Source: Pseudomonadota bacterium (GTDB lineage Bacteria; Pseudomonadota; Alphaproteobacteria; Rickettsiales; SXRF01). From it: a stretch of 64,000 nt of DNA. Positions within the stretch are counted from its first letter, which is position 1; every line of letters begins with the position of its first letter. The stretch lies in contig CAUJHR010000011.1 of assembly GCA_963205195.1 (NCBI GenBank), forward strand, positions 191,116 through 255,115, read 5' to 3'. Made by a program: the position numbers and the translations under genes. Shown here piece by piece: positions 1-64,000 of the stretch. Below the pieces are notes generated by a model. The model searched no databases and was not told the origin of the DNA. It saw nothing but the letters and a program-made list of their open reading frames with translations.

Positions 1-1
1 G

Positions 2-286
2 GGGGATAATAATGCCTGGATAGCAATGAAATCAGGCTCAGGCATATTAAATACAGTAACCAGGCAGATGGAGCTGTTAAAAGGAGTTGAGATTTTTTAT
101 GAAGGAGGCTACCAGTTCCGCACCGATCATGCCCATGTCGATATTGGCAAAGGTTCGGCTACCGGAGACAGCCGTATAGAGGGGCAAGGCGGGGCCGGAA
201 CCATTGAGGCTAAGAGTTTTTCCATATTAGAGCGCGGAAATATTATAAATTTTAACGGTTCGGTAAGAATGTTGTTGTATCACTAA
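2..286 (+). CDS. lptC: LptC, LPS export periplasmic bitopic protein (5' end cut by window)
   Basis: The reading frame is open from the first base of the window, so the N-terminal membrane anchor lies outside and the ATG at 26 is an internal Met. The visible 95 residues end in the beta-rich pattern typical of alphaproteobacterial LptC (GSATGDSRIEGQGGAGTIEA, then a strand ending NGSVRMLLYH). LptC links the inner-membrane LptBFG transporter to the LptA bridge. It stands 7 bp upstream of lptA, then lptB, the standard order. The call rests on this short C-terminus plus synteny. Confidence 0.8.
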   Translation, partial: GDNNAWIAMKSGSGILNTVTRQMELLKGVEIFYEGGYQFRTDHAHVDIGKGSATGDSRIEGQGGAGTIEAKSFSILERGNIINFNGSVRMLLYH

Positions 287-293
287 GGTTAAT

Positions 294-1016
294 ATGATGG
301 TTCATAAAGCTATAAAAGCATTAATGACAGTGGCTATTATTGGGGCGCTGCAGTTTACTTTTGCGCCTTATTCTTATGCCTCCGCAAGCGACCACAAAAA
401 AAATACCACTAAATCTGCCGCTAAAACAACGGCTAAAAAATCAGAAAAACCAGTTGCTAAAAAACCACCTGCAGGTGTTGGTAAATATAAAAGCAACGGC
501 CCTATAGAAATCACCTCTGATTCACTTCAGGTTTTACAGCAGGAGCATCAGGCAATTTTCACCGGGCATGTTCTGGCGGTTCAGGGTGATGTTCATATAA
601 AATCAGAAAAAATGACAGTGTTTTATAAAAATACCAATTCGGAAAACGATAAAGGAAAAGCATTAGCTAAAAAAGATAAATCAACGCCGGGTGATATTGT
701 CCCGGAAAAGAATGGCATTGAAAAGATCGTGGTAGAGCAAAAGGTGTTTTTAAGTACGCCAGAAGAAACAGCAAGCGGCGCGCACGGGCTTTATGATGTT
801 GTGAACCATAAAATATTTTTAAATGATAATGTGGTGCTTACTCGCGATAAAAATGTATTAAAGGGAGACAGGCTTGTTTATGATTTTGCAACCGGAAAGA
901 GCGAACTTAATGCGCCTGATGCTAGTATATCATCAAATGCTGGAAGTGCCGATAAGCCAAAACAGAGGGTAAAAGCATTATTTATCCCCGATAATAAAAA
1001 TCCAGAAAAGAAATAA
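294..1016 (+). CDS. lptA: LptA, periplasmic LPS transport bridge protein (OstA-like)
   Basis: 240 residues. An N-terminal hydrophobic segment (about residues 9-30) gives a signal peptide, followed by a Lys/Ala/Thr-rich linker (about 35-65). The OstA/LptA beta-jellyroll starts around residue 68 with [20 protein letters not shown] and continues with [14 protein letters not shown] and [13 protein letters not shown], the strand signatures of the family. It carries LPS across the periplasm between LptC and LptD. The Lys-rich linker and a charged insert (about 115-140) make it somewhat longer than typical LptA. Two adjacent ATGs (294, 297) could start it. It sits between lptC and lptB in one operon. 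Confidence 0.9.
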
Positions 1017-1027
1017 ATGGTTATTTT

Positions 1028-1843
1028 ATGCCAATATTAAAAGATACTAAAAATAATAAATCACAAACGCAATCTGCAAGCAGCGAAACAGAAACTAATA
1101 CACCACGTCTTGTTGCTACGCATGGCGGGCTTGTTGCCGAGCATATCGGTAAGCGCTACGCCGGAAGGCCGGTAGTACGTGATGTAAGCCTGCGTGTTCG
1201 CCGCGGCGAAGCTGTTGGACTTCTGGGGCCGAATGGCGCTGGTAAAACCACATGTTTTTATATGATAACGGGGCTGGTACGCCCGGATATGGGGAAAATC
1301 CTACTAGACGGCGAGGATATAACCCGCTTGCCTATGTATCGGCGTGCTCGCCAAGGTATTGGTTATCTGCCTCAGGAAGCTTCTATTTTCCGTGGCCTAA
1401 CTGTTGAGCAGAATATCCTATCGGTTCTTGAGATACATGAAAAGAACGCGGATTCAAGGCAGGCACAGCTTGATGAACTGCTGGCTGAATTTTCCATTAC
1501 CCATTTGCGCCTTGCACAGGGTATCACCCTTTCTGGCGGTGAGCGCCGCCGCGTAGAAATTGCACGTGCCTTAGCCAGCCATCCGTCATTCGTATTGCTC
1601 GACGAGCCTCTTGCGGGTATCGACCCTATTGCGGTTGATGAAGTGCGTAGCCTGGTGAAACATCTTAAAGACCGCGGCATTGGTGTTTTAATCACTGACC
1701 ATAATGTGCGCGAAACTTTGGATATTATAGACCGAGCATATATCATGCATGACGGTTGCGTACTTATGGAAGGCAGTCCGTCAGAGATAGTGAATAACGT
1801 TGATGTGCGCCGCGTTTATCTGGGTGAACGCTTTAGCCTTTAG
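1028..1843 (+). CDS. lptB: LptB, ATPase of the LPS export ABC transporter
   Basis: 271 residues. Walker [10 protein letters not shown] (about 67-75), signature LSGGERRR (about 168-175), Walker B FVLLDEP (about 188-194), and the LptB-specific C-terminus with the [16 protein letters not shown] stretch. It powers extraction of LPS from the inner membrane with LptFG. A polar N-terminal extension of about 35 residues (Ser/Thr/Gln rich) precedes the usual start; whether it is translated is unclear. The gene is 11 bp after lptA and 104 bp before rpoN, the common alphaproteobacterial order. Confidence 0.96.
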
Positions 1844-1947
1844 CTACACATCGTCTCGGCTTCCTATTACACACTTAAAGCAAAACGCTATTGCAATCAC
1901 ATAACTTTTTGTTCGCGTTTTTTGAAATCTGCTATTAGTATAAAAAT

Positions 1948-3435
1948 ATGAATGCGCCCAAACTTGAACTCCGCCAGGGACAATCCCTGGTGATGACTCA
2001 GGCACTACAGCAATCGATAAAGCTGTTGCAGTGCAATTCTATTGAACTCCGCGAGTTTGTTGAGCAGGCATTAGAAGAAAACCCTTTTCTGGCACAGGAT
2101 GATTCTGAAGCAGGCGATACTTCTGAAGCAGCGCAGGAAACTCCCAGAACTTCTGAAAATGATGAACCGCGTGAGGCAGATTTCAGTAATGACGAAAGTT
2201 TTCCTTCCGATATGCAGGCCGATGAAAGCTGGGATGAAACCGCCAGCATAGACGCCGATTATATGCGTTATGAACACAGGTCTGGCGACCATAGTGCAGA
2301 TTATGATGGTGATGATACGTGTGGCATTGAAGATAACCCATCGTCTGGCGTTTCATTGCGTGAACATTTGCTTTACCAGTTGCATATGGATGTTCAGGAT
2401 TCCGCAAAACGTATCATCGGCGCTCAGCTTATAGATATGGTAGATGATGCAGGGTATATAAAAGATGACCTTGCGCCGCTTTGTGAAATGTTTGGTGTGG
2501 AAATGCCGGAGATCGAAGAAACTCTTGCGCTGCTGCAAAATTTTGATCCGGTTGGAATTTGTGCACGCAGCTTAAGTGATTGCCTGAGCCTGCAACTGCG
2601 CGAAAAAAACCGGCTCGACCCGGCCATGCAGAAACTCCTTGCTAATTTGAACCTGCTGGGTGATGCCCGTTTCGATGAGTTGCAAAAAAAATGTGGGGTA
2701 GACAAGGAAGACCTGCGCCAGATGATAGCAGAAATTCGCGAGCTTAACCCTAAGCCCGGAAGCGGCTTTACACATGAAATATCGCAAACACTGGAGCCGG
2801 ATATTTTTGTACGCCGTTTAAATGACGGCAACTGGCATGTCGAACTCAATATGGGTAATTTCCCCAAAGTCATGGTGAATAAACGCTTTTATAAAAAAGT
2901 GACCAGTGAAACCCGTAATAAAAAAGACAAGGATTATTTAAGCGAGCAATTCGGAACTGCTAACTGGCTTGTGAGGGCTTTGGAGCAACGCGCCCAGACC
3001 ATGTTGAAAGTGGCAAGCGAGCTGGTGAAGCAGCAGGATGCTTTTTTCCGCCTCGGCGTTCGTTATATGAAACCTATGACCCTTAAGGATATAGCTGCTG
3101 CAACCGGATACCACGAAAGCACGATCTCGCGGGTTACAAACGGCAAATACCTGCTCTGCCCACGCGGGACTTTTGAACTTAAATATTTTTTTACATCTGC
3201 CCTCGCCCGTATCCAAGGCGGCGGCGAGGATGTTTCCAGCCAGGCGGTCAAGCATTTCATCGCTGAAATGATACTTAAAGAAACACCGGATAAAATACTG
3301 CTTGATGATGATATTGTGGAATTGCTAAAAGAGCGCAATATAACTGTTGCCCGGCGCACTGTAGCCAAATACCGTGAGGCAATGGGTATAGCCTCCTCGC
3401 CAAAACGCAAGCGCGAGAAGCAGGGCGCTCTGTAA
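1948..3435 (+). CDS. rpoN: RNA polymerase sigma-54 factor
   Basis: 495 residues. Region I is Gln/Leu-rich (LRQGQSLVMTQALQQSIKLL, residues about 8-27), followed by an acidic region II (about 50-130), the core-binding domain, the helix-turn-helix (about 385-410, TLKDIAAATGYHESTISRVT) and the C-terminal RpoN box ARRTVAKYRE (about 468-477) that reads the -24 element. It directs sigma-54 transcription and needs an AAA+ activator, none of which is in this window. In most alphaproteobacteria hpf and ptsN follow rpoN; here they lie 43 kb away. Confidence 0.97.
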   Translation: MNAPKLELRQGQSLVMTQALQQSIKLLQCNSIELREFVEQALEENPFLAQDDSEAGDTSEAAQETPRTSENDEPREADFSNDESFPSDMQADESWDETASIDADYMRYEHRSGDHSADYDGDDTCGIEDNPSSGVSLREHLLYQLHMDVQDSAKRIIGAQLIDMVDDAGYIKDDLAPLCEMFGVEMPEIEETLALLQNFDPVGICARSLSDCLSLQLREKNRLDPAMQKLLANLNLLGDARFDELQKKCGVDKEDLRQMIAEIRELNPKPGSGFTHEISQTLEPDIFVRRLNDGNWHVELNMGNFPKVMVNKRFYKKVTSETRNKKDKDYLSEQFGTANWLVRALEQRAQTMLKVASELVKQQDAFFRLGVRYMKPMTLKDIAAATGYHESTISRVTNGKYLLCPRGTFELKYFFTSALARIQGGGEDVSSQAVKHFIAEMILKETPDKILLDDDIVELLKERNITVARRTVAKYREAMGIASSPKRKREKQGAL

Positions 3436-3473
3436 TTATATATTAATAACAGATGGTTATGCAATTAGCCAAA

Positions 3474-3502
3474 CTGTAATAATACTTTCATCCAAGCTTC
3501 AC
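3474..3502 (+). promoter_or_regulatory. Pho-box-like triple heptamer repeat
   Basis: Three 7-mers spaced 11 bp apart: CTGTAAT, CTTTCAT, GCTTCAC. The first two match the classic PhoB half-site CTGTCAT at 6 of 7 each. A TATATT hexamer follows at 3524, 21 bp after the last repeat, which is one 11-bp step more than the usual 10. It lies 34 bp before the unknown gene at 3536. Confidence 0.5.
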
Positions 3503-3535
3503 ACAATTTTTTGCAGGTTTTGTTATATTGCTATT

Positions 3536-3913
3536 ATGAAACAAATATACCCTGATAACAAAACGGATAATTACCATGTTAACGAAATAGTCGTTGATGG
3601 TTTGGTCGTGCCCCAACATGTAATTATTGAACTTAAAAAAAATAATTTATCAGTGCATAATTTTAATAAAGGTGAATTAGAAGATATTATTAAAGCCTGT
3701 GCTGTTGATGGTAATCTGGTAGACGATCATGAAGGCGGTACATTGCGCGACAAAATGGTATTAACCGAATCAGAGCGCAGGCAACAAAGAAATAAAAAAA
3801 GCTGGGTGGAAAGATGCTGCCCGGAGAACCATGATTGTGAAGAACACCGGGAAAAAATTGAAAAAGAACGTAAAGCTAGAAAAACAGGTCACCATCTAGT
3901 GGAAAGCTGCTAA
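3536..3913 (+). CDS. Unknown 125-residue soluble protein behind a Pho-box-like promoter
   Basis: I do not recognise a family. No signal peptide or membrane segment is visible. The N-terminal 70 residues look globular (VNEIVVDGLVVPQHVIIEL). The C-terminal third is charged and holds Cys residues in CCPENHDC plus a last-residue Cys (VESC), which could bind metal or form disulfides. It occupies the place after rpoN where hpf is usual, and its upstream region carries three 11-bp-spaced PhoB-like repeats, so phosphate control is inferred. It is convergent with ftsB, with 4 bp between the stops. Confidence 0.7.
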   Translation: MKQIYPDNKTDNYHVNEIVVDGLVVPQHVIIELKKNNLSVHNFNKGELEDIIKACAVDGNLVDDHEGGTLRDKMVLTESERRQQRNKKSWVERCCPENHDCEEHREKIEKERKARKTGHHLVESC

Positions 3914-3917
3914 TTTA

Positions 3918-4262
3918 TTACTTTCCGGATTTTTTATCATTATCCAAAAATATAACTACTTCATCATTACCAGCGCGCCCCAGAATATTGCGTGATTGCT
4001 CGTCTAGAAGATCGAGGTCCAGGCTGCTAATGCTTAATTTCTGTACTTTCTTTTCAATTGATTCACGTTCTGATTTAATTTCAGCAATTTCAACATTAAG
4101 CGCATCCAGCTTGCTGCTTTCGCGCATAAGGGCAAAAACCCCTCTTTCGCCGCTGATTGTATGAAAACCTAGATAAAATAAAATAAGAACACAGAAAAGC
4201 GAACCAATAGCACGCCTTTGCATAGGTTGACGGAAATCAGAATTGCTAGCGTATCTGCTCAT
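3918..4262 (-). CDS. ftsB: FtsB/DivIC-type septum formation initiator
   Basis: 114 residues. One N-terminal membrane segment (about 18-36, AIGSLFCVLILFYLGFHTI) is followed by a coiled coil (about 50-80, leucine-rich with ESIEKKVQKL) and the conserved periplasmic LDLLDEQSRNILGRAGNDEVV motif of the FtsB/DivIC family. It bridges FtsQ and FtsL in the divisome. It stands downstream of eno in the same direction, the common alphaproteobacterial eno-ftsB pairing, with an 84-bp gap. Confidence 0.88.
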   Translation of the reverse strand: MSRYASNSDFRQPMQRRAIGSLFCVLILFYLGFHTISGERGVFALMRESSKLDALNVEIAEIKSERESIEKKVQKLSISSLDLDLLDEQSRNILGRAGNDEVVIFLDNDKKSGK

Positions 4263-4346
4263 ATGGCCTTTTAGAAAATAATCACAAGGAATATAATGAA
4301 TTTTTCCTGTTCTGGAAAGAAAATAATGAGGTATTTACAGTAATTC

Positions 4347-5684
<1,338 letters not shown>

Positions 5685-5779
5685 TTACTTAATGCAGTTT
5701 TATAATTTCTAGTATTTTGGCGGTTTATATAGTATAATGCTAAGTGACTGGCTAAAATACCTTATGTACGGAGGGTTTT

Positions 5780-6208
5780 ATGGATGGTGCAAAAACCAAG
5801 CAAAAACAAGCAGTAACAGAGGATAATACAGCGCTTCTTGAAAAATCACTGCTTGTGCTGGAAGATGTCTGCCAGCGCTTATTGGTCACCAGCTTCGCCG
5901 AGCGTGACGATTCCGACAGAATGTATTGGCAGCAGCGCTTCAAAAACATAGTAACCCATGTTTCCCTGGCACTCGCGGAAGTTCGCGGCCCACGGGTTTT
6001 TCACCAGCATTACCGACATGATGAAAATGATAGCAGTATTATGCTCCCGGTTCTTGAAGATCCATATGAAATGCTTGCCCATGCCTGCGAAAATGCTTTG
6101 GAAGAATCAAGCCGCAAACTCACTGGTGTGCATGATGCTGATTTGATAGCGGCTCAACGCAGGCTGGAAAAAGCCCTTAATAATTTTTTGCACAATTATA
6201 ACAGGTAA
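5780..6208 (+). CDS. Unknown 142-residue soluble helical protein
   Basis: Not recognised. A good ribosome site (GGAGG, 6 nt before ATG) supports it. The protein is predicted mainly helical, with no signal peptide or membrane segment: an N-terminal helix (about 18-40), a middle with HQHYRHDENDSS, and C-terminal helices (AAQRRLEKALNNFLHNYN). It is transcribed away from eno and converges on tadC with 2 bp between the stops. Nothing in it points to a pilus role. A TATAAT-like hexamer lies upstream near 5732. Confidence 0.7.
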   Translation: MDGAKTKQKQAVTEDNTALLEKSLLVLEDVCQRLLVTSFAERDDSDRMYWQQRFKNIVTHVSLALAEVRGPRVFHQHYRHDENDSSIMLPVLEDPYEMLAHACENALEESSRKLTGVHDADLIAAQRRLEKALNNFLHNYNR

Positions 6209-6210
6209 TA

Positions 6211-7242
6211 TTATTTTTGCTGCTGGCTGCTTTGGGTAGCAAAGTTTTTCTTGGCGCTTATAACTGCCGGTGCCATTATTATTATAAATACCGTGGGCAG
6301 GATAAATAATATCATTGGCAGTGTCATCATTGCCGGAAGCCTTGCGGCCTTATTTTCAGCGCGCAGCATCCTTGCATGACGGAATTCAGATGACAGTACC
6401 CTTAAAGCCTGTGCTATTGGAGTGCCGTATTTTTCAGTCTGTATAAGTACAGTTACTATTCCGCGCACTTCTTTCAGGTCGCAACGGTCTGCAAGATTAT
6501 ATAAAGCCTTATTGCGGTCAGGATAAAAGCTGATTTCTATTGATGTGAGTGCCAGCTCTTCGGCAATTTCAGGATATGCTGTGCCAAGCTCGCGGGATAC
6601 GCGGTCCATAGCAGCAGGAACGCTTAAACCAGCCTCGGCGCAGACTGTCATCAGGTCAAGTGTATCGGAAAGACCGCGCTGGATGGCTATGTAACGCTTT
6701 TTACGGATGCGTTTAAGCACCATCCAAGGGAGTTTAAGCCCCATATATAGGCCAAGCACCGGCCATATATAATTCATCATTTTTGCGTTAAAACTGGCAG
6801 GATTGGTAAACTGCATTGCAGCCAGCCCTATACCTCCTAAAATGAATGGTAAAACCAGCGTAAAAAAAGCAAATATTGAAAGCGCGTCTTTGGAGCGGAA
6901 GCCCGCCTGCACCAGCATAGCCTCACTTTGTTCCAATTCCAGCTTTTTAACCAAGTGGAATTTCATGGAAACCATACGCATGAAATTTATGCTGCCTTCA
7001 GGCTTTTTACGTTTTTTGGTAGCAAGCAGCCCGCTATAAAGCTCCTTACGCCTCTCATGTATAGCCTTTATACGATGGGACATTTTATTGCTTTTCTTGC
7101 CCAGCATATTACGAAATACAATAATACATACCACAACCAGAACACAGCTTATGCCAACGTAAAACATATTTACGCTAATAAAATGCGGCAAATTATGCTT
7201 GAGGAACGTTGTTATCGGATCTGCTTTCTGGATCGTTGCCAT
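6211..7242 (-). CDS. tadC: TadC, Flp pilus inner-membrane assembly protein
   Basis: 343 residues from the ATG that follows the tadB stop by 2 bp; the ORF-track start 39 bp further up would overlap tadB. It has an N-terminal membrane segment (about 25-45), a mid segment pair (about 115-165), a T2SSF (GspF-like) domain with LDLMTVCAEAGLSVPAAMDRV (about 195-215), and a C-terminal membrane helix. With TadB it forms the platform on which the CpaF ATPase acts. It is the last gene of the cluster. Confidence 0.93.
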   Translation of the reverse strand: MATIQKADPITTFLKHNLPHFISVNMFYVGISCVLVVVCIIVFRNMLGKKSNKMSHRIKAIHERRKELYSGLLATKKRKKPEGSINFMRMVSMKFHLVKKLELEQSEAMLVQAGFRSKDALSIFAFFTLVLPFILGGIGLAAMQFTNPASFNAKMMNYIWPVLGLYMGLKLPWMVLKRIRKKRYIAIQRGLSDTLDLMTVCAEAGLSVPAAMDRVSRELGTAYPEIAEELALTSIEISFYPDRNKALYNLADRCDLKEVRGIVTVLIQTEKYGTPIAQALRVLSSEFRHARMLRAENKAARLPAMMTLPMILFILPTVFIIIMAPAVISAKKNFATQSSQQQK

Positions 7243-7244
7243 GG

Positions 7245-8210
7245 CTATATTTCGAACCTCGCCATGCGACGCATAGACCATATACCGAATGAGAGCATGC
7301 CAACGGCTACGGCCAGCGCCTGATTACCCCCCTCCTCGTCGATCAGCGGCAGAAGATATTTAGGACTTAATGCCATTACCGCCAATGCAACTATAAAAGG
7401 AAGCGAGCCTATTATAACAGCTGAAGCGCGTGCCTCAGATGTCAAGGCATGTATCTTCATTTTCATCATGAAGCGCGAACGCAAGACGTCTGACAGGTTA
7501 TTTAGTATTTCGGATAGATTCCCACCAGTTTCACGTTGCAATATGATGCTGGTGGTAAAAAAATAGAACTCGCGCAACTCAAGCCTTTTAGCTGTTTCCA
7601 TCAGGGCTTTTTCAAGTGGCACACCTAATTTCATTGTATTGGAAATATTTGTGAATACGCTTTTGATAGGTTCTGGCAATTCGGTTGATACCTGAACTAC
7701 AGATTCAGAAACAGGAAGCCCAGATCGTAACCCGCGTACAATAAGGTCAATTGCTTCAGGAAAACCGCGTAAAAAATCCTGAGCCTGTTTGTTGATCTTA
7801 CGCTTTAGCCATTTGAATGGCGCCCATACACCGAATATTATAGCAGTGGGAATTGCCAGCAGTATGGATTTCTTAAGCAGCAATGTTATTATAGCTATAA
7901 TGATTACCACAGAGATAGCCCGGCGCATTATATACTGCTTCGGCGTCATTTTTACCCCGGCATTTTCAAGCAATATAGCTATTTTCTTGGAGTCTGGCAG
8001 AGGCTTTAAAAGCATGGATGAAAAGCCGGTATTTTCAGTTTTTTTCCGGCGCAGTGACATTTCCTGAATAGTTTTAGGACCGCTTGTATTTTTGCGCTGC
8101 TTGATGCGGTCTACACGCCTTTTTAAATCACGTGCATCTTTTATTCTCTGGGCTGATGCCAGTAATACCAATATCATTATACCAATGAAAATCATTACTT
8201 TTGTAAGCAT
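7245..8210 (-). CDS. tadB: TadB, Flp pilus inner-membrane assembly protein
   Basis: 321 residues. N-terminal membrane helix (MLTKVMIFIGIMILVLLAS), a charged linker, membrane segments at about 95-130, a T2SSF domain containing IDLIVRGLRSGLPVSESVVQV and ETGGNLSEILNNLSDVLR, and C-terminal hydrophobic segments. It is paralogous to TadC. It follows cpaF by 4 bp and precedes tadC by 2 bp, so the three are probably translationally coupled. Confidence 0.94.
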   Translation of the reverse strand: MLTKVMIFIGIMILVLLASAQRIKDARDLKRRVDRIKQRKNTSGPKTIQEMSLRRKKTENTGFSSMLLKPLPDSKKIAILLENAGVKMTPKQYIMRRAISVVIIIAIITLLLKKSILLAIPTAIIFGVWAPFKWLKRKINKQAQDFLRGFPEAIDLIVRGLRSGLPVSESVVQVSTELPEPIKSVFTNISNTMKLGVPLEKALMETAKRLELREFYFFTTSIILQRETGGNLSEILNNLSDVLRSRFMMKMKIHALTSEARASAVIIGSLPFIVALAVMALSPKYLLPLIDEEGGNQALAVAVGMLSFGIWSMRRMARFEI

Positions 8211-8214
8211 TGAT

Positions 8215-9696
8215 TTACTCCGGCTCTGCGGTCATCGCTTCGATAAGCTGCTTTTCCAATCCAAAATATGCGGCCTGTTGAGTAAAGTTTGGCCTTATCC
8301 CGGTTGATCGGAATTGCCCTACAAGACGACCATTCTCATCTTCACCTTCAAATTCAAAAGTATATAGGTCCTGCGTGACTATAACATCACCTTCCATCCC
8401 GATAATTTCGGTGACATGGGTAACGCGCCTGCCGCCATCACGCATACGGCTTATCTGTACTATCAGATTTACCGCACCTGCAATCTGGGTACGTACTGCC
8501 TTGCTGGTAAGGTTCGCTCCAGCCATGCCTATCAAATTTTCCATACGTGTAAGCGCTTCGCGAGGGGTATTGGCATGCAGTGTTCCCATTGAGCCATCGT
8601 GCCCGGTATTCATAGCTTGCAAAAGGTCGAATGCCTCGCCGCCACGTACCTCACCAAGTATAATTCTGTCAGGGCGCATACGCAGGGCGTTTTTAACGAG
8701 GTCACGCATGGTGATTTCCCCATCACCTTCCAGATTAGCAATGCGCGTTTCCAGAGGCACTACATGCGGCTGTTGCAATTGAAGCTCTGCAGCATCTTCA
8801 ATAGTAACAATGCGCTCACCGTTGCTTATCATACGCGAAAGAGCATTAAGCATGGTGGTTTTGCCCGAACCTGTACCGCCGGAAATAATAATATTGAGGC
8901 GTATCGCCCCGCATATTTTAAGGAGCTTGCACAGGTTGGGCGAAATACTTTTGGTATCTATCATTTTATCAAGGGTAATTTTCTTTTGGGAAAATTTACG
9001 TATCGAGATGGAAGTCCCGCGTATGGCCAGAGGTTGTGCTATAACGTTTACGCGGCTTCCGTCAGGTAGGCGTGCATCGCATATCGGGCTGGATTCATCC
9101 ACACGCCTGCCAACTCCCGTAACTATACGGGTTGCGATAGACATTACATGCGCGTTATCGCGGAACTTAACATCGGTAAGTTCGAGCTTGCCCTTTCGCT
9201 CTACATATATCTGATAAGGCCCGTTTACCATTATATCGGTCACAAGTTCATCGCGCAGTAATGGTTCAAGTGGTCCAAACCCCAGCATGTCATCAACTAT
9301 CTGGCTGGCTAAGAGTTGCTGTTCTGCATAATTAAGTGGTAGCTTCTGCTCCATAACTATTTCGCCGATAAGCTCTATTATCTGGCGTTTTAATTCTTCA
9401 CGGGGTAATCGCGAGGAAGTGGTTATGTCTATCTGCTCAATAAGAAGGTTATATATTTTATCCTTGGTCGCGGCGAGGTCGTCTTCGATTTTACTTGGCG
9501 CAGTTGGTGCGGCAAGGCTGCTTTCACTGGATCCGGCTAGCAGGTCTTTGCTTTCTGGTTTTTGTGCTGCCTGGGTTACTGGCTGCTGGCTTATTACCGG
9601 TGTCTGGGATGGGCTGGATACAGTTTCGCCACCCCCTGATATAACTGGTGGAGGCGGCAATGTACTTGATTCATTACTACCGCGCCTGCCAAACAT
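8215..9696 (-). CDS. cpaF: CpaF/TadA, Flp pilus secretion ATPase (first copy)
   Basis: 493 residues. A Ser/Pro/Gln-rich N-terminus (about 1-75) is followed by an N-terminal domain with LGFGPLEPLLRDELVTDIMVNG. The T2SSE core has Walker A GGTGSGKTT (about 275) and Walker B RIILGEVRGGEAFDLL (about 345), then the His box MGTLHANTPREAL. It is a hexameric cytoplasmic ATPase driving pilin polymerisation. It sits between cpaE and tadB. A second, shorter copy lies at 45351. Confidence 0.97.
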   Translation of the reverse strand: MFGRRGSNESSTLPPPPVISGGGETVSSPSQTPVISQQPVTQAAQKPESKDLLAGSSESSLAAPTAPSKIEDDLAATKDKIYNLLIEQIDITTSSRLPREELKRQIIELIGEIVMEQKLPLNYAEQQLLASQIVDDMLGFGPLEPLLRDELVTDIMVNGPYQIYVERKGKLELTDVKFRDNAHVMSIATRIVTGVGRRVDESSPICDARLPDGSRVNVIAQPLAIRGTSISIRKFSQKKITLDKMIDTKSISPNLCKLLKICGAIRLNIIISGGTGSGKTTMLNALSRMISNGERIVTIEDAAELQLQQPHVVPLETRIANLEGDGEITMRDLVKNALRMRPDRIILGEVRGGEAFDLLQAMNTGHDGSMGTLHANTPREALTRMENLIGMAGANLTSKAVRTQIAGAVNLIVQISRMRDGGRRVTHVTEIIGMEGDVIVTQDLYTFEFEGEDENGRLVGQFRSTGIRPNFTQQAAYFGLEKQLIEAMTAEPE

Positions 9697-9697
9697 T

Positions 9698-10915
9698 TTA
9701 AGTGCCTTTTTTCTTTTTATTCATGAAACCGAGAAGTTTTTTATCTTTTGGTTCTTCATCAAGTGATAGCTTTGGAAGCAAATGTTTAGCCAATGAATAG
9801 ATTGGTTTTACAACAGCATTTTTTGCATTGGTTATCGATGGTATATCAATCCCTATATGCATGAATACATCAGGCGAATAAGAAATTTTCTCTACTATTT
9901 TAGTTGTAATTCCCTTTTCAAAATCCGCCAGGCTTATTTCATTTTTAGGTGCCATCCCTACACGGTTTATAATTACAAGAGGCGGTGCCATTTTATATGT
10001 GTCAACAACAAGGTCGCTAAGCCTTAGTGTATCACGCAAAGATGCCAGGTTTAATTCAGCTACTATTAAAATATGGTTTGCTTTTTTCAGGCACTCCCTG
10101 CCGAAATGCCCCATATGCGAAGGTATATCCAGTATTACAACTTCATATTTATTAGATAATTCTTTTAATAAGGCTTCCGCGGTATATTCACTTATATTTA
10201 TATTTTCTTTAAGCGGCTCTTCGGCGCTCAATACCCATAGATTCTTATGCGGATTGCTCATAACCCGGTCAATAAATAACTGATCGATCCTCTCAGGTTT
10301 TTCCAGTGCATCCCTAAGCCCGCGTGACGGCTCTAAGTCAAGGCTAAGTGATAATGTTCCCAAGTGAGGGTCAATATCCACCAGCGCAATTTTTTTATTT
10401 GAATATTCAGCAAGTATTCCACTAAGATTCAAAGCTATTGTTGAAGTTCCAACCCCGCCGCGTGCACCGACAACTGCAATTATCTTAGTTGGCTCGCTGA
10501 TAGCGGCAGGTGTAACCTGGGCTTCAATTGTTGATTTTTTATAAGCATTTTCCAGCATTTCCCTGGTTAGTGGTCGCAGGAGATAGCTAAATACCCCAAT
10601 ATCCATGAGCCAGCAGTAAAAACTGTATTCATTAACCGTGCCTGTAATAATGACCTTGGTTAGCGGGTCGCAAACATTGGCAAGATTATCTAATAAGGCC
10701 GGTGCAGTTTCAGCGGATGGAACTTCCACAAGCAGCAATACAGGTGATGCGTGGTCTTTAAAATATTCGGTGGCGGTTTCAATATCGCCTTGCATAACAC
10801 AGCTGTCGCTCCAACCTTGTGCAACCGCAAATTCCTTGATCTTATCCCTGTCACCGCCATCCTGTGCAAAGGCAAAAAACTTAGGTTTATTCGATATATC
10901 GTTTTTTTGTTCCAT
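9698..10915 (-). CDS. cpaE: CpaE/TadZ, Flp pilus localisation ATPase
   Basis: 405 residues. An N-terminal receiver-like domain (about 10-125) lacks the phosphoacceptor context. A MinD/ParA-like domain follows with the CpaE form of the deviant Walker A, GARGGVGTSTIALN (about 149-162), and IALVDIDPHLGTLSLSLDLE. This protein positions the pilus machine at the pole in Caulobacter-type systems. It is followed by cpaF after 1 bp. Confidence 0.93.
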   Translation of the reverse strand: MEQKNDISNKPKFFAFAQDGGDRDKIKEFAVAQGWSDSCVMQGDIETATEYFKDHASPVLLLVEVPSAETAPALLDNLANVCDPLTKVIITGTVNEYSFYCWLMDIGVFSYLLRPLTREMLENAYKKSTIEAQVTPAAISEPTKIIAVVGARGGVGTSTIALNLSGILAEYSNKKIALVDIDPHLGTLSLSLDLEPSRGLRDALEKPERIDQLFIDRVMSNPHKNLWVLSAEEPLKENINISEYTAEALLKELSNKYEVVILDIPSHMGHFGRECLKKANHILIVAELNLASLRDTLRLSDLVVDTYKMAPPLVIINRVGMAPKNEISLADFEKGITTKIVEKISYSPDVFMHIGIDIPSITNAKNAVVKPIYSLAKHLLPKLSLDEEPKDKKLLGFMNKKKKGT

Positions 10916-10935
10916 AATAAATAAGCTTCATGCCG

Positions 10936-11592
10936 CTATTGGCCGGTTATAGATGTTGACGATCCAGAAGGAGTTGCGCCGATGCGGTAATCAAGTATAG
11001 CTTTTGCACCACGTTCGCTTGGCGATTCATTCGATGATTTACCACGCTCCAGATCACGCGGGTCATCTATCATCATTCCAAAATTTGTTTTTGTCGCACA
11101 GCCGAAATTTGCAGGAAGGGAATTACTATAGGTTGTTACAGGCGACATTTTCCAATCCGGGCAATCAGGTGGAATCACTGCTGCATAAGCAATGTCTATG
11201 ACTATTTTATCGTGTGGAAGCCCTGCTTGGGTGAAGAATTCAGGCTTTGTAGTGAATCCAGCTTTGGCTAACAAATCATGTACGTATTTCATACGCTCTG
11301 TTTTCTGATTCATACTGGTTGTTGAACCAATATAAATTTTGCTGACTGCATGCGGATTTATATCGGCCAGTTCGCTATGCAGATTTGCGATTTTATCACT
11401 TGCTAGAGTGGTTTGTGAATTTTTAAACTGTAGACCAGTTTGGAAATGCCTGGTTTCAACCTTGTTCTCCCTAGGATGTGCAGCGTAATATTCCTGCGGG
11501 TCATGCCCCTGCAAATCATAAGTTGGGGAACAGGATACAAAAAGCGTTAAAGCTACGGCGCATAATAATGATTCTATTTTAAAGATCGCCAT
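10936..11592 (-). CDS. cpaD: CpaD family pilus lipoprotein
   Basis: 218 residues. A lipoprotein signal ends at the lipobox LFVSC (Cys about residue 21), followed by CSPTYDLQGHDPQEYYAAHP and the CpaD hallmark PDCPDWKMSPVTTYSNSLPANFGCATKTNFGMMIDDPRDL. It probably helps the CpaC secretin assemble in the outer membrane. It lies between cpaC (3-bp gap) and cpaE (20-bp gap). Confidence 0.92.
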   Translation of the reverse strand: MAIFKIESLLCAVALTLFVSCSPTYDLQGHDPQEYYAAHPRENKVETRHFQTGLQFKNSQTTLASDKIANLHSELADINPHAVSKIYIGSTTSMNQKTERMKYVHDLLAKAGFTTKPEFFTQAGLPHDKIVIDIAYAAVIPPDCPDWKMSPVTTYSNSLPANFGCATKTNFGMMIDDPRDLERGKSSNESPSERGAKAILDYRIGATPSGSSTSITGQ

Positions 11593-11595
11593 AAA

Positions 11596-13011
11596 CTACT
11601 CCAGTATAAACCCGTTTTTGCCATTTAACTTGGGACCTTTGCCCATGCCTGCGCTTGGTGCTAAAATATCAAGTTTCTTTTCTTCAGGAGCTACGGCTGA
11701 AACTGGCGGTTGGCTTTCAGGCATTGGCTGCTGCTGATATAGGCTGCCAAGTAAATTCCTCTGCATATCGGTTGGCGGCTTATAGCCATCAACTGGTGTC
11801 TGTACTTTCTTTGCCTGTGAGATCGGATGCACTATATATGGCGTAACCAGTATAACCAGTTCTGTCTGGTTGCTTTGGAAGCGCTGCGAGCGGAAAAGAG
11901 TACCCAGAATCGGTAAATCACCAACGCCTGGAAGCTTGCTTATATTATTGCTGGTATCATTGCGAAGCAACCCGGCCAGCACAAAGGTCTGCCCGCTTCC
12001 AAGCTCTACAGTTGCCTGTGCTTTGCGCGTATCAAGTATCGGGTAAGTGAAGCCGGAAACTTGTATAGGGTTGGAAAAATTAAGTGTGCTTACCTCAGGA
12101 TTTACAAGCACGCTCATGCGGTCATTCGACATAACCACCGGTGTAAAGTTTAGGCTTACGCCGAATGGTTCGTATTGCACAGTAACAGTTCCGTTCTGGC
12201 CGGAAACAGGAATAGGATATTGACCGCCTGCAAGGAAGCTTGCTGCTTTACCAGTAGTTGTTGTAAGGCTTGGCTCTGCAAGGACAGTTGCGAGGCCCTG
12301 CGTTTCCAAGGCATCTATCAAAGCGCTTATGCTATTTGGGCCGCTGGTTATTTTGGTAAGTATATTGGTATCGGAAGTTACGGCGCGGCTTATCAGGCTT
12401 GTTGGGTCCAGTGTACCATTTATAACCTGTGATACTATGCCGCCCCCAGTAACTGATGTTTGCAGGTTTATACCAAGATTTTTTAGATCTGTACGTGCCA
12501 TTTCAACGATTTTTACTTGTAATGTAACCTGGTCGCCGCCGCCGGTTTTTATCATATTCACTACTTTATCACGTTCGCCAACAAATGCTGCCGCGACATT
12601 ACGGATATTTTCTGATTCCTGTACCGAGGTTGCCGAACCATCAATAACCAATCCGCCATCAACAGTTTTAAAGGTTACATTAGAATCTGGCGCCACACGT
12701 TCTACCGTACGCTTAAGGCTGCTCAAATTATGGGTTACATCTATGACCCCCTGAAAAATAGTATCGTCATTTTCACCAACTGCTGTAATCGAGGTTTCAC
12801 CTATTTTTTTCCCGTATACAAATACCATTTTTGGTGAAACCACCTGCACATCGGCAGTAGTAGGATCAGCAATTACAACTGAGCTGGCTGGCGTATCAAA
12901 TTTTATCATTTTTCCCTTATTGATCTCGACTTTTACCAAAGAATCGGCAAATGACGGAGCAACCACCAATAGGCAAGCAATAACCAAACTTATGAATATA
13001 GAATTTTTCAT
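11596..13011 (-). CDS. cpaC: CpaC/RcpA, Flp pilus outer-membrane secretin
   Basis: 471 residues. Signal peptide (1-22), a BON-like/N0 region (VKVEINKGKMIKFDTPASSVVIADPTTADV), a second N domain and the secretin core from about residue 150 with VTLQVKIVEMARTDLKNLGIN and VLAEPSLTTTTGKAASFLAGGQYPIPV, ending in the ELVILVTPYIVHP motif. It forms the outer-membrane pore for the pilus. A Pro/Gln-rich tail (about 405-471) is unusual. It overlaps cpaB by 4 bp. Confidence 0.96.
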   Translation of the reverse strand: MKNSIFISLVIACLLVVAPSFADSLVKVEINKGKMIKFDTPASSVVIADPTTADVQVVSPKMVFVYGKKIGETSITAVGENDDTIFQGVIDVTHNLSSLKRTVERVAPDSNVTFKTVDGGLVIDGSATSVQESENIRNVAAAFVGERDKVVNMIKTGGGDQVTLQVKIVEMARTDLKNLGINLQTSVTGGGIVSQVINGTLDPTSLISRAVTSDTNILTKITSGPNSISALIDALETQGLATVLAEPSLTTTTGKAASFLAGGQYPIPVSGQNGTVTVQYEPFGVSLNFTPVVMSNDRMSVLVNPEVSTLNFSNPIQVSGFTYPILDTRKAQATVELGSGQTFVLAGLLRNDTSNNISKLPGVGDLPILGTLFRSQRFQSNQTELVILVTPYIVHPISQAKKVQTPVDGYKPPTDMQRNLLGSLYQQQPMPESQPPVSAVAPEEKKLDILAPSAGMGKGPKLNGKNGFILE

Positions 13012-13970
13012 TGTTTATCCTGATAAAATTCGAGAGTTTCGACTTTGTCGCCGCGTATTATCTTTACTTTGCTTACAGAGCTTTCCTTATGTTCGATAAG
13101 TTTGCTGACATCGGCATCCATAGTATAATTCTTAGATATTGGCTGCGGTATATTTTTAATATCAATTTCATTTTCTACTTTATCATGAAGCACAACCGGT
13201 TTTGTTTCTTCGTCTATAGCTGGAACTCCTGTGCTGACAAGCGCAACAGAAATCTTACCTAATTCGGACGCTACTGAAACCTGCTCAGCTTGTACCGGTG
13301 TTACCTCAACCGTAATTGTCTTGGCAAGAATTGCTTTATTTTCTGGATTATCGAGAGACTGGTCAACCGCTAGAACACGCACATTCCGTGCAAATGTTTC
13401 GGTACCTATTGAATCCGCCGCTGCAGCAGTATCTGCGTTATTGGTATTTTTTACGCGATAGGTTATTAGAAGATCGACACGGTCACCCGGCGATACGAAG
13501 CCCGCATTGCCGGAAATAGGATTTACTGAAATTGAAACGGCGCGCTTGCCGGGTTCCAAAACGGCTGACATAAAGCCGCCTTCGCCCGGTTTCATAAGCA
13601 TGGTAGAGACTATAGGCTCGCCCGCATGTATGGTACGGCGCACTACAGCGCCGTTAAATTCTTCTATCCTTACTTTACCTTCATATTGATAATTGTTAGT
13701 TGGCACTTCAACTTCTGCCTGCTGCTGCCCATCTTTTGCGGCTTCTGCTGGCTTACTTTCTATTATAGGAGCTGGCTGCCATTCAAGATCTTCTGCTGAT
13801 TGTATGAAAGCGCCACTAACAAGATTGCGCTTTGCAACCAGTATGCGCGGGGCTTCGGTTTCTTTAGCTACTTCCACTACAGGTTCACGAGTAAAATAAT
13901 CGCGTACCGACATTAGGGTGAAACCTATTATTACCACAGCGATGACTATTACAATAGCGCGGCTTGACAT
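13008..13970 (-). CDS. cpaB: CpaB/RcpC, Flp pilus assembly protein
   Basis: 320 residues. One N-terminal membrane helix (IVIVIAVVIIGFTLMSV), a SAF domain (about 42-130, ILVAKRNLVSGAFIQSAEDLEW and a GAVVRRTIHAGEPI strand), and the CpaB core AVSISVNPISGNAGFVSPGDRVDLLITYR (shown in part). It is probably periplasmic and works with the secretin. It is the first gene of the operon cpaB-C-D-E-F-tadB-tadC, divergent from spoT/relA. No flp pilin or cpaA peptidase gene lies upstream within the window. Confidence 0.94.
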   Translation of the reverse strand: MSSRAIVIVIAVVIIGFTLMSVRDYFTREPVVEVAKETEAPRILVAKRNLVSGAFIQSAEDLEWQPAPIIESKPAEAAKDGQQQAEVEVPTNNYQYEGKVRIEEFNGAVVRRTIHAGEPIVSTMLMKPGEGGFMSAVLEPGKRAVSISVNPISGNAGFVSPGDRVDLLITYRVKNTNNADTAAAADSIGTETFARNVRVLAVDQSLDNPENKAILAKTITVEVTPVQAEQVSVASELGKISVALVSTGVPAIDEETKPVVLHDKVENEIDIKNIPQPISKNYTMDADVSKLIEHKESSVSKVKIIRGDKVETLEFYQDKQ

Positions 13971-14160
13971 TTCGCGTACCCAAACTCAGTTATAATTAAA
14001 AATATATTTGTTGAAGCCTATCTATACTCCCGGTGAGTTTTTCAGAAATAACTTAAAAAACCATTAAACTATGTGGCAAAAAGGCATCAGTTAATCAAAT
14101 TAGTTTGTGCTAAAGCCAATAATGCCGCCAAATTACATAATCACACGGCAAAGCCACTTC

Positions 14161-14189
14161 TTGTAAATAGCTTCTCTATTAGGTAGAAT
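14161..14189 (+). promoter_or_regulatory. Candidate sigma-70 promoter of the spoT/relA gene
   Basis: TTGTAA, 17-bp spacer, TAGAAT. The predicted transcription start would fall around 14196, only about 2 nt before the ATG at 14198, so the mRNA could be nearly leaderless. The only AGG-like element is 14 nt from the ATG, in line with this. Inferred by eye. Confidence 0.45.
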
Positions 14190-14197
14190 ATACTGGT

Positions 14198-16357
14198 ATG
14201 ATTAGACAATATGAATTGGTCGAAAAGGTTAAATCCTACGACCCTGATGTAGATGAAGACATAATAAACCGTGCCTATGTTTTTGCCATGAAAGCGCATG
14301 GCTCGCAGAAACGTGCATCCGGTGAGGCTTATTTTTCCCACCCGGTTGAGGTTGCGTATAAACTTACGCAATATAGGTTGGATGCAGCATCTATAGTCAC
14401 TGCATTACTGCATGATACGGTAGAGGATACTGATGTCACCCTTGATTCCATTGAGGCCAGTTTTGGTAAGGAAATACGCGGGCTGGTTGATGGGGTTACA
14501 AAGCTTTCCCGGCTTGAAGGCAAATCGGAAAATTTAAAACAGGCGGAAAATTTCCGTAAGCTCCTTATAGCAATGAGTGAAGACCTGCGTGTGCTGCTTG
14601 TAAAACTTGCAGACCGTTTGCATAACATGGAAACACTGTCGCATATAAAAAACCCGGAAAAACGCCAGCGCATTGCCAGGGAAACGCTAGAGATTTATGC
14701 AGCACTCGCTGAGCGCATAGGTATGCGTAATATTAAAGAGGAATTGCAGGACCTGGCCTTTACTGAACTATACCCGGAAGCGCGTGAATCAATTGTTACG
14801 CGTATGCAGTTCCTGCGTGAGCAAGGCGCGGCTGAAGTAGAAAAAACCAAGGAAGTATTGCGCGAAAAGCTTGCAGCAGCCGGATTAGGAAATGCTACTA
14901 TTCAGGGGCGCGAGAAAAAGCCCTATTCCATCTGGAAAAAAATGGAAACTAAAAAAATCAGCTTTGAGCAACTATCAGACATTGTTGCGTTCCGCATCTC
15001 GGTTGATACTATTGCTGAATGTTATCAGGCTCTCGGCGTTATCCATGCAGAGTGGCATACGATCCCTGGACGTTTTAAGGATTATATCTCAACCCCTAAA
15101 TCTAATGGCTACCAGTCGATACATACCTCGGTTCTAGGTCCGGCGCAGCAAAGGGTGGAGATACAGATACGCTCGCACGATATGGATGAGGTCGCTGACT
15201 ACGGTCTGGCGGCGCACTGGTCATATAAGCAGGGCGCTAATGCAGGCAAAGACGGTAAGAAGATGCGCTGGATACGTGAGCTTCTGGAAATTCTGGAGCA
15301 ATCGGATAATCCAGAGGAGTTCCTTGAAAATACCAAGCTGGAGATGTATCAGGACCAGGTTTTCTGCTTTACCCCAAAAGGTGATATTCTTGCCTTTCCA
15401 CGGGGGGCAACTCCTGTTGACTTCGCTTATGGAGTACATTCAGGCGTAGGTGACACTTGCGTTGGCGCTAAAATAAATGGCCGCATTGTGCCCCTTCGTA
15501 CCTTGCTTAAGAATGGTGACCAGGTGGAGATCATCACCAGCAAAACACAGACCCCATCTCCCAGCTGGGAGAGGTTTGTTGTTACTGGAAAGGCACGCAG
15601 CGAGATACGCAAACATATCCGTGTATCGCAGCGCACTGAATATATCACGCTCGGACGCGCTATACTGAGCAAGACCTTCAAGCAGGAAGGTGAAGAATTC
15701 ATTGAGAAAATGATCGAGCCGCACCTGCCGCATTTTAACAAAAAAACCGTTGAAGATGTAATTGCCGAAGTGGGCGAAGGTGTAATCAGCCGCCAGCAGG
15801 TATTTGAAGTAGTTATCGGCCAGAAAAAACCACTGCCGCCAAGTGGTGTTACTTCTATGTTATCCAGCCTTTCCAACCCATTCCGCCGCAAAAAAGCGGA
15901 AGCAGGAACACCAATGCCTATCAAGGGGCTTATACCCGGCATGGCTATACATTATGCGGGCTGCTGCCACCCTATTCCCGGCGACAGGATAGTTGGTATA
16001 GTGACAACCGGAAAAGGTATAACCATTCATACTATGGATTGTGAAACGCTTGAAAATTATTCCGATTCTCCGGAACGCTGGATAGATGTGGCGTGGGAGC
16101 GCGACCAGAATGACGCAACTAATATCGGGCGCCTGAAAGTTAATGTTAGCAACGAAACCGCTTCGTTGGCTACTGTCACCAATGTTATAGCAAGGGAAAA
16201 CGGCAATATAAGTAATTTCAAGATCATCAATCGTTCAATGGATTTTTTTGAAATACTGATAGATGTAGAAGTCCGTGATGTGCGCCATCTTGGGAATATT
16301 ATTGCCAACCTGCGTAGTAAGGCAGTCGTCCAAAGTGTTGAAAGATGGCAGACTTAG
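14198..16357 (+). CDS. Bifunctional (p)ppGpp synthetase/hydrolase, SpoT/RelA (Rsh)
   Basis: 719 residues, full Rsh length. An N-terminal HD hydrolase domain has FSHPVEVAYKL and LLHDTVEDT (about 48-75), so the hydrolase is probably active. The synthetase domain holds GRFKDYISTPKSNGYQSIHT (about 290-310). TGS domain (about 390-450, VFCFTPKGDILAFPRGATP), a zinc-finger/helical stretch with HYAGCCHPIPGD (about 585) and a C-terminal ACT domain (645-719). This is the single alphaproteobacterial Rsh that sets the stringent response. It is divergent from the pilus operon and 65 bp ahead of proA. Confidence 0.96.
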   Translation: MIRQYELVEKVKSYDPDVDEDIINRAYVFAMKAHGSQKRASGEAYFSHPVEVAYKLTQYRLDAASIVTALLHDTVEDTDVTLDSIEASFGKEIRGLVDGVTKLSRLEGKSENLKQAENFRKLLIAMSEDLRVLLVKLADRLHNMETLSHIKNPEKRQRIARETLEIYAALAERIGMRNIKEELQDLAFTELYPEARESIVTRMQFLREQGAAEVEKTKEVLREKLAAAGLGNATIQGREKKPYSIWKKMETKKISFEQLSDIVAFRISVDTIAECYQALGVIHAEWHTIPGRFKDYISTPKSNGYQSIHTSVLGPAQQRVEIQIRSHDMDEVADYGLAAHWSYKQGANAGKDGKKMRWIRELLEILEQSDNPEEFLENTKLEMYQDQVFCFTPKGDILAFPRGATPVDFAYGVHSGVGDTCVGAKINGRIVPLRTLLKNGDQVEIITSKTQTPSPSWERFVVTGKARSEIRKHIRVSQRTEYITLGRAILSKTFKQEGEEFIEKMIEPHLPHFNKKTVEDVIAEVGEGVISRQQVFEVVIGQKKPLPPSGVTSMLSSLSNPFRRKKAEAGTPMPIKGLIPGMAIHYAGCCHPIPGDRIVGIVTTGKGITIHTMDCETLENYSDSPERWIDVAWERDQNDATNIGRLKVNVSNETASLATVTNVIARENGNISNFKIINRSMDFFEILIDVEVRDVRHLGNIIANLRSKAVVQSVERWQT

Positions 16358-16422
16358 ACTAACATATTATAATTTATGAATAACAAGATGACATAAAGTT
16401 AAATTTAATGTAAAAATGCGTT

Positions 16423-17706
16423 ATGCAAACAAAATCTACGCAACCAGATGATAATATCCATTCCCTGATGCAGGATATGGGCAAGCGTGCGCGCACTGCA
16501 TCCAGCCAGCTTGCTGAGGCTAAGAATGAACAGAAGGATATGGCGCTGGCACAGGCTGCAATATGTTTGCGTGAGCGCACCGCCCAGTTAATCGAGCAGA
16601 ATGAAAAAGACCTGGAATACGGCAGGCAAAAAGGCCTTGATCCGGCAATGTTGGACCGGTTGCGGCTTGATGCCAAACGCATTGAGGCAATGGCGGTGGG
16701 GCTGGAAACTATCTGCACCATTCCCGACCCGGTAAATAAAATTCTCGAAGAGTGGGATCGTCCTAATGGACTAACGCTGCAGCGTGTGAGCGTTCCTATC
16801 GGGGTTATAGGGATGATCTATGAATCGCGTCCGAACGTAACGGCGGATGCGGCGGCCTTGTGCATAAAATCCGGCAATGCGGTAATACTTCGTGCAGGTT
16901 CGGAATGCCTGAATTCCGCGTTGGCGATTGCTGATTGCCTCCATCACGGACTTAAACTGGCCGGGCTGCCTTCTGATGCTGTTCAGCTTGTGCCTACGCG
17001 TGACCGTGCGGCGGTTGGCGAAATGCTGACCATGACGGATATGATAGATGTAATAATCCCACGCGGCGGAAAGTCGCTGACCAAACGCATACAGGATGAA
17101 AGCCGGGTTCCAACCATTCTGCACCTTGACGGAAACTGCCACACCTATATCCACAAAGCAGCTGATGTTAATATGGCGCGTGATATACTGCTTAATGCGA
17201 AAATGCGCCGAGTGGGGATTTGCGGTGCTACTGAATCATTGCTGGTTGATGCAGAAATAGCGCCAAAAATTTTACCTGTACTTGTTGAAGCTCTGGTAAA
17301 ATCCGGTTGCGTAGTACGCGGTGATGCTGCTTCCCAGAAAATTGATTCACGCATAGAAAAGGCAAGCGATGATGACTGGTATACGGAGTATCTGGCAGCT
17401 ATTATTTCGGTAAAAATCATTGCTGGAGAGCAGGAAGCCATAAACCATATAAACCATTACGGATCGCATCACACTGATGCTATAATTACTTTAGACACCA
17501 GCGCTGCCCGTAAATTCCTGCGTGAAGTTGATAGTGCAATAGTAATGCACAATACTTCAACGCAGTTTGCGGATGGAGGGGAATTTGGTTTTGGTGCGGA
17601 AATCGGTATTTCTACAGGAAAATTGCATGCAAGGGGGCCTGTCGGGGCGCAACAGCTAACCACTTATAAATATGTAGTGCATGGCAACGGACAGATCCGC
17701 CCATAG
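16423..17706 (+). CDS. proA: Gamma-glutamyl phosphate reductase (proline biosynthesis)
   Basis: 427 residues, usual length. Motifs include PIGVIGMIYESRPNVTADAAALCIKSGN (shown region about 127-154), NAVILRAGSE, MRRVGICGATESLLVD (catalytic Cys of the aldehyde dehydrogenase fold, about 267) and VHNTSTQFADGGEFGFGAEIGISTGK-type ending here written MHNTSTQFADGGEFGFGAEI. It reduces glutamyl-5-phosphate to the semialdehyde. No proB is in the window. It is followed 15 bp later by nadD, the common proA-nadD pair. Confidence 0.97.
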   Translation: MQTKSTQPDDNIHSLMQDMGKRARTASSQLAEAKNEQKDMALAQAAICLRERTAQLIEQNEKDLEYGRQKGLDPAMLDRLRLDAKRIEAMAVGLETICTIPDPVNKILEEWDRPNGLTLQRVSVPIGVIGMIYESRPNVTADAAALCIKSGNAVILRAGSECLNSALAIADCLHHGLKLAGLPSDAVQLVPTRDRAAVGEMLTMTDMIDVIIPRGGKSLTKRIQDESRVPTILHLDGNCHTYIHKAADVNMARDILLNAKMRRVGICGATESLLVDAEIAPKILPVLVEALVKSGCVVRGDAASQKIDSRIEKASDDDWYTEYLAAIISVKIIAGEQEAINHINHYGSHHTDAIITLDTSAARKFLREVDSAIVMHNTSTQFADGGEFGFGAEIGISTGKLHARGPVGAQQLTTYKYVVHGNGQIRP

Positions 17707-17721
17707 AAAAGAACCAAAAAA

Positions 17722-18336
17722 TTGAAACCAATCTATACTAAAAACCGTATTGTTGGCTTGCTTGGCGGGTCATTCAACCCCGCGCATACCGGGCATATCC
17801 ATATTAGTGAATATGCGCTGAAGAGGCTGGGGATGGATGAGATATGGTGGCTGGTAAGCCCGCAGAACCCGCTTAAAGCAATAGGAAGCCTCGGCGATTA
17901 TTCTGAGCGTTTTGAATTTGCAAAAAACATAACTAAAAGAAATAAACATATTTTTGTTTCTGATATTGAGAGAAAAATAAATACAAAATATACATACCAG
18001 ACTCTATATAAGCTGCAAAAGCGCTACCCGGGCACAGTTTTTATCTGGCTTATGGGGGCTGATAACCTTGCCGGGTTTCACCTATGGCAACATTGGCAGT
18101 TGATATTAAAAATGATGCCGATAGTTGTTTTTGATCGCGCCCCCTACTCCTTTACCAGCCTTTCAAGTAAAACTTACCAGCGTATGCGGCGGTTTCTTCT
18201 TAATAATCAGGATTTGGCGTTTAATAATAAAATACCATCATTGCGCTTTATACATTTGCAGCGTGATCCCAATTCTTCAACTGATATACGAAAAAAGCTT
18301 GGAAATAGAGCGTTTTTGGTACATACTATGCAATAG
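17722..18336 (+). CDS. nadD: Nicotinate-nucleotide adenylyltransferase
   Basis: 204 residues with a TTG start. The nucleotidyltransferase motif GGSFNPAHTGHIHI (about 14-27) gives the HxGH ATP site, and the C-terminus has SSTDIRKKLGN. WLMGADNLAGFHLWQHW is a NadD-specific stretch. It adenylates nicotinate mononucleotide in NAD synthesis. No clear ribosome site is seen; coupling to proA is likely. It precedes rsfS by 40 bp. Confidence 0.94.
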   Translation: MKPIYTKNRIVGLLGGSFNPAHTGHIHISEYALKRLGMDEIWWLVSPQNPLKAIGSLGDYSERFEFAKNITKRNKHIFVSDIERKINTKYTYQTLYKLQKRYPGTVFIWLMGADNLAGFHLWQHWQLILKMMPIVVFDRAPYSFTSLSSKTYQRMRRFLLNNQDLAFNNKIPSLRFIHLQRDPNSSTDIRKKLGNRAFLVHTMQ

Positions 18337-18376
18337 TAGGTTGCTAAATTCACAATTGCCACACGGGAGAGATCTT

Positions 18377-18751
18377 ATAACTAAGAAAACTACACTAGCT
18401 AAACTTTCGCCAACACAAATTGAAAAACTTGTCCTTAAAACATTGGACACTAACAAGGCGGAAAAAATAGTTTCTATCGATCTAACAGGCAAATCCGATA
18501 TAGCTGACCGTATGGTGGTTGCAAGCGGTATGTCATCAAAACATGTAGGCTCCCTCGCCGATTATGTAGTGACCGCTCTTAAACATGCAGGCTATGAATC
18601 TGTACCAACAGAAGGCCGCGAAAGTGGCGACTGGGTGCTGGTTGATGCCGGTGATGTTATTGTGCATATATTCAAGCCTGATACACGCGAGCATTATAAT
18701 CTTGAAAAAATGTGGTCAGTAGCATTTCCAAACGCTGAAATTGCACTTTAA
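18377..18751 (+). CDS. rsfS: Ribosomal silencing factor RsfS, probable ATA start
   Basis: The conserved domain (LVLKTLDTNKAEKIVSIDL, then DRMVVASGMSSKHVGSLADY and ESGDWVLVDAGDVIVHIF) is complete. The protein blocks 30S-50S joining by binding uL14. The ORF-track ATG at 18125 lies deep inside nadD and adds 84 residues unlike the family. No ATG or GTG exists in frame between nadD and the domain. An ATA at 18377 has GGGAGAG at ideal spacing (7 nt after GGAG) and gives MTKKTTLAKL, a normal N-terminus of 124 residues in total. TTG at 18356 is the alternative but lacks a ribosome site. Confidence 0.85.
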   Translation: MTKKTTLAKLSPTQIEKLVLKTLDTNKAEKIVSIDLTGKSDIADRMVVASGMSSKHVGSLADYVVTALKHAGYESVPTEGRESGDWVLVDAGDVIVHIFKPDTREHYNLEKMWSVAFPNAEIAL

Positions 18752-18772
18752 AAACACCTTTTATATACTTTC

Positions 18773-19228
18773 ATGAAAATACTTATAGCAGCCATCGGAA
18801 AAGCTAAGTCTTCCCCGCAGCTACAGCTTTATCAGGATTATATAAAGCGCATTCCGTGGAAGGTAGAGTGCAAGGAATTCGACACAAAAATTGCTGATAC
18901 CACGCAGCGCAAGGCAAAGGAAGCGGAGCTGCTTTTAAATGCCTGCGCTGGTTATGAATATATTATTGCCCTCGATGAAAGTGGCGAGCTTCTTTCCAGT
19001 AGAGAATTTTCAAACCATCTGGCTAAATGGCAGCAACAAGGAGCTTCATCATTCGCCTTTGTAATCGGTGGTGCTGACGGCCTTGATGCCAGCTTGCTTA
19101 AAAAGGCTAAGCTGGTCTGGTCTTTTGGCAGGGTCACCTGGCCGCATATGCTGGTGCGCGGGATGCTTGCCGAGCAATTATACCGTGCACATTCTGTGAT
19201 TTCAGGGCATCCTTATCACCGCGACTAG
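18773..19228 (+). CDS. rlmH: 23S rRNA (pseudouridine1915-N3)-methyltransferase RlmH
   Basis: 151 residues, the full SPOUT-family length. Motifs: an LDESGELLSSREFSNHL-type strand, FVIGGADGLDASLLKKA (SAM-binding knot) and the C-terminal WPHMLVRGMLAEQLYRAHSV followed by HPYHRD, which is diagnostic. It methylates position 1915 in helix 69 of 23S rRNA. It follows rsfS by 21 bp, the usual order. Confidence 0.97.
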   Translation: MKILIAAIGKAKSSPQLQLYQDYIKRIPWKVECKEFDTKIADTTQRKAKEAELLLNACAGYEYIIALDESGELLSSREFSNHLAKWQQQGASSFAFVIGGADGLDASLLKKAKLVWSFGRVTWPHMLVRGMLAEQLYRAHSVISGHPYHRD

Positions 19229-19327
19229 AGCAAAACTCTCTAATTGAAATTTATAGAAAAAATCCTACACAGTTAATACTACATATAGTAGTATGAATTG
19301 GAATATTCACTTATCAGGACACTAATT

Positions 19328-20041
19328 ATGACTATTGGCCACCATACGTTGCGTTCTTACGACAAGCAATTGCAGCGCCTCCTATCCCTTATACTCGATA
19401 TGGGAAAGGAAGTGCAGGACCTTGTGATAGCTGCAAAGAAATCATTCCGTCAACGCGATGAAGGTAAAGTTGCCGATGCCAAGCTTGCTGATAAACATAT
19501 CAATGAGCTGGATCTGATGATCGAAGAAGAAGCCACCGTGGTGCTTGCCCTGCAAAACCCAATGGCTATTGATCTGCGTTTTGTTATAGCGATAATAAAA
19601 ATTACAGGCATGCTTGAGCATGCAGGCGATCTTGCGAAGAACACAGTAAAACGCAGTGTTAGAATGGGTGATTTCGCGCCGGAAGCAGCAATAGTAAAGC
19701 TTGAAAAAATGGCGGATATAATAGTGGAAATGCTTGACGGGGCACTTACAGCCTTTGCCGAGAAGAACACGCAGAAAGCTGCTATTATCTGGCGGCGCGA
19801 TAAGGAAATTGATGCTCTATACCGCGAATTGGTTGAAATGATGCAGAAAGAAATGGCGAGTGCATCGGCTAATATCATACCTTGCACGCAAGTGGTGTTT
19901 TCAGCAAAGAACCTTGAGCGACTTGGCGATTATACAACCAACCTTGCAAAGATCGTTTATTATGTGACGGCTGGAAAACGTCCCGATAAAGCCACGCTTA
20001 AAAGTTTAATTGAAGATGCTAACACATCGGTGGCGAATTAA
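19328..20041 (+). CDS. phoU: PhoU phosphate signalling regulator
   Basis: 237 residues from the ATG at 19328; the ORF track begins at a TTG 30 bp earlier. AGGAC lies 8 nt before this ATG. Two PhoU three-helix repeats are visible, each with the E(x)DELD-like metal motif (ADKHINELDLMIEEE near 50 and RRDKEIDALYRELVEMM near 160) and LERLGDYTTNLAKIVYYVTAG near the end. PhoU dampens PhoR/PhoB signalling through the Pst transporter. No pst or phoB/R genes are in the window. It sits between rlmH and gpmI, an unusual location. Confidence 0.95.
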   Translation: MTIGHHTLRSYDKQLQRLLSLILDMGKEVQDLVIAAKKSFRQRDEGKVADAKLADKHINELDLMIEEEATVVLALQNPMAIDLRFVIAIIKITGMLEHAGDLAKNTVKRSVRMGDFAPEAAIVKLEKMADIIVEMLDGALTAFAEKNTQKAAIIWRRDKEIDALYRELVEMMQKEMASASANIIPCTQVVFSAKNLERLGDYTTNLAKIVYYVTAGKRPDKATLKSLIEDANTSVAN

Positions 20042-20047
20042 TAGACC

Positions 20048-21589
20048 ATGCCTAGCAAACGACCAAAACCTGTAGTTCTTGCTATTTTAGATGGTTGGGG
20101 ACATACCCATCCCGGCAGTGATAACGCAATCGAGCTGGCTAATACGCCTAATATAGATAATGCAACACAAAATTTCCCTAGCGGATTTATAAATGCTTCC
20201 GAGCTTCATGTGGGGCTTCCTTCTGGGCAGATGGGGAATTCTGAAGTGGGGCATATGAATATAGGCAGCGGGCGCGTACTTATGCAGGATTTGCCGCGCA
20301 TTGATGCAGCACTTGCAGATGGATCGCTGGAGAATAAAAAGCAGCTTCAGGATTTTACCTCGGCGGTTAAAGCAAAAACCGGAACTGTGCATTTGCTCGG
20401 TCTATGCTCTGATGGCGGTGTGCATTCACATATGGCGCATATAACCAGTATGGCTAAAATATTCGCAAAAAATGGATTGAATGTTAAATTGCATCTGTTC
20501 CTTGATGGCCGGGATACACCGCCGCAAAGCGCTGTTGCTTTTGTAAAATCCATTGAACAGCAATGTGGAGAGCAGATAAGCATAGCAACCATTAGCGGAA
20601 GATATTACGCAATGGATCGCGATAACCGCTGGGAACGCGTACAGAAAGCTTATGATGTGCTGGCAGCTCAAACCCCAGCGCACCCGGATGCAATAGCTGC
20701 TATAGAAATTAGTTATGCAGATAATGTAAATGATGAGTTTTTATTGCCGGTGGCTATTGGCAGCTATAAAGGCATGAATGATGGCGATGGCCTGTTCATG
20801 TGCAACTTCCGTGCTGACCGTGTGCGTGAAATTTTGACTGCTTTACTCGACCCGCAGTTTAATGGTTTTGCCCGCTGTAAAACAGTTAAATTTTCTGCCT
20901 CTCTTGGCATGACTGAATATTCCAGCAATCTGGCAAAATTGCTCCCTTCCCTGTTTCCGCCCGAACCGCTTACCAATATACTAGGTGAAATAGTATCCCG
21001 TGAAGGCCTTACGCAACTCAGGATAGCCGAAACAGAGAAATACGCACATGTTACCTTCTTTTTTAATGGCGGGCGAGAAAATGAATTTCCCGGTGAGCAG
21101 CGTATCCTGGTTCCTTCCCCAAAAGTTGCAACTTATGACTTAAAGCCTGAAATGTCAGCCTATGAGATTACTGAAAAACTGGTTGAAGCAATAGAGGCGG
21201 ATAAATTCGATTTCATCGTGGTTAATTATGCTAACACCGACATGGTCGGTCATACTGGTGATACGCAGGCGGCTATCAAGGCTGTAGAAGCAGTTGATGA
21301 TTGCCTTGGTAAGATAATAAGCGCTACTCTTTCTAAAGATGGGGCTATGATAATAACCGCCGATCACGGAAATGCTGAACAGATGTTCGATGAAGCTACT
21401 AACCAACCACACACCGCACATACGCTTAACCTTGTCCCTATTATAATAATCGCAGAAAAACTTCGAGGTAATAAATCTGAAATAGCTGAGGGAAAGCTTG
21501 GTGATATTGCCCCTACCATACTTAAAATAATGGGGATTGCACAACCAGATGAAATGACGGGCCGGTCACTTCTGGAAAATTATGCCTAA
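20048..21589 (+). CDS. gpmI: 2,3-bisphosphoglycerate-independent phosphoglycerate mutase
   Basis: 513 residues, usual size. The N-terminus VVLAILDGWG carries the first metal Asp, and NSEVGHMNIGSGR (about 60-72) contains the catalytic Ser. LFLDGRDTPPQSA, MCNFRADRVREI, NYANTDMVGHTG and ITADHGNAEQM supply the other metal ligands. It interconverts 3- and 2-phosphoglycerate and so feeds enolase. It overlaps the next gene by 8 bp. Confidence 0.97.
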   Translation: MPSKRPKPVVLAILDGWGHTHPGSDNAIELANTPNIDNATQNFPSGFINASELHVGLPSGQMGNSEVGHMNIGSGRVLMQDLPRIDAALADGSLENKKQLQDFTSAVKAKTGTVHLLGLCSDGGVHSHMAHITSMAKIFAKNGLNVKLHLFLDGRDTPPQSAVAFVKSIEQQCGEQISIATISGRYYAMDRDNRWERVQKAYDVLAAQTPAHPDAIAAIEISYADNVNDEFLLPVAIGSYKGMNDGDGLFMCNFRADRVREILTALLDPQFNGFARCKTVKFSASLGMTEYSSNLAKLLPSLFPPEPLTNILGEIVSREGLTQLRIAETEKYAHVTFFFNGGRENEFPGEQRILVPSPKVATYDLKPEMSAYEITEKLVEAIEADKFDFIVVNYANTDMVGHTGDTQAAIKAVEAVDDCLGKIISATLSKDGAMIITADHGNAEQMFDEATNQPHTAHTLNLVPIIIIAEKLRGNKSEIAEGKLGDIAPTILKIMGIAQPDEMTGRSLLENYA

Positions 21590-22766
21590 AAGACTAATAT
21601 TTGCTATTACAATATGTTTATTGCTGGTTATTAATATCGGCTCTGCAGTTGCCGCCTCACCGAACGAAGAACTGCAAAAAACCCAGAAAGAGCTGGATGA
21701 GCAAAAAGAGCGCGGAAAAAAGCTGGCTGAGGAAAATAAAAACCTGGCCGCTAAATACAAAAAACTCTCCGCCCAGATGGTAAAAACAGCGGCTGCCTTG
21801 CAATCAAGTGAAGCAAAGCTATCGGCAATTGAAGATAAATTGCGCTCAATGACTGCACAGATAAATGAAAAAACAGAAACGCTGAATATCCGCAAAAAAG
21901 ACCTAGCTACAATGGTTCAGGCATCACTGAAACTTAGCCAGACCCCGCCTGAAGCGATTATACTGATGCCAGGTGATATGATGAATAACATGAAGGCATC
22001 CCGCGCACTTAAAATGACGGTGGATAGCATAAAATACCAGTCGGAGGCTATACAGAAACAAATGGCCGAGCTTGAGGCATTAAAACTTGTGCTCACAAAG
22101 AATCAGGAAGATTCTAATGCCGAGCGCGCAAAGCTGTCTGAGCAGCGTGAATTGCTCAAAACTCAGATTGCCGAACATAACGCCATTCAGAAAAAGATAA
22201 ATGCACAGCAACAGGAAGTGAAGGCTAAAACCCAGTCGCTTGCTAAGAAAGCACGTGATCTTAAGGACCTGATAACGGCGCTGGAAAAAGAAAAGGAAGC
22301 GCAGCGGAAAAAGCAGGAAGACGAAATAGAAAGTGATACCAGCCAGCCAAGCGGAGAAAAAGGACAATTGCGTTCATTTGCCGATGCTAAGGGGCATATA
22401 CGCGTTCCTGCAGCTGGGAAGCTTTCCCAAAGATTTGGCGAGAGTAAGCTTAATGAAACCGCCAAAGGCATAATCATAACCACCCGTCAAGGCGCACAAG
22501 TTACCGCTCCATATGATGCGGAAGTATTGTTTACCGGGCCATTCATGGAGTATGGAAGCATGATAATACTACGCCATAGTGATGGTTTTCACACACTGCT
22601 TGCAGGTATGTCAAAAATTGATGCCTCGGTTGGTGACTTTCTATTGGAAGGAGAACCAATTGGTGCTATGGGAGATGATGAAAATAATAACCGTTTATAT
22701 ATGGAACTAAGGTCAAATAACCAGCCAATCGACCCGGCATCATGGGTCCGTGGCCTGAATAAATGA
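21582..22766 (+). CDS. EnvC-like murein hydrolase activator with degenerate LytM domain
   Basis: 394 residues. Signal peptide (about 1-24, ICLLLVINIGSAVAA), a long coiled coil (about 30-255, Lys/Glu/Gln rich) and a C-terminal M23/LytM fold from about 275 (RVPAAGKLSQRFGE, then GAQVTAPYDAEVLFTG). The usual zinc ligands are missing: the H-x-G-x-D stretch reads KGIIITT and HxH reads LYMEL. It is therefore an activator of amidases rather than an enzyme, as EnvC is. Its start overlaps the gpmI stop, and ctpA follows. Confidence 0.9.
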   Translation: MPKRLIFAITICLLLVINIGSAVAASPNEELQKTQKELDEQKERGKKLAEENKNLAAKYKKLSAQMVKTAAALQSSEAKLSAIEDKLRSMTAQINEKTETLNIRKKDLATMVQASLKLSQTPPEAIILMPGDMMNNMKASRALKMTVDSIKYQSEAIQKQMAELEALKLVLTKNQEDSNAERAKLSEQRELLKTQIAEHNAIQKKINAQQQEVKAKTQSLAKKARDLKDLITALEKEKEAQRKKQEDEIESDTSQPSGEKGQLRSFADAKGHIRVPAAGKLSQRFGESKLNETAKGIIITTRQGAQVTAPYDAEVLFTGPFMEYGSMIILRHSDGFHTLLAGMSKIDASVGDFLLEGEPIGAMGDDENNNRLYMELRSNNQPIDPASWVRGLNK

Positions 22767-22862
22767 CAAACCGTATAAATAAAGATGTATTCCTTATGCC
22801 GGATTTGTTATTAGGATATGAAATTTGTAATTATTGTAATTTGTTTTAGGAGAATATGAATT

Positions 22863-24260
22863 ATGCGCCGTATCACTAAACTCTGCCTCTTTGGTGGATT
22901 TGCTGTTGTTTCTCCTTTCCTTCTTCCCCCTGTTGTATCCTACGCTGAAAAAAATGAAACTCTCCAGCTACTTGGTTTGTTTGGCGATGTTTTTGACCGC
23001 ATACGCACTGATTATGTTGAGGAAGTAAAAGACAGTGATCTAGTGGAAGCGGCAATAAATGGCATGCTTTCATCGCTTGATCCCCATTCAGGTTATATGA
23101 ATGAAAAATCCTTCAAGGAAATGCAGGTGCAGACCAAGGGCGAATTTGGCGGTCTTGGTATTGAAGTGACCATGGAAAATGGGCTTGTACGGGTCATAAC
23201 CCCTATTGATGATACGCCTGCCTTTAAAGCTGGTGTAAAATCCGGCGATTATATCAGCTATATAAATGATAATGCAGTTATGGGCATGACACTTTCTGAG
23301 GCCGTTGATAAAATGCGCGGCCCTGTTGATTCAAAGGTAAAACTTACTATTTTGCGCGAGGATATGACTGAGCCTCTTGAACTCACAGTCACACGTGCTG
23401 TAATTAAAATAAAGTCAGCGAGGGCACGCGCTGAGGGCGATGATATTGCCTATCTGCGCTTAACCCAGTTTACCGAGCAGACCACCGACCTGATGCGTGA
23501 AGAATTTGCACGGATCAAAAAAGACCTGCCAAACCTTCGCGGAGTTGTCCTTGATTTGCGTAACAACCCCGGCGGGCTTCTTGAGCAGTCTGTTTCGGTT
23601 GCCGATGCTTTCCTGAAACAGGGAGAAGTTGTTTCCACTCGTGAGCGCAACCCCGAAAAAACCAAGCGTTACAGTGCAAAAGAAGGAAATGAACTTGTAG
23701 CCGATAATATACCGGTTGTAGTTCTGATTAATAATGGTTCGGCTTCCGCTTCCGAGATCGTGTCGGGTGCGCTTCAGGACCATAAACGTGCTATCATAAT
23801 GGGTATGAAAAGCTTTGGCAAAGGCTCTGTCCAAACTGTGATACCGATACCGGACCACGGTGCTATCAAGCTTACAACCGCCCGCTATTATACACCTTCA
23901 GGACATTCTATACAAAATAAAGGTATTATTCCTGACATCGAGGTGCAGCCAGCTAAAATTGAATTGCTCAAAGGCAATGATAAAATGCGTAGTGAAGCGC
24001 AATTACGTAAGCGCCTTGAAAACCTGCAGGATAAGAAAGAGCGGGAAAAACGCGAAGCTGAGGAAAAAGCAGGTAAGAAACCTGAGCCTAAACCTGAAGC
24101 TAAGCCTGACTCAAAGGATAATGGCAAGGATAAGGACAAAGATAATGATACCCCGCTTAAAAATATTGATGCTGATGCGGCTGAAGACTTCCAGTTGCAG
24201 CGGGCTATTGATCTGCTACGTGCTATAAATGTTTATAATAAAACCACGTCAGATAAATAA
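22863..24260 (+). CDS. ctpA: CtpA-type carboxy-terminal processing protease (S41)
   Basis: 465 residues. Signal peptide (about 10-28), an N-terminal helical region with LDPHSGYMNEKSFKEM, a PDZ domain (about 85-170) and the S41 catalytic core with NNGSASASEIVSGALQ (Ser nucleophile) and FGKGSVQT (Lys general base). A Lys/Glu/Pro-rich tail (about 385-430) is a low-complexity spacer. It cleaves periplasmic C-termini. AGGAG lies 10 nt before the ATG. It is followed by a hairpin terminator. Confidence 0.95.
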   Translation: MRRITKLCLFGGFAVVSPFLLPPVVSYAEKNETLQLLGLFGDVFDRIRTDYVEEVKDSDLVEAAINGMLSSLDPHSGYMNEKSFKEMQVQTKGEFGGLGIEVTMENGLVRVITPIDDTPAFKAGVKSGDYISYINDNAVMGMTLSEAVDKMRGPVDSKVKLTILREDMTEPLELTVTRAVIKIKSARARAEGDDIAYLRLTQFTEQTTDLMREEFARIKKDLPNLRGVVLDLRNNPGGLLEQSVSVADAFLKQGEVVSTRERNPEKTKRYSAKEGNELVADNIPVVVLINNGSASASEIVSGALQDHKRAIIMGMKSFGKGSVQTVIPIPDHGAIKLTTARYYTPSGHSIQNKGIIPDIEVQPAKIELLKGNDKMRSEAQLRKRLENLQDKKEREKREAEEKAGKKPEPKPEAKPDSKDNGKDKDKDNDTPLKNIDADAAEDFQLQRAIDLLRAINVYNKTTSDK

Positions 24261-24269
24261 TATGAAAGG

Positions 24270-24298
24270 CAACCCTTCCATTTTAAGTGGAAGGGTTG
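24270..24298 (+). terminator. Hairpin after ctpA
   Basis: CAACCCTTCCA pairs perfectly with TGGAAGGGTTG (11 bp) around a 7-nt loop. Only a weak T stretch follows (TATCATTTT), so termination may be partial and the next gene could be read through. Confidence 0.7.
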
Positions 24299-24330
24299 TA
24301 TCATTTTGCATATTTTATTGAAAGCTGGTT

Positions 24331-25671
24331 ATGGTCAAAGGAAAATCCATATATAGATCGACCCCTTTCTTCTGGAGGCAACTGCTCTGGAAAGTTGCGC
24401 TGATTGCAATGCTTCTGTTCCTGTTCGCGCAAGTTGCCCTCATATGGCTCATGAGTGAACAAGAAACAGCTGATGCTTTCTCATCGGGACGCAGGCTGCT
24501 TGTTACCCTCGAAACTTCAGATATTTACGGAAAGAAAATTTCTTCCGAGGATTACAAACCTGAAGAAATAAATCATGAAAAAACGGAGACACCTGAAGCT
24601 ATCCCACATGTAGAGCCTGACAAGCTAGCACCTATTGCTGAAACTCCGGCAGAAAATAAGGAACCGGTAAAAGAGCAGGAGCCCCTGCCTGAAAAGCAGA
24701 AGGAGCCGCCTTCTGAGATAGAAAAGGAACAATCTAAAGAACCGCAGGCTGAAGCTGCTCCTGCTGAAAAAGATGCTCAATTGCAAGATCAGGCTAAGGC
24801 AAAGGTAGCAGAGGCCATAACAGCAGAAGAACCGCCGGAAGCAGCGCAAATGCCAGCCATAATTCCTTCCACTACACCACCCGCTGAAATATTGAAAAGC
24901 CTTATAGATAAAACTGAATTTGGCGCTTTGCCAAAGATAGCAAGTGACGGTACAAAACCTTGGAAATATTACTCAAAGCCCCTTGTTATTAAAGACAAAA
25001 AGCCAATGATCTCTATTATTGTTACCGGAGTTGGCACTAATAAGAACACAAGCGAGCAGGCTTTACGCCTGCCAGAAGCCATAAATTTGAGTTTTTCCGT
25101 ATATTCAAAAGATTTGCACAGCTGGATGACAGCGGCACGCATAAGCGGTCATGAAACCATGCTCGACCTGCCTATGGAAGCTTCTAATTACCCTGTTTCA
25201 GACCCCGGACCTTTGGGATTGCTTGTTTCCAAAGACCAGCCGGAAAATGAAACAAAAATAAAAAAGCTTATGGCGCGTGATGCAGGATATGTAGGTTTTC
25301 TTACACCGCAAGATGAAGCATTCCTTGGAAATAATGAATTATTTAAATCTCTGCTTCAGGTTCTTTCAGGGCGAGGTTTAATGTTAGTAGTGGGAAGGCA
25401 GCCTGCAAAAAATGAAACCAAGGATATTATAGAGCAGGGAAATACGGCAAGTATTGTTGCTGATACCCTTATAGATGAAGAGCTATCACAAACTGGAATT
25501 GATGCGAGGCTTTCATTACTTGAGCAGATCGCTAAGCAAAATGGTTATGCAGTAGGTATTGCCCGTAGTTACCCTATTACCATTAAACAACTGAATATGT
25601 GGGCGGATAAATCAGAGGAAAATGGTTTCAACCTTGTTCCTGTTTCCATGATTATTTCCAAGCGTTATTGA
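24331..25671 (+). CDS. Divergent polysaccharide deacetylase family protein (YibQ-like)
   Basis: 446 residues. One N-terminal membrane helix (about 18-42, [20 protein letters not shown]) is followed by a Pro/Glu/Lys-rich linker (about 70-190). The C-terminal domain starts at about 225 with [20 protein letters not shown] and has the family's [25 protein letters not shown] and [11 protein letters not shown]. The fold is related to NodB deacetylases, but the function of this family is not established; a role in peptidoglycan or septal processing is inferred from its constant place next to envC/ctpA. rppH follows after 1 bp. Confidence 0.88.
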
Positions 25672-25672
25672 T

Positions 25673-26140
25673 ATGTACGAGCATTTACCATACCGCCCCT
25701 GTGTTGGCATAATGCTGCTTAATACCGATAATAAGATTTTTGTCGGCAAACGAATTGATAGCATTTCTGAGGCCTGGCAAATGCCGCAGGGCGGAATTGA
25801 TGACGGAGAAGAGCCGCATGAAGCGGCGATGCGCGAAATGCTGGAAGAAATAGGTACCGATAAAGCGGAATTAATAGCTGAAAGCCATGGATGGCTTGAT
25901 TATGACCTGCCCGCCCACCTGGTTCCAAAACTCTGGGGAGGCAAATTCCGTGGTCAGCGGCAAAAATGGTTCTGCCTGCGCTTTACCGGCAGCGATAATG
26001 ATATTAATATAGCTACACCGCATCCGGAATTTTCCCATTGGCAATGGGCGGATATTGCAAAAGTTCCGGAAATGATAGTGTCTTTTAAACAAAAGCTGTA
26101 TCAGGAAATAGTTGCTGAGTTCGCGCCATATTTAAAATGA
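25673..26140 (+). CDS. rppH: RNA pyrophosphohydrolase (Nudix)
   Basis: 155 residues. The N-terminus [21 protein letters not shown] is RppH-specific, and the Nudix box [22 protein letters not shown] is complete. [27 protein letters not shown] matches the RppH/Ap4A hydrolase group (shown as two neighbouring parts). It removes pyrophosphate from mRNA 5' ends and starts RNA decay. It ends the conserved envC-ctpA-deacetylase-rppH block and abuts the minus-strand gene at 26141. Confidence 0.95.
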
Positions 26141-26599
26141 TCAGCGCCCGATACCCCTATCAATTTTAACTCCATTTTCAGCCAATTTTTTAAGCTTAAT
26201 ATCAAAATTCTTCTGCTTCAAATCTACATGCAGGACATAGCAATTATTGTTTTTCTCTATTACCATTTTGCTGGAAATTCCCGCCCCTTTTAAAACATCT
26301 TGCACCGGCGTTAAATACGTCCTGCTATCACCTATATTATCAATCTTTGTATCACTGATAGGAATAAAAGACGGCTTTATTACTAAGTTGCTGCCTTCAA
26401 TACTACCCTGATTTGGCAAATGCTCATTTATATTGCCTTTCAGGTTATGTTTTTCCATTACCTGTTCAATAATAGGATATATTTCCTTTGCTTTTTTACT
26501 TAGCTGCTTTTTTTCAAGCTCGTTTTTAGTATCCTTATTATCTTGAGGGTCAAATGGCTTTGATGTACCAAGTCGATTATTAGGGTCAAATATGCTCAT
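26141..26599 (-). CDS. Unknown 152-residue soluble protein
   Basis: Not recognised. There is no signal peptide; the N-terminal 50 residues are polar and Lys/Asp-rich. A second half with alternating strands and helices follows (YLTPVQDVLKGAGISSK, then NNCYVLHVDLKQ) and ends KIDRGIGR. The layout of a helix followed by a strand pair resembles the end of the unknown protein at 44782, but the similarity is too weak to claim homology. A good sigma-70 promoter lies just upstream, so it is probably a monocistronic gene. Confidence 0.65.
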   Translation of the reverse strand: MSIFDPNNRLGTSKPFDPQDNKDTKNELEKKQLSKKAKEIYPIIEQVMEKHNLKGNINEHLPNQGSIEGSNLVIKPSFIPISDTKIDNIGDSRTYLTPVQDVLKGAGISSKMVIEKNNNCYVLHVDLKQKNFDIKLKKLAENGVKIDRGIGR

Positions 26600-26634
26600 A
26601 GTAAAATCATCCGCAATGGTTAAAATAATTTAGT

Positions 26635-26663
26635 ATTATAAGCGTAAAACCACTTTGTCACAA
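26635..26663 (-). promoter_or_regulatory. Sigma-70-type promoter for the gene at 26141
   Basis: Read on the minus strand: TTGTGA, 17-bp spacer, TATAAT. The predicted start gives a leader of about 29 nt to the ATG at 26599. Confidence 0.6.
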
Positions 26664-26702
26664 GTAAAAGGGGCGCAGCAATTAAAGTACTGGTTTATAA
26701 TA

Positions 26703-27170
26703 TTAAAACGGAATCTCGTCATCCATTAGCTCAGCCGGAGCTTTTTGGCGGTTTGAGCCATTATCAGGCTGGCTGTAACCCTGGTTATAACCACTGCCAG
26801 CGCTTTCGCTGCCACTGGCTTTGCCGTCAAGCATCTGTAATGTGCTGTTGAAACCCTGCAGTACAACTTCGGTGGAATATTTTTCCTGATTATCTTTATC
26901 AGTCCATTTGCGGGTCTGGAGCTGGCCTTCAATATAAACCTTCGCGCCTTTTTTTAAGTAATTCTTTACTACGCTTACTAGGCCTTCATTAAAAATTACC
27001 ACTCGGTGCCATTCGGTTTTATCCTTACGCTCGCCTGTATTACGGTCTTTCCAGCTTTCGGAAGTTGCAATGGCGAGGTTCGCTATTTCGCGCCCATCCT
27101 GCGTTGAGCGGATTTCAGGGTCGCGGCCTAGATTGCCAACCAATATAACTTTATTAACACTGCCTGCCAT
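26703..27170 (-). CDS. ssb: Single-stranded DNA-binding protein
   Basis: 155 residues from the ATG at 27170, which is preceded by GGAG and gives the normal [21 protein letters not shown]-terminus; the ORF track's extra 30 residues are rejected. OB fold to about residue 110 ([22 protein letters not shown]), a Gly/Ser/Gln-rich linker, and the acidic tip DDEIPF that binds partner proteins. It is essential for replication and repair and is divergent from sdhA. Confidence 0.97.
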
Positions 27171-27289
27171 ATAATTTCTCCAATTTTTTAAACTTACTAT
27201 TAACAATTTACATAACTCATTAGTTTCTACAAGCAAATAAAAGGTGAAAGTCCTTTGCAACTTCCCTTAGTGAACGTATCATCCCGCAT

Positions 27290-29062
27290 ATGAAAGAATA
27301 TAATTTTATATATCATACTCATGATGTGCTGGTGCTTGGTGCAGGCGGAGCCGGGCTGCGCGCTGCAGTGGCAGCCAGTGAGGGTGGTTTATCTGTTGCC
27401 TGTATTTCTAAAGTGCCACCCACCCGCAGCCACACCGTGGCCGCACAGGGAGGCATCAATGCAGCACTTGGCAACCGCAACGAAGATAGCTGGCAGTGGC
27501 ACATGTATGATACTATCCGTGGCTCCGACTGGCTAGGCGACCAGGATGCAATCGCCTTGATGTGTGAACGAGCGCCGGAAGCTATTGTTGAACTAGAGCA
27601 TATGGGCATGCCGTTTACCCGCGATGAATCGGGGCAGATATACCAGAGGGCTTACGGAGGGCAAAAAACTGATTTTGGCAAAGGCGGACTGGCTTATCGT
27701 GCCTGTGCAGTTGCTGACCGCACCGGGCATTCACTCCTGCACACACTTTACGCTCAGGCATTGCGCCAGAATGTCGAGTTTTTTGTAGAGTACACAGCGC
27801 TGGATCTGATTTTTGACGAAAAGGGAACCTGCCTTGGGGTATTGGCATGGGATATGGAAAGCGGTGCACTGCATATATTCCAGGCCCATGTAACTATCCT
27901 TGCCACTGGAGGATTCGGGCAAGTTTATGCAGCAACCACTGCCTCGACTATCTGTACTGGTGATGGAAATGCCATGGCCCTGCGTGCCGGTATCGCGCTT
28001 CAGGATATGGAATTCATCCAGTTCCATCCAACAAGCCTTTACGATACTGGGATACTTATAACCGAGGGCGCACGCGGCGAAGGTGCCTATCTTACAAATG
28101 CGCTTGGCGAGCGTTTTATGCAGCGCTATGCCCCCGGATCAATGGAGCTTGCCTCGCGTGATGTAGTTTCGCGCGCTATGGCGCAGGAAATTCTTGAAGG
28201 GCGCGGTTGTGGAGAGAAAAAAGATCACCTGCATTTGCGGCTGGAACATCTGCCTCCGGGACTTATTGATAGTAAATTGCCATCAATAAAGGAAATTACC
28301 CGTACTTTCGCACGTATAGACATCCACAAGCAGCCAATCCCTATTTTGCCTGCCGTGCATTATACTATGGGCGGAATCCCCACCAATTCAAAAAGCCAGG
28401 TGGTAAGCGGTGATAAGATCATAAACGGACTGCTTGCTATAGGCGAAGCGGCCTGCACCTCTGTCCATGGAGCAAACCGGCTTGGCTGCAATGCACTTCT
28501 TGAACTGGTTGTATTCGGCAAGGCGGCGGGTGAGTTGGCGGCGAAAACCATCAGCCGGCATAATTCGCATAAAATAATAATTGATTCCATGCTTGAAGCC
28601 CCCCTTTCCCGCTTTAAAAAATTCAGGCAGGCAAAGGGTAATATCCCGCCAAATAAAATACGTAAGGAATTGCAAAAAATCATGCAAAACCACGGTAGTA
28701 TTTTCCGCACCCATGACCTGATGCTGCAGGGTGTAAGCAAGCTTGCCGGTCTATGGCGCGATTTCGGCGATATAAAAGTCGCTGATAATTCACTTATATG
28801 GAATAATGATCTTCTGGACGCATTGGAAACCGATAATCTTCTAACGCTTGCCAGCGTTACCATGGCATCCGCCCTTAACCGCACTGAAAGCCGGGGTGCA
28901 CATTTCCGGGCTGACTTCCCCAAACGGGATGATGAAAACTGGTTGTCCCATAGCCTTGCTGGACTGGATAGCAATGGAAAAGTAATTCTTTCTTCACGGC
29001 CAGTGCGCTTGAAAACCATAGAGCAAGGAATCTCATTCCCACCAGAAGAACGCGGATATTAG
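27290..29062 (+). CDS. sdhA: Succinate dehydrogenase flavoprotein subunit
   Basis: 590 residues. FAD-binding [13 protein letters not shown] (about 17-29), the covalent-FAD His in [18 protein letters not shown], the capping-domain [22 protein letters not shown], the active-site TMGGIPTN and [21 protein letters not shown], and the [22 protein letters not shown]-terminal signature (shown in parts). It oxidises succinate in the TCA cycle. The sdhB, sdhC and sdhD genes are not adjacent; thrS follows. L-aspartate oxidase is less likely because of the full SdhA C-terminal domain. Confidence 0.93.
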
Positions 29063-29131
29063 TTGCTAGACAGTAAGCCAAAATTCATTATAAATAATCC
29101 TCTTTATTAATAACAGAAATGCTAACTATTT

Positions 29132-31045
29132 ATGCCTATAATTACCCTTCCTGACGGATCAAAACGCGAATTTCCTAATGCTGTAACTGGCGAAGAGCTG
29201 GCTGCAAGCATAGGTGCTGGTCTGGCCAAGGCAGCGCTTTGTGTACGGGTGGATGGAGAACTTCGCGATATTTACCTGCCGATTGAGCAGGATGCCAAAG
29301 TACAGATCATAACTGCTAAAGATGCCGATGGGCTGGAACTTATCCGCCACGACAGCGCGCATATACTGGCCGAAGCGGTAAAGGAATTATTCCCCGAAAC
29401 ACAGGTGACCATAGGCCCGGCCATCGATAATGGTTTCTATTATGATTTCTCCCGCCCTACCCCATTTTCCAGCAATGACCTGGAAGCCATAGAAGCGCGT
29501 ATGCGTGAGATAGTGGCGCGGGCTACCCCTATTCGCCGCGAGGAATGGAACCGCGATGATGCGGTAGCGTTTTTTAAGTCTATTGGCGAACATTATAAGG
29601 CAGAAATTATTTCTGCTATACCTGCCGACCAGAAAATATCTCTCTACCGCCAGGGCAATTTTATTGACCTCTGCCGCGGGCCGCACGCTGCAAGTACCGC
29701 CAAGATAGGTAATGGTTTTAAGCTGCTCAAAGTGGCTGGCGCCTATTGGCGCGGAAATTCCAGCAATGAAATGCTGCAACGTATTTACGGAACAGCATGG
29801 GGGTCGGAAAAAGAACTGAAAGCCTACCTAACCATGCTTGAAGAAGCGGAAAAACGCGACCACCGCAAGCTGGGCAAAGAGCTGGAGCTTTTCCATATCG
29901 AAGAACATACACCGGGCATGGTTTTCTGGCATGACAAGGGCTGGAGCCTTTACCGCACTATCGAAAATTATATCAGAGCCAAGATAAGGAAAGCCAACTA
30001 CATAGAAGTTCGCACGCCGATATTGGTGGATAGGAGCCTATGGGAAGCATCCGGGCATTGGGAAAAATTCCACGAAAATATGTTCATATCAGATTCTGAT
30101 GAAGACCGCACTATGGCGGTGAAACCAATGAACTGCCCATGCCACGTGCAGATCTTCCGCCAGGGCCTTAAAAGCTACCGTGACCTGCCTTTGCGTATGG
30201 CAGAATTTGGCACGTGTCACCGCAATGAACCATCGGGCAGTTTGCATGGTATTATGCGTATACGTGGATTCGTACAGGATGACGCGCATATTTTCTGTAC
30301 GGAAGACCAGATAACATCAGAGACCATTGCATTTTGTGACCTGCTTAAAGATGTTTATAAAACATTCGGCTTTACACAAGTGAGCGTTAAATTCTCAGAC
30401 CGTCCGGCCAAGCGTGCAGGTTCTGATGAAACCTGGGATAAAGCAGAGAGCGCACTGAAGGATGCTGTTAATGCTGCTGGTCTGGAATGGGTATTGAATC
30501 CCGGTGAAGGTGCATTTTATGGCCCTAAACTTGAATTTGTGCTGCGCGATGCGATTGGCCGCGATTGGCAGTGTGGAACCCTGCAGGTTGACTTCGTTCT
30601 TCCTGAAAGGCTTGATGCTGCCTATGTAGCCGCAGACGGCAATAAAAAACGCCCGGTCATGCTCCACCGCGCTATTCTTGGCTCATTGGAGCGCTTTATC
30701 GGAATACTTATCGAAGAATATACTGGAAAATTCCCGCTTTGGCTTTCACCGGTGCAGGTTGTTGTAGCGACTATTACCGAAGCTGCTGACACTTATGCGG
30801 CAGAAATCTGCGAAGAGTTGAAAGGCGCTGGAATACGTGCTGTGCTCGATATTTCCAATAGCAAAATAAATTATAAAGTGCGTGAGCATAGTTTGCAAAA
30901 AGTTCCGGTAATGTTCGTGGTAGGCGCTAAAGAACAGGAAAATCGCAGTGTTTCTATCCGTCGCCTGGGTTCGGAAAAGCAGGAATTGCAGGGATTTGAT
31001 GAGGCAAAGGCAGCGCTTCTGGCTGAAGCTGCTGTTCCTATTTAA
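29132..31045 (+). CDS. thrS: Threonine--tRNA ligase
   Basis: 637 residues, usual length. TGS domain (about 1-62), an editing domain with [16 protein letters not shown] and the second His/Cys motif [15 protein letters not shown], the class II core with motif 2 [15 protein letters not shown] and the zinc Cys in [10 protein letters not shown], and a C-terminal anticodon-binding domain (about 535-637). It charges tRNA-Thr. The 3' end overlaps the convergent pseudopilin gene by 4 bp. Confidence 0.97.
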
Positions 31046-31827
31046 AACCCCATCTTAAAAAATACGCCACAATTAATGCTGGTATAAGAAGGATCATATC
31101 TTGCGGTACTGACTACATCAGTTGTGAGGCAATTAGGAAGTAGAGAATTCCTATAGCTCATTATATTTCCATAGCCGGGTAGCCCATCATCATATTTAGC
31201 GTCGATGGATAATGCTTCCGCTGGTGTAACTACAGGACTTGTAATGGTGCCGCTGCCCCATAATTCAAGCACATGCTTATAATTGGAAGCAAAAAAGTTG
31301 CTTCCGCCAGAATAATTATCAAGGTTGTATATCCGCATTGCTCCATTTTGACCGAGTTTATTAACTGGTGCATTTACCCCGGCGCTTGGCCTGAATTTAA
31401 AAGCCGCACTAGTATAAACACCTGTATATTTTCCGGGTATTAGGTCGGAGTAGCCAGAACCTAATTGCTGCCACAGGCGGTAAACCTCTTGCCCGTTATC
31501 AGAGTAATTAATATCGGAAATCTTTCCATTCCCGTTGCCGTTGCAGGTTCCGCTGCCACCACCTGCGGGGCAGGCATTTGAATCTATACCGAAGAAATCC
31601 GTTGCATAAGCACAGTCACCAGGCAGGCAGTTATATTTAACCCGGAAAGTATTGAGCGCAGATTTTATCTGTTCAATCTGAGAAATAGATGCCCTGATTT
31701 CTGATTCCCTTATCAGGGTTTTTCCTGTTAGGACCGCACCAATTAATAGCCCTATAATAACAATGACTATCGTTAATTCTATGAGTGTAAAGCCTTTTTT
31801 ATAAGTTTTGGTAATTATATATGGCAT
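31042..31827 (-). CDS. Orphan type IV pilin/pseudopilin-like protein
   Basis: 261 residues from the ATG at 31827. The prepilin signal is clear: [20 protein letters not shown] with Gly before Phe(+1) and Glu at +5. The rest is a periplasmic domain beginning [14 protein letters not shown] and rich in Gly/Ser/Asn, with Cys residues near each end (NCLPGDC; NCLTTD; INCGVFF) that could form disulfides. No type II secretion or type IV pilus assembly genes are nearby, and Flp machines use a different pilin. It is convergent with thrS. Confidence 0.88.
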
Positions 31828-32030
31828 TAATATCCTGTTAATCCTTTGTTGAATTGTTGAGCAATACAAATCTTTAATAGCAAAATCCGTACCTTCTTAA
31901 GCCATTAAGGAGCATAAATTGCCATTTAAGCCTTGATTTTCTAGGGATTTGCGCTTATCTAAATGGTTCGCAATGTATTTTAACGTCTTTGCGATATAGT
32001 TGTTATTATTAATTTTTACAGGAGGACTGT

Positions 32031-32060
32031 TTGAATAAACTGTTAGTAGACTTAGCATGA
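32031..32060 (+). CDS. Putative 9-codon leader ORF overlapping infC
   Basis: GGAGGA (32021-32026) stands 4 nt before TTG AAT AAA CTG TTA GTA GAC TTA GCA TGA. The TGA shares ATGA with the infC start codon. infC itself has no ribosome site of its own and an in-frame stop just upstream (TAA at 32036), so translation of infC may depend on this leader by termination-reinitiation. Proposed from sequence only. Confidence 0.45.
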   Translation: MNKLLVDLA

Positions 32061-32569
32061 GTCGCCCCGATGAACCACGCGTAAACCGCGAAATTACATC
32101 TCAATCTATCCGCCTAGTTGACCAGAATGGTAATATGGTAGGAGTTGTATCAGTATCCGAAGGAATATCACTTGCAGAAAAAGCTGGGCTGGACCTGGTA
32201 GAGATCTCTCCCACCGCCTCCCCTCCTGTCTGCAAAATCCTTGATTACGGTAAGTACCGTTACGAAATTCAGAAAAAAGCACACGAAGCCCGCAAAAAGC
32301 AGAAAGTCGTCGTGGTGAAGGAAATAAAACTCCGCCCCATGATAGATAAACACGATCTGGAAATTAAGATGCGTAACACATTATCTTTCCTTGAAGAAGG
32401 CGATAAAGTGCGTATCACGCTGCGTTTCCGCGGACGAGAAATGGACCATTCTGAAATTGGGATGAAAGTTATAAACCAAGTGCAGGCAGCACTTGCTGAA
32501 CATGCTAAGATAGAACAGTCCCCTCGCATTGAAGGAAAACAAATCTCAATGCTTGTAGGGCCTAAATAA
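32057..32569 (+). CDS. infC: Translation initiation factor IF-3
   Basis: 170 residues, the usual length. The N-domain starts RVNREITSQSIRLVDQNGNMVGV, followed by the linker with KAHEARKKQK and the C-domain with VKEIKLRPMIDKHDLEIK and VRITLRFRGREMDHSEIG. It binds the 30S subunit and checks start codons. In many bacteria infC starts with AUU or AUA and autoregulates. Here the start is ATG, but the only strong ribosome site belongs to a 9-codon TTG ORF that overlaps it. No rpmI/rplT follows within the window. Confidence 0.96.
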   Translation: MSRPDEPRVNREITSQSIRLVDQNGNMVGVVSVSEGISLAEKAGLDLVEISPTASPPVCKILDYGKYRYEIQKKAHEARKKQKVVVVKEIKLRPMIDKHDLEIKMRNTLSFLEEGDKVRITLRFRGREMDHSEIGMKVINQVQAALAEHAKIEQSPRIEGKQISMLVGPK

Positions 32570-32583
32570 AACGGATTACAAAG

Positions 32584-32634
32584 AACGGATGGCGGATGAC
32601 AATTTAGCCATCTGCCATCTGTTATCTGTCATAT
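32584..32634. repeat. Heptamer-periodic stem-loop downstream of infC
   Basis: Right part: GCCATCT GCCATCT GTTATCT GTCATAT, four 7-mers in phase. Left arm AACGGATGGCGGATGAC is the complement of GTCATCC GCCATCC GTT. The arms form a 17-bp stem with two G-U pairs, one mismatch and a 6-nt loop. The same design occurs at 63275-63320. It lies between infC and the convergent gene at 32640. Confidence 0.7.
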
Positions 32635-32639
32635 GATTG

Positions 32640-34169
32640 CTAAGAAGCTTTCTTCTTGTTGCCTGAGAAATCACCAAGGTCTTGTATGATACGCAGCTTT
32701 ATTGCGTTTCGGTCAGTTGAAGGTATGCCATAACGTATTGCAAGCAGGGAGTAATCTTCATCTGCAAGGTTGATAGGTATATGCACAGCTTCCTGATGCG
32801 CTACCGGAAGCTCGATAATGCGGCGTACAACGTCTGATAAGCGCATTTCATTACGTATGGCTTCATCAATTAACTGGTTTGCAACGCGCAGGTCACATTC
32901 TACGGATTCATTATCCATACCATTTGCTATTTTATTCACGGCTTTTATCTCCTGTTTATTATTATAGTCTTTGTTGTAATTCGCAAAAGTTTTTGCTGAC
33001 TGGTCAGTATTTGCAGCACCATTAGTTCCCGCTGGCTTTATTTCATTTCCCATTGTGGTAGCCGTACTCATAATTTTTTTCTCCTCATTGTTTTTAGTTT
33101 GTTCAGGTGCGGTTGTTAAAGGTTTGGTAATTTCTGGTTCTGAAGTTTCTGTTTCTTGCTTAGGAGCTTCTGCTTTTACAGTTTCTGTTTTTATTGCTTC
33201 AGATTCAGGTTTAATAGCCTCGCTTTTTATGGCTTCTGGCTGAGATTTTTCCACTTCTGGTGCTAATGGTGTTGCTATCATCTGCGGCAGCGGAACTGAC
33301 TCAAGTTTTACAGGCTCTGCACCAGAGGATGCAAGCTTCGGTGGTTCCGGCTTATCTGATTTAAGTGTAATATCCGACCCATTATCGAGTTTTGGAGTAT
33401 TTTTTTCTGGTTTTATAGCTTCCGAAGGCTTTTCAATTGCAGATGGGCTGCGCTTGCTTTCATCTTGTGCAGGTTTTGCAATAACTGGTAATTCTTCATT
33501 TTTGCTTATCAGCTTTACATCAGATTTCTGTGCCTTGTCTTCAGTGTGGGTTACGTCGGTAATATCGCTGGTACGGCGGTAAATAGTAGCATAAATATCT
33601 ATATGGCCGTCCTTATATGATTCTATTTCAATAGCATGCTCATTGCTGTTGCTTCCTAGAAGCGTATAGCTGAATTCAGCACCAGAGTGCGAGCCGTTAT
33701 TGCCGTTCCGGAAATCAGCTTTATGCAAGAAGCCGCGCATTCCCTGAATTTCACGCTTATAATTATTTACCAGCCAGCCTTTAAGTTCAGGTATATTGTC
33801 TTTGCATTTAAATACAGCAATTTCGTTGTCGCCGGTGATTTCTTTTATCGCATTTTCATCAAACAGCTTTGCGCGTTCGCTTTCAGAAATGCGGCGGGAA
33901 ATTGCAAGATATTGCTCGCCCTGCGCTTCAGCTACTATCATTGAAATTATGTTGTCTTTTTCATTGCTAACAACAAAGGAAGTAAGCACGTCCTGCCCGA
34001 ACTGATAGCTATTTATAGAGCTTACTGTTAGTTTTTTGCCGCTTAGGGCTGCCTGCGGAACGTAACCAAAGGTTACAACGCTTCCTATCTGCATATCTGT
34101 CAGCTTAAGTTTAGCTGCCTGGGTGGTTTTCTTTACCGGTTTCCAGAAATCTGTAATTGCTTCCAACAT
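32640..34169 (-). CDS. Unknown 509-residue two-domain protein with internal start signal
   Basis: Not recognised. The start at 34169 (MLEAITDFWKPVKK) avoids overlap with smpB; longer starts exist. The N-terminal domain (about 1-210) is beta-rich with LTDMQIGSVVTFGYVPQAAL and looks intracellular. A long Pro/Lys/Glu-rich linker (about 225-360) has repeats such as EAIKSEAIKPESEAIK. The C-terminal domain (about 365-509) is helical (LRVANQLIDEAIRNEMRLSD, VVRRIIELPV). Inside the frame, ATG 33071 is preceded by GAGGAG at 9 nt and could make a separate 143-residue product. No signal peptide. It lies downstream of smpB. Confidence 0.75.
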   Translation of the reverse strand: MLEAITDFWKPVKKTTQAAKLKLTDMQIGSVVTFGYVPQAALSGKKLTVSSINSYQFGQDVLTSFVVSNEKDNIISMIVAEAQGEQYLAISRRISESERAKLFDENAIKEITGDNEIAVFKCKDNIPELKGWLVNNYKREIQGMRGFLHKADFRNGNNGSHSGAEFSYTLLGSNSNEHAIEIESYKDGHIDIYATIYRRTSDITDVTHTEDKAQKSDVKLISKNEELPVIAKPAQDESKRSPSAIEKPSEAIKPEKNTPKLDNGSDITLKSDKPEPPKLASSGAEPVKLESVPLPQMIATPLAPEVEKSQPEAIKSEAIKPESEAIKTETVKAEAPKQETETSEPEITKPLTTAPEQTKNNEEKKIMSTATTMGNEIKPAGTNGAANTDQSAKTFANYNKDYNNKQEIKAVNKIANGMDNESVECDLRVANQLIDEAIRNEMRLSDVVRRIIELPVAHQEAVHIPINLADEDYSLLAIRYGIPSTDRNAIKLRIIQDLGDFSGNKKKAS

Positions 34170-34182
34170 AATTTTTACCCAT

Positions 34183-34689
34183 TTACCCATTTTTGTTTCG
34201 CATGATTCTGGCTTTGTCGCGCTGCCAGTCACGTTGTTTTATAGTATCACGTTTTTCATACTGTTTTTTACCCATTGCCAGTGCCAGTTTTACTTTTGCC
34301 AAACCACGGCTATTGAAGTAGAGCGACAGCGGCACCAGTGTCACCCCTTTAACTTTTAGTCTTCCAAGCAATTTGCGTATCTGCTTTTTATGCAGCAGCA
34401 ACTTGCGTGGGCGGTGAGTTTCGTGGTTGAAACGGTTCCCACCTGAATATTCGGCTATATAGGCATTAAACAGCCATATTTCGCCTTCTTTTTCTCCCGC
34501 ATATGCATCGGTTATCTGGACTTTATTCGCACGTAGCGACTTAACCTCAGTTCCCGTTAGCACTATGCCCGCTTCGAACTCTTCCTCTACGGAATATTCA
34601 AAACGCGCTTTGCGGTTTTGTGCAATACTGCCGCTACCAGTTTTTTTAGTACTTGTAGTTTTACCAGCAGCATTATTTTTTACAGACAT
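34183..34689 (-). CDS. smpB: SsrA-binding protein SmpB
   Basis: 168 residues. The core starts [20 protein letters not shown] and continues with [37 protein letters not shown] and the tail [20 protein letters not shown] (tail helix that probes the mRNA channel). It delivers tmRNA to stalled ribosomes. An N-terminal Lys/Ser/Thr-rich extension of about 25 residues is unusual but harmless. It follows dapA by 43 bp, the common alphaproteobacterial dapA-smpB pair. Confidence 0.96.
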
Positions 34690-34732
34690 GGAATCATTCC
34701 AATCAGATTGCTAATAAAGATGAAAAAATGTT

Positions 34733-35608
34733 TTATAGCAAGCCTAAATTGCTTAATATATTTTTAATTTCTTTTTTCGCGCTGTCAGATACATCAACTA
34801 AGGGTAAGCGCAGATTCGGCAAACATTTTCCCATTAATGATGCCGCATATTTAACCGGACCAGGGCTGGTTTCGCAAAATAAAATAGAGTTTAACGGAAC
34901 TAACCTATCTTGCAAAGTCAGCGCACTGACATAATCTTTTTTTAAACAGGCTTCCTGAATTTTCGCACAGGCTTTTGGCATTATATTGGATGCGACAGAA
35001 ATACAGCCCTGCCCGCCGGAAGCATTAAAGGCAACAGCAGTCATATCCTCGCCGGAAAGAAGCTGAAACTCACCTTTTAATTTGTTGCGAAGTATATACG
35101 GGCGCGCAAGGTCACCGGTTGCGTCTTTAAGGCCGACTATATTGGGCAGCTCGGCAAGCCGCGCTATGGTTTCGTCTTTAATGTCCACAATACTGCGTCC
35201 GGGAACATTATATAAAATAATAGGTATATCCACAGCATCGTTTATGGCTTTAAAATGCTGGTATAGCCCCTCCTGAGTAGGTTTGTTGTAATATGGGGCG
35301 ACTATAAGGGCACAATCTGCCCCGGCTTCCTTGGCATAGCGCGTGGTCATTATCGCTTCTTCGGTGGAATTTGAGCCGGTTCCTGCCATTACCGGAACCC
35401 GCCCCTTAGCAACCTCGACGCAGAGTTTTATAACCCTGTTATGTTCCTCATGGCTCAGTGTCGGCGATTCCCCGGTGGTTCCGCACGGCACCAGTCCATG
35501 CACACCCTGCCCTATCTGCCACTCGACAAATTCCTGAAAAGCTTTCTCATCAACGGCGCCTGATGAAGTAAATGGAGTAATTAATGCAGTATATATACCT
35601 TTATACAT
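34733..35608 (-). CDS. dapA: 4-hydroxy-tetrahydrodipicolinate synthase
   Basis: 291 residues, usual length. GTTGESPTLSHEEH (substrate Thr pair), the catalytic Tyr in ILYNVPGRS (about 133) and the Schiff-base Lys in IVGLKDATGDLARP (about 161). It condenses pyruvate and aspartate semialdehyde toward diaminopimelate and lysine. No ribosome site is visible: the leader is a heptamer repeat (ACTGTCAACT) that ends a few bases before the ATG. Confidence 0.96.
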   Translation of the reverse strand: MYKGIYTALITPFTSSGAVDEKAFQEFVEWQIGQGVHGLVPCGTTGESPTLSHEEHNRVIKLCVEVAKGRVPVMAGTGSNSTEEAIMTTRYAKEAGADCALIVAPYYNKPTQEGLYQHFKAINDAVDIPIILYNVPGRSIVDIKDETIARLAELPNIVGLKDATGDLARPYILRNKLKGEFQLLSGEDMTAVAFNASGGQGCISVASNIMPKACAKIQEACLKKDYVSALTLQDRLVPLNSILFCETSPGPVKYAASLMGKCLPNLRLPLVDVSDSAKKEIKNILSNLGLL

Positions 35609-35615
35609 AATTTTT

Positions 35616-35636
35616 AGTTGACAGTTAATGGTTGAC
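35616..35636. repeat. Heptamer repeat in the dapA leader
   Basis: AGTTGAC AGTTAAT GGTTGAC, three 7-mers ending 8 bp from the dapA ATG. GACAGTTAATGGTTGAC matches GACAGTTAATAGTTGCC at 53024-53040 in 15 of 17 positions; that copy lies in the ccmC leader. Confidence 0.6.
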
Positions 35637-35671
35637 GTTTAAGAAGGTGACTCTAAATAATTTGGATTATT

Positions 35672-35741
35672 AGATTACCAGATGATTGGATGACTAGAGT
35701 ATTAGTACCTTCTGATTGTTTTGTCATCAAATAATCTGGTA
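35672..35741. repeat. Octamer-periodic imperfect inverted repeat before tRNA-Pro
   Basis: Left arm ACCAGATGATTGGATGAC and right arm GTCATCAAATAATCTGGT are complementary at 16 of 18 positions. The left part runs in 8-bp steps (GGATTATT, AGATTACC, AGATGATT, GGATGACT). The right arm overlaps the likely tRNA promoter. Confidence 0.55.
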
Positions 35742-35745
35742 TTAT
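35716..35745 (+). promoter_or_regulatory. Candidate promoter of tRNA-Pro
   Basis: TTGTTT, 18-bp spacer, TATTAT, ending 11 bp before the tRNA 5' end. It is embedded in the right arm of the inverted repeat. Confidence 0.4.
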
Positions 35746-35756
35746 TCTCAGTATGT

Positions 35757-35833
<77 letters not shown>

Positions 35834-35870
35834 TCACTAAAAAAGGGGCTTCAAGCCCCTTTTTTAGTGA
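35834..35870. terminator. Bidirectional terminator after tRNA-Pro
   Basis: TCACTAAAAAAGGGGCTT and AAGCCCCTTTTTTAGTGA form a perfect 18-bp inverted repeat around a single C. A T6 run stands in both orientations. Confidence 0.92.
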
Positions 35871-35999
35871 TGAATGTAGAATGATAGGAGGAGAACCGTG
35901 GTTCGATAAAAATTCAGTAGAATTTTTGGAAATCGAGCGTAGCGAGAGACCCGCAGGGCAAATGGCCAGCAGGCCGTTTGTCAATCCTATCTCCCCGAC
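35871..35999. repeat. Hairpin-rich segment ending in a copy of the tRNA-Pro 3' end
   Basis: AATCCTATCTCCCCGAC occurs in the tRNA (35815-35831) and again at 35983-35999, 168 bp apart. Between them lie short hairpins: GAACC/GGTTC, AAAAATTC-AGTA-GAATTTTT and AAATGGCC-AGCA-GGCCGTTT. This is the footprint expected of an attachment site duplicated by a tRNA-targeting element, but no integrase is present. Confidence 0.6.
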
Positions 36000-36023
36000 T
36001 ATTAATTTAAAATGGGACTATAT

Positions 36024-36401
36024 ATGGATTATATACAACTGATTTCGGCAGCAGGAATTGGCGGCATTATTGGCAGCTTGCTTACAACGCTCGTTCAAGC
36101 ATGGCTTTCAAATAAGCAGCACTTAGCGGATAGGAATTTTCAGGAAAAGAAAGAAGCTTACATCGGATATTTAGATGCACTTTATAAGAGTGAGATTCAA
36201 AAAACATATGAGGCAGCTACAAACGTTGGTTATTGGCAAAACCGATGCGAACTAGTGGGATGGACTACCGTTATTAAATTTGTCCATGCGATGGAAGAAA
36301 CCAATCCGACTAATGGTCAAGCACATCCGAAACGCCCTCAGGTTCTACATGAATTAAAACAAGCCATGCGCAAAGACCTAGGTGTTGATATAGATAATTG
36401 A
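36024..36401 (+). CDS. Unknown membrane-anchored 125-residue protein beside the tRNA
   Basis: Not recognised. One N-terminal membrane helix (about 4-26, IQLISAAGIGGIIGSLLTTLV) is followed by a cytoplasmic helical domain (QEKKEAYIGYLDALYKSE; VIKFVHAMEE; LHELKQAMRKDLGVDI). The start at 36024 has GGGA at 6 nt; 36012 is the alternative. Its position next to the duplicated tRNA end suggests accessory cargo. No promoter is evident. Confidence 0.6.
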   Translation: MDYIQLISAAGIGGIIGSLLTTLVQAWLSNKQHLADRNFQEKKEAYIGYLDALYKSEIQKTYEAATNVGYWQNRCELVGWTTVIKFVHAMEETNPTNGQAHPKRPQVLHELKQAMRKDLGVDIDN

Positions 36402-36436
36402 AATATCTGTATTGAGCCTTTATGTAAAAGCTGCTA

Positions 36437-36458
36437 GCCTCCTTAAAAAACAGGAGGC
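36437..36458 (+). other. Hairpin in the leader of the flavin reductase gene
   Basis: GCCTCCT pairs with AGGAGGC around an 8-nt loop. The right arm AGGAGG is itself ribosome-site-like, 18 nt before the real gene start, whose own site is GAGGAG. It could be a regulatory leader or chance. Confidence 0.3.
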
Positions 36459-36475
36459 CAAAAGAGGAGAGCATT

Positions 36476-37048
36476 ATGGCAAAATTCAAAGTGGCGGTTA
36501 TTGTAGGAAGTCTTCGCAAAGATTCTATTAATCTTAAGCTTGGTAAAGCATTGGCAAAGCTTGGACAGGATAAATTCGAGGCAAAATTCCTGTCAATTGA
36601 CCTTCCTCTTTTTAACCAGGATCTGGAAGCTAATTTTCCTGAAGCAGTTACGCGCCTAAAAAGTGATATTTCAACTGCGGATGCGGTTTTATTCGTAACC
36701 CCGGAATATAATCGCAGCATGCCAGGTCCGCTTAAGAATGCTATCGACTGGTGCAGCCGCCCATATGGTAAAAATTCATTTGCCGGAAAGCCAGCAGCTA
36801 TTTGCGGCGCATCAGCGGGTGCTATCGGCACAGCCTGTTCGCAAGCGAGCCTGAAATCTACGCTCAGCTACCTTGATACAGCCCTTATGGGGCAGCCGGA
36901 GCTCTATCTCCATTTCACCGATGGGCTTATTGATGGCGAAGGCAATATTACAAACGACAATACAAAGAAATTCTTGCAGAAATTTGTAGATAGCTTTGCA
37001 GTATGGACCGCACAGCATGCTAACAATGCTGTAACGAAAGCGGCTTAG
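36476..37048 (+). CDS. NADPH-dependent FMN reductase (ChrR/YieF-like)
   Basis: 190 residues of flavodoxin-like fold. The N-terminus VAVIVGSLRKDSINLKL binds the FMN phosphate, the mid motif is VLFVTPEYNRSMPGPLKNAIDW, and AAICGASAGAIGTACSQASL follows. The family reduces quinones, chromate and flavins and is linked to oxidative stress defence. GAGGAG lies 7 nt before the ATG. The lipocalin gene follows after 9 bp, so the two are probably an operon. Confidence 0.92.
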   Translation: MAKFKVAVIVGSLRKDSINLKLGKALAKLGQDKFEAKFLSIDLPLFNQDLEANFPEAVTRLKSDISTADAVLFVTPEYNRSMPGPLKNAIDWCSRPYGKNSFAGKPAAICGASAGAIGTACSQASLKSTLSYLDTALMGQPELYLHFTDGLIDGEGNITNDNTKKFLQKFVDSFAVWTAQHANNAVTKAA

Positions 37049-37057
37049 GCTAGGCCT

Positions 37058-37591
37058 ATGTTTAAAAAACGCTATATGCTAGTTATTGCAGCTCTTTTTG
37101 TTTCAGGCTGTTCTAATGGTATTGTGGGCAATGAACATGTGCCTGAGCCTGCAAAGCAAGTTGATCTGCAGCGCTATCTTGGCCGCTGGTATGAAATTGC
37201 CCGTTATGAGAACAGGTTTGAAACTAATTGTGAAGCCGTGACTGCCGAATATGGCAAGCGCGATGATGGGCTTATAAGTGTTGTAAATACCTGTCATCAT
37301 GATTCGGTCAATGGTGCAGTAGAAGTTGCTGAGGGAAAGGCAAAAATTGTAGAAAACTCAGGTAATGCAAAACTCAAAGTATCATTCTTCGGGCCATTTT
37401 TCTTCGGTGATTACTGGGTTCTGGACCATGGGGATGATTACAGCTGGTCGATAGTGGGTGAGCCATCAGGAACTTATTTATGGATTCTGGCGCGTAACGC
37501 GCATCTTTCTAACCAGCAAAAAGCACAGCTTACAGACAGGGCAAAAGCGCTGGGTTATGATGTTTCGCTGCTTCGTGAAACAAAACATTAA
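37058..37591 (+). CDS. blc: Blc-type outer-membrane lipocalin lipoprotein
   Basis: 177 residues. Lipobox VSGC (Cys about 19) after a signal peptide. The lipocalin signature GRWYEIARYENRFE (about 41-54) and the family's FFGPFFFGDYWVLD and YLWILAR strands are present. It binds lipids such as lysophospholipids at the outer membrane under stress. It is downstream of the flavin reductase; a weak hairpin (GCCGC/GCGGC) follows at 37653. Confidence 0.93.
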   Translation: MFKKRYMLVIAALFVSGCSNGIVGNEHVPEPAKQVDLQRYLGRWYEIARYENRFETNCEAVTAEYGKRDDGLISVVNTCHHDSVNGAVEVAEGKAKIVENSGNAKLKVSFFGPFFFGDYWVLDHGDDYSWSIVGEPSGTYLWILARNAHLSNQQKAQLTDRAKALGYDVSLLRETKH

Positions 37592-37755
37592 GCGGTGTAA
37601 ATCCTTTAAAACTCAATAAATAAGATAATTCTTACGCTTTTTTTACACTTAAGCCGCCTCTCTCTAGCGGCAATTTTACAAGTCATTGTTTAAATTATAA
37701 TTGTTAAATCCGTGGTCGGGATCATGGAAATAAGAAACAATTTAGGAGAGCTTAT

Positions 37756-37998
37756 ATGACGAAATTACAAAACACATTGGTAGCAATTGCATCAATCAGC
37801 TTGCTTGCAGCATGTGGGCAGCAGCCTGGTGAACGTGCATTAAGCGGTGCTGGTATTGGTGCAGGTACAGGCGCTGTTGCTGGTGCTCTGGGCGGTGATC
37901 CGGTAACTGGTGCTGTAATTGGCGGTGCTGTAGGTGCCGCTGCCGGTGGTTTGACAAAACCAAGCGATATTAACCTTGGAAAACCAGCCTGGAAATAA
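37756..37998 (+). CDS. Small glycine-zipper lipoprotein
   Basis: 80 residues. Lipobox LAAC (Cys about 21), then a Gly/Ala-rich zipper (GAGIGAGTGAVAGALGGDPV, then GAVIGGAVGAAAGGL) that probably packs as a helical hairpin in the membrane. TTAGGAGAGC lies before the ATG. The function of such proteins is unclear; relatives are linked to envelope stress. It starts the plus-strand group of small envelope genes. Confidence 0.85.
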   Translation: MTKLQNTLVAIASISLLAACGQQPGERALSGAGIGAGTGAVAGALGGDPVTGAVIGGAVGAAAGGLTKPSDINLGKPAWK

Positions 37999-38021
37999 CT
38001 TTATAAAAATTGGAGGCTATT

Positions 38022-38438
38022 ATGGTTTCGTTTAAAAATAGATTGATAGTTGTATCGCTTGCAGTTTCAACAATTCTTTATTCACCTTTAGCTCGGGCAG
38101 AAAGTTTTCTGCCTGATGTACGTACACAGGGTGACATTTCCTATATCACTGGCGGTGTTGGTGATGAAGAAACTGAAGCAATGAAATCAGAGCGTGGTGA
38201 TTATAACCTGCAGATAATGAATTCTGATACTAAAGGCCATTTTGCGGGAACACGCAATATACTGATCAGCGATAGCAAAGGTAATGAATTACTAGATGCT
38301 GATGGCGGACCGCTATTTTATGCAAACCTGCCAAAAGGACGCTATGTAATTGAGGCTTCAAGTAATAGCCAAACCAAAAAACAGAAAGTGAATGTGTCGG
38401 GTAATAAGCCTGCTGTAGTGCACTTTGTCTGGAAATAG
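38022..38438 (+). CDS. Exported protein with carboxypeptidase-regulatory-like fold
   Basis: 138 residues from ATG 38022 (GGAGG 6 nt upstream; the ORF track begins at a TTG 12 bp earlier). Signal peptide ends at LARA. The conserved pattern is YITGGVGDEETEAM, YNLQIMNSDTKGHFAG, DADGGPLFYANLPKGRYVI and VVHFVWK, which I have seen in a widespread proteobacterial family of unknown function. It is probably a periplasmic beta-sandwich. 23 bp from the preceding gene. Confidence 0.8.
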   Translation: MVSFKNRLIVVSLAVSTILYSPLARAESFLPDVRTQGDISYITGGVGDEETEAMKSERGDYNLQIMNSDTKGHFAGTRNILISDSKGNELLDADGGPLFYANLPKGRYVIEASSNSQTKKQKVNVSGNKPAVVHFVWK

Positions 38439-38460
38439 CTAACCAACAAAAGGAGTTTTT

Positions 38461-38643
38461 ATGTTAAATTATATCATAACGTTTTTCTTCCTTGCAGTGC
38501 TTGCCGCCCTGTTTGGGTTTGGTGGACTTGCTGCCGATTTTGCCGGTATTGCAAGGTTTCTGGCTGGAATTTTTGTCCTATTGTTTATCGCTACCCTTAT
38601 TTATAGCGTAATAACAGGGCGTAGGCCGAACCCACCAGTATAA
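38461..38643 (+). CDS. DUF1328 (UPF0391) small membrane protein
   Basis: 60 residues with two membrane helices: YIITFFFLAVLAALFGFGGL and FAGIARFLAGIFVLLFIATL. This is the YtjA/DUF1328 pattern. AGGAG lies 6 nt before ATG. The family is often induced in envelope or general stress; its function is unknown. Confidence 0.92.
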   Translation: MLNYIITFFFLAVLAALFGFGGLAADFAGIARFLAGIFVLLFIATLIYSVITGRRPNPPV

Positions 38644-38667
38644 TCAATATTAATTGAAAGAATTTTT

Positions 38668-39360
38668 ATGCACATTAAAGATATACTGCTTGCTACAACT
38701 GCGATGATGTCGCTAAGTGCTCCATCATTCGCTGCCGATAAAGAAACTTTTCAGTCTACAACTAAGATCGAAAAAGATGCTAAAGGTAATTATAGCGAAA
38801 ATACATCCGTGTCAAAAACCGGGCTTGATGGCACAACAAATACCGAGGATACAAAGCTCGATATAAAAGTTGATGCTAATGGCAACAGCGATAAAAGTAA
38901 AACTGTTAAATTGATTACGGACCCCAAAGGTCTTGGCAACAAGCATGTAATTGTTGTTACAGATACAGAAAAATCAAAAGATGGCAAAGTCACTTCAACC
39001 CATACTAAAACAGTTGATGGAAAAAATATTGATGGAACCAAGGATGATTTTAAAACTTCAAGCAAGGTTCAAACCGATACAAATGGTAATTTTGTAGAAA
39101 AGGATATAACTACGAAAACCGATATTGATGGTACTAAAATAAGCTATGAAGAGAATGCTAATGTTTCAGTTGATGCTAATGGTAATACAAGCAAAAGCAC
39201 AACAACTGAGCATGTGACAGACCCTGTAGGGTTGCTCAATAAAACTGTTGTTTCTACTTCCAATGTTGAAAAAGTAACCGATGGACTGGTTAAATCCAGC
39301 CAGAAAGTCGTAATAGATGGAAAGACAGTGGAAAACAGCTCACAGAGCGTTGTGAAATAA
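38668..39360 (+). CDS. Exported protein with two copies of a VDxxGN..TDPxGLxNK repeat
   Basis: 230 residues. Signal peptide to about residue 22 (APSFAAD). The mature protein is two similar halves of about 95 residues, each with KVDANGNSDKSK / SVDANGNTSKST followed by ITDPKGLGNK / VTDPVGLLNK. It is rich in Thr, Lys, Asp and Ser and lacks Cys. The same block occurs once in the lipoprotein at 41520. Function unknown. A strong terminator follows. Confidence 0.85.
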   Translation: MHIKDILLATTAMMSLSAPSFAADKETFQSTTKIEKDAKGNYSENTSVSKTGLDGTTNTEDTKLDIKVDANGNSDKSKTVKLITDPKGLGNKHVIVVTDTEKSKDGKVTSTHTKTVDGKNIDGTKDDFKTSSKVQTDTNGNFVEKDITTKTDIDGTKISYEENANVSVDANGNTSKSTTTEHVTDPVGLLNKTVVSTSNVEKVTDGLVKSSQKVVIDGKTVENSSQSVVK

Positions 39361-39379
39361 TAATTAATATACAAAAAGT

Positions 39380-39407
39380 GGGGGGCTTTTATAGCCCCCT
39401 TTTTTTG
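39380..39407. terminator. Terminator between the two convergent small-protein groups
   Basis: GGGGGCT and AGCCCCC form a 7-bp GC stem around TTTAT, with T7 on the right and an A5 run on the left, so it can serve both the plus-strand group and the minus-strand kinase gene. Confidence 0.9.
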
Positions 39408-39430
39408 ACTGAGTATTTTAGTCATTATAA

Positions 39431-40669
39431 TCAATGTTGTCTGGGTGACAGATGTTTTAATATCATAGATTGTAATTGGTGTGGATTAAAAGGCTTTGTG
39501 ATATAATCATCAATTCCGGCTTCGATACATTTATCGCGCTCACCCTTAAGGGCATGTGCTGTGAGGGCGATAATAGGGATATGCCCTCCTCTTGTATTTT
39601 CAAATTCACGTATCTGCTTTGTAGTCTGGTAACCATCCATGAACGGCATCTCTATATCAAGCAGGATAAGGGAATACTTATCAGGTGAAAATTTTTCCAA
39701 TGCCTCCTGCCCATTATGGGCTACATCATATTTATAACTGAACTCATTAAGCAGGTTTGTTGCCACCATTATATTTGGTTCATGATCCTCAACCAACAAA
39801 ATAGGAAGCTCTTTATTCCTGACCTTCTTATCAAGGTAAATAATATTTTTTTCATACAGCAAAGCGCTATTATGCTCATCTTCAACTTGCAAAGTAAGGT
39901 GCAGGGTAAAATTAGAGCCAACCCCGACCTCGCTGGCAACTATTATAGAGCCTCCCATCTGCTCGGCGAGCAATTTTGATATTGCAAGACCAAGCCCGGT
40001 GCCGCCATACCTGCGCGTGATCGATGAGTCGCCCTGGATGAATTTGCCAAACACTTCATGAAGCTTATCAGTTGGAATACCTATGCCGGTATCGGCTACG
40101 GATATTGCTATTTCCTTTCTACCACCTGTTGTATCACGGCTGGAAAGTGAAACTGAAACAAAGCCTTTTTCAGTAAATTTCACTGCATTTTCAACCAAAT
40201 TTCCTAGTATCTGGCGGATTCTGCCACTATCTCCTATCAGCTCTTTATAAAGGCCTGCCTCATATTGCACATTAATGCCAATACCTTTTCCTTTTGCTGC
40301 AGGTAAAAGATCGTAAGTTACTTTTTCAATAAGGGATATGATATTAAAAGGAGCATTTTCAAGCTCAATAACTTCTGATTCTATTTTATCAATATCCAGC
40401 AAGTCATTTATAAGTTCCATTAGCCCATCGGCGCTTGATTGCAAAACAGTAAGGTATTTTTTTTGTTGTTTATCAAGTTTTGTCTTAAGCAGCAGATTAG
40501 TAAGGCCGATTATTGCATTCATCGGAGTACGGATTTCATGGCTCATGTTTGATAAGAAATCCGATTTGGCTTTATTCGATCTTTCATAACTGAGCGCGGC
40601 ATCCATAAAGCTTATATCCTTGGAGGATACTTGCTTTTGTTCAATATTATCTGTTTTTTCATAAGCCAT
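39431..40669 (-). CDS. Sensorless hybrid histidine kinase with receiver domain
   Basis: 412 residues from ATG 40669. A short coiled N-terminus leads to the HisKA box [19 protein letters not shown] (His about 45) and then HATPase: NLVENAVKF (N), DTGIGIP (G1) and [10 protein letters not shown] (G2). The receiver domain has [12 protein letters not shown] and [14 protein letters not shown] (acceptor Asp about 342) and a Lys in [10 protein letters not shown]. It has no membrane segment or input domain, so its signal must come from a partner. The preceding gene encodes a 2-helix membrane protein ending 10 bp upstream. Confidence 0.93.
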
Positions 40670-40679
40670 GACCTGAATC

Positions 40680-41051
40680 CTATTCTGCCATAAAGCCATC
40701 AGTAAATGAATCCAGCATGCTAAGCGCACTTGAAGTTAATGGTGAAGGTTTTGAAGTTGTTTTTGAAATTTTGCGGAAATTATTCAAGCACATATTTGTG
40801 CATATTATTAAAGCCAGTATGAATATTAAGGATAGTAGGAAAGTAAGTACGATTGCTGTATGAGGCTCAAATCCATATACTAAGGCATAATTATAAAATA
40901 CGAAAAGAACCCCGATCAAAGTCGCGCTTATTAATATGGATATTACAATGGTAAGCCCCAATACAATTGCAACACCCGACAGCAGGCGGTGCAGCATCCA
41001 CCTGCTATAAGCGCGCTGTCCTAAATTTAATAATAAAAGTAATTTTTCCAT
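40680..41051 (-). CDS. Small two-helix membrane protein (YqjE/holin-superfamily-like)
   Basis: 123 residues with two long membrane helices (about 24-56 and 65-90, [20 protein letters not shown]) and a short Ser/Thr-rich cytoplasmic tail. The layout is like YqjE-type proteins that follow YqjD/DUF883 genes, and a DUF883 gene lies just upstream. The family call is tentative. It directly precedes the sensorless kinase and could be its membrane partner (inference). Confidence 0.65.
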
Positions 41052-41080
41052 AGGCTGTAATTTCTTATTAATTGTTCATG

Positions 41081-41158
41081 CTAAATAATGTGGAATATAT
41101 TTAAAAATATAATAATTATAACCGGGACTCCCAGGAGCCATAATAATAGGCTACGCAT
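41081..41158 (-). CDS. 25-residue membrane peptide (below ORF-track cutoff)
   Basis: Translation MRSLLLWLLGVPVIIIIFLN then IFHII. AGAGGA stands 7 nt before the ATG, and the peptide is one hydrophobic helix. Similar MRxLLLWLLGVP peptides are common in proteobacteria as I recall, but no function is established. It lies between the DUF883 gene and the two-helix gene in the same direction. Confidence 0.7.
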   Translation of the reverse strand: MRSLLLWLLGVPVIIIIFLNIFHII

Positions 41159-41229
41159 ATCTTTTTCCTCTGTTTTGATTGATGATAACCGGGGATAAAT
41201 ATTGCTACCTATCCCCGGATATTAAATTA

Positions 41230-41487
41230 TTAGCGGCGTATTAGCATTCCGATAAGCAGACCTGCTCCCAGTGCAATTGCGCTGGAACGTATAGGATTGC
41301 TGCGTATTTCGCTGGTTACAGTATCGGTTGCATGTGTGATTTCTTCACTTGCAGTATTATACAGGCTGCGAACTTTACGGCCAGCCTGGTTAGCAACTTT
41401 ATGCAAATCGCTGCTTAAATCACGATTCAGGTCGCGGCCAGTTGCTTTTAAATTGGATATGGTATCGTCTTTTGTAGCTGTAAACAT
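41230..41487 (-). CDS. DUF883 (ElaB/YqjD-like) membrane-anchored protein
   Basis: 85 residues. An amphipathic helical N-terminal part (DLNRDLSSDLHKVANQAGRK) is followed by a C-terminal membrane helix with the family end SNPIRSSAIALGAGLLIGML and IRR. ElaB/YqjD proteins tether ribosomes or stabilise the membrane in stationary phase. AGGAG lies 6 nt upstream of the start. Confidence 0.9.
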   Translation of the reverse strand: MFTATKDDTISNLKATGRDLNRDLSSDLHKVANQAGRKVRSLYNTASEEITHATDTVTSEIRSNPIRSSAIALGAGLLIGMLIRR

Positions 41488-41519
41488 AAATATACTCCTT
41501 ATTGTTAGTTAGATAATTA

Positions 41520-41804
41520 TTATTTGATTACCTGGGTTGAATTTTCAGTTGTGGTTTTATTAAATAACCCTTTAGGGTCTTTCGTGGTCTTGGTTTTCAC
41601 CACAGCGGTTTTATTGCCGTATTGGTCTACGCTAACATTGGTGCTGGTTTTTTTGTCAGTAGTAGTGCCAGCCGAATCAGTAGAGCTGGTTTGGTTCTCG
41701 TAATTACCCGGAGGGGCATTAAGAACCCTTTGTTCAGGTGTACAAGCGCCAAGGCCCAGCGCAACAGCTGATAAAACAATTAAATATGTAAGTCTGCTAG
41801 TCAT
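41520..41804 (-). CDS. Lipoprotein carrying one VDxxGN..DPxGLxNK repeat
   Basis: 94 residues. Lipobox LGAC (Cys about 21), a short Ser/Thr linker, then SVDQYGNKTAVVKTKTTKDP and KGLFNK, the same block found twice in the protein at 38668. No known domain is recognised. AGGA precedes the ATG. It lies between the DUF3309 and DUF883 genes. Confidence 0.8.
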   Translation of the reverse strand: MTSRLTYLIVLSAVALGLGACTPEQRVLNAPPGNYENQTSSTDSAGTTTDKKTSTNVSVDQYGNKTAVVKTKTTKDPKGLFNKTTTENSTQVIK

Positions 41805-41849
41805 ATAATTTTCCTTTGTTTGTTATTGAAGCGTAGTAATTTTTGTTAA

Positions 41850-42008
41850 TTATACTCGTCCTGTTAAAAGCAGGATAAGAACTATTATAATTAGCAATCC
41901 GGTTCCCCCGCTCGGATAATAACCCCAGCCGCGGCTATGCGGCCAGGCAGGTAGTACTCCAATCAGGATGAGTATAAGAATTATGAGCAGGAATGTTGAT
42001 GTGGTCAT
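41850..42008 (-). CDS. DUF3309 small membrane protein (below ORF-track cutoff)
   Basis: 52 residues: two hydrophobic helices around PAWPHSRGWGYYPSGG, ending LLLTGRV. The WPHSRxWGYxPSGG centre is the hallmark of DUF3309. AAGGAT lies 6 nt before the ATG. Function unknown; members are common in stress-induced alphaproteobacterial clusters. Confidence 0.92.
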   Translation of the reverse strand: MTTSTFLLIILILILIGVLPAWPHSRGWGYYPSGGTGLLIIIVLILLLTGRV

Positions 42009-42029
42009 AAAAATATCCTTAGGTTATGG

Positions 42030-42464
42030 TTATCCACCGTAAATAACATAAGCGCCTGCCGGAACGCGGTTTCTTATGCCATTACATGATTCAACTTCAG
42101 GCTGGTCGGCCAATACGCGGTCAACAAACCATACTCGGCACATCCCGCGTGGCGGGAACATGTCGCTTGGAACGTCCAGCCCACTATCACGTGATATATA
42201 GTAGCCGTTGTAATCATAATAACCGCGGCGCTTATAACGCGGATATGCAGAGCGGTCATGCTCGCGATCATATTCAGCATTAGGGTTGCCGCCTGGCATT
42301 GGTGAATGGGCATTTTCCTGTATATTATGCGGTGTGTCGGTTGGCACATAATTGCCATTTTTATCATAATAGCCGCCGTCCGGTGTTCCGCAGGCCGCAA
42401 GCAGCGATGCTACTGATATGCAACCAGCTATTGCTAAGCAGCGCATTTTAGAATTGTTAGACAT
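42030..42464 (-). CDS. Lipoprotein with C-terminal PPRGxCRVW motif
   Basis: 144 residues from ATG 42464, which has GGAGG at 6 nt. Lipobox LAAC (Cys about 25). Gly/Tyr-rich middle (GYYDKNGNY, RRGYYDYNGYY) and a C-terminal block FPPRGMCRVWF ... NRVPAGAYVIYGG that matches a widespread family in which CRxWYPGRPP is usual. Function unknown. It leads the minus-strand group that continues to DUF3309, the repeat lipoprotein and DUF883. Confidence 0.82.
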   Translation of the reverse strand: MSNNSKMRCLAIAGCISVASLLAACGTPDGGYYDKNGNYVPTDTPHNIQENAHSPMPGGNPNAEYDREHDRSAYPRYKRRGYYDYNGYYISRDSGLDVPSDMFPPRGMCRVWFVDRVLADQPEVESCNGIRNRVPAGAYVIYGG

Positions 42465-42572
42465 GTTATCCTCCATAAATAAATTGTGATTTATTCATGG
42501 CATATGACTTGCAAAGATACGATGCTGCTTAGAGGCTGTAAAATAAGGAAGTTATAAGTATTGGTATTTAAT

Positions 42573-42586
42573 AGGCATCAAACCAT
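42573..42586 (-). promoter_or_regulatory. Shared ATGRTTTGATGCCT element, copy 1
   Basis: On the minus strand ATGGTTTGATGCCT lies about 110 bp upstream of the lipoprotein at 42464. A 13-of-14 copy is at 43117-43130, in front of the other minus-strand small-gene pair. Its role is unknown. Confidence 0.4.
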
Positions 42587-42620
42587 AAAAAAATGCGCCT
42601 GGTTTAAACTGGCGCATTTA
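42585..42620 (-). terminator. Terminator of the 42653-42910 gene
   Basis: On the minus strand AAATGCGCC pairs with GGCGCATTT (9 bp) around an 11-nt loop containing GTTTAAAC, followed by T7. Confidence 0.9.
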
Positions 42621-42652
42621 ATAATTCTATTAATTGCTAGCAATTATTGTGC

Positions 42653-42910
42653 TTATTCCTTGTTAGTAACTTTTCTTACGCTGGCACCAATATCATCTAC
42701 CGCATCGCCTAATTTTTCAGCAGTGGTACGGTCTTTTAATTGGCGCGCTGCATTATCTACGCCATTTGGCAATTCCTTAACAGCATCGCCAACTCTTTCC
42801 GCCGTATTACGGTTATCAGGCGCATTAAGCACAGTAAATGCAGCAACTGCTATAACAATAATTAAAATTGCATAGATTACGAATTTTCCTGTAGATGCTT
42901 GCTTTGCCAT
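42653..42910 (-). CDS. Small single-helix membrane protein with charged C-terminus
   Basis: 85 residues. N-terminal membrane helix (VIYAILIIVIAVAAFTVL), then two similar segments: NTAERVGDAVKELPNGVDNA and TTAEKLGDAVDDIGASVRKV, an internal duplication. No family recognised; likely periplasmic amphipathic helices. It follows the 50-residue ORF by 24 bp and has its own terminator. Confidence 0.75.
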   Translation of the reverse strand: MAKQASTGKFVIYAILIIVIAVAAFTVLNAPDNRNTAERVGDAVKELPNGVDNAARQLKDRTTAEKLGDAVDDIGASVRKVTNKE

Positions 42911-42934
42911 GTATTGTCTTTCTTTAGTTGCGAC

Positions 42935-43087
42935 TTAATAATTTATTGAATCAGGCCATACATTATCTATTTCATAGATTTTTATATCTTCCAAGTCAAT
43001 ATCAGCATTGATACCCGAATCAAGTTCGAAGCTATCAAATTCTTTATCAATTAATAAGCTATCATCGAAATTTGCTGGTTTGTACAT
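42935..43087 (-). CDS. 50-residue acidic protein (below ORF-track cutoff)
   Basis: Begins MYKPANFDDSLLIDKEFDSF and ends WPDSINY. AGGAG lies 7 nt before the ATG. It is very acidic (many Asp and Glu), with no membrane segment or signal. Not recognised. It is probably co-transcribed with the following 85-residue membrane protein. Confidence 0.6.
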   Translation of the reverse strand: MYKPANFDDSLLIDKEFDSFELDSGINADIDLEDIKIYEIDNVWPDSINY

Positions 43088-43116
43088 AATAAACTCCTTT
43101 CAAATATTATTGTGAA

Positions 43117-43130
43117 AGGCATCAAATCAT
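43117..43130 (-). promoter_or_regulatory. Shared ATGRTTTGATGCCT element, copy 2
   Basis: On the minus strand ATGATTTGATGCCT, 30 bp before the start of the 50-residue ORF. It differs at one position from the copy at 42573. Confidence 0.4.
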
Positions 43131-43191
43131 TGGCTGCGTAATGATTCCATAGGCAAGATATTTTGCCATTATAAGGGAAGTATAAAACAGG

Positions 43192-44193
43192 TTAGAAGCG
43201 GTATGATAAGGTGACAACGCCAAATTCAGGCGCATGCTGCTGCGTCTTGTATTCTTTATCCATGAAAACCTGGGTAAATGAAAGGCGGGCTGACCCGTAG
43301 GTTATTGCGGCTCCAACCTGTACGCTGCCTACAAAGCGCTCTTTATCCACGTGCGGGCCGCCACTCCTGAATGTATTGCCATCTAGGAATATATTACGTG
43401 CTATTGCGCTTTCTCCCAGTGTTGTAAATAAATACCCTCCCAGTTGTTTTGTTGGAATAAAGAAATCGGAACCGGGAAGCGATGGGCGTATGCGTGGCGG
43501 GCCGTAATCTGCCGGTAGGTCATAGCCCAGACGGAAAGTTATACCTGTTGAGGCATCGGTATTCACATTGCCTATATTCAGCCCTACATGTGGGGTCATA
43601 TCCACGCCGATGCCAAATGGCGATGCCTCCAGAAGTCCTCTCCACTTGCGCTCGTATGTAAGAACTATGCCTGGTTCATTTTTAAGCTGGCTATCCCACC
43701 CTTGCGGTTGTGTGCTTCCTACAACGTGGTGTACGAATTTCTGGGTTTGCTCAGCATATGCCCAAGGGCCGACCATACCTACTGTAAGCATTACATTATC
43801 GAGGGTTTTCCCAGTATCGGAAACCATGCCAACAGAGCCGTAAAGCCATCCCGCATATGGATGGTCGCCACGGGCTGGCACTTTGCGACTAATATCTTCC
43901 GGAGCAAACATGCTCTGCCCAATAGCAAGGCTTATGCGTTTATTGCCATCACCGGCTATTGGCAAAATATTTGCCCCTTTTCTTATCCATTCTGGTAAAT
44001 TCCCTTCGGGAGAAAGGTATGAGAAGCGTATTCCGTTTGTATAATCCCTGTCGGTTCCGGCAAAAATATCGTTTTCTAGAACAACATTAAAAATTCCCTT
44101 ATCATCTTCAATTACCCTTTCATCCGCAGCAAATACGTAATTTGTAGTAATGGCATACGCAACTAGGGAAATAATAAGGCGGGATAAATTCAT
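43192..44193 (-). CDS. LpxR-like outer-membrane protein (DUF2219)
   Basis: 333 residues from ATG 44193 (MNLSRLIISLVAYAITTNYV signal peptide); the ORF track adds 52 unlikely residues. The first beta strand FNVVLENDIFAGTDRDYTNG is the LpxR signature with the Asn/Asp active-site region, then HPYAGWLYGSVGM and a final aromatic VVTLSYRF C-terminus for BAM insertion. LpxR removes the 3'-acyloxyacyl chain from lipid A. Activity is inferred only. Confidence 0.88.
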   Translation of the reverse strand: MNLSRLIISLVAYAITTNYVFAADERVIEDDKGIFNVVLENDIFAGTDRDYTNGIRFSYLSPEGNLPEWIRKGANILPIAGDGNKRISLAIGQSMFAPEDISRKVPARGDHPYAGWLYGSVGMVSDTGKTLDNVMLTVGMVGPWAYAEQTQKFVHHVVGSTQPQGWDSQLKNEPGIVLTYERKWRGLLEASPFGIGVDMTPHVGLNIGNVNTDASTGITFRLGYDLPADYGPPRIRPSLPGSDFFIPTKQLGGYLFTTLGESAIARNIFLDGNTFRSGGPHVDKERFVGSVQVGAAITYGSARLSFTQVFMDKEYKTQQHAPEFGVVTLSYRF

Positions 44194-44295
44194 AAAAAAT
44201 TTTATAATGTTTAATTTGTTCAATGGAAGAATAAGGCAGTTGCCTGTAATGAAGCGATATAAAGAAGCATTATAAATATATTTTTTATATAAAGA

Positions 44296-44331
44296 ATAAA
44301 AAAACGCCCGGCGAGGGGAGAACGCCGGGCG
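44296..44331 (-). terminator. Terminator of the 44379-44627 gene
   Basis: CGCCCGGCG pairs perfectly with CGCCGGGCG (9 bp, GC-rich) around a 9-nt loop. On the minus strand it ends in a T run of at least 7. Confidence 0.95.
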
Positions 44332-44378
44332 GTGAATTTTAAACTGCAAGATTACATAGTCGCAAGTTATCTCCCTCC

Positions 44379-44627
44379 TCAGTGGGTTAAAAGCTCTATC
44401 ATTTCATCTTCGTCACCATCATAAGACAGGAAGTCTTCCAGGTTTCTAAAATGTTCAACATCTTCGCCTATTATATGTTCAACAGATAATGGCAGCTCTT
44501 CAATTGCCTTTGTTTGTGTTCTGATGAGCTTTAAATGAGGATGTTTTGCAGAAGGTAGGTTGTGATCATAAAAAGGCGATACCTTTGGGGATGGCCTTGC
44601 CTCATTATGATGTTTTTCTGCTTTCAT
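44379..44627 (-). CDS. Unknown 82-residue protein
   Basis: Not recognised. N-terminal half basic with His (HHNEARPSPKVSPFYDH), C-terminal half acidic (EDVEHFRNLEDFLSYDGDED) and ending MIELLTH. No signal or membrane segment. A very strong terminator downstream supports a real transcription unit. It is divergent from the unknown Pho-box gene at 44782 across 154 bp. Confidence 0.6.
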   Translation of the reverse strand: MKAEKHHNEARPSPKVSPFYDHNLPSAKHPHLKLIRTQTKAIEELPLSVEHIIGEDVEHFRNLEDFLSYDGDEDEMIELLTH

Positions 44628-44706
44628 AAAAGACCCCGTAATATGGTTACGCGTGCAATATATCCCTTTTCCTGCAAAAAACCTTGACCGAAGTCAAATT
44701 TTTGCA

Positions 44707-44741
44707 ATTTCACGAAACTGTAACAAACATATTTGTAATAT
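44707..44741 (+). promoter_or_regulatory. Pho-box-like promoter
   Basis: ATTTCAC, GAAA, CTGTAAC (second half-site 6 of 7 to CTGTCAC), then 11 bp to TAATAT. This is the normal PhoB box to -10 distance. It lies 40 bp before the gene at 44782. Confidence 0.55.
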
Positions 44742-44781
44742 ACTGTATTATGAATCAAATAAGATAACTTAAGGAGCATAT

Positions 44782-45240
44782 ATGACTAGCGTAAATATTT
44801 CCATGCCATCAAGACCATTAGACTCTCAGTATAGGAGTGCCCTATCTAATGCGGCTGATATTATGCATGTTATGTCAGAGCGTTTTGCTGTTGATATGCA
44901 AGGCGACTTTATAAAAATCAAAGAAAATGGATCTGATCCGCAGTTGGCAATAAATTTTACTATTAAAGGCCTAAAAGGTGAAGGTGTAGCAAATATAATA
45001 AAGGAGTTCTTCAAGGAAGATGCTCTATCTAAGGGGTACGCTACACCTATTATCAAGACTGAAAGGGAAGATGTAGTCCTTTTGAGTTTAAATAATATGC
45101 CTGAATATACAAAAGAACAAATGGCGTCATTGAAGAATAGTGCTCAACATTTTCAGCCACATTCTGATGCAGGCAAGCCTAATTTTGCTAATAGAGTTCT
45201 GCAATTTCCAAAATCTAATATAGAGCTTGGAAGAAATTAA
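44782..45240 (+). CDS. Unknown 152-residue soluble protein behind a Pho-box-like promoter
   Basis: Not recognised. AAGGAG lies 8 nt before the ATG. The chain has a helical N-terminal part (YRSALSNAADIMHVMSERFA), a strand pair around GDFIKIKENGSDPQLAINFT, a helix (ANIIKEFFKEDALSKG) and a polar tail. No signal peptide. Upstream, a PhoB-like box at correct distance from a TAATAT -10 suggests phosphate control. Confidence 0.7.
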   Translation: MTSVNISMPSRPLDSQYRSALSNAADIMHVMSERFAVDMQGDFIKIKENGSDPQLAINFTIKGLKGEGVANIIKEFFKEDALSKGYATPIIKTEREDVVLLSLNNMPEYTKEQMASLKNSAQHFQPHSDAGKPNFANRVLQFPKSNIELGRN

Positions 45241-45350
45241 TTATTTCTTAATCGCTTATGTTTTTGCATTTGCTATAAAACTAAATACAAAATTAACATA
45301 TCTATATTATAGTCTGGCATAGGTAGTAAAATAACTAATATTGAGAGAAT

Positions 45351-46487
45351 ATGATCATAGAAACTCCTCCTGCAATCCGGGATTACAGCAAGTTTGGGGT
45401 TATTGCACCCCTGCTCGCCGACCATACGATAAACGATATTCTGATCAATGGTTATAATGATATTTATATTGAGCGCGAAGGTGTGCTTGAAAAAACCGAT
45501 GTGGTTTTTGAAAGCGAAAAAGAAGTCCATGAGCTGGCGCATTACATTGTAAAACTCGTAGGCAGGACCCTTGAAGAATCCCGCCCCATGGTAGATGCCC
45601 GCCTTGCTGACGGAAGCCGCGTGAACATAATTGCCCCTCCTCTAGCTGTTGACGGCACAACAATCTCAATCAGAAAATTCGCTCCGAAAAAACGTTCTCT
45701 GAATGATATGGTGAATCAGGGATGTATGTCGGAAGCAATGTGTGAATTCCTAAAACTGGCTGCTATCTGCCGAATGAATATTTTGATTTCCGGCGGTACG
45801 GGTTCTGGTAAAACAACTTTGCTTAATGCTATTTCCAACCATATCAATGAATGGGAACGCGTGGTTACAATCGAGGATGCCGCAGAATTGCAATTGCAGA
45901 AAGCGCATGTGGTACGCCTGGAATCACAGCCTGCAATACTGGGTGAAAATCCAAAAGAAGAAGTTACTATCCGTGACCTCGTTAAAAACGCCCTGCGTAT
46001 GCGCCCTGACCGAATTATACTTGGCGAGGTACGCGGCGCTGAAGCTTTTGACATGTTACAAGCAATGAATACCGGCCATGAAGGTTCGCTGGCAACCATC
46101 CATGCCAACCACCCGCGTGATGCTCTTATGCGTCTTGATAATATAGTTAGTATGGCCAACGTGAACGCTTCAATCCGTTCAGTCAGGACGCAGGTTGCCT
46201 CAGCTATCCATCTTATTATTCAGGTTAGCCGCCAGGGTAACGGTAGCCGCCGTATTTCTTTTATTTCCGAAATTGCTGGTATGGAAGGTGACATGATCAC
46301 TATGAACGAGCTTTTCAACTGTTCCAAAGAAGGAAATAATGTCGGCGTTGCACTTTCAACTGACGGTATTTTTAAATGGACTGGTGTAATGCCGCGCTGC
46401 CTGCGCCGTGTAGCTTATTACGGCGAACTGGACAGGCTCTCTAAAGCCTTGGGTGTCCGCATACCTAAAGTCCAACCTAATATGTAG
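45351..46487 (+). CDS. Second CpaF/TadA-type secretion ATPase (orphan copy)
   Basis: 378 residues. It lacks the long N-terminal region of the first CpaF and starts near YSKFGVIAPLLADHTINDIL. Walker A ISGGTGSGKTTLLNA (about 145), Walker B RIILGEVRGAEAFDML (about 220), and ATIHANHPRDALMRL. It has no tad neighbours; hpf follows after 153 bp. It may power a variant pilus or secretion step with distant tadB/C, or swap with the first copy (inference). GAGA precedes the ATG. Confidence 0.93.
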   Translation: MIIETPPAIRDYSKFGVIAPLLADHTINDILINGYNDIYIEREGVLEKTDVVFESEKEVHELAHYIVKLVGRTLEESRPMVDARLADGSRVNIIAPPLAVDGTTISIRKFAPKKRSLNDMVNQGCMSEAMCEFLKLAAICRMNILISGGTGSGKTTLLNAISNHINEWERVVTIEDAAELQLQKAHVVRLESQPAILGENPKEEVTIRDLVKNALRMRPDRIILGEVRGAEAFDMLQAMNTGHEGSLATIHANHPRDALMRLDNIVSMANVNASIRSVRTQVASAIHLIIQVSRQGNGSRRISFISEIAGMEGDMITMNELFNCSKEGNNVGVALSTDGIFKWTGVMPRCLRRVAYYGELDRLSKALGVRIPKVQPNM

Positions 46488-46562
46488 GCAGAATCAGGCT
46501 GCATTGCTTGCTATTTATAGTTTTTTTATAATTTTATTGCCATAAATATATTCTTAATTCTA

Positions 46563-46589
46563 TTGCATTGCGGCATTTTGTGCTATAAT
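46563..46589 (+). promoter_or_regulatory. Extended -10 promoter of hpf
   Basis: TTGCAT, 15-bp spacer, TGC-TATAAT. The TGn extension compensates for the short spacing. The leader is about 45 nt. No clear sigma-54 site (TGGCAC-N5-TTGC) is seen, although hpf often has one. Confidence 0.5.
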
Positions 46590-46640
46590 TAGCCTTGTAG
46601 TATATTCTACAATATTATTATCCATAAAAAGAGAATCTAT

Positions 46641-47228
46641 ATGCAAATTTCTGTATCCGGTAAAGGCGTGGATGTTGGCGCAACACTGCAAGGACATATT
46701 GAAAATCAAATTGAAGAAAATGTAAAAAAATATATAGACCGGGTTACCAGCGTTAATGTTGTAATATCTCGTGAAGCACATTTGTTCCGCGTTGATATTA
46801 CCGGGAATATGGGTACCCATTCTGGGTTGGTTGTGCGTGGACGAGGCGCTTCAGAAGATGTTTATGCGGCATTTGATGAAGCACTGGAAAAAATCAGCAA
46901 ACAGCTGCGCCGTTATAAACGAAAAATTACCAACCATCATAAAAACACACATGAACAGCAAGCTAAAGCTGCAAGCACAAACGGCACAAAATATATTATT
47001 TCCCCAGAATCAGGCGAGCAGGAAGATGATAAACAAACCGGCATTATCATTGCCGAAAAACCAACTGACATTGTAAGCATGACTGTTAGTGAAGCAGTTA
47101 TGAAAATGGACCTTGAGGATCTTCCGGCAGTAATGTTTTTTAATTCCGCTCATGGGCGCCTAAATGTGGTTTACAGGCGTGTAGATGGAAATATTTCGTG
47201 GGTTGATCCATCTGGAAAAGCCGCATAA
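46641..47228 (+). CDS. hpf: Ribosome hibernation-promoting factor, long form
   Basis: 195 residues. N-terminal HPF/RaiA domain (about 1-105: MQISVSGKGVDVGATLQGHI, then RRYKRKITNHHK) and a C-terminal domain (about 135-195) with TDIVSMTVSEAVMKMDLEDL and FFNSAHGRLNVVYRR, which drives 100S dimer formation. ptsN follows by 13 bp. In most alphaproteobacteria these two sit directly after rpoN. Confidence 0.95.
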   Translation: MQISVSGKGVDVGATLQGHIENQIEENVKKYIDRVTSVNVVISREAHLFRVDITGNMGTHSGLVVRGRGASEDVYAAFDEALEKISKQLRRYKRKITNHHKNTHEQQAKAASTNGTKYIISPESGEQEDDKQTGIIIAEKPTDIVSMTVSEAVMKMDLEDLPAVMFFNSAHGRLNVVYRRVDGNISWVDPSGKAA

Positions 47229-47241
47229 CTTTAATAGTTAT

Positions 47242-47721
47242 ATGAATATTACACCGTTTTTACCTGTTGAATCTATCATGCCCTCGCTGAGGGCCCGTGA
47301 TAAGAAGCAGGTATTCCGTATAATGTCGGCCCATGCCGCGCCTATGTGCCAGCTTTCGGAGAAAGAAATATTTTCTGTGCTTTCCGAACGTGAGCATTTA
47401 AGCTGTACAGGCATGGGAAATGGTGTGTGTATACCGCATGGGCGTTTTGAATCCCTCAAAACCATACATATTTTTTTCGCCAGGATGGAAAAAGCAATTG
47501 AATTTGGCGCAGCAGATGGAAAAAAAGTTGATCTGGTTTTCCTACTTCTAAGCCCTTCATTAGCTGATACAGAGCATTTAAAAGCACTAGCAACCATTTC
47601 TAAATTGCTGCGCGATAAGAATCTATGCAAAAAATTACGTGCCACTTCAGATGCGTCAGAAATCCATGCACTTCTTACGGCTGATTACTCTAATATGCAG
47701 CCTGATAAAAGAGTAATGTAA
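47242..47721 (+). CDS. ptsN: PtsN, nitrogen-related EIIA of the phosphotransferase system
   Basis: 159 residues from ATG 47242. The PTS EIIA-2 core has REHLSCTGMGNGVCIPHGR with the active-site His (about 67) and VDLVFLLLSPSLADTEHLKAL. It takes phosphate from NPr and regulates K+ and stress pathways. It follows hpf and touches the next lipoprotein gene by 1 bp (TAATGA). Confidence 0.95.
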   Translation: MNITPFLPVESIMPSLRARDKKQVFRIMSAHAAPMCQLSEKEIFSVLSEREHLSCTGMGNGVCIPHGRFESLKTIHIFFARMEKAIEFGAADGKKVDLVFLLLSPSLADTEHLKALATISKLLRDKNLCKKLRATSDASEIHALLTADYSNMQPDKRVM

Positions 47722-47936
47722 TGATCGCACGAATTATATTACTATCTTCTTTAATCATCGGGCTGAGTGGATGTATGGCTACACCACGGCTTGTAAGTAA
47801 CCGCGTAAGCGATTACGAGCCGCCAACGAAAGAGGAACGCCAAAAGGAAAAAAATAAAGAGCAGATAAAGCAGCAAGAAGCGCAGCCGCAAAAAATAATA
47901 GTGGTTAAACCACCCAAGGATGATGAGTCTATATAA
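47721..47936 (+). CDS. Small lipoprotein, 71 residues
   Basis: Lipobox LSGC (Cys about 18) after a signal sequence, then a charged tail KEERQKEKNKEQIKQQEAQP of coiled-coil character. No family recognised. It overlaps the ptsN stop by 1 bp, and xth starts 1 bp after its stop. Confidence 0.75.
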   Translation: MIARIILLSSLIIGLSGCMATPRLVSNRVSDYEPPTKEERQKEKNKEQIKQQEAQPQKIIVVKPPKDDESI

Positions 47937-47937
47937 C

Positions 47938-48735
47938 ATGATGCTTAAAATTTTAAGCTGGAATATAAATTCAGTCCGTATCCGTATTCCCCTTTTAAAA
48001 ATGCTCGTCGAGCAAACCAGACCAGATATAATCTGCCTGCAAGAAACGAAGGCTGATGATCCGGTTTTCCCATTCGAAGACCTCAAATCTCTGGGATTTC
48101 CGCATATAGTATTTTCCGGGCAAAAAAGCTACAATGGGGTAGCTATCTTATCGAAGCATAAGCTGGATAATAAAACCTGTTTTACTATCGCTAAATCAGA
48201 AGATAAACGCCATATATCTGTTGAGCTTGCCGGCGGTGTAAGCCTTCATAATTTTTATGTTCCTGCCGGAGGTGATATTCCAGACCCGGCGCTTAACCCA
48301 GCCTATGATTTCAAGTTACGGTTTGTCGAGCATATGACCGAATGGTCGCGTGAACTTAAAAAAGATAAGCGGCAGGCTATAATATTGGGCGATTTTAATA
48401 TAGCCCCTAATGAACATGATGTCTGGTCGCATAAGCAACTAAGGAATGTTGTAAGCCATACCGAGCCGGAAATTACGCGTCTTAATACACTCAAGGATTC
48501 ATATGGCTGGAACGACGTCGCGCGTCATTATGTAGACAGTGAGAAAAAATTATATAGCTGGTGGAGCTACCGTAACCGGGATTGGCGCAAATCTGATCGC
48601 GGGCGCAGGCTTGACCATATATGGGTAACGCCGGGCCTGACCCCTGCCCTTAAAAGTTTTTCCATCCTGAAAGATGCCCGTGACTGGCAATCTCCATCTG
48701 ACCATGTTCCGGTATTGATGGAAATAGATTTATAG
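47938..48735 (+). CDS. xth: Exodeoxyribonuclease III
   Basis: 265 residues from ATG 47938. [18 protein letters not shown] opens the endonuclease/exonuclease/phosphatase fold; LQETKADD has the catalytic Glu (about 34); [21 protein letters not shown] and [12 protein letters not shown] carry the other active-site residues. It cuts at abasic sites in base excision repair. hisI follows by 14 bp. Confidence 0.96.
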
Positions 48736-48749
48736 GCTATCCTGCGCCT

Positions 48750-49085
48750 ATGGAACACGATATTACAGAAATACTGGGCATGATAAAATTCACCGAAAAC
48801 GGTCTGGTGCCTGCTATCGCACAGGATTTCCAGTCTGGCGAAGTATTGATGATGGCGTGGATGAATGCCGAGGCAATTGAGAAAACACTGACAAGCGGAC
48901 AGGTTCATTACTGGTCGCGTTCCCGCAATGCAATATGGCGCAAAGGCGAAACTTCCGGCCATACCCAGACAATGAAGGAATTTTTAATTGATTGCGATGG
49001 CGATACAATCCTTGTTATAATTGAGCAGGTTGGCCCTGCCTGCCATACTGGTGAGCATAGTTGCTTTTTTACTAAAATACTATGA
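48750..49085 (+). CDS. hisI: Phosphoribosyl-AMP cyclohydrolase (histidine biosynthesis)
   Basis: 111 residues, the usual stand-alone size. [39 protein letters not shown], the metal-binding DCDGDT and [10 protein letters not shown] (zinc Cys) are all present. It catalyses the third step of histidine synthesis. No other his genes are in the window. It follows xth on the same strand. Confidence 0.96.
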
Positions 49086-49102
49086 TGTCACACAATCTTC
49101 AC
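49085..49102 (+). promoter_or_regulatory. Weak Pho-box-like pair
   Basis: ATGTCAC, ACAA, TCTTCAC with 11-bp period (5 and 4 of 7 matches to CTGTCAC). No convincing -10 at the expected distance. It precedes the unknown gene at 49163 by 60 bp. Confidence 0.25.
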
Positions 49103-49162
49103 ATTATTATTAAAAATAAGGTGTTAGACTCATTATTAACTTAATAAGTTTTGGATTAAATT

Positions 49163-49615
49163 ATGGCTACACAAGAAAACGCTGCTCCGCAAGGTGGAAA
49201 TAATGGAGAATCTGTAAAAGGAATAGGCAGGGAGCTTGCAGTTGAGCAAAAAATAGATAAACAAGAAAACCTCTCGCAAACTAAAACAGAAAAAGAAAAG
49301 CACCCTCTTGTAGCCTTATTAGAAGTGATATTAAGCCTTATGGGTGTTACGCAGGAAGAAAAGGCGCATGTTAAGGCTGACCCAACTATTCAGAAAGGTG
49401 CATCAGTGCAAACTATTGAGGCTTCAGCTGCAAGGGTAGCACCTGAAAGAAGTTCTGCAATTGCTGGTTTGCCTGAAACTGAGCTTGCTAAAATTGCCCA
49501 GGAAAAAAATGTATTAATGGGTAGCAAGGCTGAGATGCAGAAAGAAACACCTACCCATATTGCTTATAATGGTGGTAAATCCCCGCAACAACAGGCTACT
49601 TCACATACGGTTTAG
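49163..49615 (+). CDS. Unknown 150-residue hydrophilic protein
   Basis: Not recognised. Polar, Gln/Lys/Glu-rich N-terminus, a short hydrophobic helix (about 50-62, [16 protein letters not shown]), then an Ala/Ser-rich second half. It has no cleavable signal, and the helix is too short for a secure membrane span. The 3' end overlaps the convergent aroC by 20 bp. No strong ribosome site. Confidence 0.55.
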
Positions 49616-50666
49616 CCATCAGGTAATGATCGGCGAGTACGCAGGCAAGCATTGCCTCACCCACAGGAACAGCACGGATGCCAACGCATGGGTCATGCCG
49701 CCCCTTGGTTTGAATTGTAGTATTGTTGCCGTTTATATCCACGGTATTGACTTCATTTAATATAGAACTTGTTGGCTTTACGGCAAAACGCACCACGACT
49801 GGCTGCCCGGTTGAGATGCCGCCAAGTATACCGCCAGCATGGTTGGATTCAAAAATAACTCCGTTTTTGCTGGAATGCATTGCATCACCATTTTCTTCGC
49901 CGCTTAAGGCCGCGCTTGCAAAACCATCACCTATTTCTACGCCTTTTACTGCATTTATGCTCATCATTGCAGTTGCTATGTCGGCATCAAGTTTTTTATA
50001 AATGGGCGCTCCAAAACCAGCGGGCACACCATCTGCCACCACTTCGATAACCGCACCTATAGATGAGCCGTTTTTGCGGATTTCATCCAGCTTTTCTGCC
50101 CAACGCGCTGCGGCCCTAGCATCGGCACACCAGAATGGGTTATTTTCAATCTCTTTAATATTGGCAAGATTATTATCTATTCTATCACTACCCATCTGAA
50201 CCATGGAGCCGCGGATAGATATAGAATCGCCAAGTATTTTACGGGCTATTGCTCCAGCTGCTACGCGCATAGCTGTTTCCCGCGCAGAGGAGCGCCCGCC
50301 CCCTCGGTAATCGCGGATCCCGTATTTCTGCATGTAAGTGTAATCGGCATGGCCGGGGCGGAATTTATCTTTTATCTCGGCATAATCTTTCGATTTCTGG
50401 TCTTCATTATGGATTATAAGCGAGATAGGTGCGCCCGTGGTTTTACCTTCAAATACGCCAGATAGAATCTTTACTGTATCGCTTTCTTTGCGCTGGGTCG
50501 TATAGCGTGATTGTGCTGGTTTGCGTTTATCAAGCCACACCTGAATGTCAGACTCGCATAACTCAATAAGTGAAGGAACCCCATCAACTACGCAGCCTAT
50601 AGCCTCACCGTGGCTTTCACCCCATGTGGTAAAACGAAATAAATGCCCGAATGTATTAAATGTCAT
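49596..50666 (-). CDS. aroC: Chorismate synthase
   Basis: 356 residues. N-terminal [20 protein letters not shown], then [54 protein letters not shown] and the C-terminal [18 protein letters not shown]. It makes chorismate from EPSP with reduced FMN. The last residues overlap the opposite unknown gene. Upstream lies a 99-bp palindromic element. Confidence 0.97.
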
Positions 50667-50677
50667 TATTCTTCGTC

Positions 50678-50776
50678 TTTCAATAATTGGTGTTGTTATA
50701 CTTCGGACTCGCAGTACTCACGTATAGGGCATACGCCCCGTGCTGATCGCCTCGGCTGCCTAGCCAATTATTGAAA
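50678..50776. repeat. Palindromic element between aroC and carD
   Basis: The ends are perfect 13-bp inverted repeats TTTCAATAATTGG and CCAATTATTGAAA. The centre CGTAT-AGGGC-ATACG and the GC-rich flanks (CTCGCAGTACTCACG; CGTGCTGATCGCCTCG) are dyad-like too. No ORF. It has the shape of a small palindromic mobile repeat or a structured RNA. Confidence 0.6.
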
Positions 50777-50787
50777 TACTTTGAATA

Positions 50788-50832
50788 TAAAAAACTTCAA
50801 GGTAAACAAATAAATTTATATACCTTGAAGTT
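50788..50832 (-). terminator. Terminator of carD
   Basis: AACTTCAAGGTA and TACCTTGAAGTT pair over 12 bp with a 16-nt loop; on the minus strand T6 follows. Confidence 0.85.
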
Positions 50833-50838
50833 ATATGA

Positions 50839-51663
50839 TTAAGCGGCTTCTTTTAAAGCTTCTGAGGCTGCCGCTACTTTAGCACGCAGTAGCTTCATAA
50901 GCTTATCGGTTGCTGTTTTATAGTCGCTTCCTTCACATGCAGCAAGCTCACCAACAAGGCGCGCAAGCGCAGATTCATAGATCATACGTTCACTGTAAGA
51001 ACGTTCTGACTGGTCAACATTCTGGTGCAGGTCACGCACAACTTCTGCGATGAAATGAATATTACCGGAATTGATCTTGGTTTCATATTCCTGGGCACGG
51101 CGGCTCCACATGCCACGGCTGGTACGCGCACGGCTTTTAAGGGTTACAAATACACGTTTCATCTGCTCGGTTGAGCTTACGGGACGAAGGCCAGCGGCGG
51201 CGGCACGTGAAAGCGGCACACGCAGCGTCATTTTATCTTTTTCAAAAGATATGACAAGCATACGAAGTTCTATATCGCCGATCATCTGTGTTTCTTCTGC
51301 CATGATCTTGCCAACACCATGCGTTGGATAAACTACATAATTGCCAACTTTATATAGCATCTTAAGCGAAGGAGCTTTTGAAGCGGCAGCTTTCTTATCA
51401 GCAGGTTTTGCTGCGATAGATGGCTTATTAGCAACCGTAGATTTAGCGACTGCTGAAACTTTTGCAGGAACTGCTTTAACTGCCGGTTTTTTTGCAGCAA
51501 CAGGAGCGGCTATTACTTTGCTTGGGTATTTCAGGGAAACGGTTTTTACCGTCTTTTTTGATGCGGCCTGCTTAGTTGGGGCTAGTTTGATTTTAGCCTT
51601 GCTGGTTTGCGTTGTTTTTGTTTTGGTATTTATAATTTTCTTTTTTAGGTTTTTCTGTGGCAT
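50839..51663 (-). CDS. CarD/CdnL-type RNA polymerase regulator with H1-like N-terminal tail
   Basis: 274 residues. The first about 100 are almost only Lys, Ala, Val, Pro, Ser and Thr (KKTVKTVSLKYPSKV, AAKKPAVKAVPAKVSAVAKS), like histone H1 tails. The CarD domain starts at about 105 (YKVGNYVVYPTHGVGKIM), followed by the helical domain with LKSRARTSRGMWSRRAQEYE. CdnL/CarD stabilises the open promoter complex. CdnL proteins are usually about 160-170 residues, so the tail is the odd part. fdxA lies upstream, as in most alphaproteobacteria. Confidence 0.93.
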   Translation of the reverse strand: MPQKNLKKKIINTKTKTTQTSKAKIKLAPTKQAASKKTVKTVSLKYPSKVIAAPVAAKKPAVKAVPAKVSAVAKSTVANKPSIAAKPADKKAAASKAPSLKMLYKVGNYVVYPTHGVGKIMAEETQMIGDIELRMLVISFEKDKMTLRVPLSRAAAAGLRPVSSTEQMKRVFVTLKSRARTSRGMWSRRAQEYETKINSGNIHFIAEVVRDLHQNVDQSERSYSERMIYESALARLVGELAACEGSDYKTATDKLMKLLRAKVAAASEALKEAA

Positions 51664-51852
51664 AGATGTTCCTAACGCAATGTTAATGCAGGTGGCTGCA
51701 TGGTTTAACTATATATAGTGTGTTTTATGAGCACAAACCACTATAAAGTGATTTAAAACTAAAAAACGTGTATTAATATATCATGAAATTAAGGAAAAAG
51801 AAACAATTTATTATAAATTTTCCATAAATGCAAAACGCTAGAGAAAATGCAA

Positions 51853-52191
51853 TTATTTGCTACCTTCAGGCGGTTTCGGGCTGAAAAACTGCTCGAATTT
51901 ACCAGAAACGCCTTTAAAACTGTCAGCGTCTGCTGGAGGAGTTTTCTTAGTGGTTAGGTTTGGCCACTTAGCAGCATATTCCCGGTTGACTTCTACCCAT
52001 TTAAGAAGCTCATCTGATTCAGGAAGAATAGCTTCTGCCGGACATTCTGGCTCACATACCCCGCAATCAATACATTCATCAGGGTTTATAACCAGCATGT
52101 TCTCGCCTTCATAGAAGCAATCTACCGGGCATACTTCCACACAATCGGTATATTTACATTTTATACAGGCATCGGTAACAACGAAGGTCAT
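51853..52191 (-). CDS. fdxA: 7Fe ferredoxin FdxA
   Basis: 112 residues. [20 protein letters not shown] binds the [3Fe-4S] cluster and [17 protein letters not shown] the [4Fe-4S] cluster. The Pro-rich C-terminal extension is standard for this type. It precedes carD by 189 bp; this fdxA-carD order is common in alphaproteobacteria. It is cytosolic electron transfer; its partner is not known here. Confidence 0.96.
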
Positions 52192-52267
52192 AACAACTCC
52201 AGATTTGTACTAAATAATGGAAAGTGGAATTACTAGTCACAGATTACGGTTTTGTCTAGTGTTTTTC

Positions 52268-52993
52268 TCAATTATCCCGTGATTTTCCACTAAATTGCAG
52301 GCGGCGGGCTTTTTGCTGCAAAAGCATGGTTTTTATACGTAGAAAAAGCAGCGTGATATAGATTAATATGAAAGCCGCAAGCATTGAAAAAAGCGGTATC
52401 TGCATTGCGCTGTCTATAGCTATGCCGCCGCTGCGTATTATGCTTGCAGGCTGATGCAGTGTATTCCACCACTCTACAGAAAAATGAATAACCGGGATAT
52501 TTATAAAGCCGACCAAAGCCATAACCGCGCAAATCTTTTTGCCGCGCTCTTGAAAAGAATAGCTATCGGCAAGTGCAATATATCCCACATACATGAAAAA
52601 CAGAATAAGTTCCGAGGTAAGGCGTGCATCCCAAACCCACCATGTTCCCCACATTGGCTTTCCCCAGAGCGAGCCAGTTACAAGGGTTATTAATGTAAAT
52701 CCTGCCCCTATAGGAGCGCTGGCCTGTGCAGCAATGTCGGCAAGCGGATGCCGCCAGATAAGAAAAGCTGCGGATGCTGCAGCCATTGCGCTGTAAACAG
52801 CCATGGAAAGTATAGCTGATGGTACATGTATATACATAATGCGTACACTATCGCCTTGCTGGTAATCAGGCGGTGAAATGAATAACGCCTGAGCCAGCCC
52901 AAAAAACAATATGAAAACAGTAACTGCAACCAGCCATGGCAGGCATTTATCTGTAAACCGGATAAATATGTTGGGATTGGCAAAACGGTGCAT
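52268..52993 (-). CDS. ccmC: CcmC, haem handling protein of cytochrome c maturation
   Basis: 241 residues with six membrane segments and the tryptophan-rich WGTWWVWDARLTSELILF (WWD domain, about 115-132), flanked by conserved His in MYIHVPSAILSM and VIHFSVEWWNTLHQPASI. It loads haem on to CcmE. ccmA, ccmB and ccmD are not adjacent. The leader has no visible ribosome site and consists of a heptamer repeat. Confidence 0.95.
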   Translation of the reverse strand: MHRFANPNIFIRFTDKCLPWLVAVTVFILFFGLAQALFISPPDYQQGDSVRIMYIHVPSAILSMAVYSAMAAASAAFLIWRHPLADIAAQASAPIGAGFTLITLVTGSLWGKPMWGTWWVWDARLTSELILFFMYVGYIALADSYSFQERGKKICAVMALVGFINIPVIHFSVEWWNTLHQPASIIRSGGIAIDSAMQIPLFSMLAAFILIYITLLFLRIKTMLLQQKARRLQFSGKSRDN

Positions 52994-53002
52994 AATTTAA
53001 TT

Positions 53003-53040
53003 GTCGGCGGTCAGCGGTTAGTGGACAGTTAATAGTTGCC
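53003..53040. repeat. Heptamer repeat in the ccmC leader
   Basis: GTCGGCG GTCAGCG GTTAGTG GACAGTT AATAGTT, five 7-mers starting 10 bp from the ccmC start. It shares GACAGTTAATRGTTGMC with the dapA leader repeat. Confidence 0.6.
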
Positions 53041-53105
53041 CTTATACATATTAGCCTGCTATTTATCAATAATAATACTGATCTCTTATAACCAAAACTA
53101 AACCT

Positions 53106-53864
53106 ATGCTCAAAGATAAAACCATATTCATTACGGGTGCAACTGCTGGCTTCGGCTTGGCTTGTGTAAAATTATTCGCTCATAATGGCGCAAAAATAAT
53201 TGCCTGTGGCAGAAGGAGCGAGCGCCTGGAAGAATTAAAGAAACAACTTCCTGACAGCGTGCATGAGATAAAGCTGGATGTGGGGGATAGTGTTGCGGTA
53301 AAGAAAGCTATTGCTGCGCTTCCTGAAAAATTTTCAAAGGTTGATGTGCTGATAAATAATGCTGGATTAGCGCTTGGCCTGTCTGCATTTGATAAACAGG
53401 AAGAAAAAGACCTGGAGCAGATGGTTAAAACCAATATCATGGGTGTTATCAACTGTACGCACGCCCTGCTGCCGGGAATGATAGAACGCAATATAGGTCA
53501 TATAATCAACTTAAGTTCGATTGCGGGAACTTACCCATATCCTGGGGGTAATGTTTATGGTGCTACTAAAGCATTTGTTACCCAATTTTCGCTTAATTTA
53601 CGCGCCGACCTTTTAGGAAAAAATATAAGGGTAACTAATATAGAACCAGGCATGGCAGAAACTGAATTTTCTATCGTTCGCTTTGCAGGGGACAAAAATA
53701 AAGCGGCTGATATTTATGCTGGTATGCAGCCGCTTACAGCAAATGATATTGCAGAAACGATACTCTGGACACTTTGCAGGCCGAAGCATGTAAATATAAA
53801 CAGGGTGGAAATAATGCCAACTCAGCAGGCATTTTCACCTTTCGCTGTTTCACGTAAAAATTAA
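53106..53864 (+). CDS. Short-chain dehydrogenase, YdfG-like
   Basis: 252 residues. Rossmann GATAGFGLACVKLFA (about 11-25), NNAG, catalytic Ser in NLSSIAGTYPYPGGNVYGATKAF with Tyr-x-x-x-Lys (about 151-155), and a PGMAETEF loop. Closest class is YdfG, which oxidises L-allo-threonine, serine and 3-hydroxy acids with NADP. Its stop overlaps the end of the convergent W-repeat gene by 4 bp. Confidence 0.9.
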   Translation: MLKDKTIFITGATAGFGLACVKLFAHNGAKIIACGRRSERLEELKKQLPDSVHEIKLDVGDSVAVKKAIAALPEKFSKVDVLINNAGLALGLSAFDKQEEKDLEQMVKTNIMGVINCTHALLPGMIERNIGHIINLSSIAGTYPYPGGNVYGATKAFVTQFSLNLRADLLGKNIRVTNIEPGMAETEFSIVRFAGDKNKAADIYAGMQPLTANDIAETILWTLCRPKHVNINRVEIMPTQQAFSPFAVSRKN

Positions 53865-54574
53865 ATCTGGTTGCCCCACATATCAAGTTGCTGGTTGCCC
53901 CACATATCGCTTTGTGTCCTGCCCCATACATCGGTTTTTGGCCTTCCCCACACATCGGTGTCTTTTGGCCTTCCCCAAGCGTCAACCGGAGTTCTGCTCC
54001 ACACGTCAAGCGACAAATTTTCCAGCAATTTTTCTTTTTGCTGTTTAGCTTTAAGCACAGCAGCACGCTGGCCTATATAATAAGGGCTTACCTTATCTAT
54101 CTGCATTTCTATTTTGTTAACTACACCCTGATTTTTGGAAATATAAACACCAAAATATTGGCCGGTTATATCGGTCATGGCGCCATTTTTTAAATTCACT
54201 TTTGCAACTACATTGCCTGTTATATCTTTAATACGGCCTTTTTCATCGATCTTTCCATTTATGAAGCGCCTTGGAACAATAACCACTTCCTTGTTGGCTT
54301 TTTTGATTGCCCTTTCTTCACGCAGCCTGTTAACCTGTTCTATGGTTTCTTCTGCTTTTCTGGAACGCCTTTTATTTTTTCCTATAGCACCGAACATTGA
54401 GTTGCTGTAACCTTTTTTGCCCATGTTAGCACGGGCCTCGTCCAGCTTTCCTTTGACTATCTTACGGAATGTATCTTCGTTGATCCTGCCGCCTTTTCTA
54501 AGTGTATTGCGAATAACCCTGAGGCTGACATTGGAACCTGAGCTAGTGCGTTGCCCAACAAAATTACGGCTCAT
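53861..54574 (-). CDS. Unknown 237-residue basic protein with C-terminal DxWGRxx repeats
   Basis: Not recognised. A very basic N-terminal half (Arg/Lys-rich; RRSRKAEETIEQVNRLREER) and a beta-like middle with IDEKGRIKDITGNVVAKVNL. The last about 48 residues are six Trp-centred repeats with 8-residue spacing (one of 9): DVWSRTPVDAWGRPKDTDVW, then WGRPK, WGRTQ, WGNQQ, WGNQI. The DNA repeats in 24-bp units (one of 27), see the repeat entry. There is no signal peptide. It could bind nucleic acid through the basic part (inference). Confidence 0.75.
   Translation of the reverse strand: MSRNFVGQRTSSGSNVSLRVIRNTLRKGGRINEDTFRKIVKGKLDEARANMGKKGYSNSMFGAIGKNKRRSRKAEETIEQVNRLREERAIKKANKEVVIVPRRFINGKIDEKGRIKDITGNVVAKVNLKNGAMTDITGQYFGVYISKNQGVVNKIEMQIDKVSPYYIGQRAAVLKAKQQKEKLLENLSLDVWSRTPVDAWGRPKDTDVWGRPKTDVWGRTQSDMWGNQQLDMWGNQI
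53868..54012. repeat. 24-bp tandem repeat encoding the W-repeats
   Basis: CCCC-containing units begin at 53874, 53898, 53922, 53946, 53973 (CCCC spaced 24, 24, 24, 27) and a variant CTCC at 53997. Units near 53874 and 53898 are almost identical; the others are diverged, pointing to recent duplication at the 3' end of the gene. Confidence 0.85.
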
Positions 54575-54649
54575 AATTTAATCCCCTTTATATACTCTAT
54601 CCTTGTATTATAGCTAATTTTCAGCATAATATCCACCATATTAAGTCAA

Positions 54650-54667
54650 ATTTCATAAAACTGTCAC
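54650..54667 (+). promoter_or_regulatory. Pho-box-like pair before the DUF192 genes
   Basis: ATTTCAT, AAAA, CTGTCAC. The second half-site is perfect and the 4-bp spacer is the classical one. A clear -10 at 10-11 bp is missing; the only TAATAT overlaps the start codon. Confidence 0.45.
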
Positions 54668-54688
54668 AATTCATGAAAGAGTTGTAAT

Positions 54689-55159
54689 ATGGGAAATAAC
54701 AGGTTTTTTGCTGTAATATTGCTTATCATATGTGGGCTTTACTCTTCCGTAGGGTATGCTGATCAGCATGTTACTTTCACAAAAGAATCCATTGCTGTTC
54801 AAACTGGGGGTGAAAAACATATATTTCACACCGAAATAGCAACTACAGAAATTCAACTGCAAACAGGATTGATGTTTCGTAAAAATATAGACGAAGACAG
54901 CGCTATGCTGTTCATATTTGATAATATGCCACTGGTAAATATGTGGATGAAAAACACGCTTATCCCATTGGATATGCTATTTATAGGTCCGGATGGAAAA
55001 ATAGTTTATATAAAGCATGATGCAAAGCCACAATCACTTGATGTAATAAATGCAGGTGCACTACCGGTGCAGGCAGTTATGGAATTGAAAGGCGGGATTG
55101 CTGCAAAAAAACATATAAACATTGGTGACAGAGTTATTTATAAGGCATTCAGACAATGA
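54689..55159 (+). CDS. DUF192 family exported protein
   Basis: 156 residues. Signal peptide (1-24, FAVILLIICGLYSSVGYA). The DUF192 core includes EIQLQTGLMFRKNIDEDSAM, LFIFDNMPLVNMWMKNTLIP and LDMLFIGPDGKIVYIKHDA. The family is widespread and small; its function is not established. It overlaps the next gene by 4 bp (ATGA). A Pho-box-like pair precedes it. Confidence 0.92.
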   Translation: MGNNRFFAVILLIICGLYSSVGYADQHVTFTKESIAVQTGGEKHIFHTEIATTEIQLQTGLMFRKNIDEDSAMLFIFDNMPLVNMWMKNTLIPLDMLFIGPDGKIVYIKHDAKPQSLDVINAGALPVQAVMELKGGIAAKKHINIGDRVIYKAFRQ

Positions 55160-55893
55160 GATTTTTATTTATAATTATAATACCGTTATTGATTGCTCTT
55201 GCTCCTGGCGATTCCTTTGCAGCAAAAAAAGTCCATAATAAAAGCGGTATATTCTATGGAGAAAACAACAGCCCGATAGATTATACGCGCACCAATATAC
55301 TTATAATTAGGAAATCACTGCCTAAGACTCCAAAACCTATCTCCCTTCCTGATAAAGATAATATACAGCCTATTAAAGCACCGGAGCCTGAACCGGTACC
55401 TGTTCCTGATCCCGGTATTATACTTGATGTTGAGGTGCGTGATGCCATGTCTTTATATAACCAGAATGGGTGGTTCAATTTAAGCAGCTATTCTGATAAG
55501 TCAGGCATCATGATGGCATTTGGAAAGCCGGATATAAAGCCTATAATACGTTCTAACCAATATGCCCCAGTTGATATATTATTCATAGACAAACAGGGGA
55601 AAATAATCCAGATAGTGCCAAATATACTTCTGTCGGAGCTAGAAGAGGAAATTTACCCTAATTCGCCCATTTTAGCTTTCCTGTTTTTAAAAGGAGGTGC
55701 ATGTGCTGACCTTTTAATAAATGCTGGTGACGAGGTTCAATATTCATTATTTAAAAAGCCGCCTGTTATATTGAGTGCGCCAACCAATCCAAATGCTCCG
55801 AAACCCCTGGAAACTATCATCAAGGATACCCCAGAAAAAAGAATTCCAACCCAACAGATCCCAGCGCCAGTGCAACCAGTAATACTAAAATAA
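55156..55893 (+). CDS. Diverged DUF192 paralogue with Pro-rich linkers
   Basis: 245 residues. Signal peptide (1-22), a Pro/Lys/Glu-rich linker (about 55-88, EPEPVPVPDPG) and a domain (about 90-200) that aligns in outline with the preceding DUF192 protein: SGIMMAFGKPDIKPIIRSNQ for the FDNMPLVNMWMKNT strand, DILFIDKQGKIIQIV for LDMLFIGPDGKIVYI, and FLFLKGGACADLLINAGDEV for MELKGGIAAKKHINIGDRV. A Pro-rich tail follows. Probably a paralogue that has lost the family's key residues. Confidence 0.7.
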   Translation: MRFLFIIIIPLLIALAPGDSFAAKKVHNKSGIFYGENNSPIDYTRTNILIIRKSLPKTPKPISLPDKDNIQPIKAPEPEPVPVPDPGIILDVEVRDAMSLYNQNGWFNLSSYSDKSGIMMAFGKPDIKPIIRSNQYAPVDILFIDKQGKIIQIVPNILLSELEEEIYPNSPILAFLFLKGGACADLLINAGDEVQYSLFKKPPVILSAPTNPNAPKPLETIIKDTPEKRIPTQQIPAPVQPVILK

Positions 55894-55907
55894 ATTGGAT
55901 ATAGATA

Positions 55908-56891
55908 ATGGCAATTCATAAAGACACAATGCTTTCAGTTGTAGCCCCTTGTTATAATGAAGAAGAGGTTATAGGAGAATTTATTATCCGAACTGTTGAG
56001 GTTCTTGAAGAGAATTTCCATAATTATGAGTTATTATTAGTTGATGATGGTTCTAAAGATTCAACAGTAGAAAAAATTGCTGAGTTCCAGCGTAAGAATT
56101 CCAATATCCGCCTTATTCGTTTTTCGCGTAATTTTGGTAAAGAAGCCGCAGTAACCGCAGGCCTTGAACATTCCAACGGCGAAGTTGTGGTAATGCTCGA
56201 TTGCGACCTTCAGGACCCGCCATCCCTCATACCATCACTGGTAAAAAAACTTGATGATGGATATGATATAGTTTCTGCCCAGCATACTATGCGCCGCAAG
56301 GAAACCTGGATAAAAAAATCTACCTCGAAATTATTTTACAGGTTGGCAGCACATATGACAGGTCTGACCATCCCTGATACGGTTGGTGATTACCGTGTCA
56401 TGCGCCGCAAAGTGGTAGACGCAGTGACCAGTGTTAAAGATAATGTGCGCTATATGAAAATGATATATGCTTATGTCGGGTTTCGTAATGCAACCGTTTT
56501 ATATGAGCGCGAACCACGTTTTGCAGGATATACAAAATATAATTACCCTCGCCTGATACAGGCTGCGCTGGATGCTATTATATCATTCTCAGATAAGCCG
56601 TTACGCTATATATCGCTTATGAGCCTTGGTGTCTCAGCTTTTGCTTTGCTGCTTACCATTTATGTAATAGCCTACAAAATACTCATGGGGAACACTGCGG
56701 CCATAGCTAATGGCTGGACATCCCTGGTAGTCCTAATAAATATGTTATTTTGCCTGCTTTTTGCCTTTCTTGCGGTCATATCGGAATATATAAGCCGGAT
56801 ACTTCGGGAAAGTAAGAACCGGCCTCTTTATTTCGCGGAAGAGATTCGCGGAGGCCGAACCGAATACCCTTCTATTTTGACACAGAAATAG
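55908..56891 (+). CDS. GtrB-like polyprenyl-phosphate glycosyltransferase (GT2)
   Basis: 327 residues. GT-A domain: SVVAPCYNEEEVIGEFI, LLLVDDGSKDST and the metal motif VVMLDCDLQDPP. It has VGDYRVMRRKVVDAV and FAGYTKYNYPRLIQAA of the GtrB/DPM1 group. Two C-terminal membrane helices (about 230-255, 268-295) tether it. It adds a sugar to undecaprenyl phosphate, usually glucose in GtrB; the sugar here is unknown. No flippase gtrA or O-antigen gtr gene follows. Confidence 0.9.
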   Translation: MAIHKDTMLSVVAPCYNEEEVIGEFIIRTVEVLEENFHNYELLLVDDGSKDSTVEKIAEFQRKNSNIRLIRFSRNFGKEAAVTAGLEHSNGEVVVMLDCDLQDPPSLIPSLVKKLDDGYDIVSAQHTMRRKETWIKKSTSKLFYRLAAHMTGLTIPDTVGDYRVMRRKVVDAVTSVKDNVRYMKMIYAYVGFRNATVLYEREPRFAGYTKYNYPRLIQAALDAIISFSDKPLRYISLMSLGVSAFALLLTIYVIAYKILMGNTAAIANGWTSLVVLINMLFCLLFAFLAVISEYISRILRESKNRPLYFAEEIRGGRTEYPSILTQK

Positions 56892-56909
56892 AATAATAAA
56901 GGAGATGAA

Positions 56910-57512
56910 ATGTATAAACTATCATTTAAGCCAGTTGTAATTTTTGCATATCTCATGCTGATCTTTGGTGTTGCTGCATGCTCGTCCCCTACCCCTGCTG
57001 TCAGCCAGCAGCCTATTAGCTTTATGCAATATCCGCCTATCAATATTGATGTTTCAAGGATTGATATGATAGAGGAATATAAATCTCCTTTTTCATCTCC
57101 CAATGTTGAACATCTGATGCCTTACTCTCCCGCCGATGCTATGGCATTATGGGTAAAAGACCGCTTGCATGCTACAGGGCGTGATAAGATATTACAGATT
57201 ACAATTAAGGATGCCTCTGTAAAATCCATTGACTTACCTAAAACTACTGGCCTTACAGGTCTTTTCACAAATGACCAGGATAAAAAATATGATGGCCGGC
57301 TGGAAGTGGAATTACGTATATACGGTGACCAGCCGCTATCGCTTGCTGATACTTCAGTCATTGTTACACGCAGCATAACCATCCCTGAAAATGCTAGCGT
57401 AAATGCACGTAAGGCAGCTTACATACAAATGGTTCAGGATATGATGAAGATGCTAAATGACCGGCTGGAAGCAAATATACGCAACTATATGGGAAACTAT
57501 ATTAATCGATAG
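56910..57512 (+). CDS. Lipoprotein, alphaproteobacterial conserved type
   Basis: 200 residues. Lipobox VAAC (Cys about 24). Mature part begins SSPTPAVSQQPISF and has the PYSPADAMALWVKDRL and RLEVELRIYGD patterns with a C-terminal helix (DMMKMLNDRLEANIRNYM). I know similar proteins from alphaproteobacteria but no function. GGAG lies 8 nt before the ATG. It lies between the GT2 and TauE/SafE genes in a plus-strand run. Confidence 0.75.
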   Translation: MYKLSFKPVVIFAYLMLIFGVAACSSPTPAVSQQPISFMQYPPINIDVSRIDMIEEYKSPFSSPNVEHLMPYSPADAMALWVKDRLHATGRDKILQITIKDASVKSIDLPKTTGLTGLFTNDQDKKYDGRLEVELRIYGDQPLSLADTSVIVTRSITIPENASVNARKAAYIQMVQDMMKMLNDRLEANIRNYMGNYINR

Positions 57513-57520
57513 AATAAATA

Positions 57521-58429
57521 ATGAATGTTTACCTCCCAATCGCCGAAATATCGGTCAATATTTTTCTAATACTCGGCCTTGGGGGGCTTACTGGTGTTCT
57601 GTCCGGGTTATTCGGTGTTGGTGGAGGGTTTTTAATGACCCCACTACTTATTTTTATCGGTGTTCCTCCCAGTATTTCTGTTTCTACGGTTGCCAACCAG
57701 ATAATCGCTTCTTCGCTTTCCGGTGTTATAGCCCATTGGCGCAGGAAAAATGTTGACCTGAAAATGGGCTGGTATCTGCTGGCCGGTGGAATGGTGGGTT
57801 CAACATTGGGCGTTATGCTGTTCCGCTGGCTTAAACAGCTTGGACACATAGACCTGATTATCTCGGTTGCCTATGTAACCTTTCTTGGGACCATAGGCGC
57901 GATGATGGCAGCTGAAAGCATCCGTTCGGTACTGAAATTCCCTAAAAAGATAGTCCCCAACCCTAAACAGCCATTGGCACAAAGGCTACCGCTACGCAAA
58001 GAATTCCCGCGCTCCAAGCTGAACATAAGCATCATAATGCCGATAACAATTGGCTTTTTTGTTGGTATAATGGTGTCGCTTATGGGGGTGGGCGGAGGAT
58101 TTTTCCTTGTTCCTGCAATGATTTACCTATTGGGTATGCCTACTAATATAGTAATAGGCACATCCCTTTTGCAGATAATTTTTATAACTGCGAATGTAAC
58201 TTTGCTACAATCAATTACTACTCAAACCGTCGATCTATTGCTTGCACTATTGCTCATTGTCGGTTCTGTTTTCGGAGTTCAGGTAGGTATAAGGATAGGT
58301 GATAAACTACCTGCCGATTGGCTGCGGGCGCTGCTTGCAGTAATAGTTCTTGGCGTTGCGATCAAGCTTGCCTTTACATTATTCACGCCACCTGATGATA
58401 TTTATAGTGTGAGCATAATAAATGACTAA
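57521..58429 (+). CDS. TauE/SafE family membrane permease
   Basis: 302 residues with about eight membrane helices in two repeats, each with the Gly-rich motif GLFGVGGGFLMTPLLIF and SLMGVGGGFFLVPAMIYLLG. The family exports sulfite, sulfoacetate or related anions. The next gene encodes TIGR02186, which often accompanies this subgroup. The stop overlaps the start of that gene by 8 bp. Confidence 0.93.
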   Translation: MNVYLPIAEISVNIFLILGLGGLTGVLSGLFGVGGGFLMTPLLIFIGVPPSISVSTVANQIIASSLSGVIAHWRRKNVDLKMGWYLLAGGMVGSTLGVMLFRWLKQLGHIDLIISVAYVTFLGTIGAMMAAESIRSVLKFPKKIVPNPKQPLAQRLPLRKEFPRSKLNISIIMPITIGFFVGIMVSLMGVGGGFFLVPAMIYLLGMPTNIVIGTSLLQIIFITANVTLLQSITTQTVDLLLALLLIVGSVFGVQVGIRIGDKLPADWLRALLAVIVLGVAIKLAFTLFTPPDDIYSVSIIND

Positions 58430-59162
58430 TTTGCTACGTTTTTTTATCCTTGCATTTCTTGCTGTGATACAGCCTGCCAATTCCGCACCACTTGTTGCCG
58501 ACCTCTCCAATTACAGTATTGCAATGGATGCTGGTTTTAATGGCACGCGCTTATTTCTATTCGGAGTGCGTAACGATAGCGGTGATATTGTTGTTGTCGT
58601 ACGTGGCCCTAAGAAAAACTACATGATTCGCAAAAAAGAAAAATTTGCCGGTGTATGGATCAATCATGACCGCATGAAATTTTATGAAGTGCCTGATTTC
58701 TATACTATTGCCAGCAGTAAACCTTTATCCGACATAAATAAATCAGCACTTTTTGCAAGGCTTGGGATTGGTGAAGAGAATTTGTTCACTAATGCTTCGT
58801 CGGAAAAAGATACTGATAAATTCAGTGAGTTCCAAAATGCTTTCCTTAATTACCAGCATATGAACAGGCGTTATGCAACTAACCCAGATAATATAGGATT
58901 CATGAGTGAAACTTTATTCAAAACCGTTATAGAATTTTCAGATAATATCCCACCGGGTGATTATACAGCCGAGATTTACCTGATTAGCGATGGCGAGGTG
59001 ATTGGTATGCAATCTACACCTATAAGCGTTGTAAAAAGCGGGCTGGATGCTTTTATTTATAATTATGCCCATAATTCCCCGGTATTATATGGCATATCAG
59101 CTATCGTGCTTGCATTATCAGCAGGCTGGCTAAGCGGACGTTTATTCGAGGTAAGGACATAA
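58422..59162 (+). CDS. TIGR02186 family exported membrane protein
   Basis: 246 residues. Signal peptide (about 1-22), a beta-rich domain starting LVADLSNYSIAMDAGFNGTR and LFLFGVRNDSGDIVVVVRGP, and one C-terminal membrane helix (about 222-240, VLYGISAIVLALSAGWLSG). Function unknown; it is typically found with TauE/SafE transporters, as here. Confidence 0.9.
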   Translation: MTNLLRFFILAFLAVIQPANSAPLVADLSNYSIAMDAGFNGTRLFLFGVRNDSGDIVVVVRGPKKNYMIRKKEKFAGVWINHDRMKFYEVPDFYTIASSKPLSDINKSALFARLGIGEENLFTNASSEKDTDKFSEFQNAFLNYQHMNRRYATNPDNIGFMSETLFKTVIEFSDNIPPGDYTAEIYLISDGEVIGMQSTPISVVKSGLDAFIYNYAHNSPVLYGISAIVLALSAGWLSGRLFEVRT

Positions 59163-59171
59163 GGAGGAAAT

Positions 59172-59678
59172 ATGGAAGAAATAGAAAACAAAGAAAATGT
59201 CATTCCATCATCAAGCAACCGTCGCTACCTTGTTTGCGTTGATGGACGCAAGGAATGCCGTGTCGCCCTAAGGCTTGCCTGCATGAAGGTTAAGGCGCGT
59301 TCTGGGCATATAACCTTGCTGCATGTGGCCCCGCCTGTTGATTTCCAGACTTTGGGGGCTATTGCTGACCGCATGCGAATTGAACGCCTAAATGAAGGCG
59401 AAGCTTTGCTTGCTGCTTTAAGCGCAGAGGCACAGGAAAATTTTGGCATTACGCCAACATTGTTATTACTCGAAGGTTCGCCCGGTGAAAAGATCATAGA
59501 AACCGCAATGAACGATCCTAACATCATAATCCTTGTGCTTGGTGTAACCCAACAGCAGCATGCCGGAATAAGCAAGCTCTCAGCATGGCTTGCCAGCCAG
59601 CTTAACAGCACATTGCTTATTCCAATACTAATGGTTCCCGGCAACCTCACCGACCAGCAGCTCTCAACTTTGGTTTAA
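59172..59678 (+). CDS. Universal stress protein (UspA family)
   Basis: 168 residues. RRYLVCVDGRKECRVALRLA opens the USP fold; SGHITLLHVAPPVDFQTLGA and the C-terminal STLLIPILMVPGNL follow. The ATP-binding GxxGxxxS loop is not obvious (LGVTQQQHAGISKLSAWLA), so nucleotide binding is uncertain. GGAGG lies 6 nt before ATG. It is part of the run TauE/SafE-TIGR02186-Usp-DUF815. Confidence 0.88.
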   Translation: MEEIENKENVIPSSSNRRYLVCVDGRKECRVALRLACMKVKARSGHITLLHVAPPVDFQTLGAIADRMRIERLNEGEALLAALSAEAQENFGITPTLLLLEGSPGEKIIETAMNDPNIIILVLGVTQQQHAGISKLSAWLASQLNSTLLIPILMVPGNLTDQQLSTLV

Positions 59679-59691
59679 TTCAGGATTATAT

Positions 59692-60552
59692 ATGACTACA
59701 CATGACGCAATCAGGGTTTTGCAACGCATAGCAACGGCTCTTGAGGAAATGGTTCCCAAGACAAAGCCGCCAGCTGATATTAAAAACTCAGATGCTTATG
59801 TTTGGAACGCGGAAGAAAAAAACCTTATCCCGGTTGAGTATCCTGAATCCATGGATATTAAATTATTACAGGGAATAGATGAAGCTCGTGATACATTGCT
59901 TGCCAATACCATACAATTTTCTAAGGGATTGCCTGCTAACAATGTATTGCTGTGGGGCGCACGCGGGATGGGTAAAAGCTCGCTCATCAAAGCAGTGCAT
60001 GCCCATATAAACCAGCAAAATCCAAGAAGTCTGGTGCTGGTCGAAATACACCGCGAAGATATTGCCTCGCTTCCCCAGCTGATACAAACATTGCGCGGTT
60101 GGGTTATACGCCGCTTTATAATTTTTTGCGATGATCTGTCATTCGATAGCAATGACAGCAGTTATAAATCACTGAAATCAGTTTTGGATGGCGGGATTGA
60201 AGGACGCCCGGCACATATATTATTTTATGCAACCTCCAACCGCCGCCATTTAATGGCACGTGAAATGATCGAAAATGAAAGTAATGCGGCAATTCATGCT
60301 GGCGAACCGCTAGAAGAAAAAGTCTCACTTTCTGACCGCTTTGGCTTGTGGATCGGATTTTATTCCTGCTCGCAGGATACTTACCTTAATATAGTGGAAG
60401 CCTATGTAAAACGTTATAAACTTGATATATCGCCAGAGGATTTAAAGAAAAAAGCTATCGAATGGCAGATAACGCGCGGGGCAAGAAGTGGCCGCGTGGC
60501 ATGGCAGTTCATTCAAGATTTAGCAGGGAAAATGGGAAAAAAGCTTTTGTAG
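59692..60552 (+). CDS. DUF815 P-loop ATPase
   Basis: 286 residues. Walker A LLWGARGMGKSSLIKAVHAH (about 83-102), Walker B FIIFCDDLSFD (about 141-151) and ATSNRRHLMAREMIENE (sensor region), then DRFGLWIGFY and a C-terminal winged-helix-like part. Function unknown. In alphaproteobacteria it is usually near the M23 lipoprotein-pcm-surE-serS block, which follows here on the opposite strand. Confidence 0.93.
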   Translation: MTTHDAIRVLQRIATALEEMVPKTKPPADIKNSDAYVWNAEEKNLIPVEYPESMDIKLLQGIDEARDTLLANTIQFSKGLPANNVLLWGARGMGKSSLIKAVHAHINQQNPRSLVLVEIHREDIASLPQLIQTLRGWVIRRFIIFCDDLSFDSNDSSYKSLKSVLDGGIEGRPAHILFYATSNRRHLMAREMIENESNAAIHAGEPLEEKVSLSDRFGLWIGFYSCSQDTYLNIVEAYVKRYKLDISPEDLKKKAIEWQITRGARSGRVAWQFIQDLAGKMGKKLL

Positions 60553-60573
60553 ATATATAACAATTGGTTGCAA

Positions 60574-60609
60574 ATGTCATAAAACTGTAACTGTAAAAAA
60601 TATTATAAA
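60574..60609 (+). promoter_or_regulatory. Pho-box-like promoter, the best copy
   Basis: ATGTCAT, AAAA, CTGTAAC: each half-site matches 6 of 7 to CTGTCAT/CTGTCAC with the exact 4-bp spacer. TATTAT (9 bp after) or TATAAA (12 bp after) supplies the -10. It lies 40 bp before the gene at 60650, whose ribosome site is GGGAGG. Confidence 0.65.
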
Positions 60610-60649
60610 TCGCTACAATTTTGTAGTCAACAGCAAACAGGGAGGAATT

Positions 60650-60853
60650 ATGACTTACACGCCAACTGCAGAAGAAACTAAAGCCATTCATTGGTATGTT
60701 TCTGAAAAATTAGCCGGGCAGAATAAGCCAGGCGCAGCCCATATTATTCAGCATGAACTACTTCGTGATCCTAATGCAGAAGAGAGAATTTCTCGTATAG
60801 TGACAGATTATAAACATGCTAATCCTGTTGAGAAAGGAATAGGAAGAGTATAA
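60650..60853 (+). CDS. Unknown 67-residue protein behind the best Pho-box
   Basis: Not recognised. GGGAGG lies 6 nt before the ATG. Mainly helical (AEETKAIHWYVSEKLAG; AAHIIQHELLRDPNAEERIS; RIVTDYKHAN), with an End GIGRV. No signal or membrane segment. Strong upstream Pho-box makes it a candidate small phosphate-starvation protein (inference). Confidence 0.7.
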   Translation: MTYTPTAEETKAIHWYVSEKLAGQNKPGAAHIIQHELLRDPNAEERISRIVTDYKHANPVEKGIGRV

Positions 60854-60872
60854 ATTTTATAGCTTGCAGCAA

Positions 60873-61757
60873 CTAAAGTCCGGCTATTTCGCTGCTCATA
60901 TATTTTTGTGGATTAATTGCTTCTTTGCCTTTATGGAGAGAGAAAAATAATTGCGGGTTTTTCACATTCCCGGTTTTTCCGACATAGCCTATAATATCAC
61001 CGCGTTTCACTTTTTCATTTAGAGCAACCTTGGTTTTGCTTAAATGTGCATAACTCGTGGTTTTGCCGCCGGGATGTTTTATGAAAACCATATTGCCAAA
61101 ACCTTTAAGCCTGTTACTGGAATAAACCACCTGCCCATCGGCTGCTGCCCATACCGGATCGCCTTCAGAAGCTGCTATATTTATGCCGTCATTGGCTTTT
61201 CCCTTGCCCTTTGTGCCGAAGCTGGAAATTATTCTCTTTCCTGCAACTGGCCATTTAAAATCGGTTGTGTCTTTTTCCGGTAATTTAGCTTTTACCAGTT
61301 TTTTCTCATGATTATTTGTATTTTTTGGTTCAATAGCGCTACGCGGTTTGTTGGTCCAAGGGTTCACGGTGGTTTTTACCGGCGGTTTAGCGCTCCTGCC
61401 TTGTGGTTTTGGCGCCGGAGGACGCTCGGTAATAATTTGTGAGTCGTTATAGGAATCCTGGTTTGGCGATGTGGCAAGTGCAGCCGGGGCAGAATTTTTA
61501 TCAGGAGCCGATAGATCTGTGATGCCGATAGAATTTACTGCTGCATCTGTAACAGTTTCTTGCGGAACAGGCGCAGTATATGCCGGGTTAATCCCGCCAT
61601 TAAAACTGTTATAGGAAGACGAACGCGATGAATTATAAGGCTGGTTCCCGCGAGAATAGGTTTGTGCCCCTTTGTAATCAACCGGCACGGAGGGCTGGGT
61701 GCAACCACAAATTATAAGTATGGAAAAAATACTGGCTGTGTAATTACTTTTTAGCAT
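60873..61757 (-). CDS. NlpD-like LytM lipoprotein with degenerate active site
   Basis: 294 residues. Lipobox IICGC (Cys about 18), a Ser/Thr/Pro-rich linker (about 20-165) and an M23/LytM domain from about 170 (WPVAGKRIISSFGTKGKGKA). Zinc ligands are lost: HxGxD reads NDGIN and the HLHFE motif reads QLFFSL. It is probably an amidase activator like NlpD. No LysM motif is seen. It follows pcm, the usual order. Confidence 0.88.
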   Translation of the reverse strand: MLKSNYTASIFSILIICGCTQPSVPVDYKGAQTYSRGNQPYNSSRSSSYNSFNGGINPAYTAPVPQETVTDAAVNSIGITDLSAPDKNSAPAALATSPNQDSYNDSQIITERPPAPKPQGRSAKPPVKTTVNPWTNKPRSAIEPKNTNNHEKKLVKAKLPEKDTTDFKWPVAGKRIISSFGTKGKGKANDGINIAASEGDPVWAAADGQVVYSSNRLKGFGNMVFIKHPGGKTTSYAHLSKTKVALNEKVKRGDIIGYVGKTGNVKNPQLFFSLHKGKEAINPQKYMSSEIAGL

Positions 61758-61771
61758 ATATTAACCTTGTC

Positions 61772-62464
61772 CTATCTCTCCTCGACCAGCGGTACAAAGC
61801 GCACATCCATCAAGGATTCTATAAATGTTTTTCCGTCCTCACCTTTGGTAAGGCGCATTAATTTCTGTTCGGCGACATTGTCGCCAACAGGTATAACCAT
61901 AATCCCGCCATCAGACAATTGGTCGACAAGCGATGCAGGAATTTCTTTTGCAGCGGCAGTTACAATGATCCGCTCAAAAGGAGCTGCTTCCTTCCAGCCC
62001 TTAGCACCATCGCCACGCTTGGTAACGATATTGGTAAGGCGCAACTGTAAAAACCTCTGCTCAGCAATAGCCAGCAAGTCCTTATGACGTTCAATACTAT
62101 ACACCCTTCTTGCCAATTTAGCCAGCACTGCTGCCTGATAACCTGAACCTGTACCAATTTCCAGCACCCGCATGCGGGGTTTTACCTCCAGCGCCACAGT
62201 CATCATCGCGACGATGGTAGGCTGGCTTATAGTCTGCCCCAGAGCTATTGGCAGGGCTGTATCGTCATACGCATGTTCACGGAAAACATCTTCCACGAAT
62301 AGCTCGCGTGGTATGGATTCCATAGCCGAAAGAACCGCCGCGTCCCGGATACCGCTATTACGCAATTTCATTAATAACCTGATGCGTTGCGACACCTCGT
62401 CTTCTGCTACCGGCAAAGTAGGCGAGGAATGAAAAACTGTCCGCGATTTTCCTGTATGATTCAC
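61772..62464 (-). CDS. pcm: Protein-L-isoaspartate O-methyltransferase
   Basis: 230 residues. SAM site VLEIGTGSGYQAAVLAKLA (about 103-121), preceded by LPIALGQTISQPTIVAMMT of the family, and RIIVTAAAKEIPASLVDQL. It repairs damaged aspartyl residues. The N-terminus is about 15 residues longer than usual. It follows surE by 31 bp. Confidence 0.94.
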   Translation of the reverse strand: MNHTGKSRTVFHSSPTLPVAEDEVSQRIRLLMKLRNSGIRDAAVLSAMESIPRELFVEDVFREHAYDDTALPIALGQTISQPTIVAMMTVALEVKPRMRVLEIGTGSGYQAAVLAKLARRVYSIERHKDLLAIAEQRFLQLRLTNIVTKRGDGAKGWKEAAPFERIIVTAAAKEIPASLVDQLSDGGIMVIPVGDNVAEQKLMRLTKGEDGKTFIESLMDVRFVPLVEER

Positions 62465-62495
62465 ATCAATATGCGTAACAAATAATGCTTAATTT

Positions 62496-64000
<1,505 letters not shown>

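Follow-up and report, generated by a model that had tools for sequence, protein, structure and literature searches.

The 67-aa orphan gene at position 60650 of the window, by which we mean the whole analysed stretch of 64,000 nucleotides, is preceded by a putative PhoB box. This site is probably part of a genome-wide PhoB regulon comprising several dozen genes in a lineage of the Rickettsiales, a regulon which has been redirected towards type IV secretion and candidate effectors. Its targets are, time and again, pilins of type IV secretion and orphans, most of them without domains, rather than phosphate-uptake genes, and the classical phosphate-uptake genes appear to lie outside the regulon. 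PhoB as the regulator of the boxes is well supported, and we infer that orphan proteins may be secreted or translocated. Taken together, this suggests that an old nutrient regulator has been turned into a secretion-system controller.

The box at 60575 and further sites of the window

A PhoB-like box upstream of the 60650 gene had been the core of the original prediction, and the site at 60575 (Table 1) indeed scores 24.5 bits with a matrix built solely from 23 sites outside the window, which is far above chance. The promoter had been expected to carry its -10 element 9-12 bp after the box. An AT-rich TATTAT is present at offset 9, but the likely -10 is TACAAT, which begins 22 nt past the box and thereby falls into the genome-wide peak described below. 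The protein encoded behind the box matches no Pfam or NCBIfam family and has no homolog among 89 relatives. Its single-sequence AlphaFold model consists of three helices with a mean pLDDT of 81.5, and it is therefore plausible, as judged from this model, that the open reading frame encodes a real protein. The gene is preceded by a DUF815 AAA+ ATPase gene (59692-60552), which has homologs in the genomes G006, G009, and G018 and is absent from the three same-genus genomes searched. At the DUF815 loci of G006, G009, and G018 no box was found at up to 3 mismatches, and an equivalent small gene was not seen at those of G006 and G009.

Table 1. Boxes, promoter elements, and genes of the window, given in window coordinates.
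Feature	Position	Strand	Remarks
PhoU gene	19298..20041	+	PF01895, 112 bits; no box in the promoter (matrix scan)
PhoB-type box TTTCACGAAACTGTAAC	44708..44724	+	24.6 bits; -10 TATTAT at offset 21
152-aa orphan gene behind the 44708 box	44782..45240	+	
TadA/VirB11-like ATPase gene	45351-46487		starts 110 bp after the 152-aa orphan gene
PhoB-type box TGTCACACAATCTTCAC	49086..49102	+	19.9 bits; not part of the original prediction
150-aa orphan gene downstream of the 49086 box	49163..49615	+	no Pfam match
PhoB-type box TTTCATAAAACTGTCAC	54651..54667	+	26.2 bits; spacing incompatible with a -10 at 21-23 nt
DUF192 protein gene	54689..55159	+	PF02643; signal peptide-like start
PhoB-type box TGTCATAAAACTGTAAC	60575..60591	+	two half-sites, 11-bp pitch; TGTCAT-AAAA-CTGTAAC; 0 mismatches to the pattern
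-10 element TACAAT in GCTACAAT	60614..60619	+	begins 22 nt past the box; matches the genome-wide peak at 21-23 nt
Shine-Dalgarno GGGAGG	60640..60645	+	from the sequence
67-aa orphan protein gene	60650..60853	+	ATG at 60650; predicted three-helix fold

With the same matrix, the three sites at 54651, 44708, and 60575 reach 24.5-26.2 bits, the new site at 49086 follows with 19.9 bits, and the next best site of the window has 12.8 bits. Similar boxes had been proposed for three further places, which fared differently. In front of the orphan gene at 44782 the box is clearly present. The DUF192 pair at 54689 likewise has a box, the highest scoring of the window, but with an ATG just 21 nt past it and no -10 at 21-23 nt this site fits neither the spacing of 21-23 nt nor that of ~10 nt, and its function is therefore doubtful. 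A DUF192 homolog of G005 also carries a box, 37 nt ahead of a start codon. A clear box before the orphan gene at 3536 was rejected, since the best matches there have 8.7-10.5 bits, which is background level. They lie in three overlapping 11-bp registers (3464/3475/3486), and a TATATT is found 22 nt past the last half-site of these degenerate boxes (3464-3502), which may represent either the remains of an array or chance. The window also encodes a CpaD pilus protein (10936-11592), and from this gene and that of the TadA/VirB11-like ATPase a Tad/Flp pilus may be encoded as well. An LpxR outer-membrane lipid A deacylase homolog (PF09982, 355 bits) is located at 43192-44349.

Genome-wide occurrence of the motif and promoter geometry

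In the whole genome to which the window belongs (G000; 1.88 Mb, 24 contigs), the pattern TKTCAYRAAACTGTMAY has 42 matches with at most 2 mismatches, versus nine for the reversed-pattern control. The only three matches without any mismatch are the window sites that the pattern was written from and hence are no independent evidence, which the other 39 are. About 30 sites, among them the one at 60575, are near-identical, and the majority of sites is intergenic, with a start codon in the same direction following at 40-110 bp. In third-order Markov DNA amounting to one genome-equivalent, no match of 18 bits or more occurred. The motif is not simply found at random positions, which would have spoken against the original prediction. 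The genome-wide counts come from pattern searches, and the matrix scans covered ~326 kb, in stretches with a bias towards sites. The pattern matches do not comprise the entire regulon, since a box of 19.8 bits with a CTATAAT -10, in front of a gene for a 100-aa orphan (L045 159-536, contig 5), was missed at 2 mismatches.

The promoters share a fixed geometry. A -10-like hexamer starts 21-23 nt past the box at 16 of 26 sites, compared to 2 on average and at most 7 in shuffled flanks. It is highly improbable that AT-rich promoters merely resemble a PhoB box by chance. This would agree with the background level at 3536 and with the number of window matches at 3 mismatches, which is near chance, but it explains neither the excess over the reversed pattern and the simulated DNA nor the fixed -10 distance, nor the conservation of box-gene pairs in other genera, which is described below.

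Among the relatives, the distance to the -10 is 21-23 nt in G035 and ~10 nt in G020 and G049, whereas G005 has both. In the E. coli promoters of phoA and pstS the spacing between box and -10 is ten nt. The two spacing classes differ by ~11 bp, which corresponds to one PhoB half-site. Furthermore, L073, L082, and L283 show tandem, overlapping half-sites at 11 bp, and such an arrangement is what PhoB arrays would give. The box consensus of the relatives is TGTCAT-N4-CTGTCAT.

PhoB as the probable regulator and the position of the phosphate genes

The genome contains exactly one PhoB equivalog above the cut-off (TIGR02154, 330.6 bits versus 296.2). The closest PDB entry to its DNA-binding domain is E. 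coli PhoB, whose recognition helix is almost the same; among the six full-length OmpR-family regulators of the genome, only this PhoB keeps it. A PhoR-like kinase gene adjoins pstC-A-B. PhoB and a PhoR-like kinase are both present, and their absence would have contradicted the original prediction. A PstS-type gene is located at the edge of contig 24, and phoU lies within the window as had been noted.

The motif follows PhoB among the relatives. Out of 55 genomes surveyed, the near-complete ones show enrichment (p<0.01) in 20 of 24 cases with a PhoB orthologue and in none of 16 without. The corresponding Fisher value of 1.5e-7, uncorrected for phylogeny, is optimistic, because related genomes are not independent. 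Two PhoB-less genomes of ~2 Mb (G026, G052) show no enrichment, which argues against an effect of genome size. Counter-cases are G038 and G047, which have a PhoB orthologue and no enrichment, and G049, where the motif is enriched and no PhoB was found in the incomplete assembly.

A second PhoB-like regulator (C24:13205) was considered as reader of the boxes and rejected, as it is present in only 3 of the 55 relatives. It is also conceivable that another OmpR-family regulator reads 11-bp TGTMA repeats, for instance one of the regulators at C22:49854 or C23:12348, and that PhoB only co-occurs with it. The number of such regulators in the genome, the -10 distance that is unlike that of E. coli PhoB promoters, and the phosphate genes without a box would be in line with this. 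With PhoB and the second PhoB-like regulator profiled across the relatives, we regard it nevertheless as rather improbable, because the box corresponds to the PhoB consensus, above all in the relatives, the recognition helix is restricted to this PhoB, and the second PhoB-like regulator is so rare.

No box was found at pstS, the phoR-pstCAB operon, phoB, or phoU. To our knowledge, every textbook Pho regulon has boxes at such pst and phoB genes, unlike this genome. As pstS, phoR-pstCAB, and phoB lack the box, the boxed genes are not a phosphate-acquisition set. Of the idea that several orphan genes are under shared phosphate control, a PhoB-type regulon of unrecognised genes thus remains, but phosphate acquisition as its theme is not supported. 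An ordinary phosphate-starvation regulon, in which the orphans aid life at low phosphate and the uptake genes are under diverged or unseen boxes, is unlikely, albeit marginally less so than a different regulator. The box is of PhoB type and PhoB, the PhoR-like kinase, PstS, PstCAB, and PhoU are all there, but beside the missing boxes at the phosphate genes also the targets argue against it: no phosphate-acquisition gene is among those scanned, and VirB2 pilins and orphans recur instead. Compared to the Pho regulon of E. coli and alphaproteobacteria (PhoR-PhoB), the genome therefore has in common the PhoB orthologue, two TGTCA half-sites at 11-bp pitch, their position at the -35 region, and the presence of PhoR-PhoU-Pst. 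It differs in that pst, pstS, and phoB are without a box, that VirB2 pilins and orphans are targeted, and that the box is located one half-site further upstream.

Type IV secretion and candidate effectors as proposed targets

Among 20 downstream proteins scanned, two are TrbC/VirB2 pilins, one is LOG/lysine-decarboxylase-like, and 17 have no match above the Pfam cut-off. VirB2-like pilins are found behind boxes in six genomes of five families, namely G000 (with two), G005, G020, G025, G035, and G036, where the pilins of the other genomes were recognised by their similarity to the two Pfam-confirmed ones of G000. In G025 and G036 the pilin sits behind the top-scoring box among the matches listed for that genome. 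One boxed pilin gene stands first in an operon that further encodes a second VirB4 as well as a VirB6-like protein, the latter assigned from size and position (L203 5996-10607, contig 23). On contig 16, the main cluster of rvh type, consisting of VirB3, VirB4, and multiple VirB6-like proteins, has no box within 3 mismatches. With this cluster and several VirB2 copies G000 resembles the rvh type IV secretion system of Rickettsiales, whereas the boxed VirB2-VirB4-VirB6-like operon forms a second one.

At least seven box-gene pairs are common to G000 and G005, which belongs to another genus: VirB2, LOG (87% identity), DUF192 (45%), L025/L289 (44%), L050/L295 (50%), L038/L285 (28%), and the membrane family L036/L055/L283, whose box is also present in G049. 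Sharing of seven by chance has a p of ~2e-7 in a simple hypergeometric model with 1800 genes assumed. The membrane family (L055 2688-4124, L036 1563-2552, L283, and L222) has YLVGDAAL-type segments and no Pfam match above cut-off, and its box occurs in three genera belonging to two families. The C-termini of the target proteins are less hydrophobic than average (last 10 residues, p 0.0003); a net positive charge is not significant. Genomes of the same order contain 13-25 copies of Surface_Ag_2, an expansion that is typical of Anaplasmataceae. It is from this expansion, together with the rvh-type secretion system, that G000 can be assigned to the Rickettsiales.

Based on these findings, the following mechanism can be proposed. 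The PhoR-like kinase would sense phosphate via Pst-PhoU and phosphorylate PhoB, which would bind the 11-bp half-sites head to tail, immediately ahead of the -35 region, and recruit sigma-70 polymerase, with a distance from box end to -10 of 21-23 nt in G000 and ~10 nt in some relatives, the difference being one half-site. Besides VirB2 pilins, the regulon would then activate the second VirB2-VirB4-VirB6-like operon together with many orphans. Among these orphans there may be type IV substrates or proteins of the envelope that are directed against other microbes or protist hosts.

The Icm/Dot effectors of Legionella and Coxiella are controlled by PmrA and CpxR, where one OmpR-family regulator acts on tandem half-sites in front of numerous scattered effector genes, most of which are unique. 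A single OmpR-family regulator, tandem half-sites, and many scattered genes are found here as well, but regulator, box, and secretion system are different, and the targets are candidate effectors only. In Edwardsiella, PhoB controls type III and VI secretion, according to the work cited in PMC12351708. As far as that citation conveys, PhoB is there likewise tied to a secretion system, which is type IV in our case, with direct boxes at numerous scattered genes throughout an order. 'Ca. Aquarickettsia' has PhoR-PhoB, for which a role in phosphate has been suggested, whereas Rickettsia and Midichloria are without (PMC6863919). PhoB is unmentioned in the comparative Rickettsiales papers PMC9352585, PMC10847448, and PMC11077975, and a published report of a PhoB-box/type IV secretion regulon was not found in the literature searched, which mostly did not cover subscription journals.

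We consider it possible, yet somewhat short of an even chance, that PhoB of the Rickettsiales directly activated type IV secretion and the effector repertoire from early on, detached from phosphate uptake, and that the lineages losing PhoB lost this layer of control. In the basal families examined in PMC9352585, none of the experimentally verified type IV effectors was identifiable. In deep-branching uncultured Rickettsiales, effectors have no known domains and therefore easily escape recognition, and a shared promoter box is a homology-free criterion that provides dozens of candidates per genome. Moreover, through the box type IV secretion is linked to a known nutrient signal, so that it becomes testable when and why secretion is used. 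If the early activation of type IV secretion by PhoB is true, the box would be a way of listing candidate effectors in uncultured Rickettsiales from sequence only.
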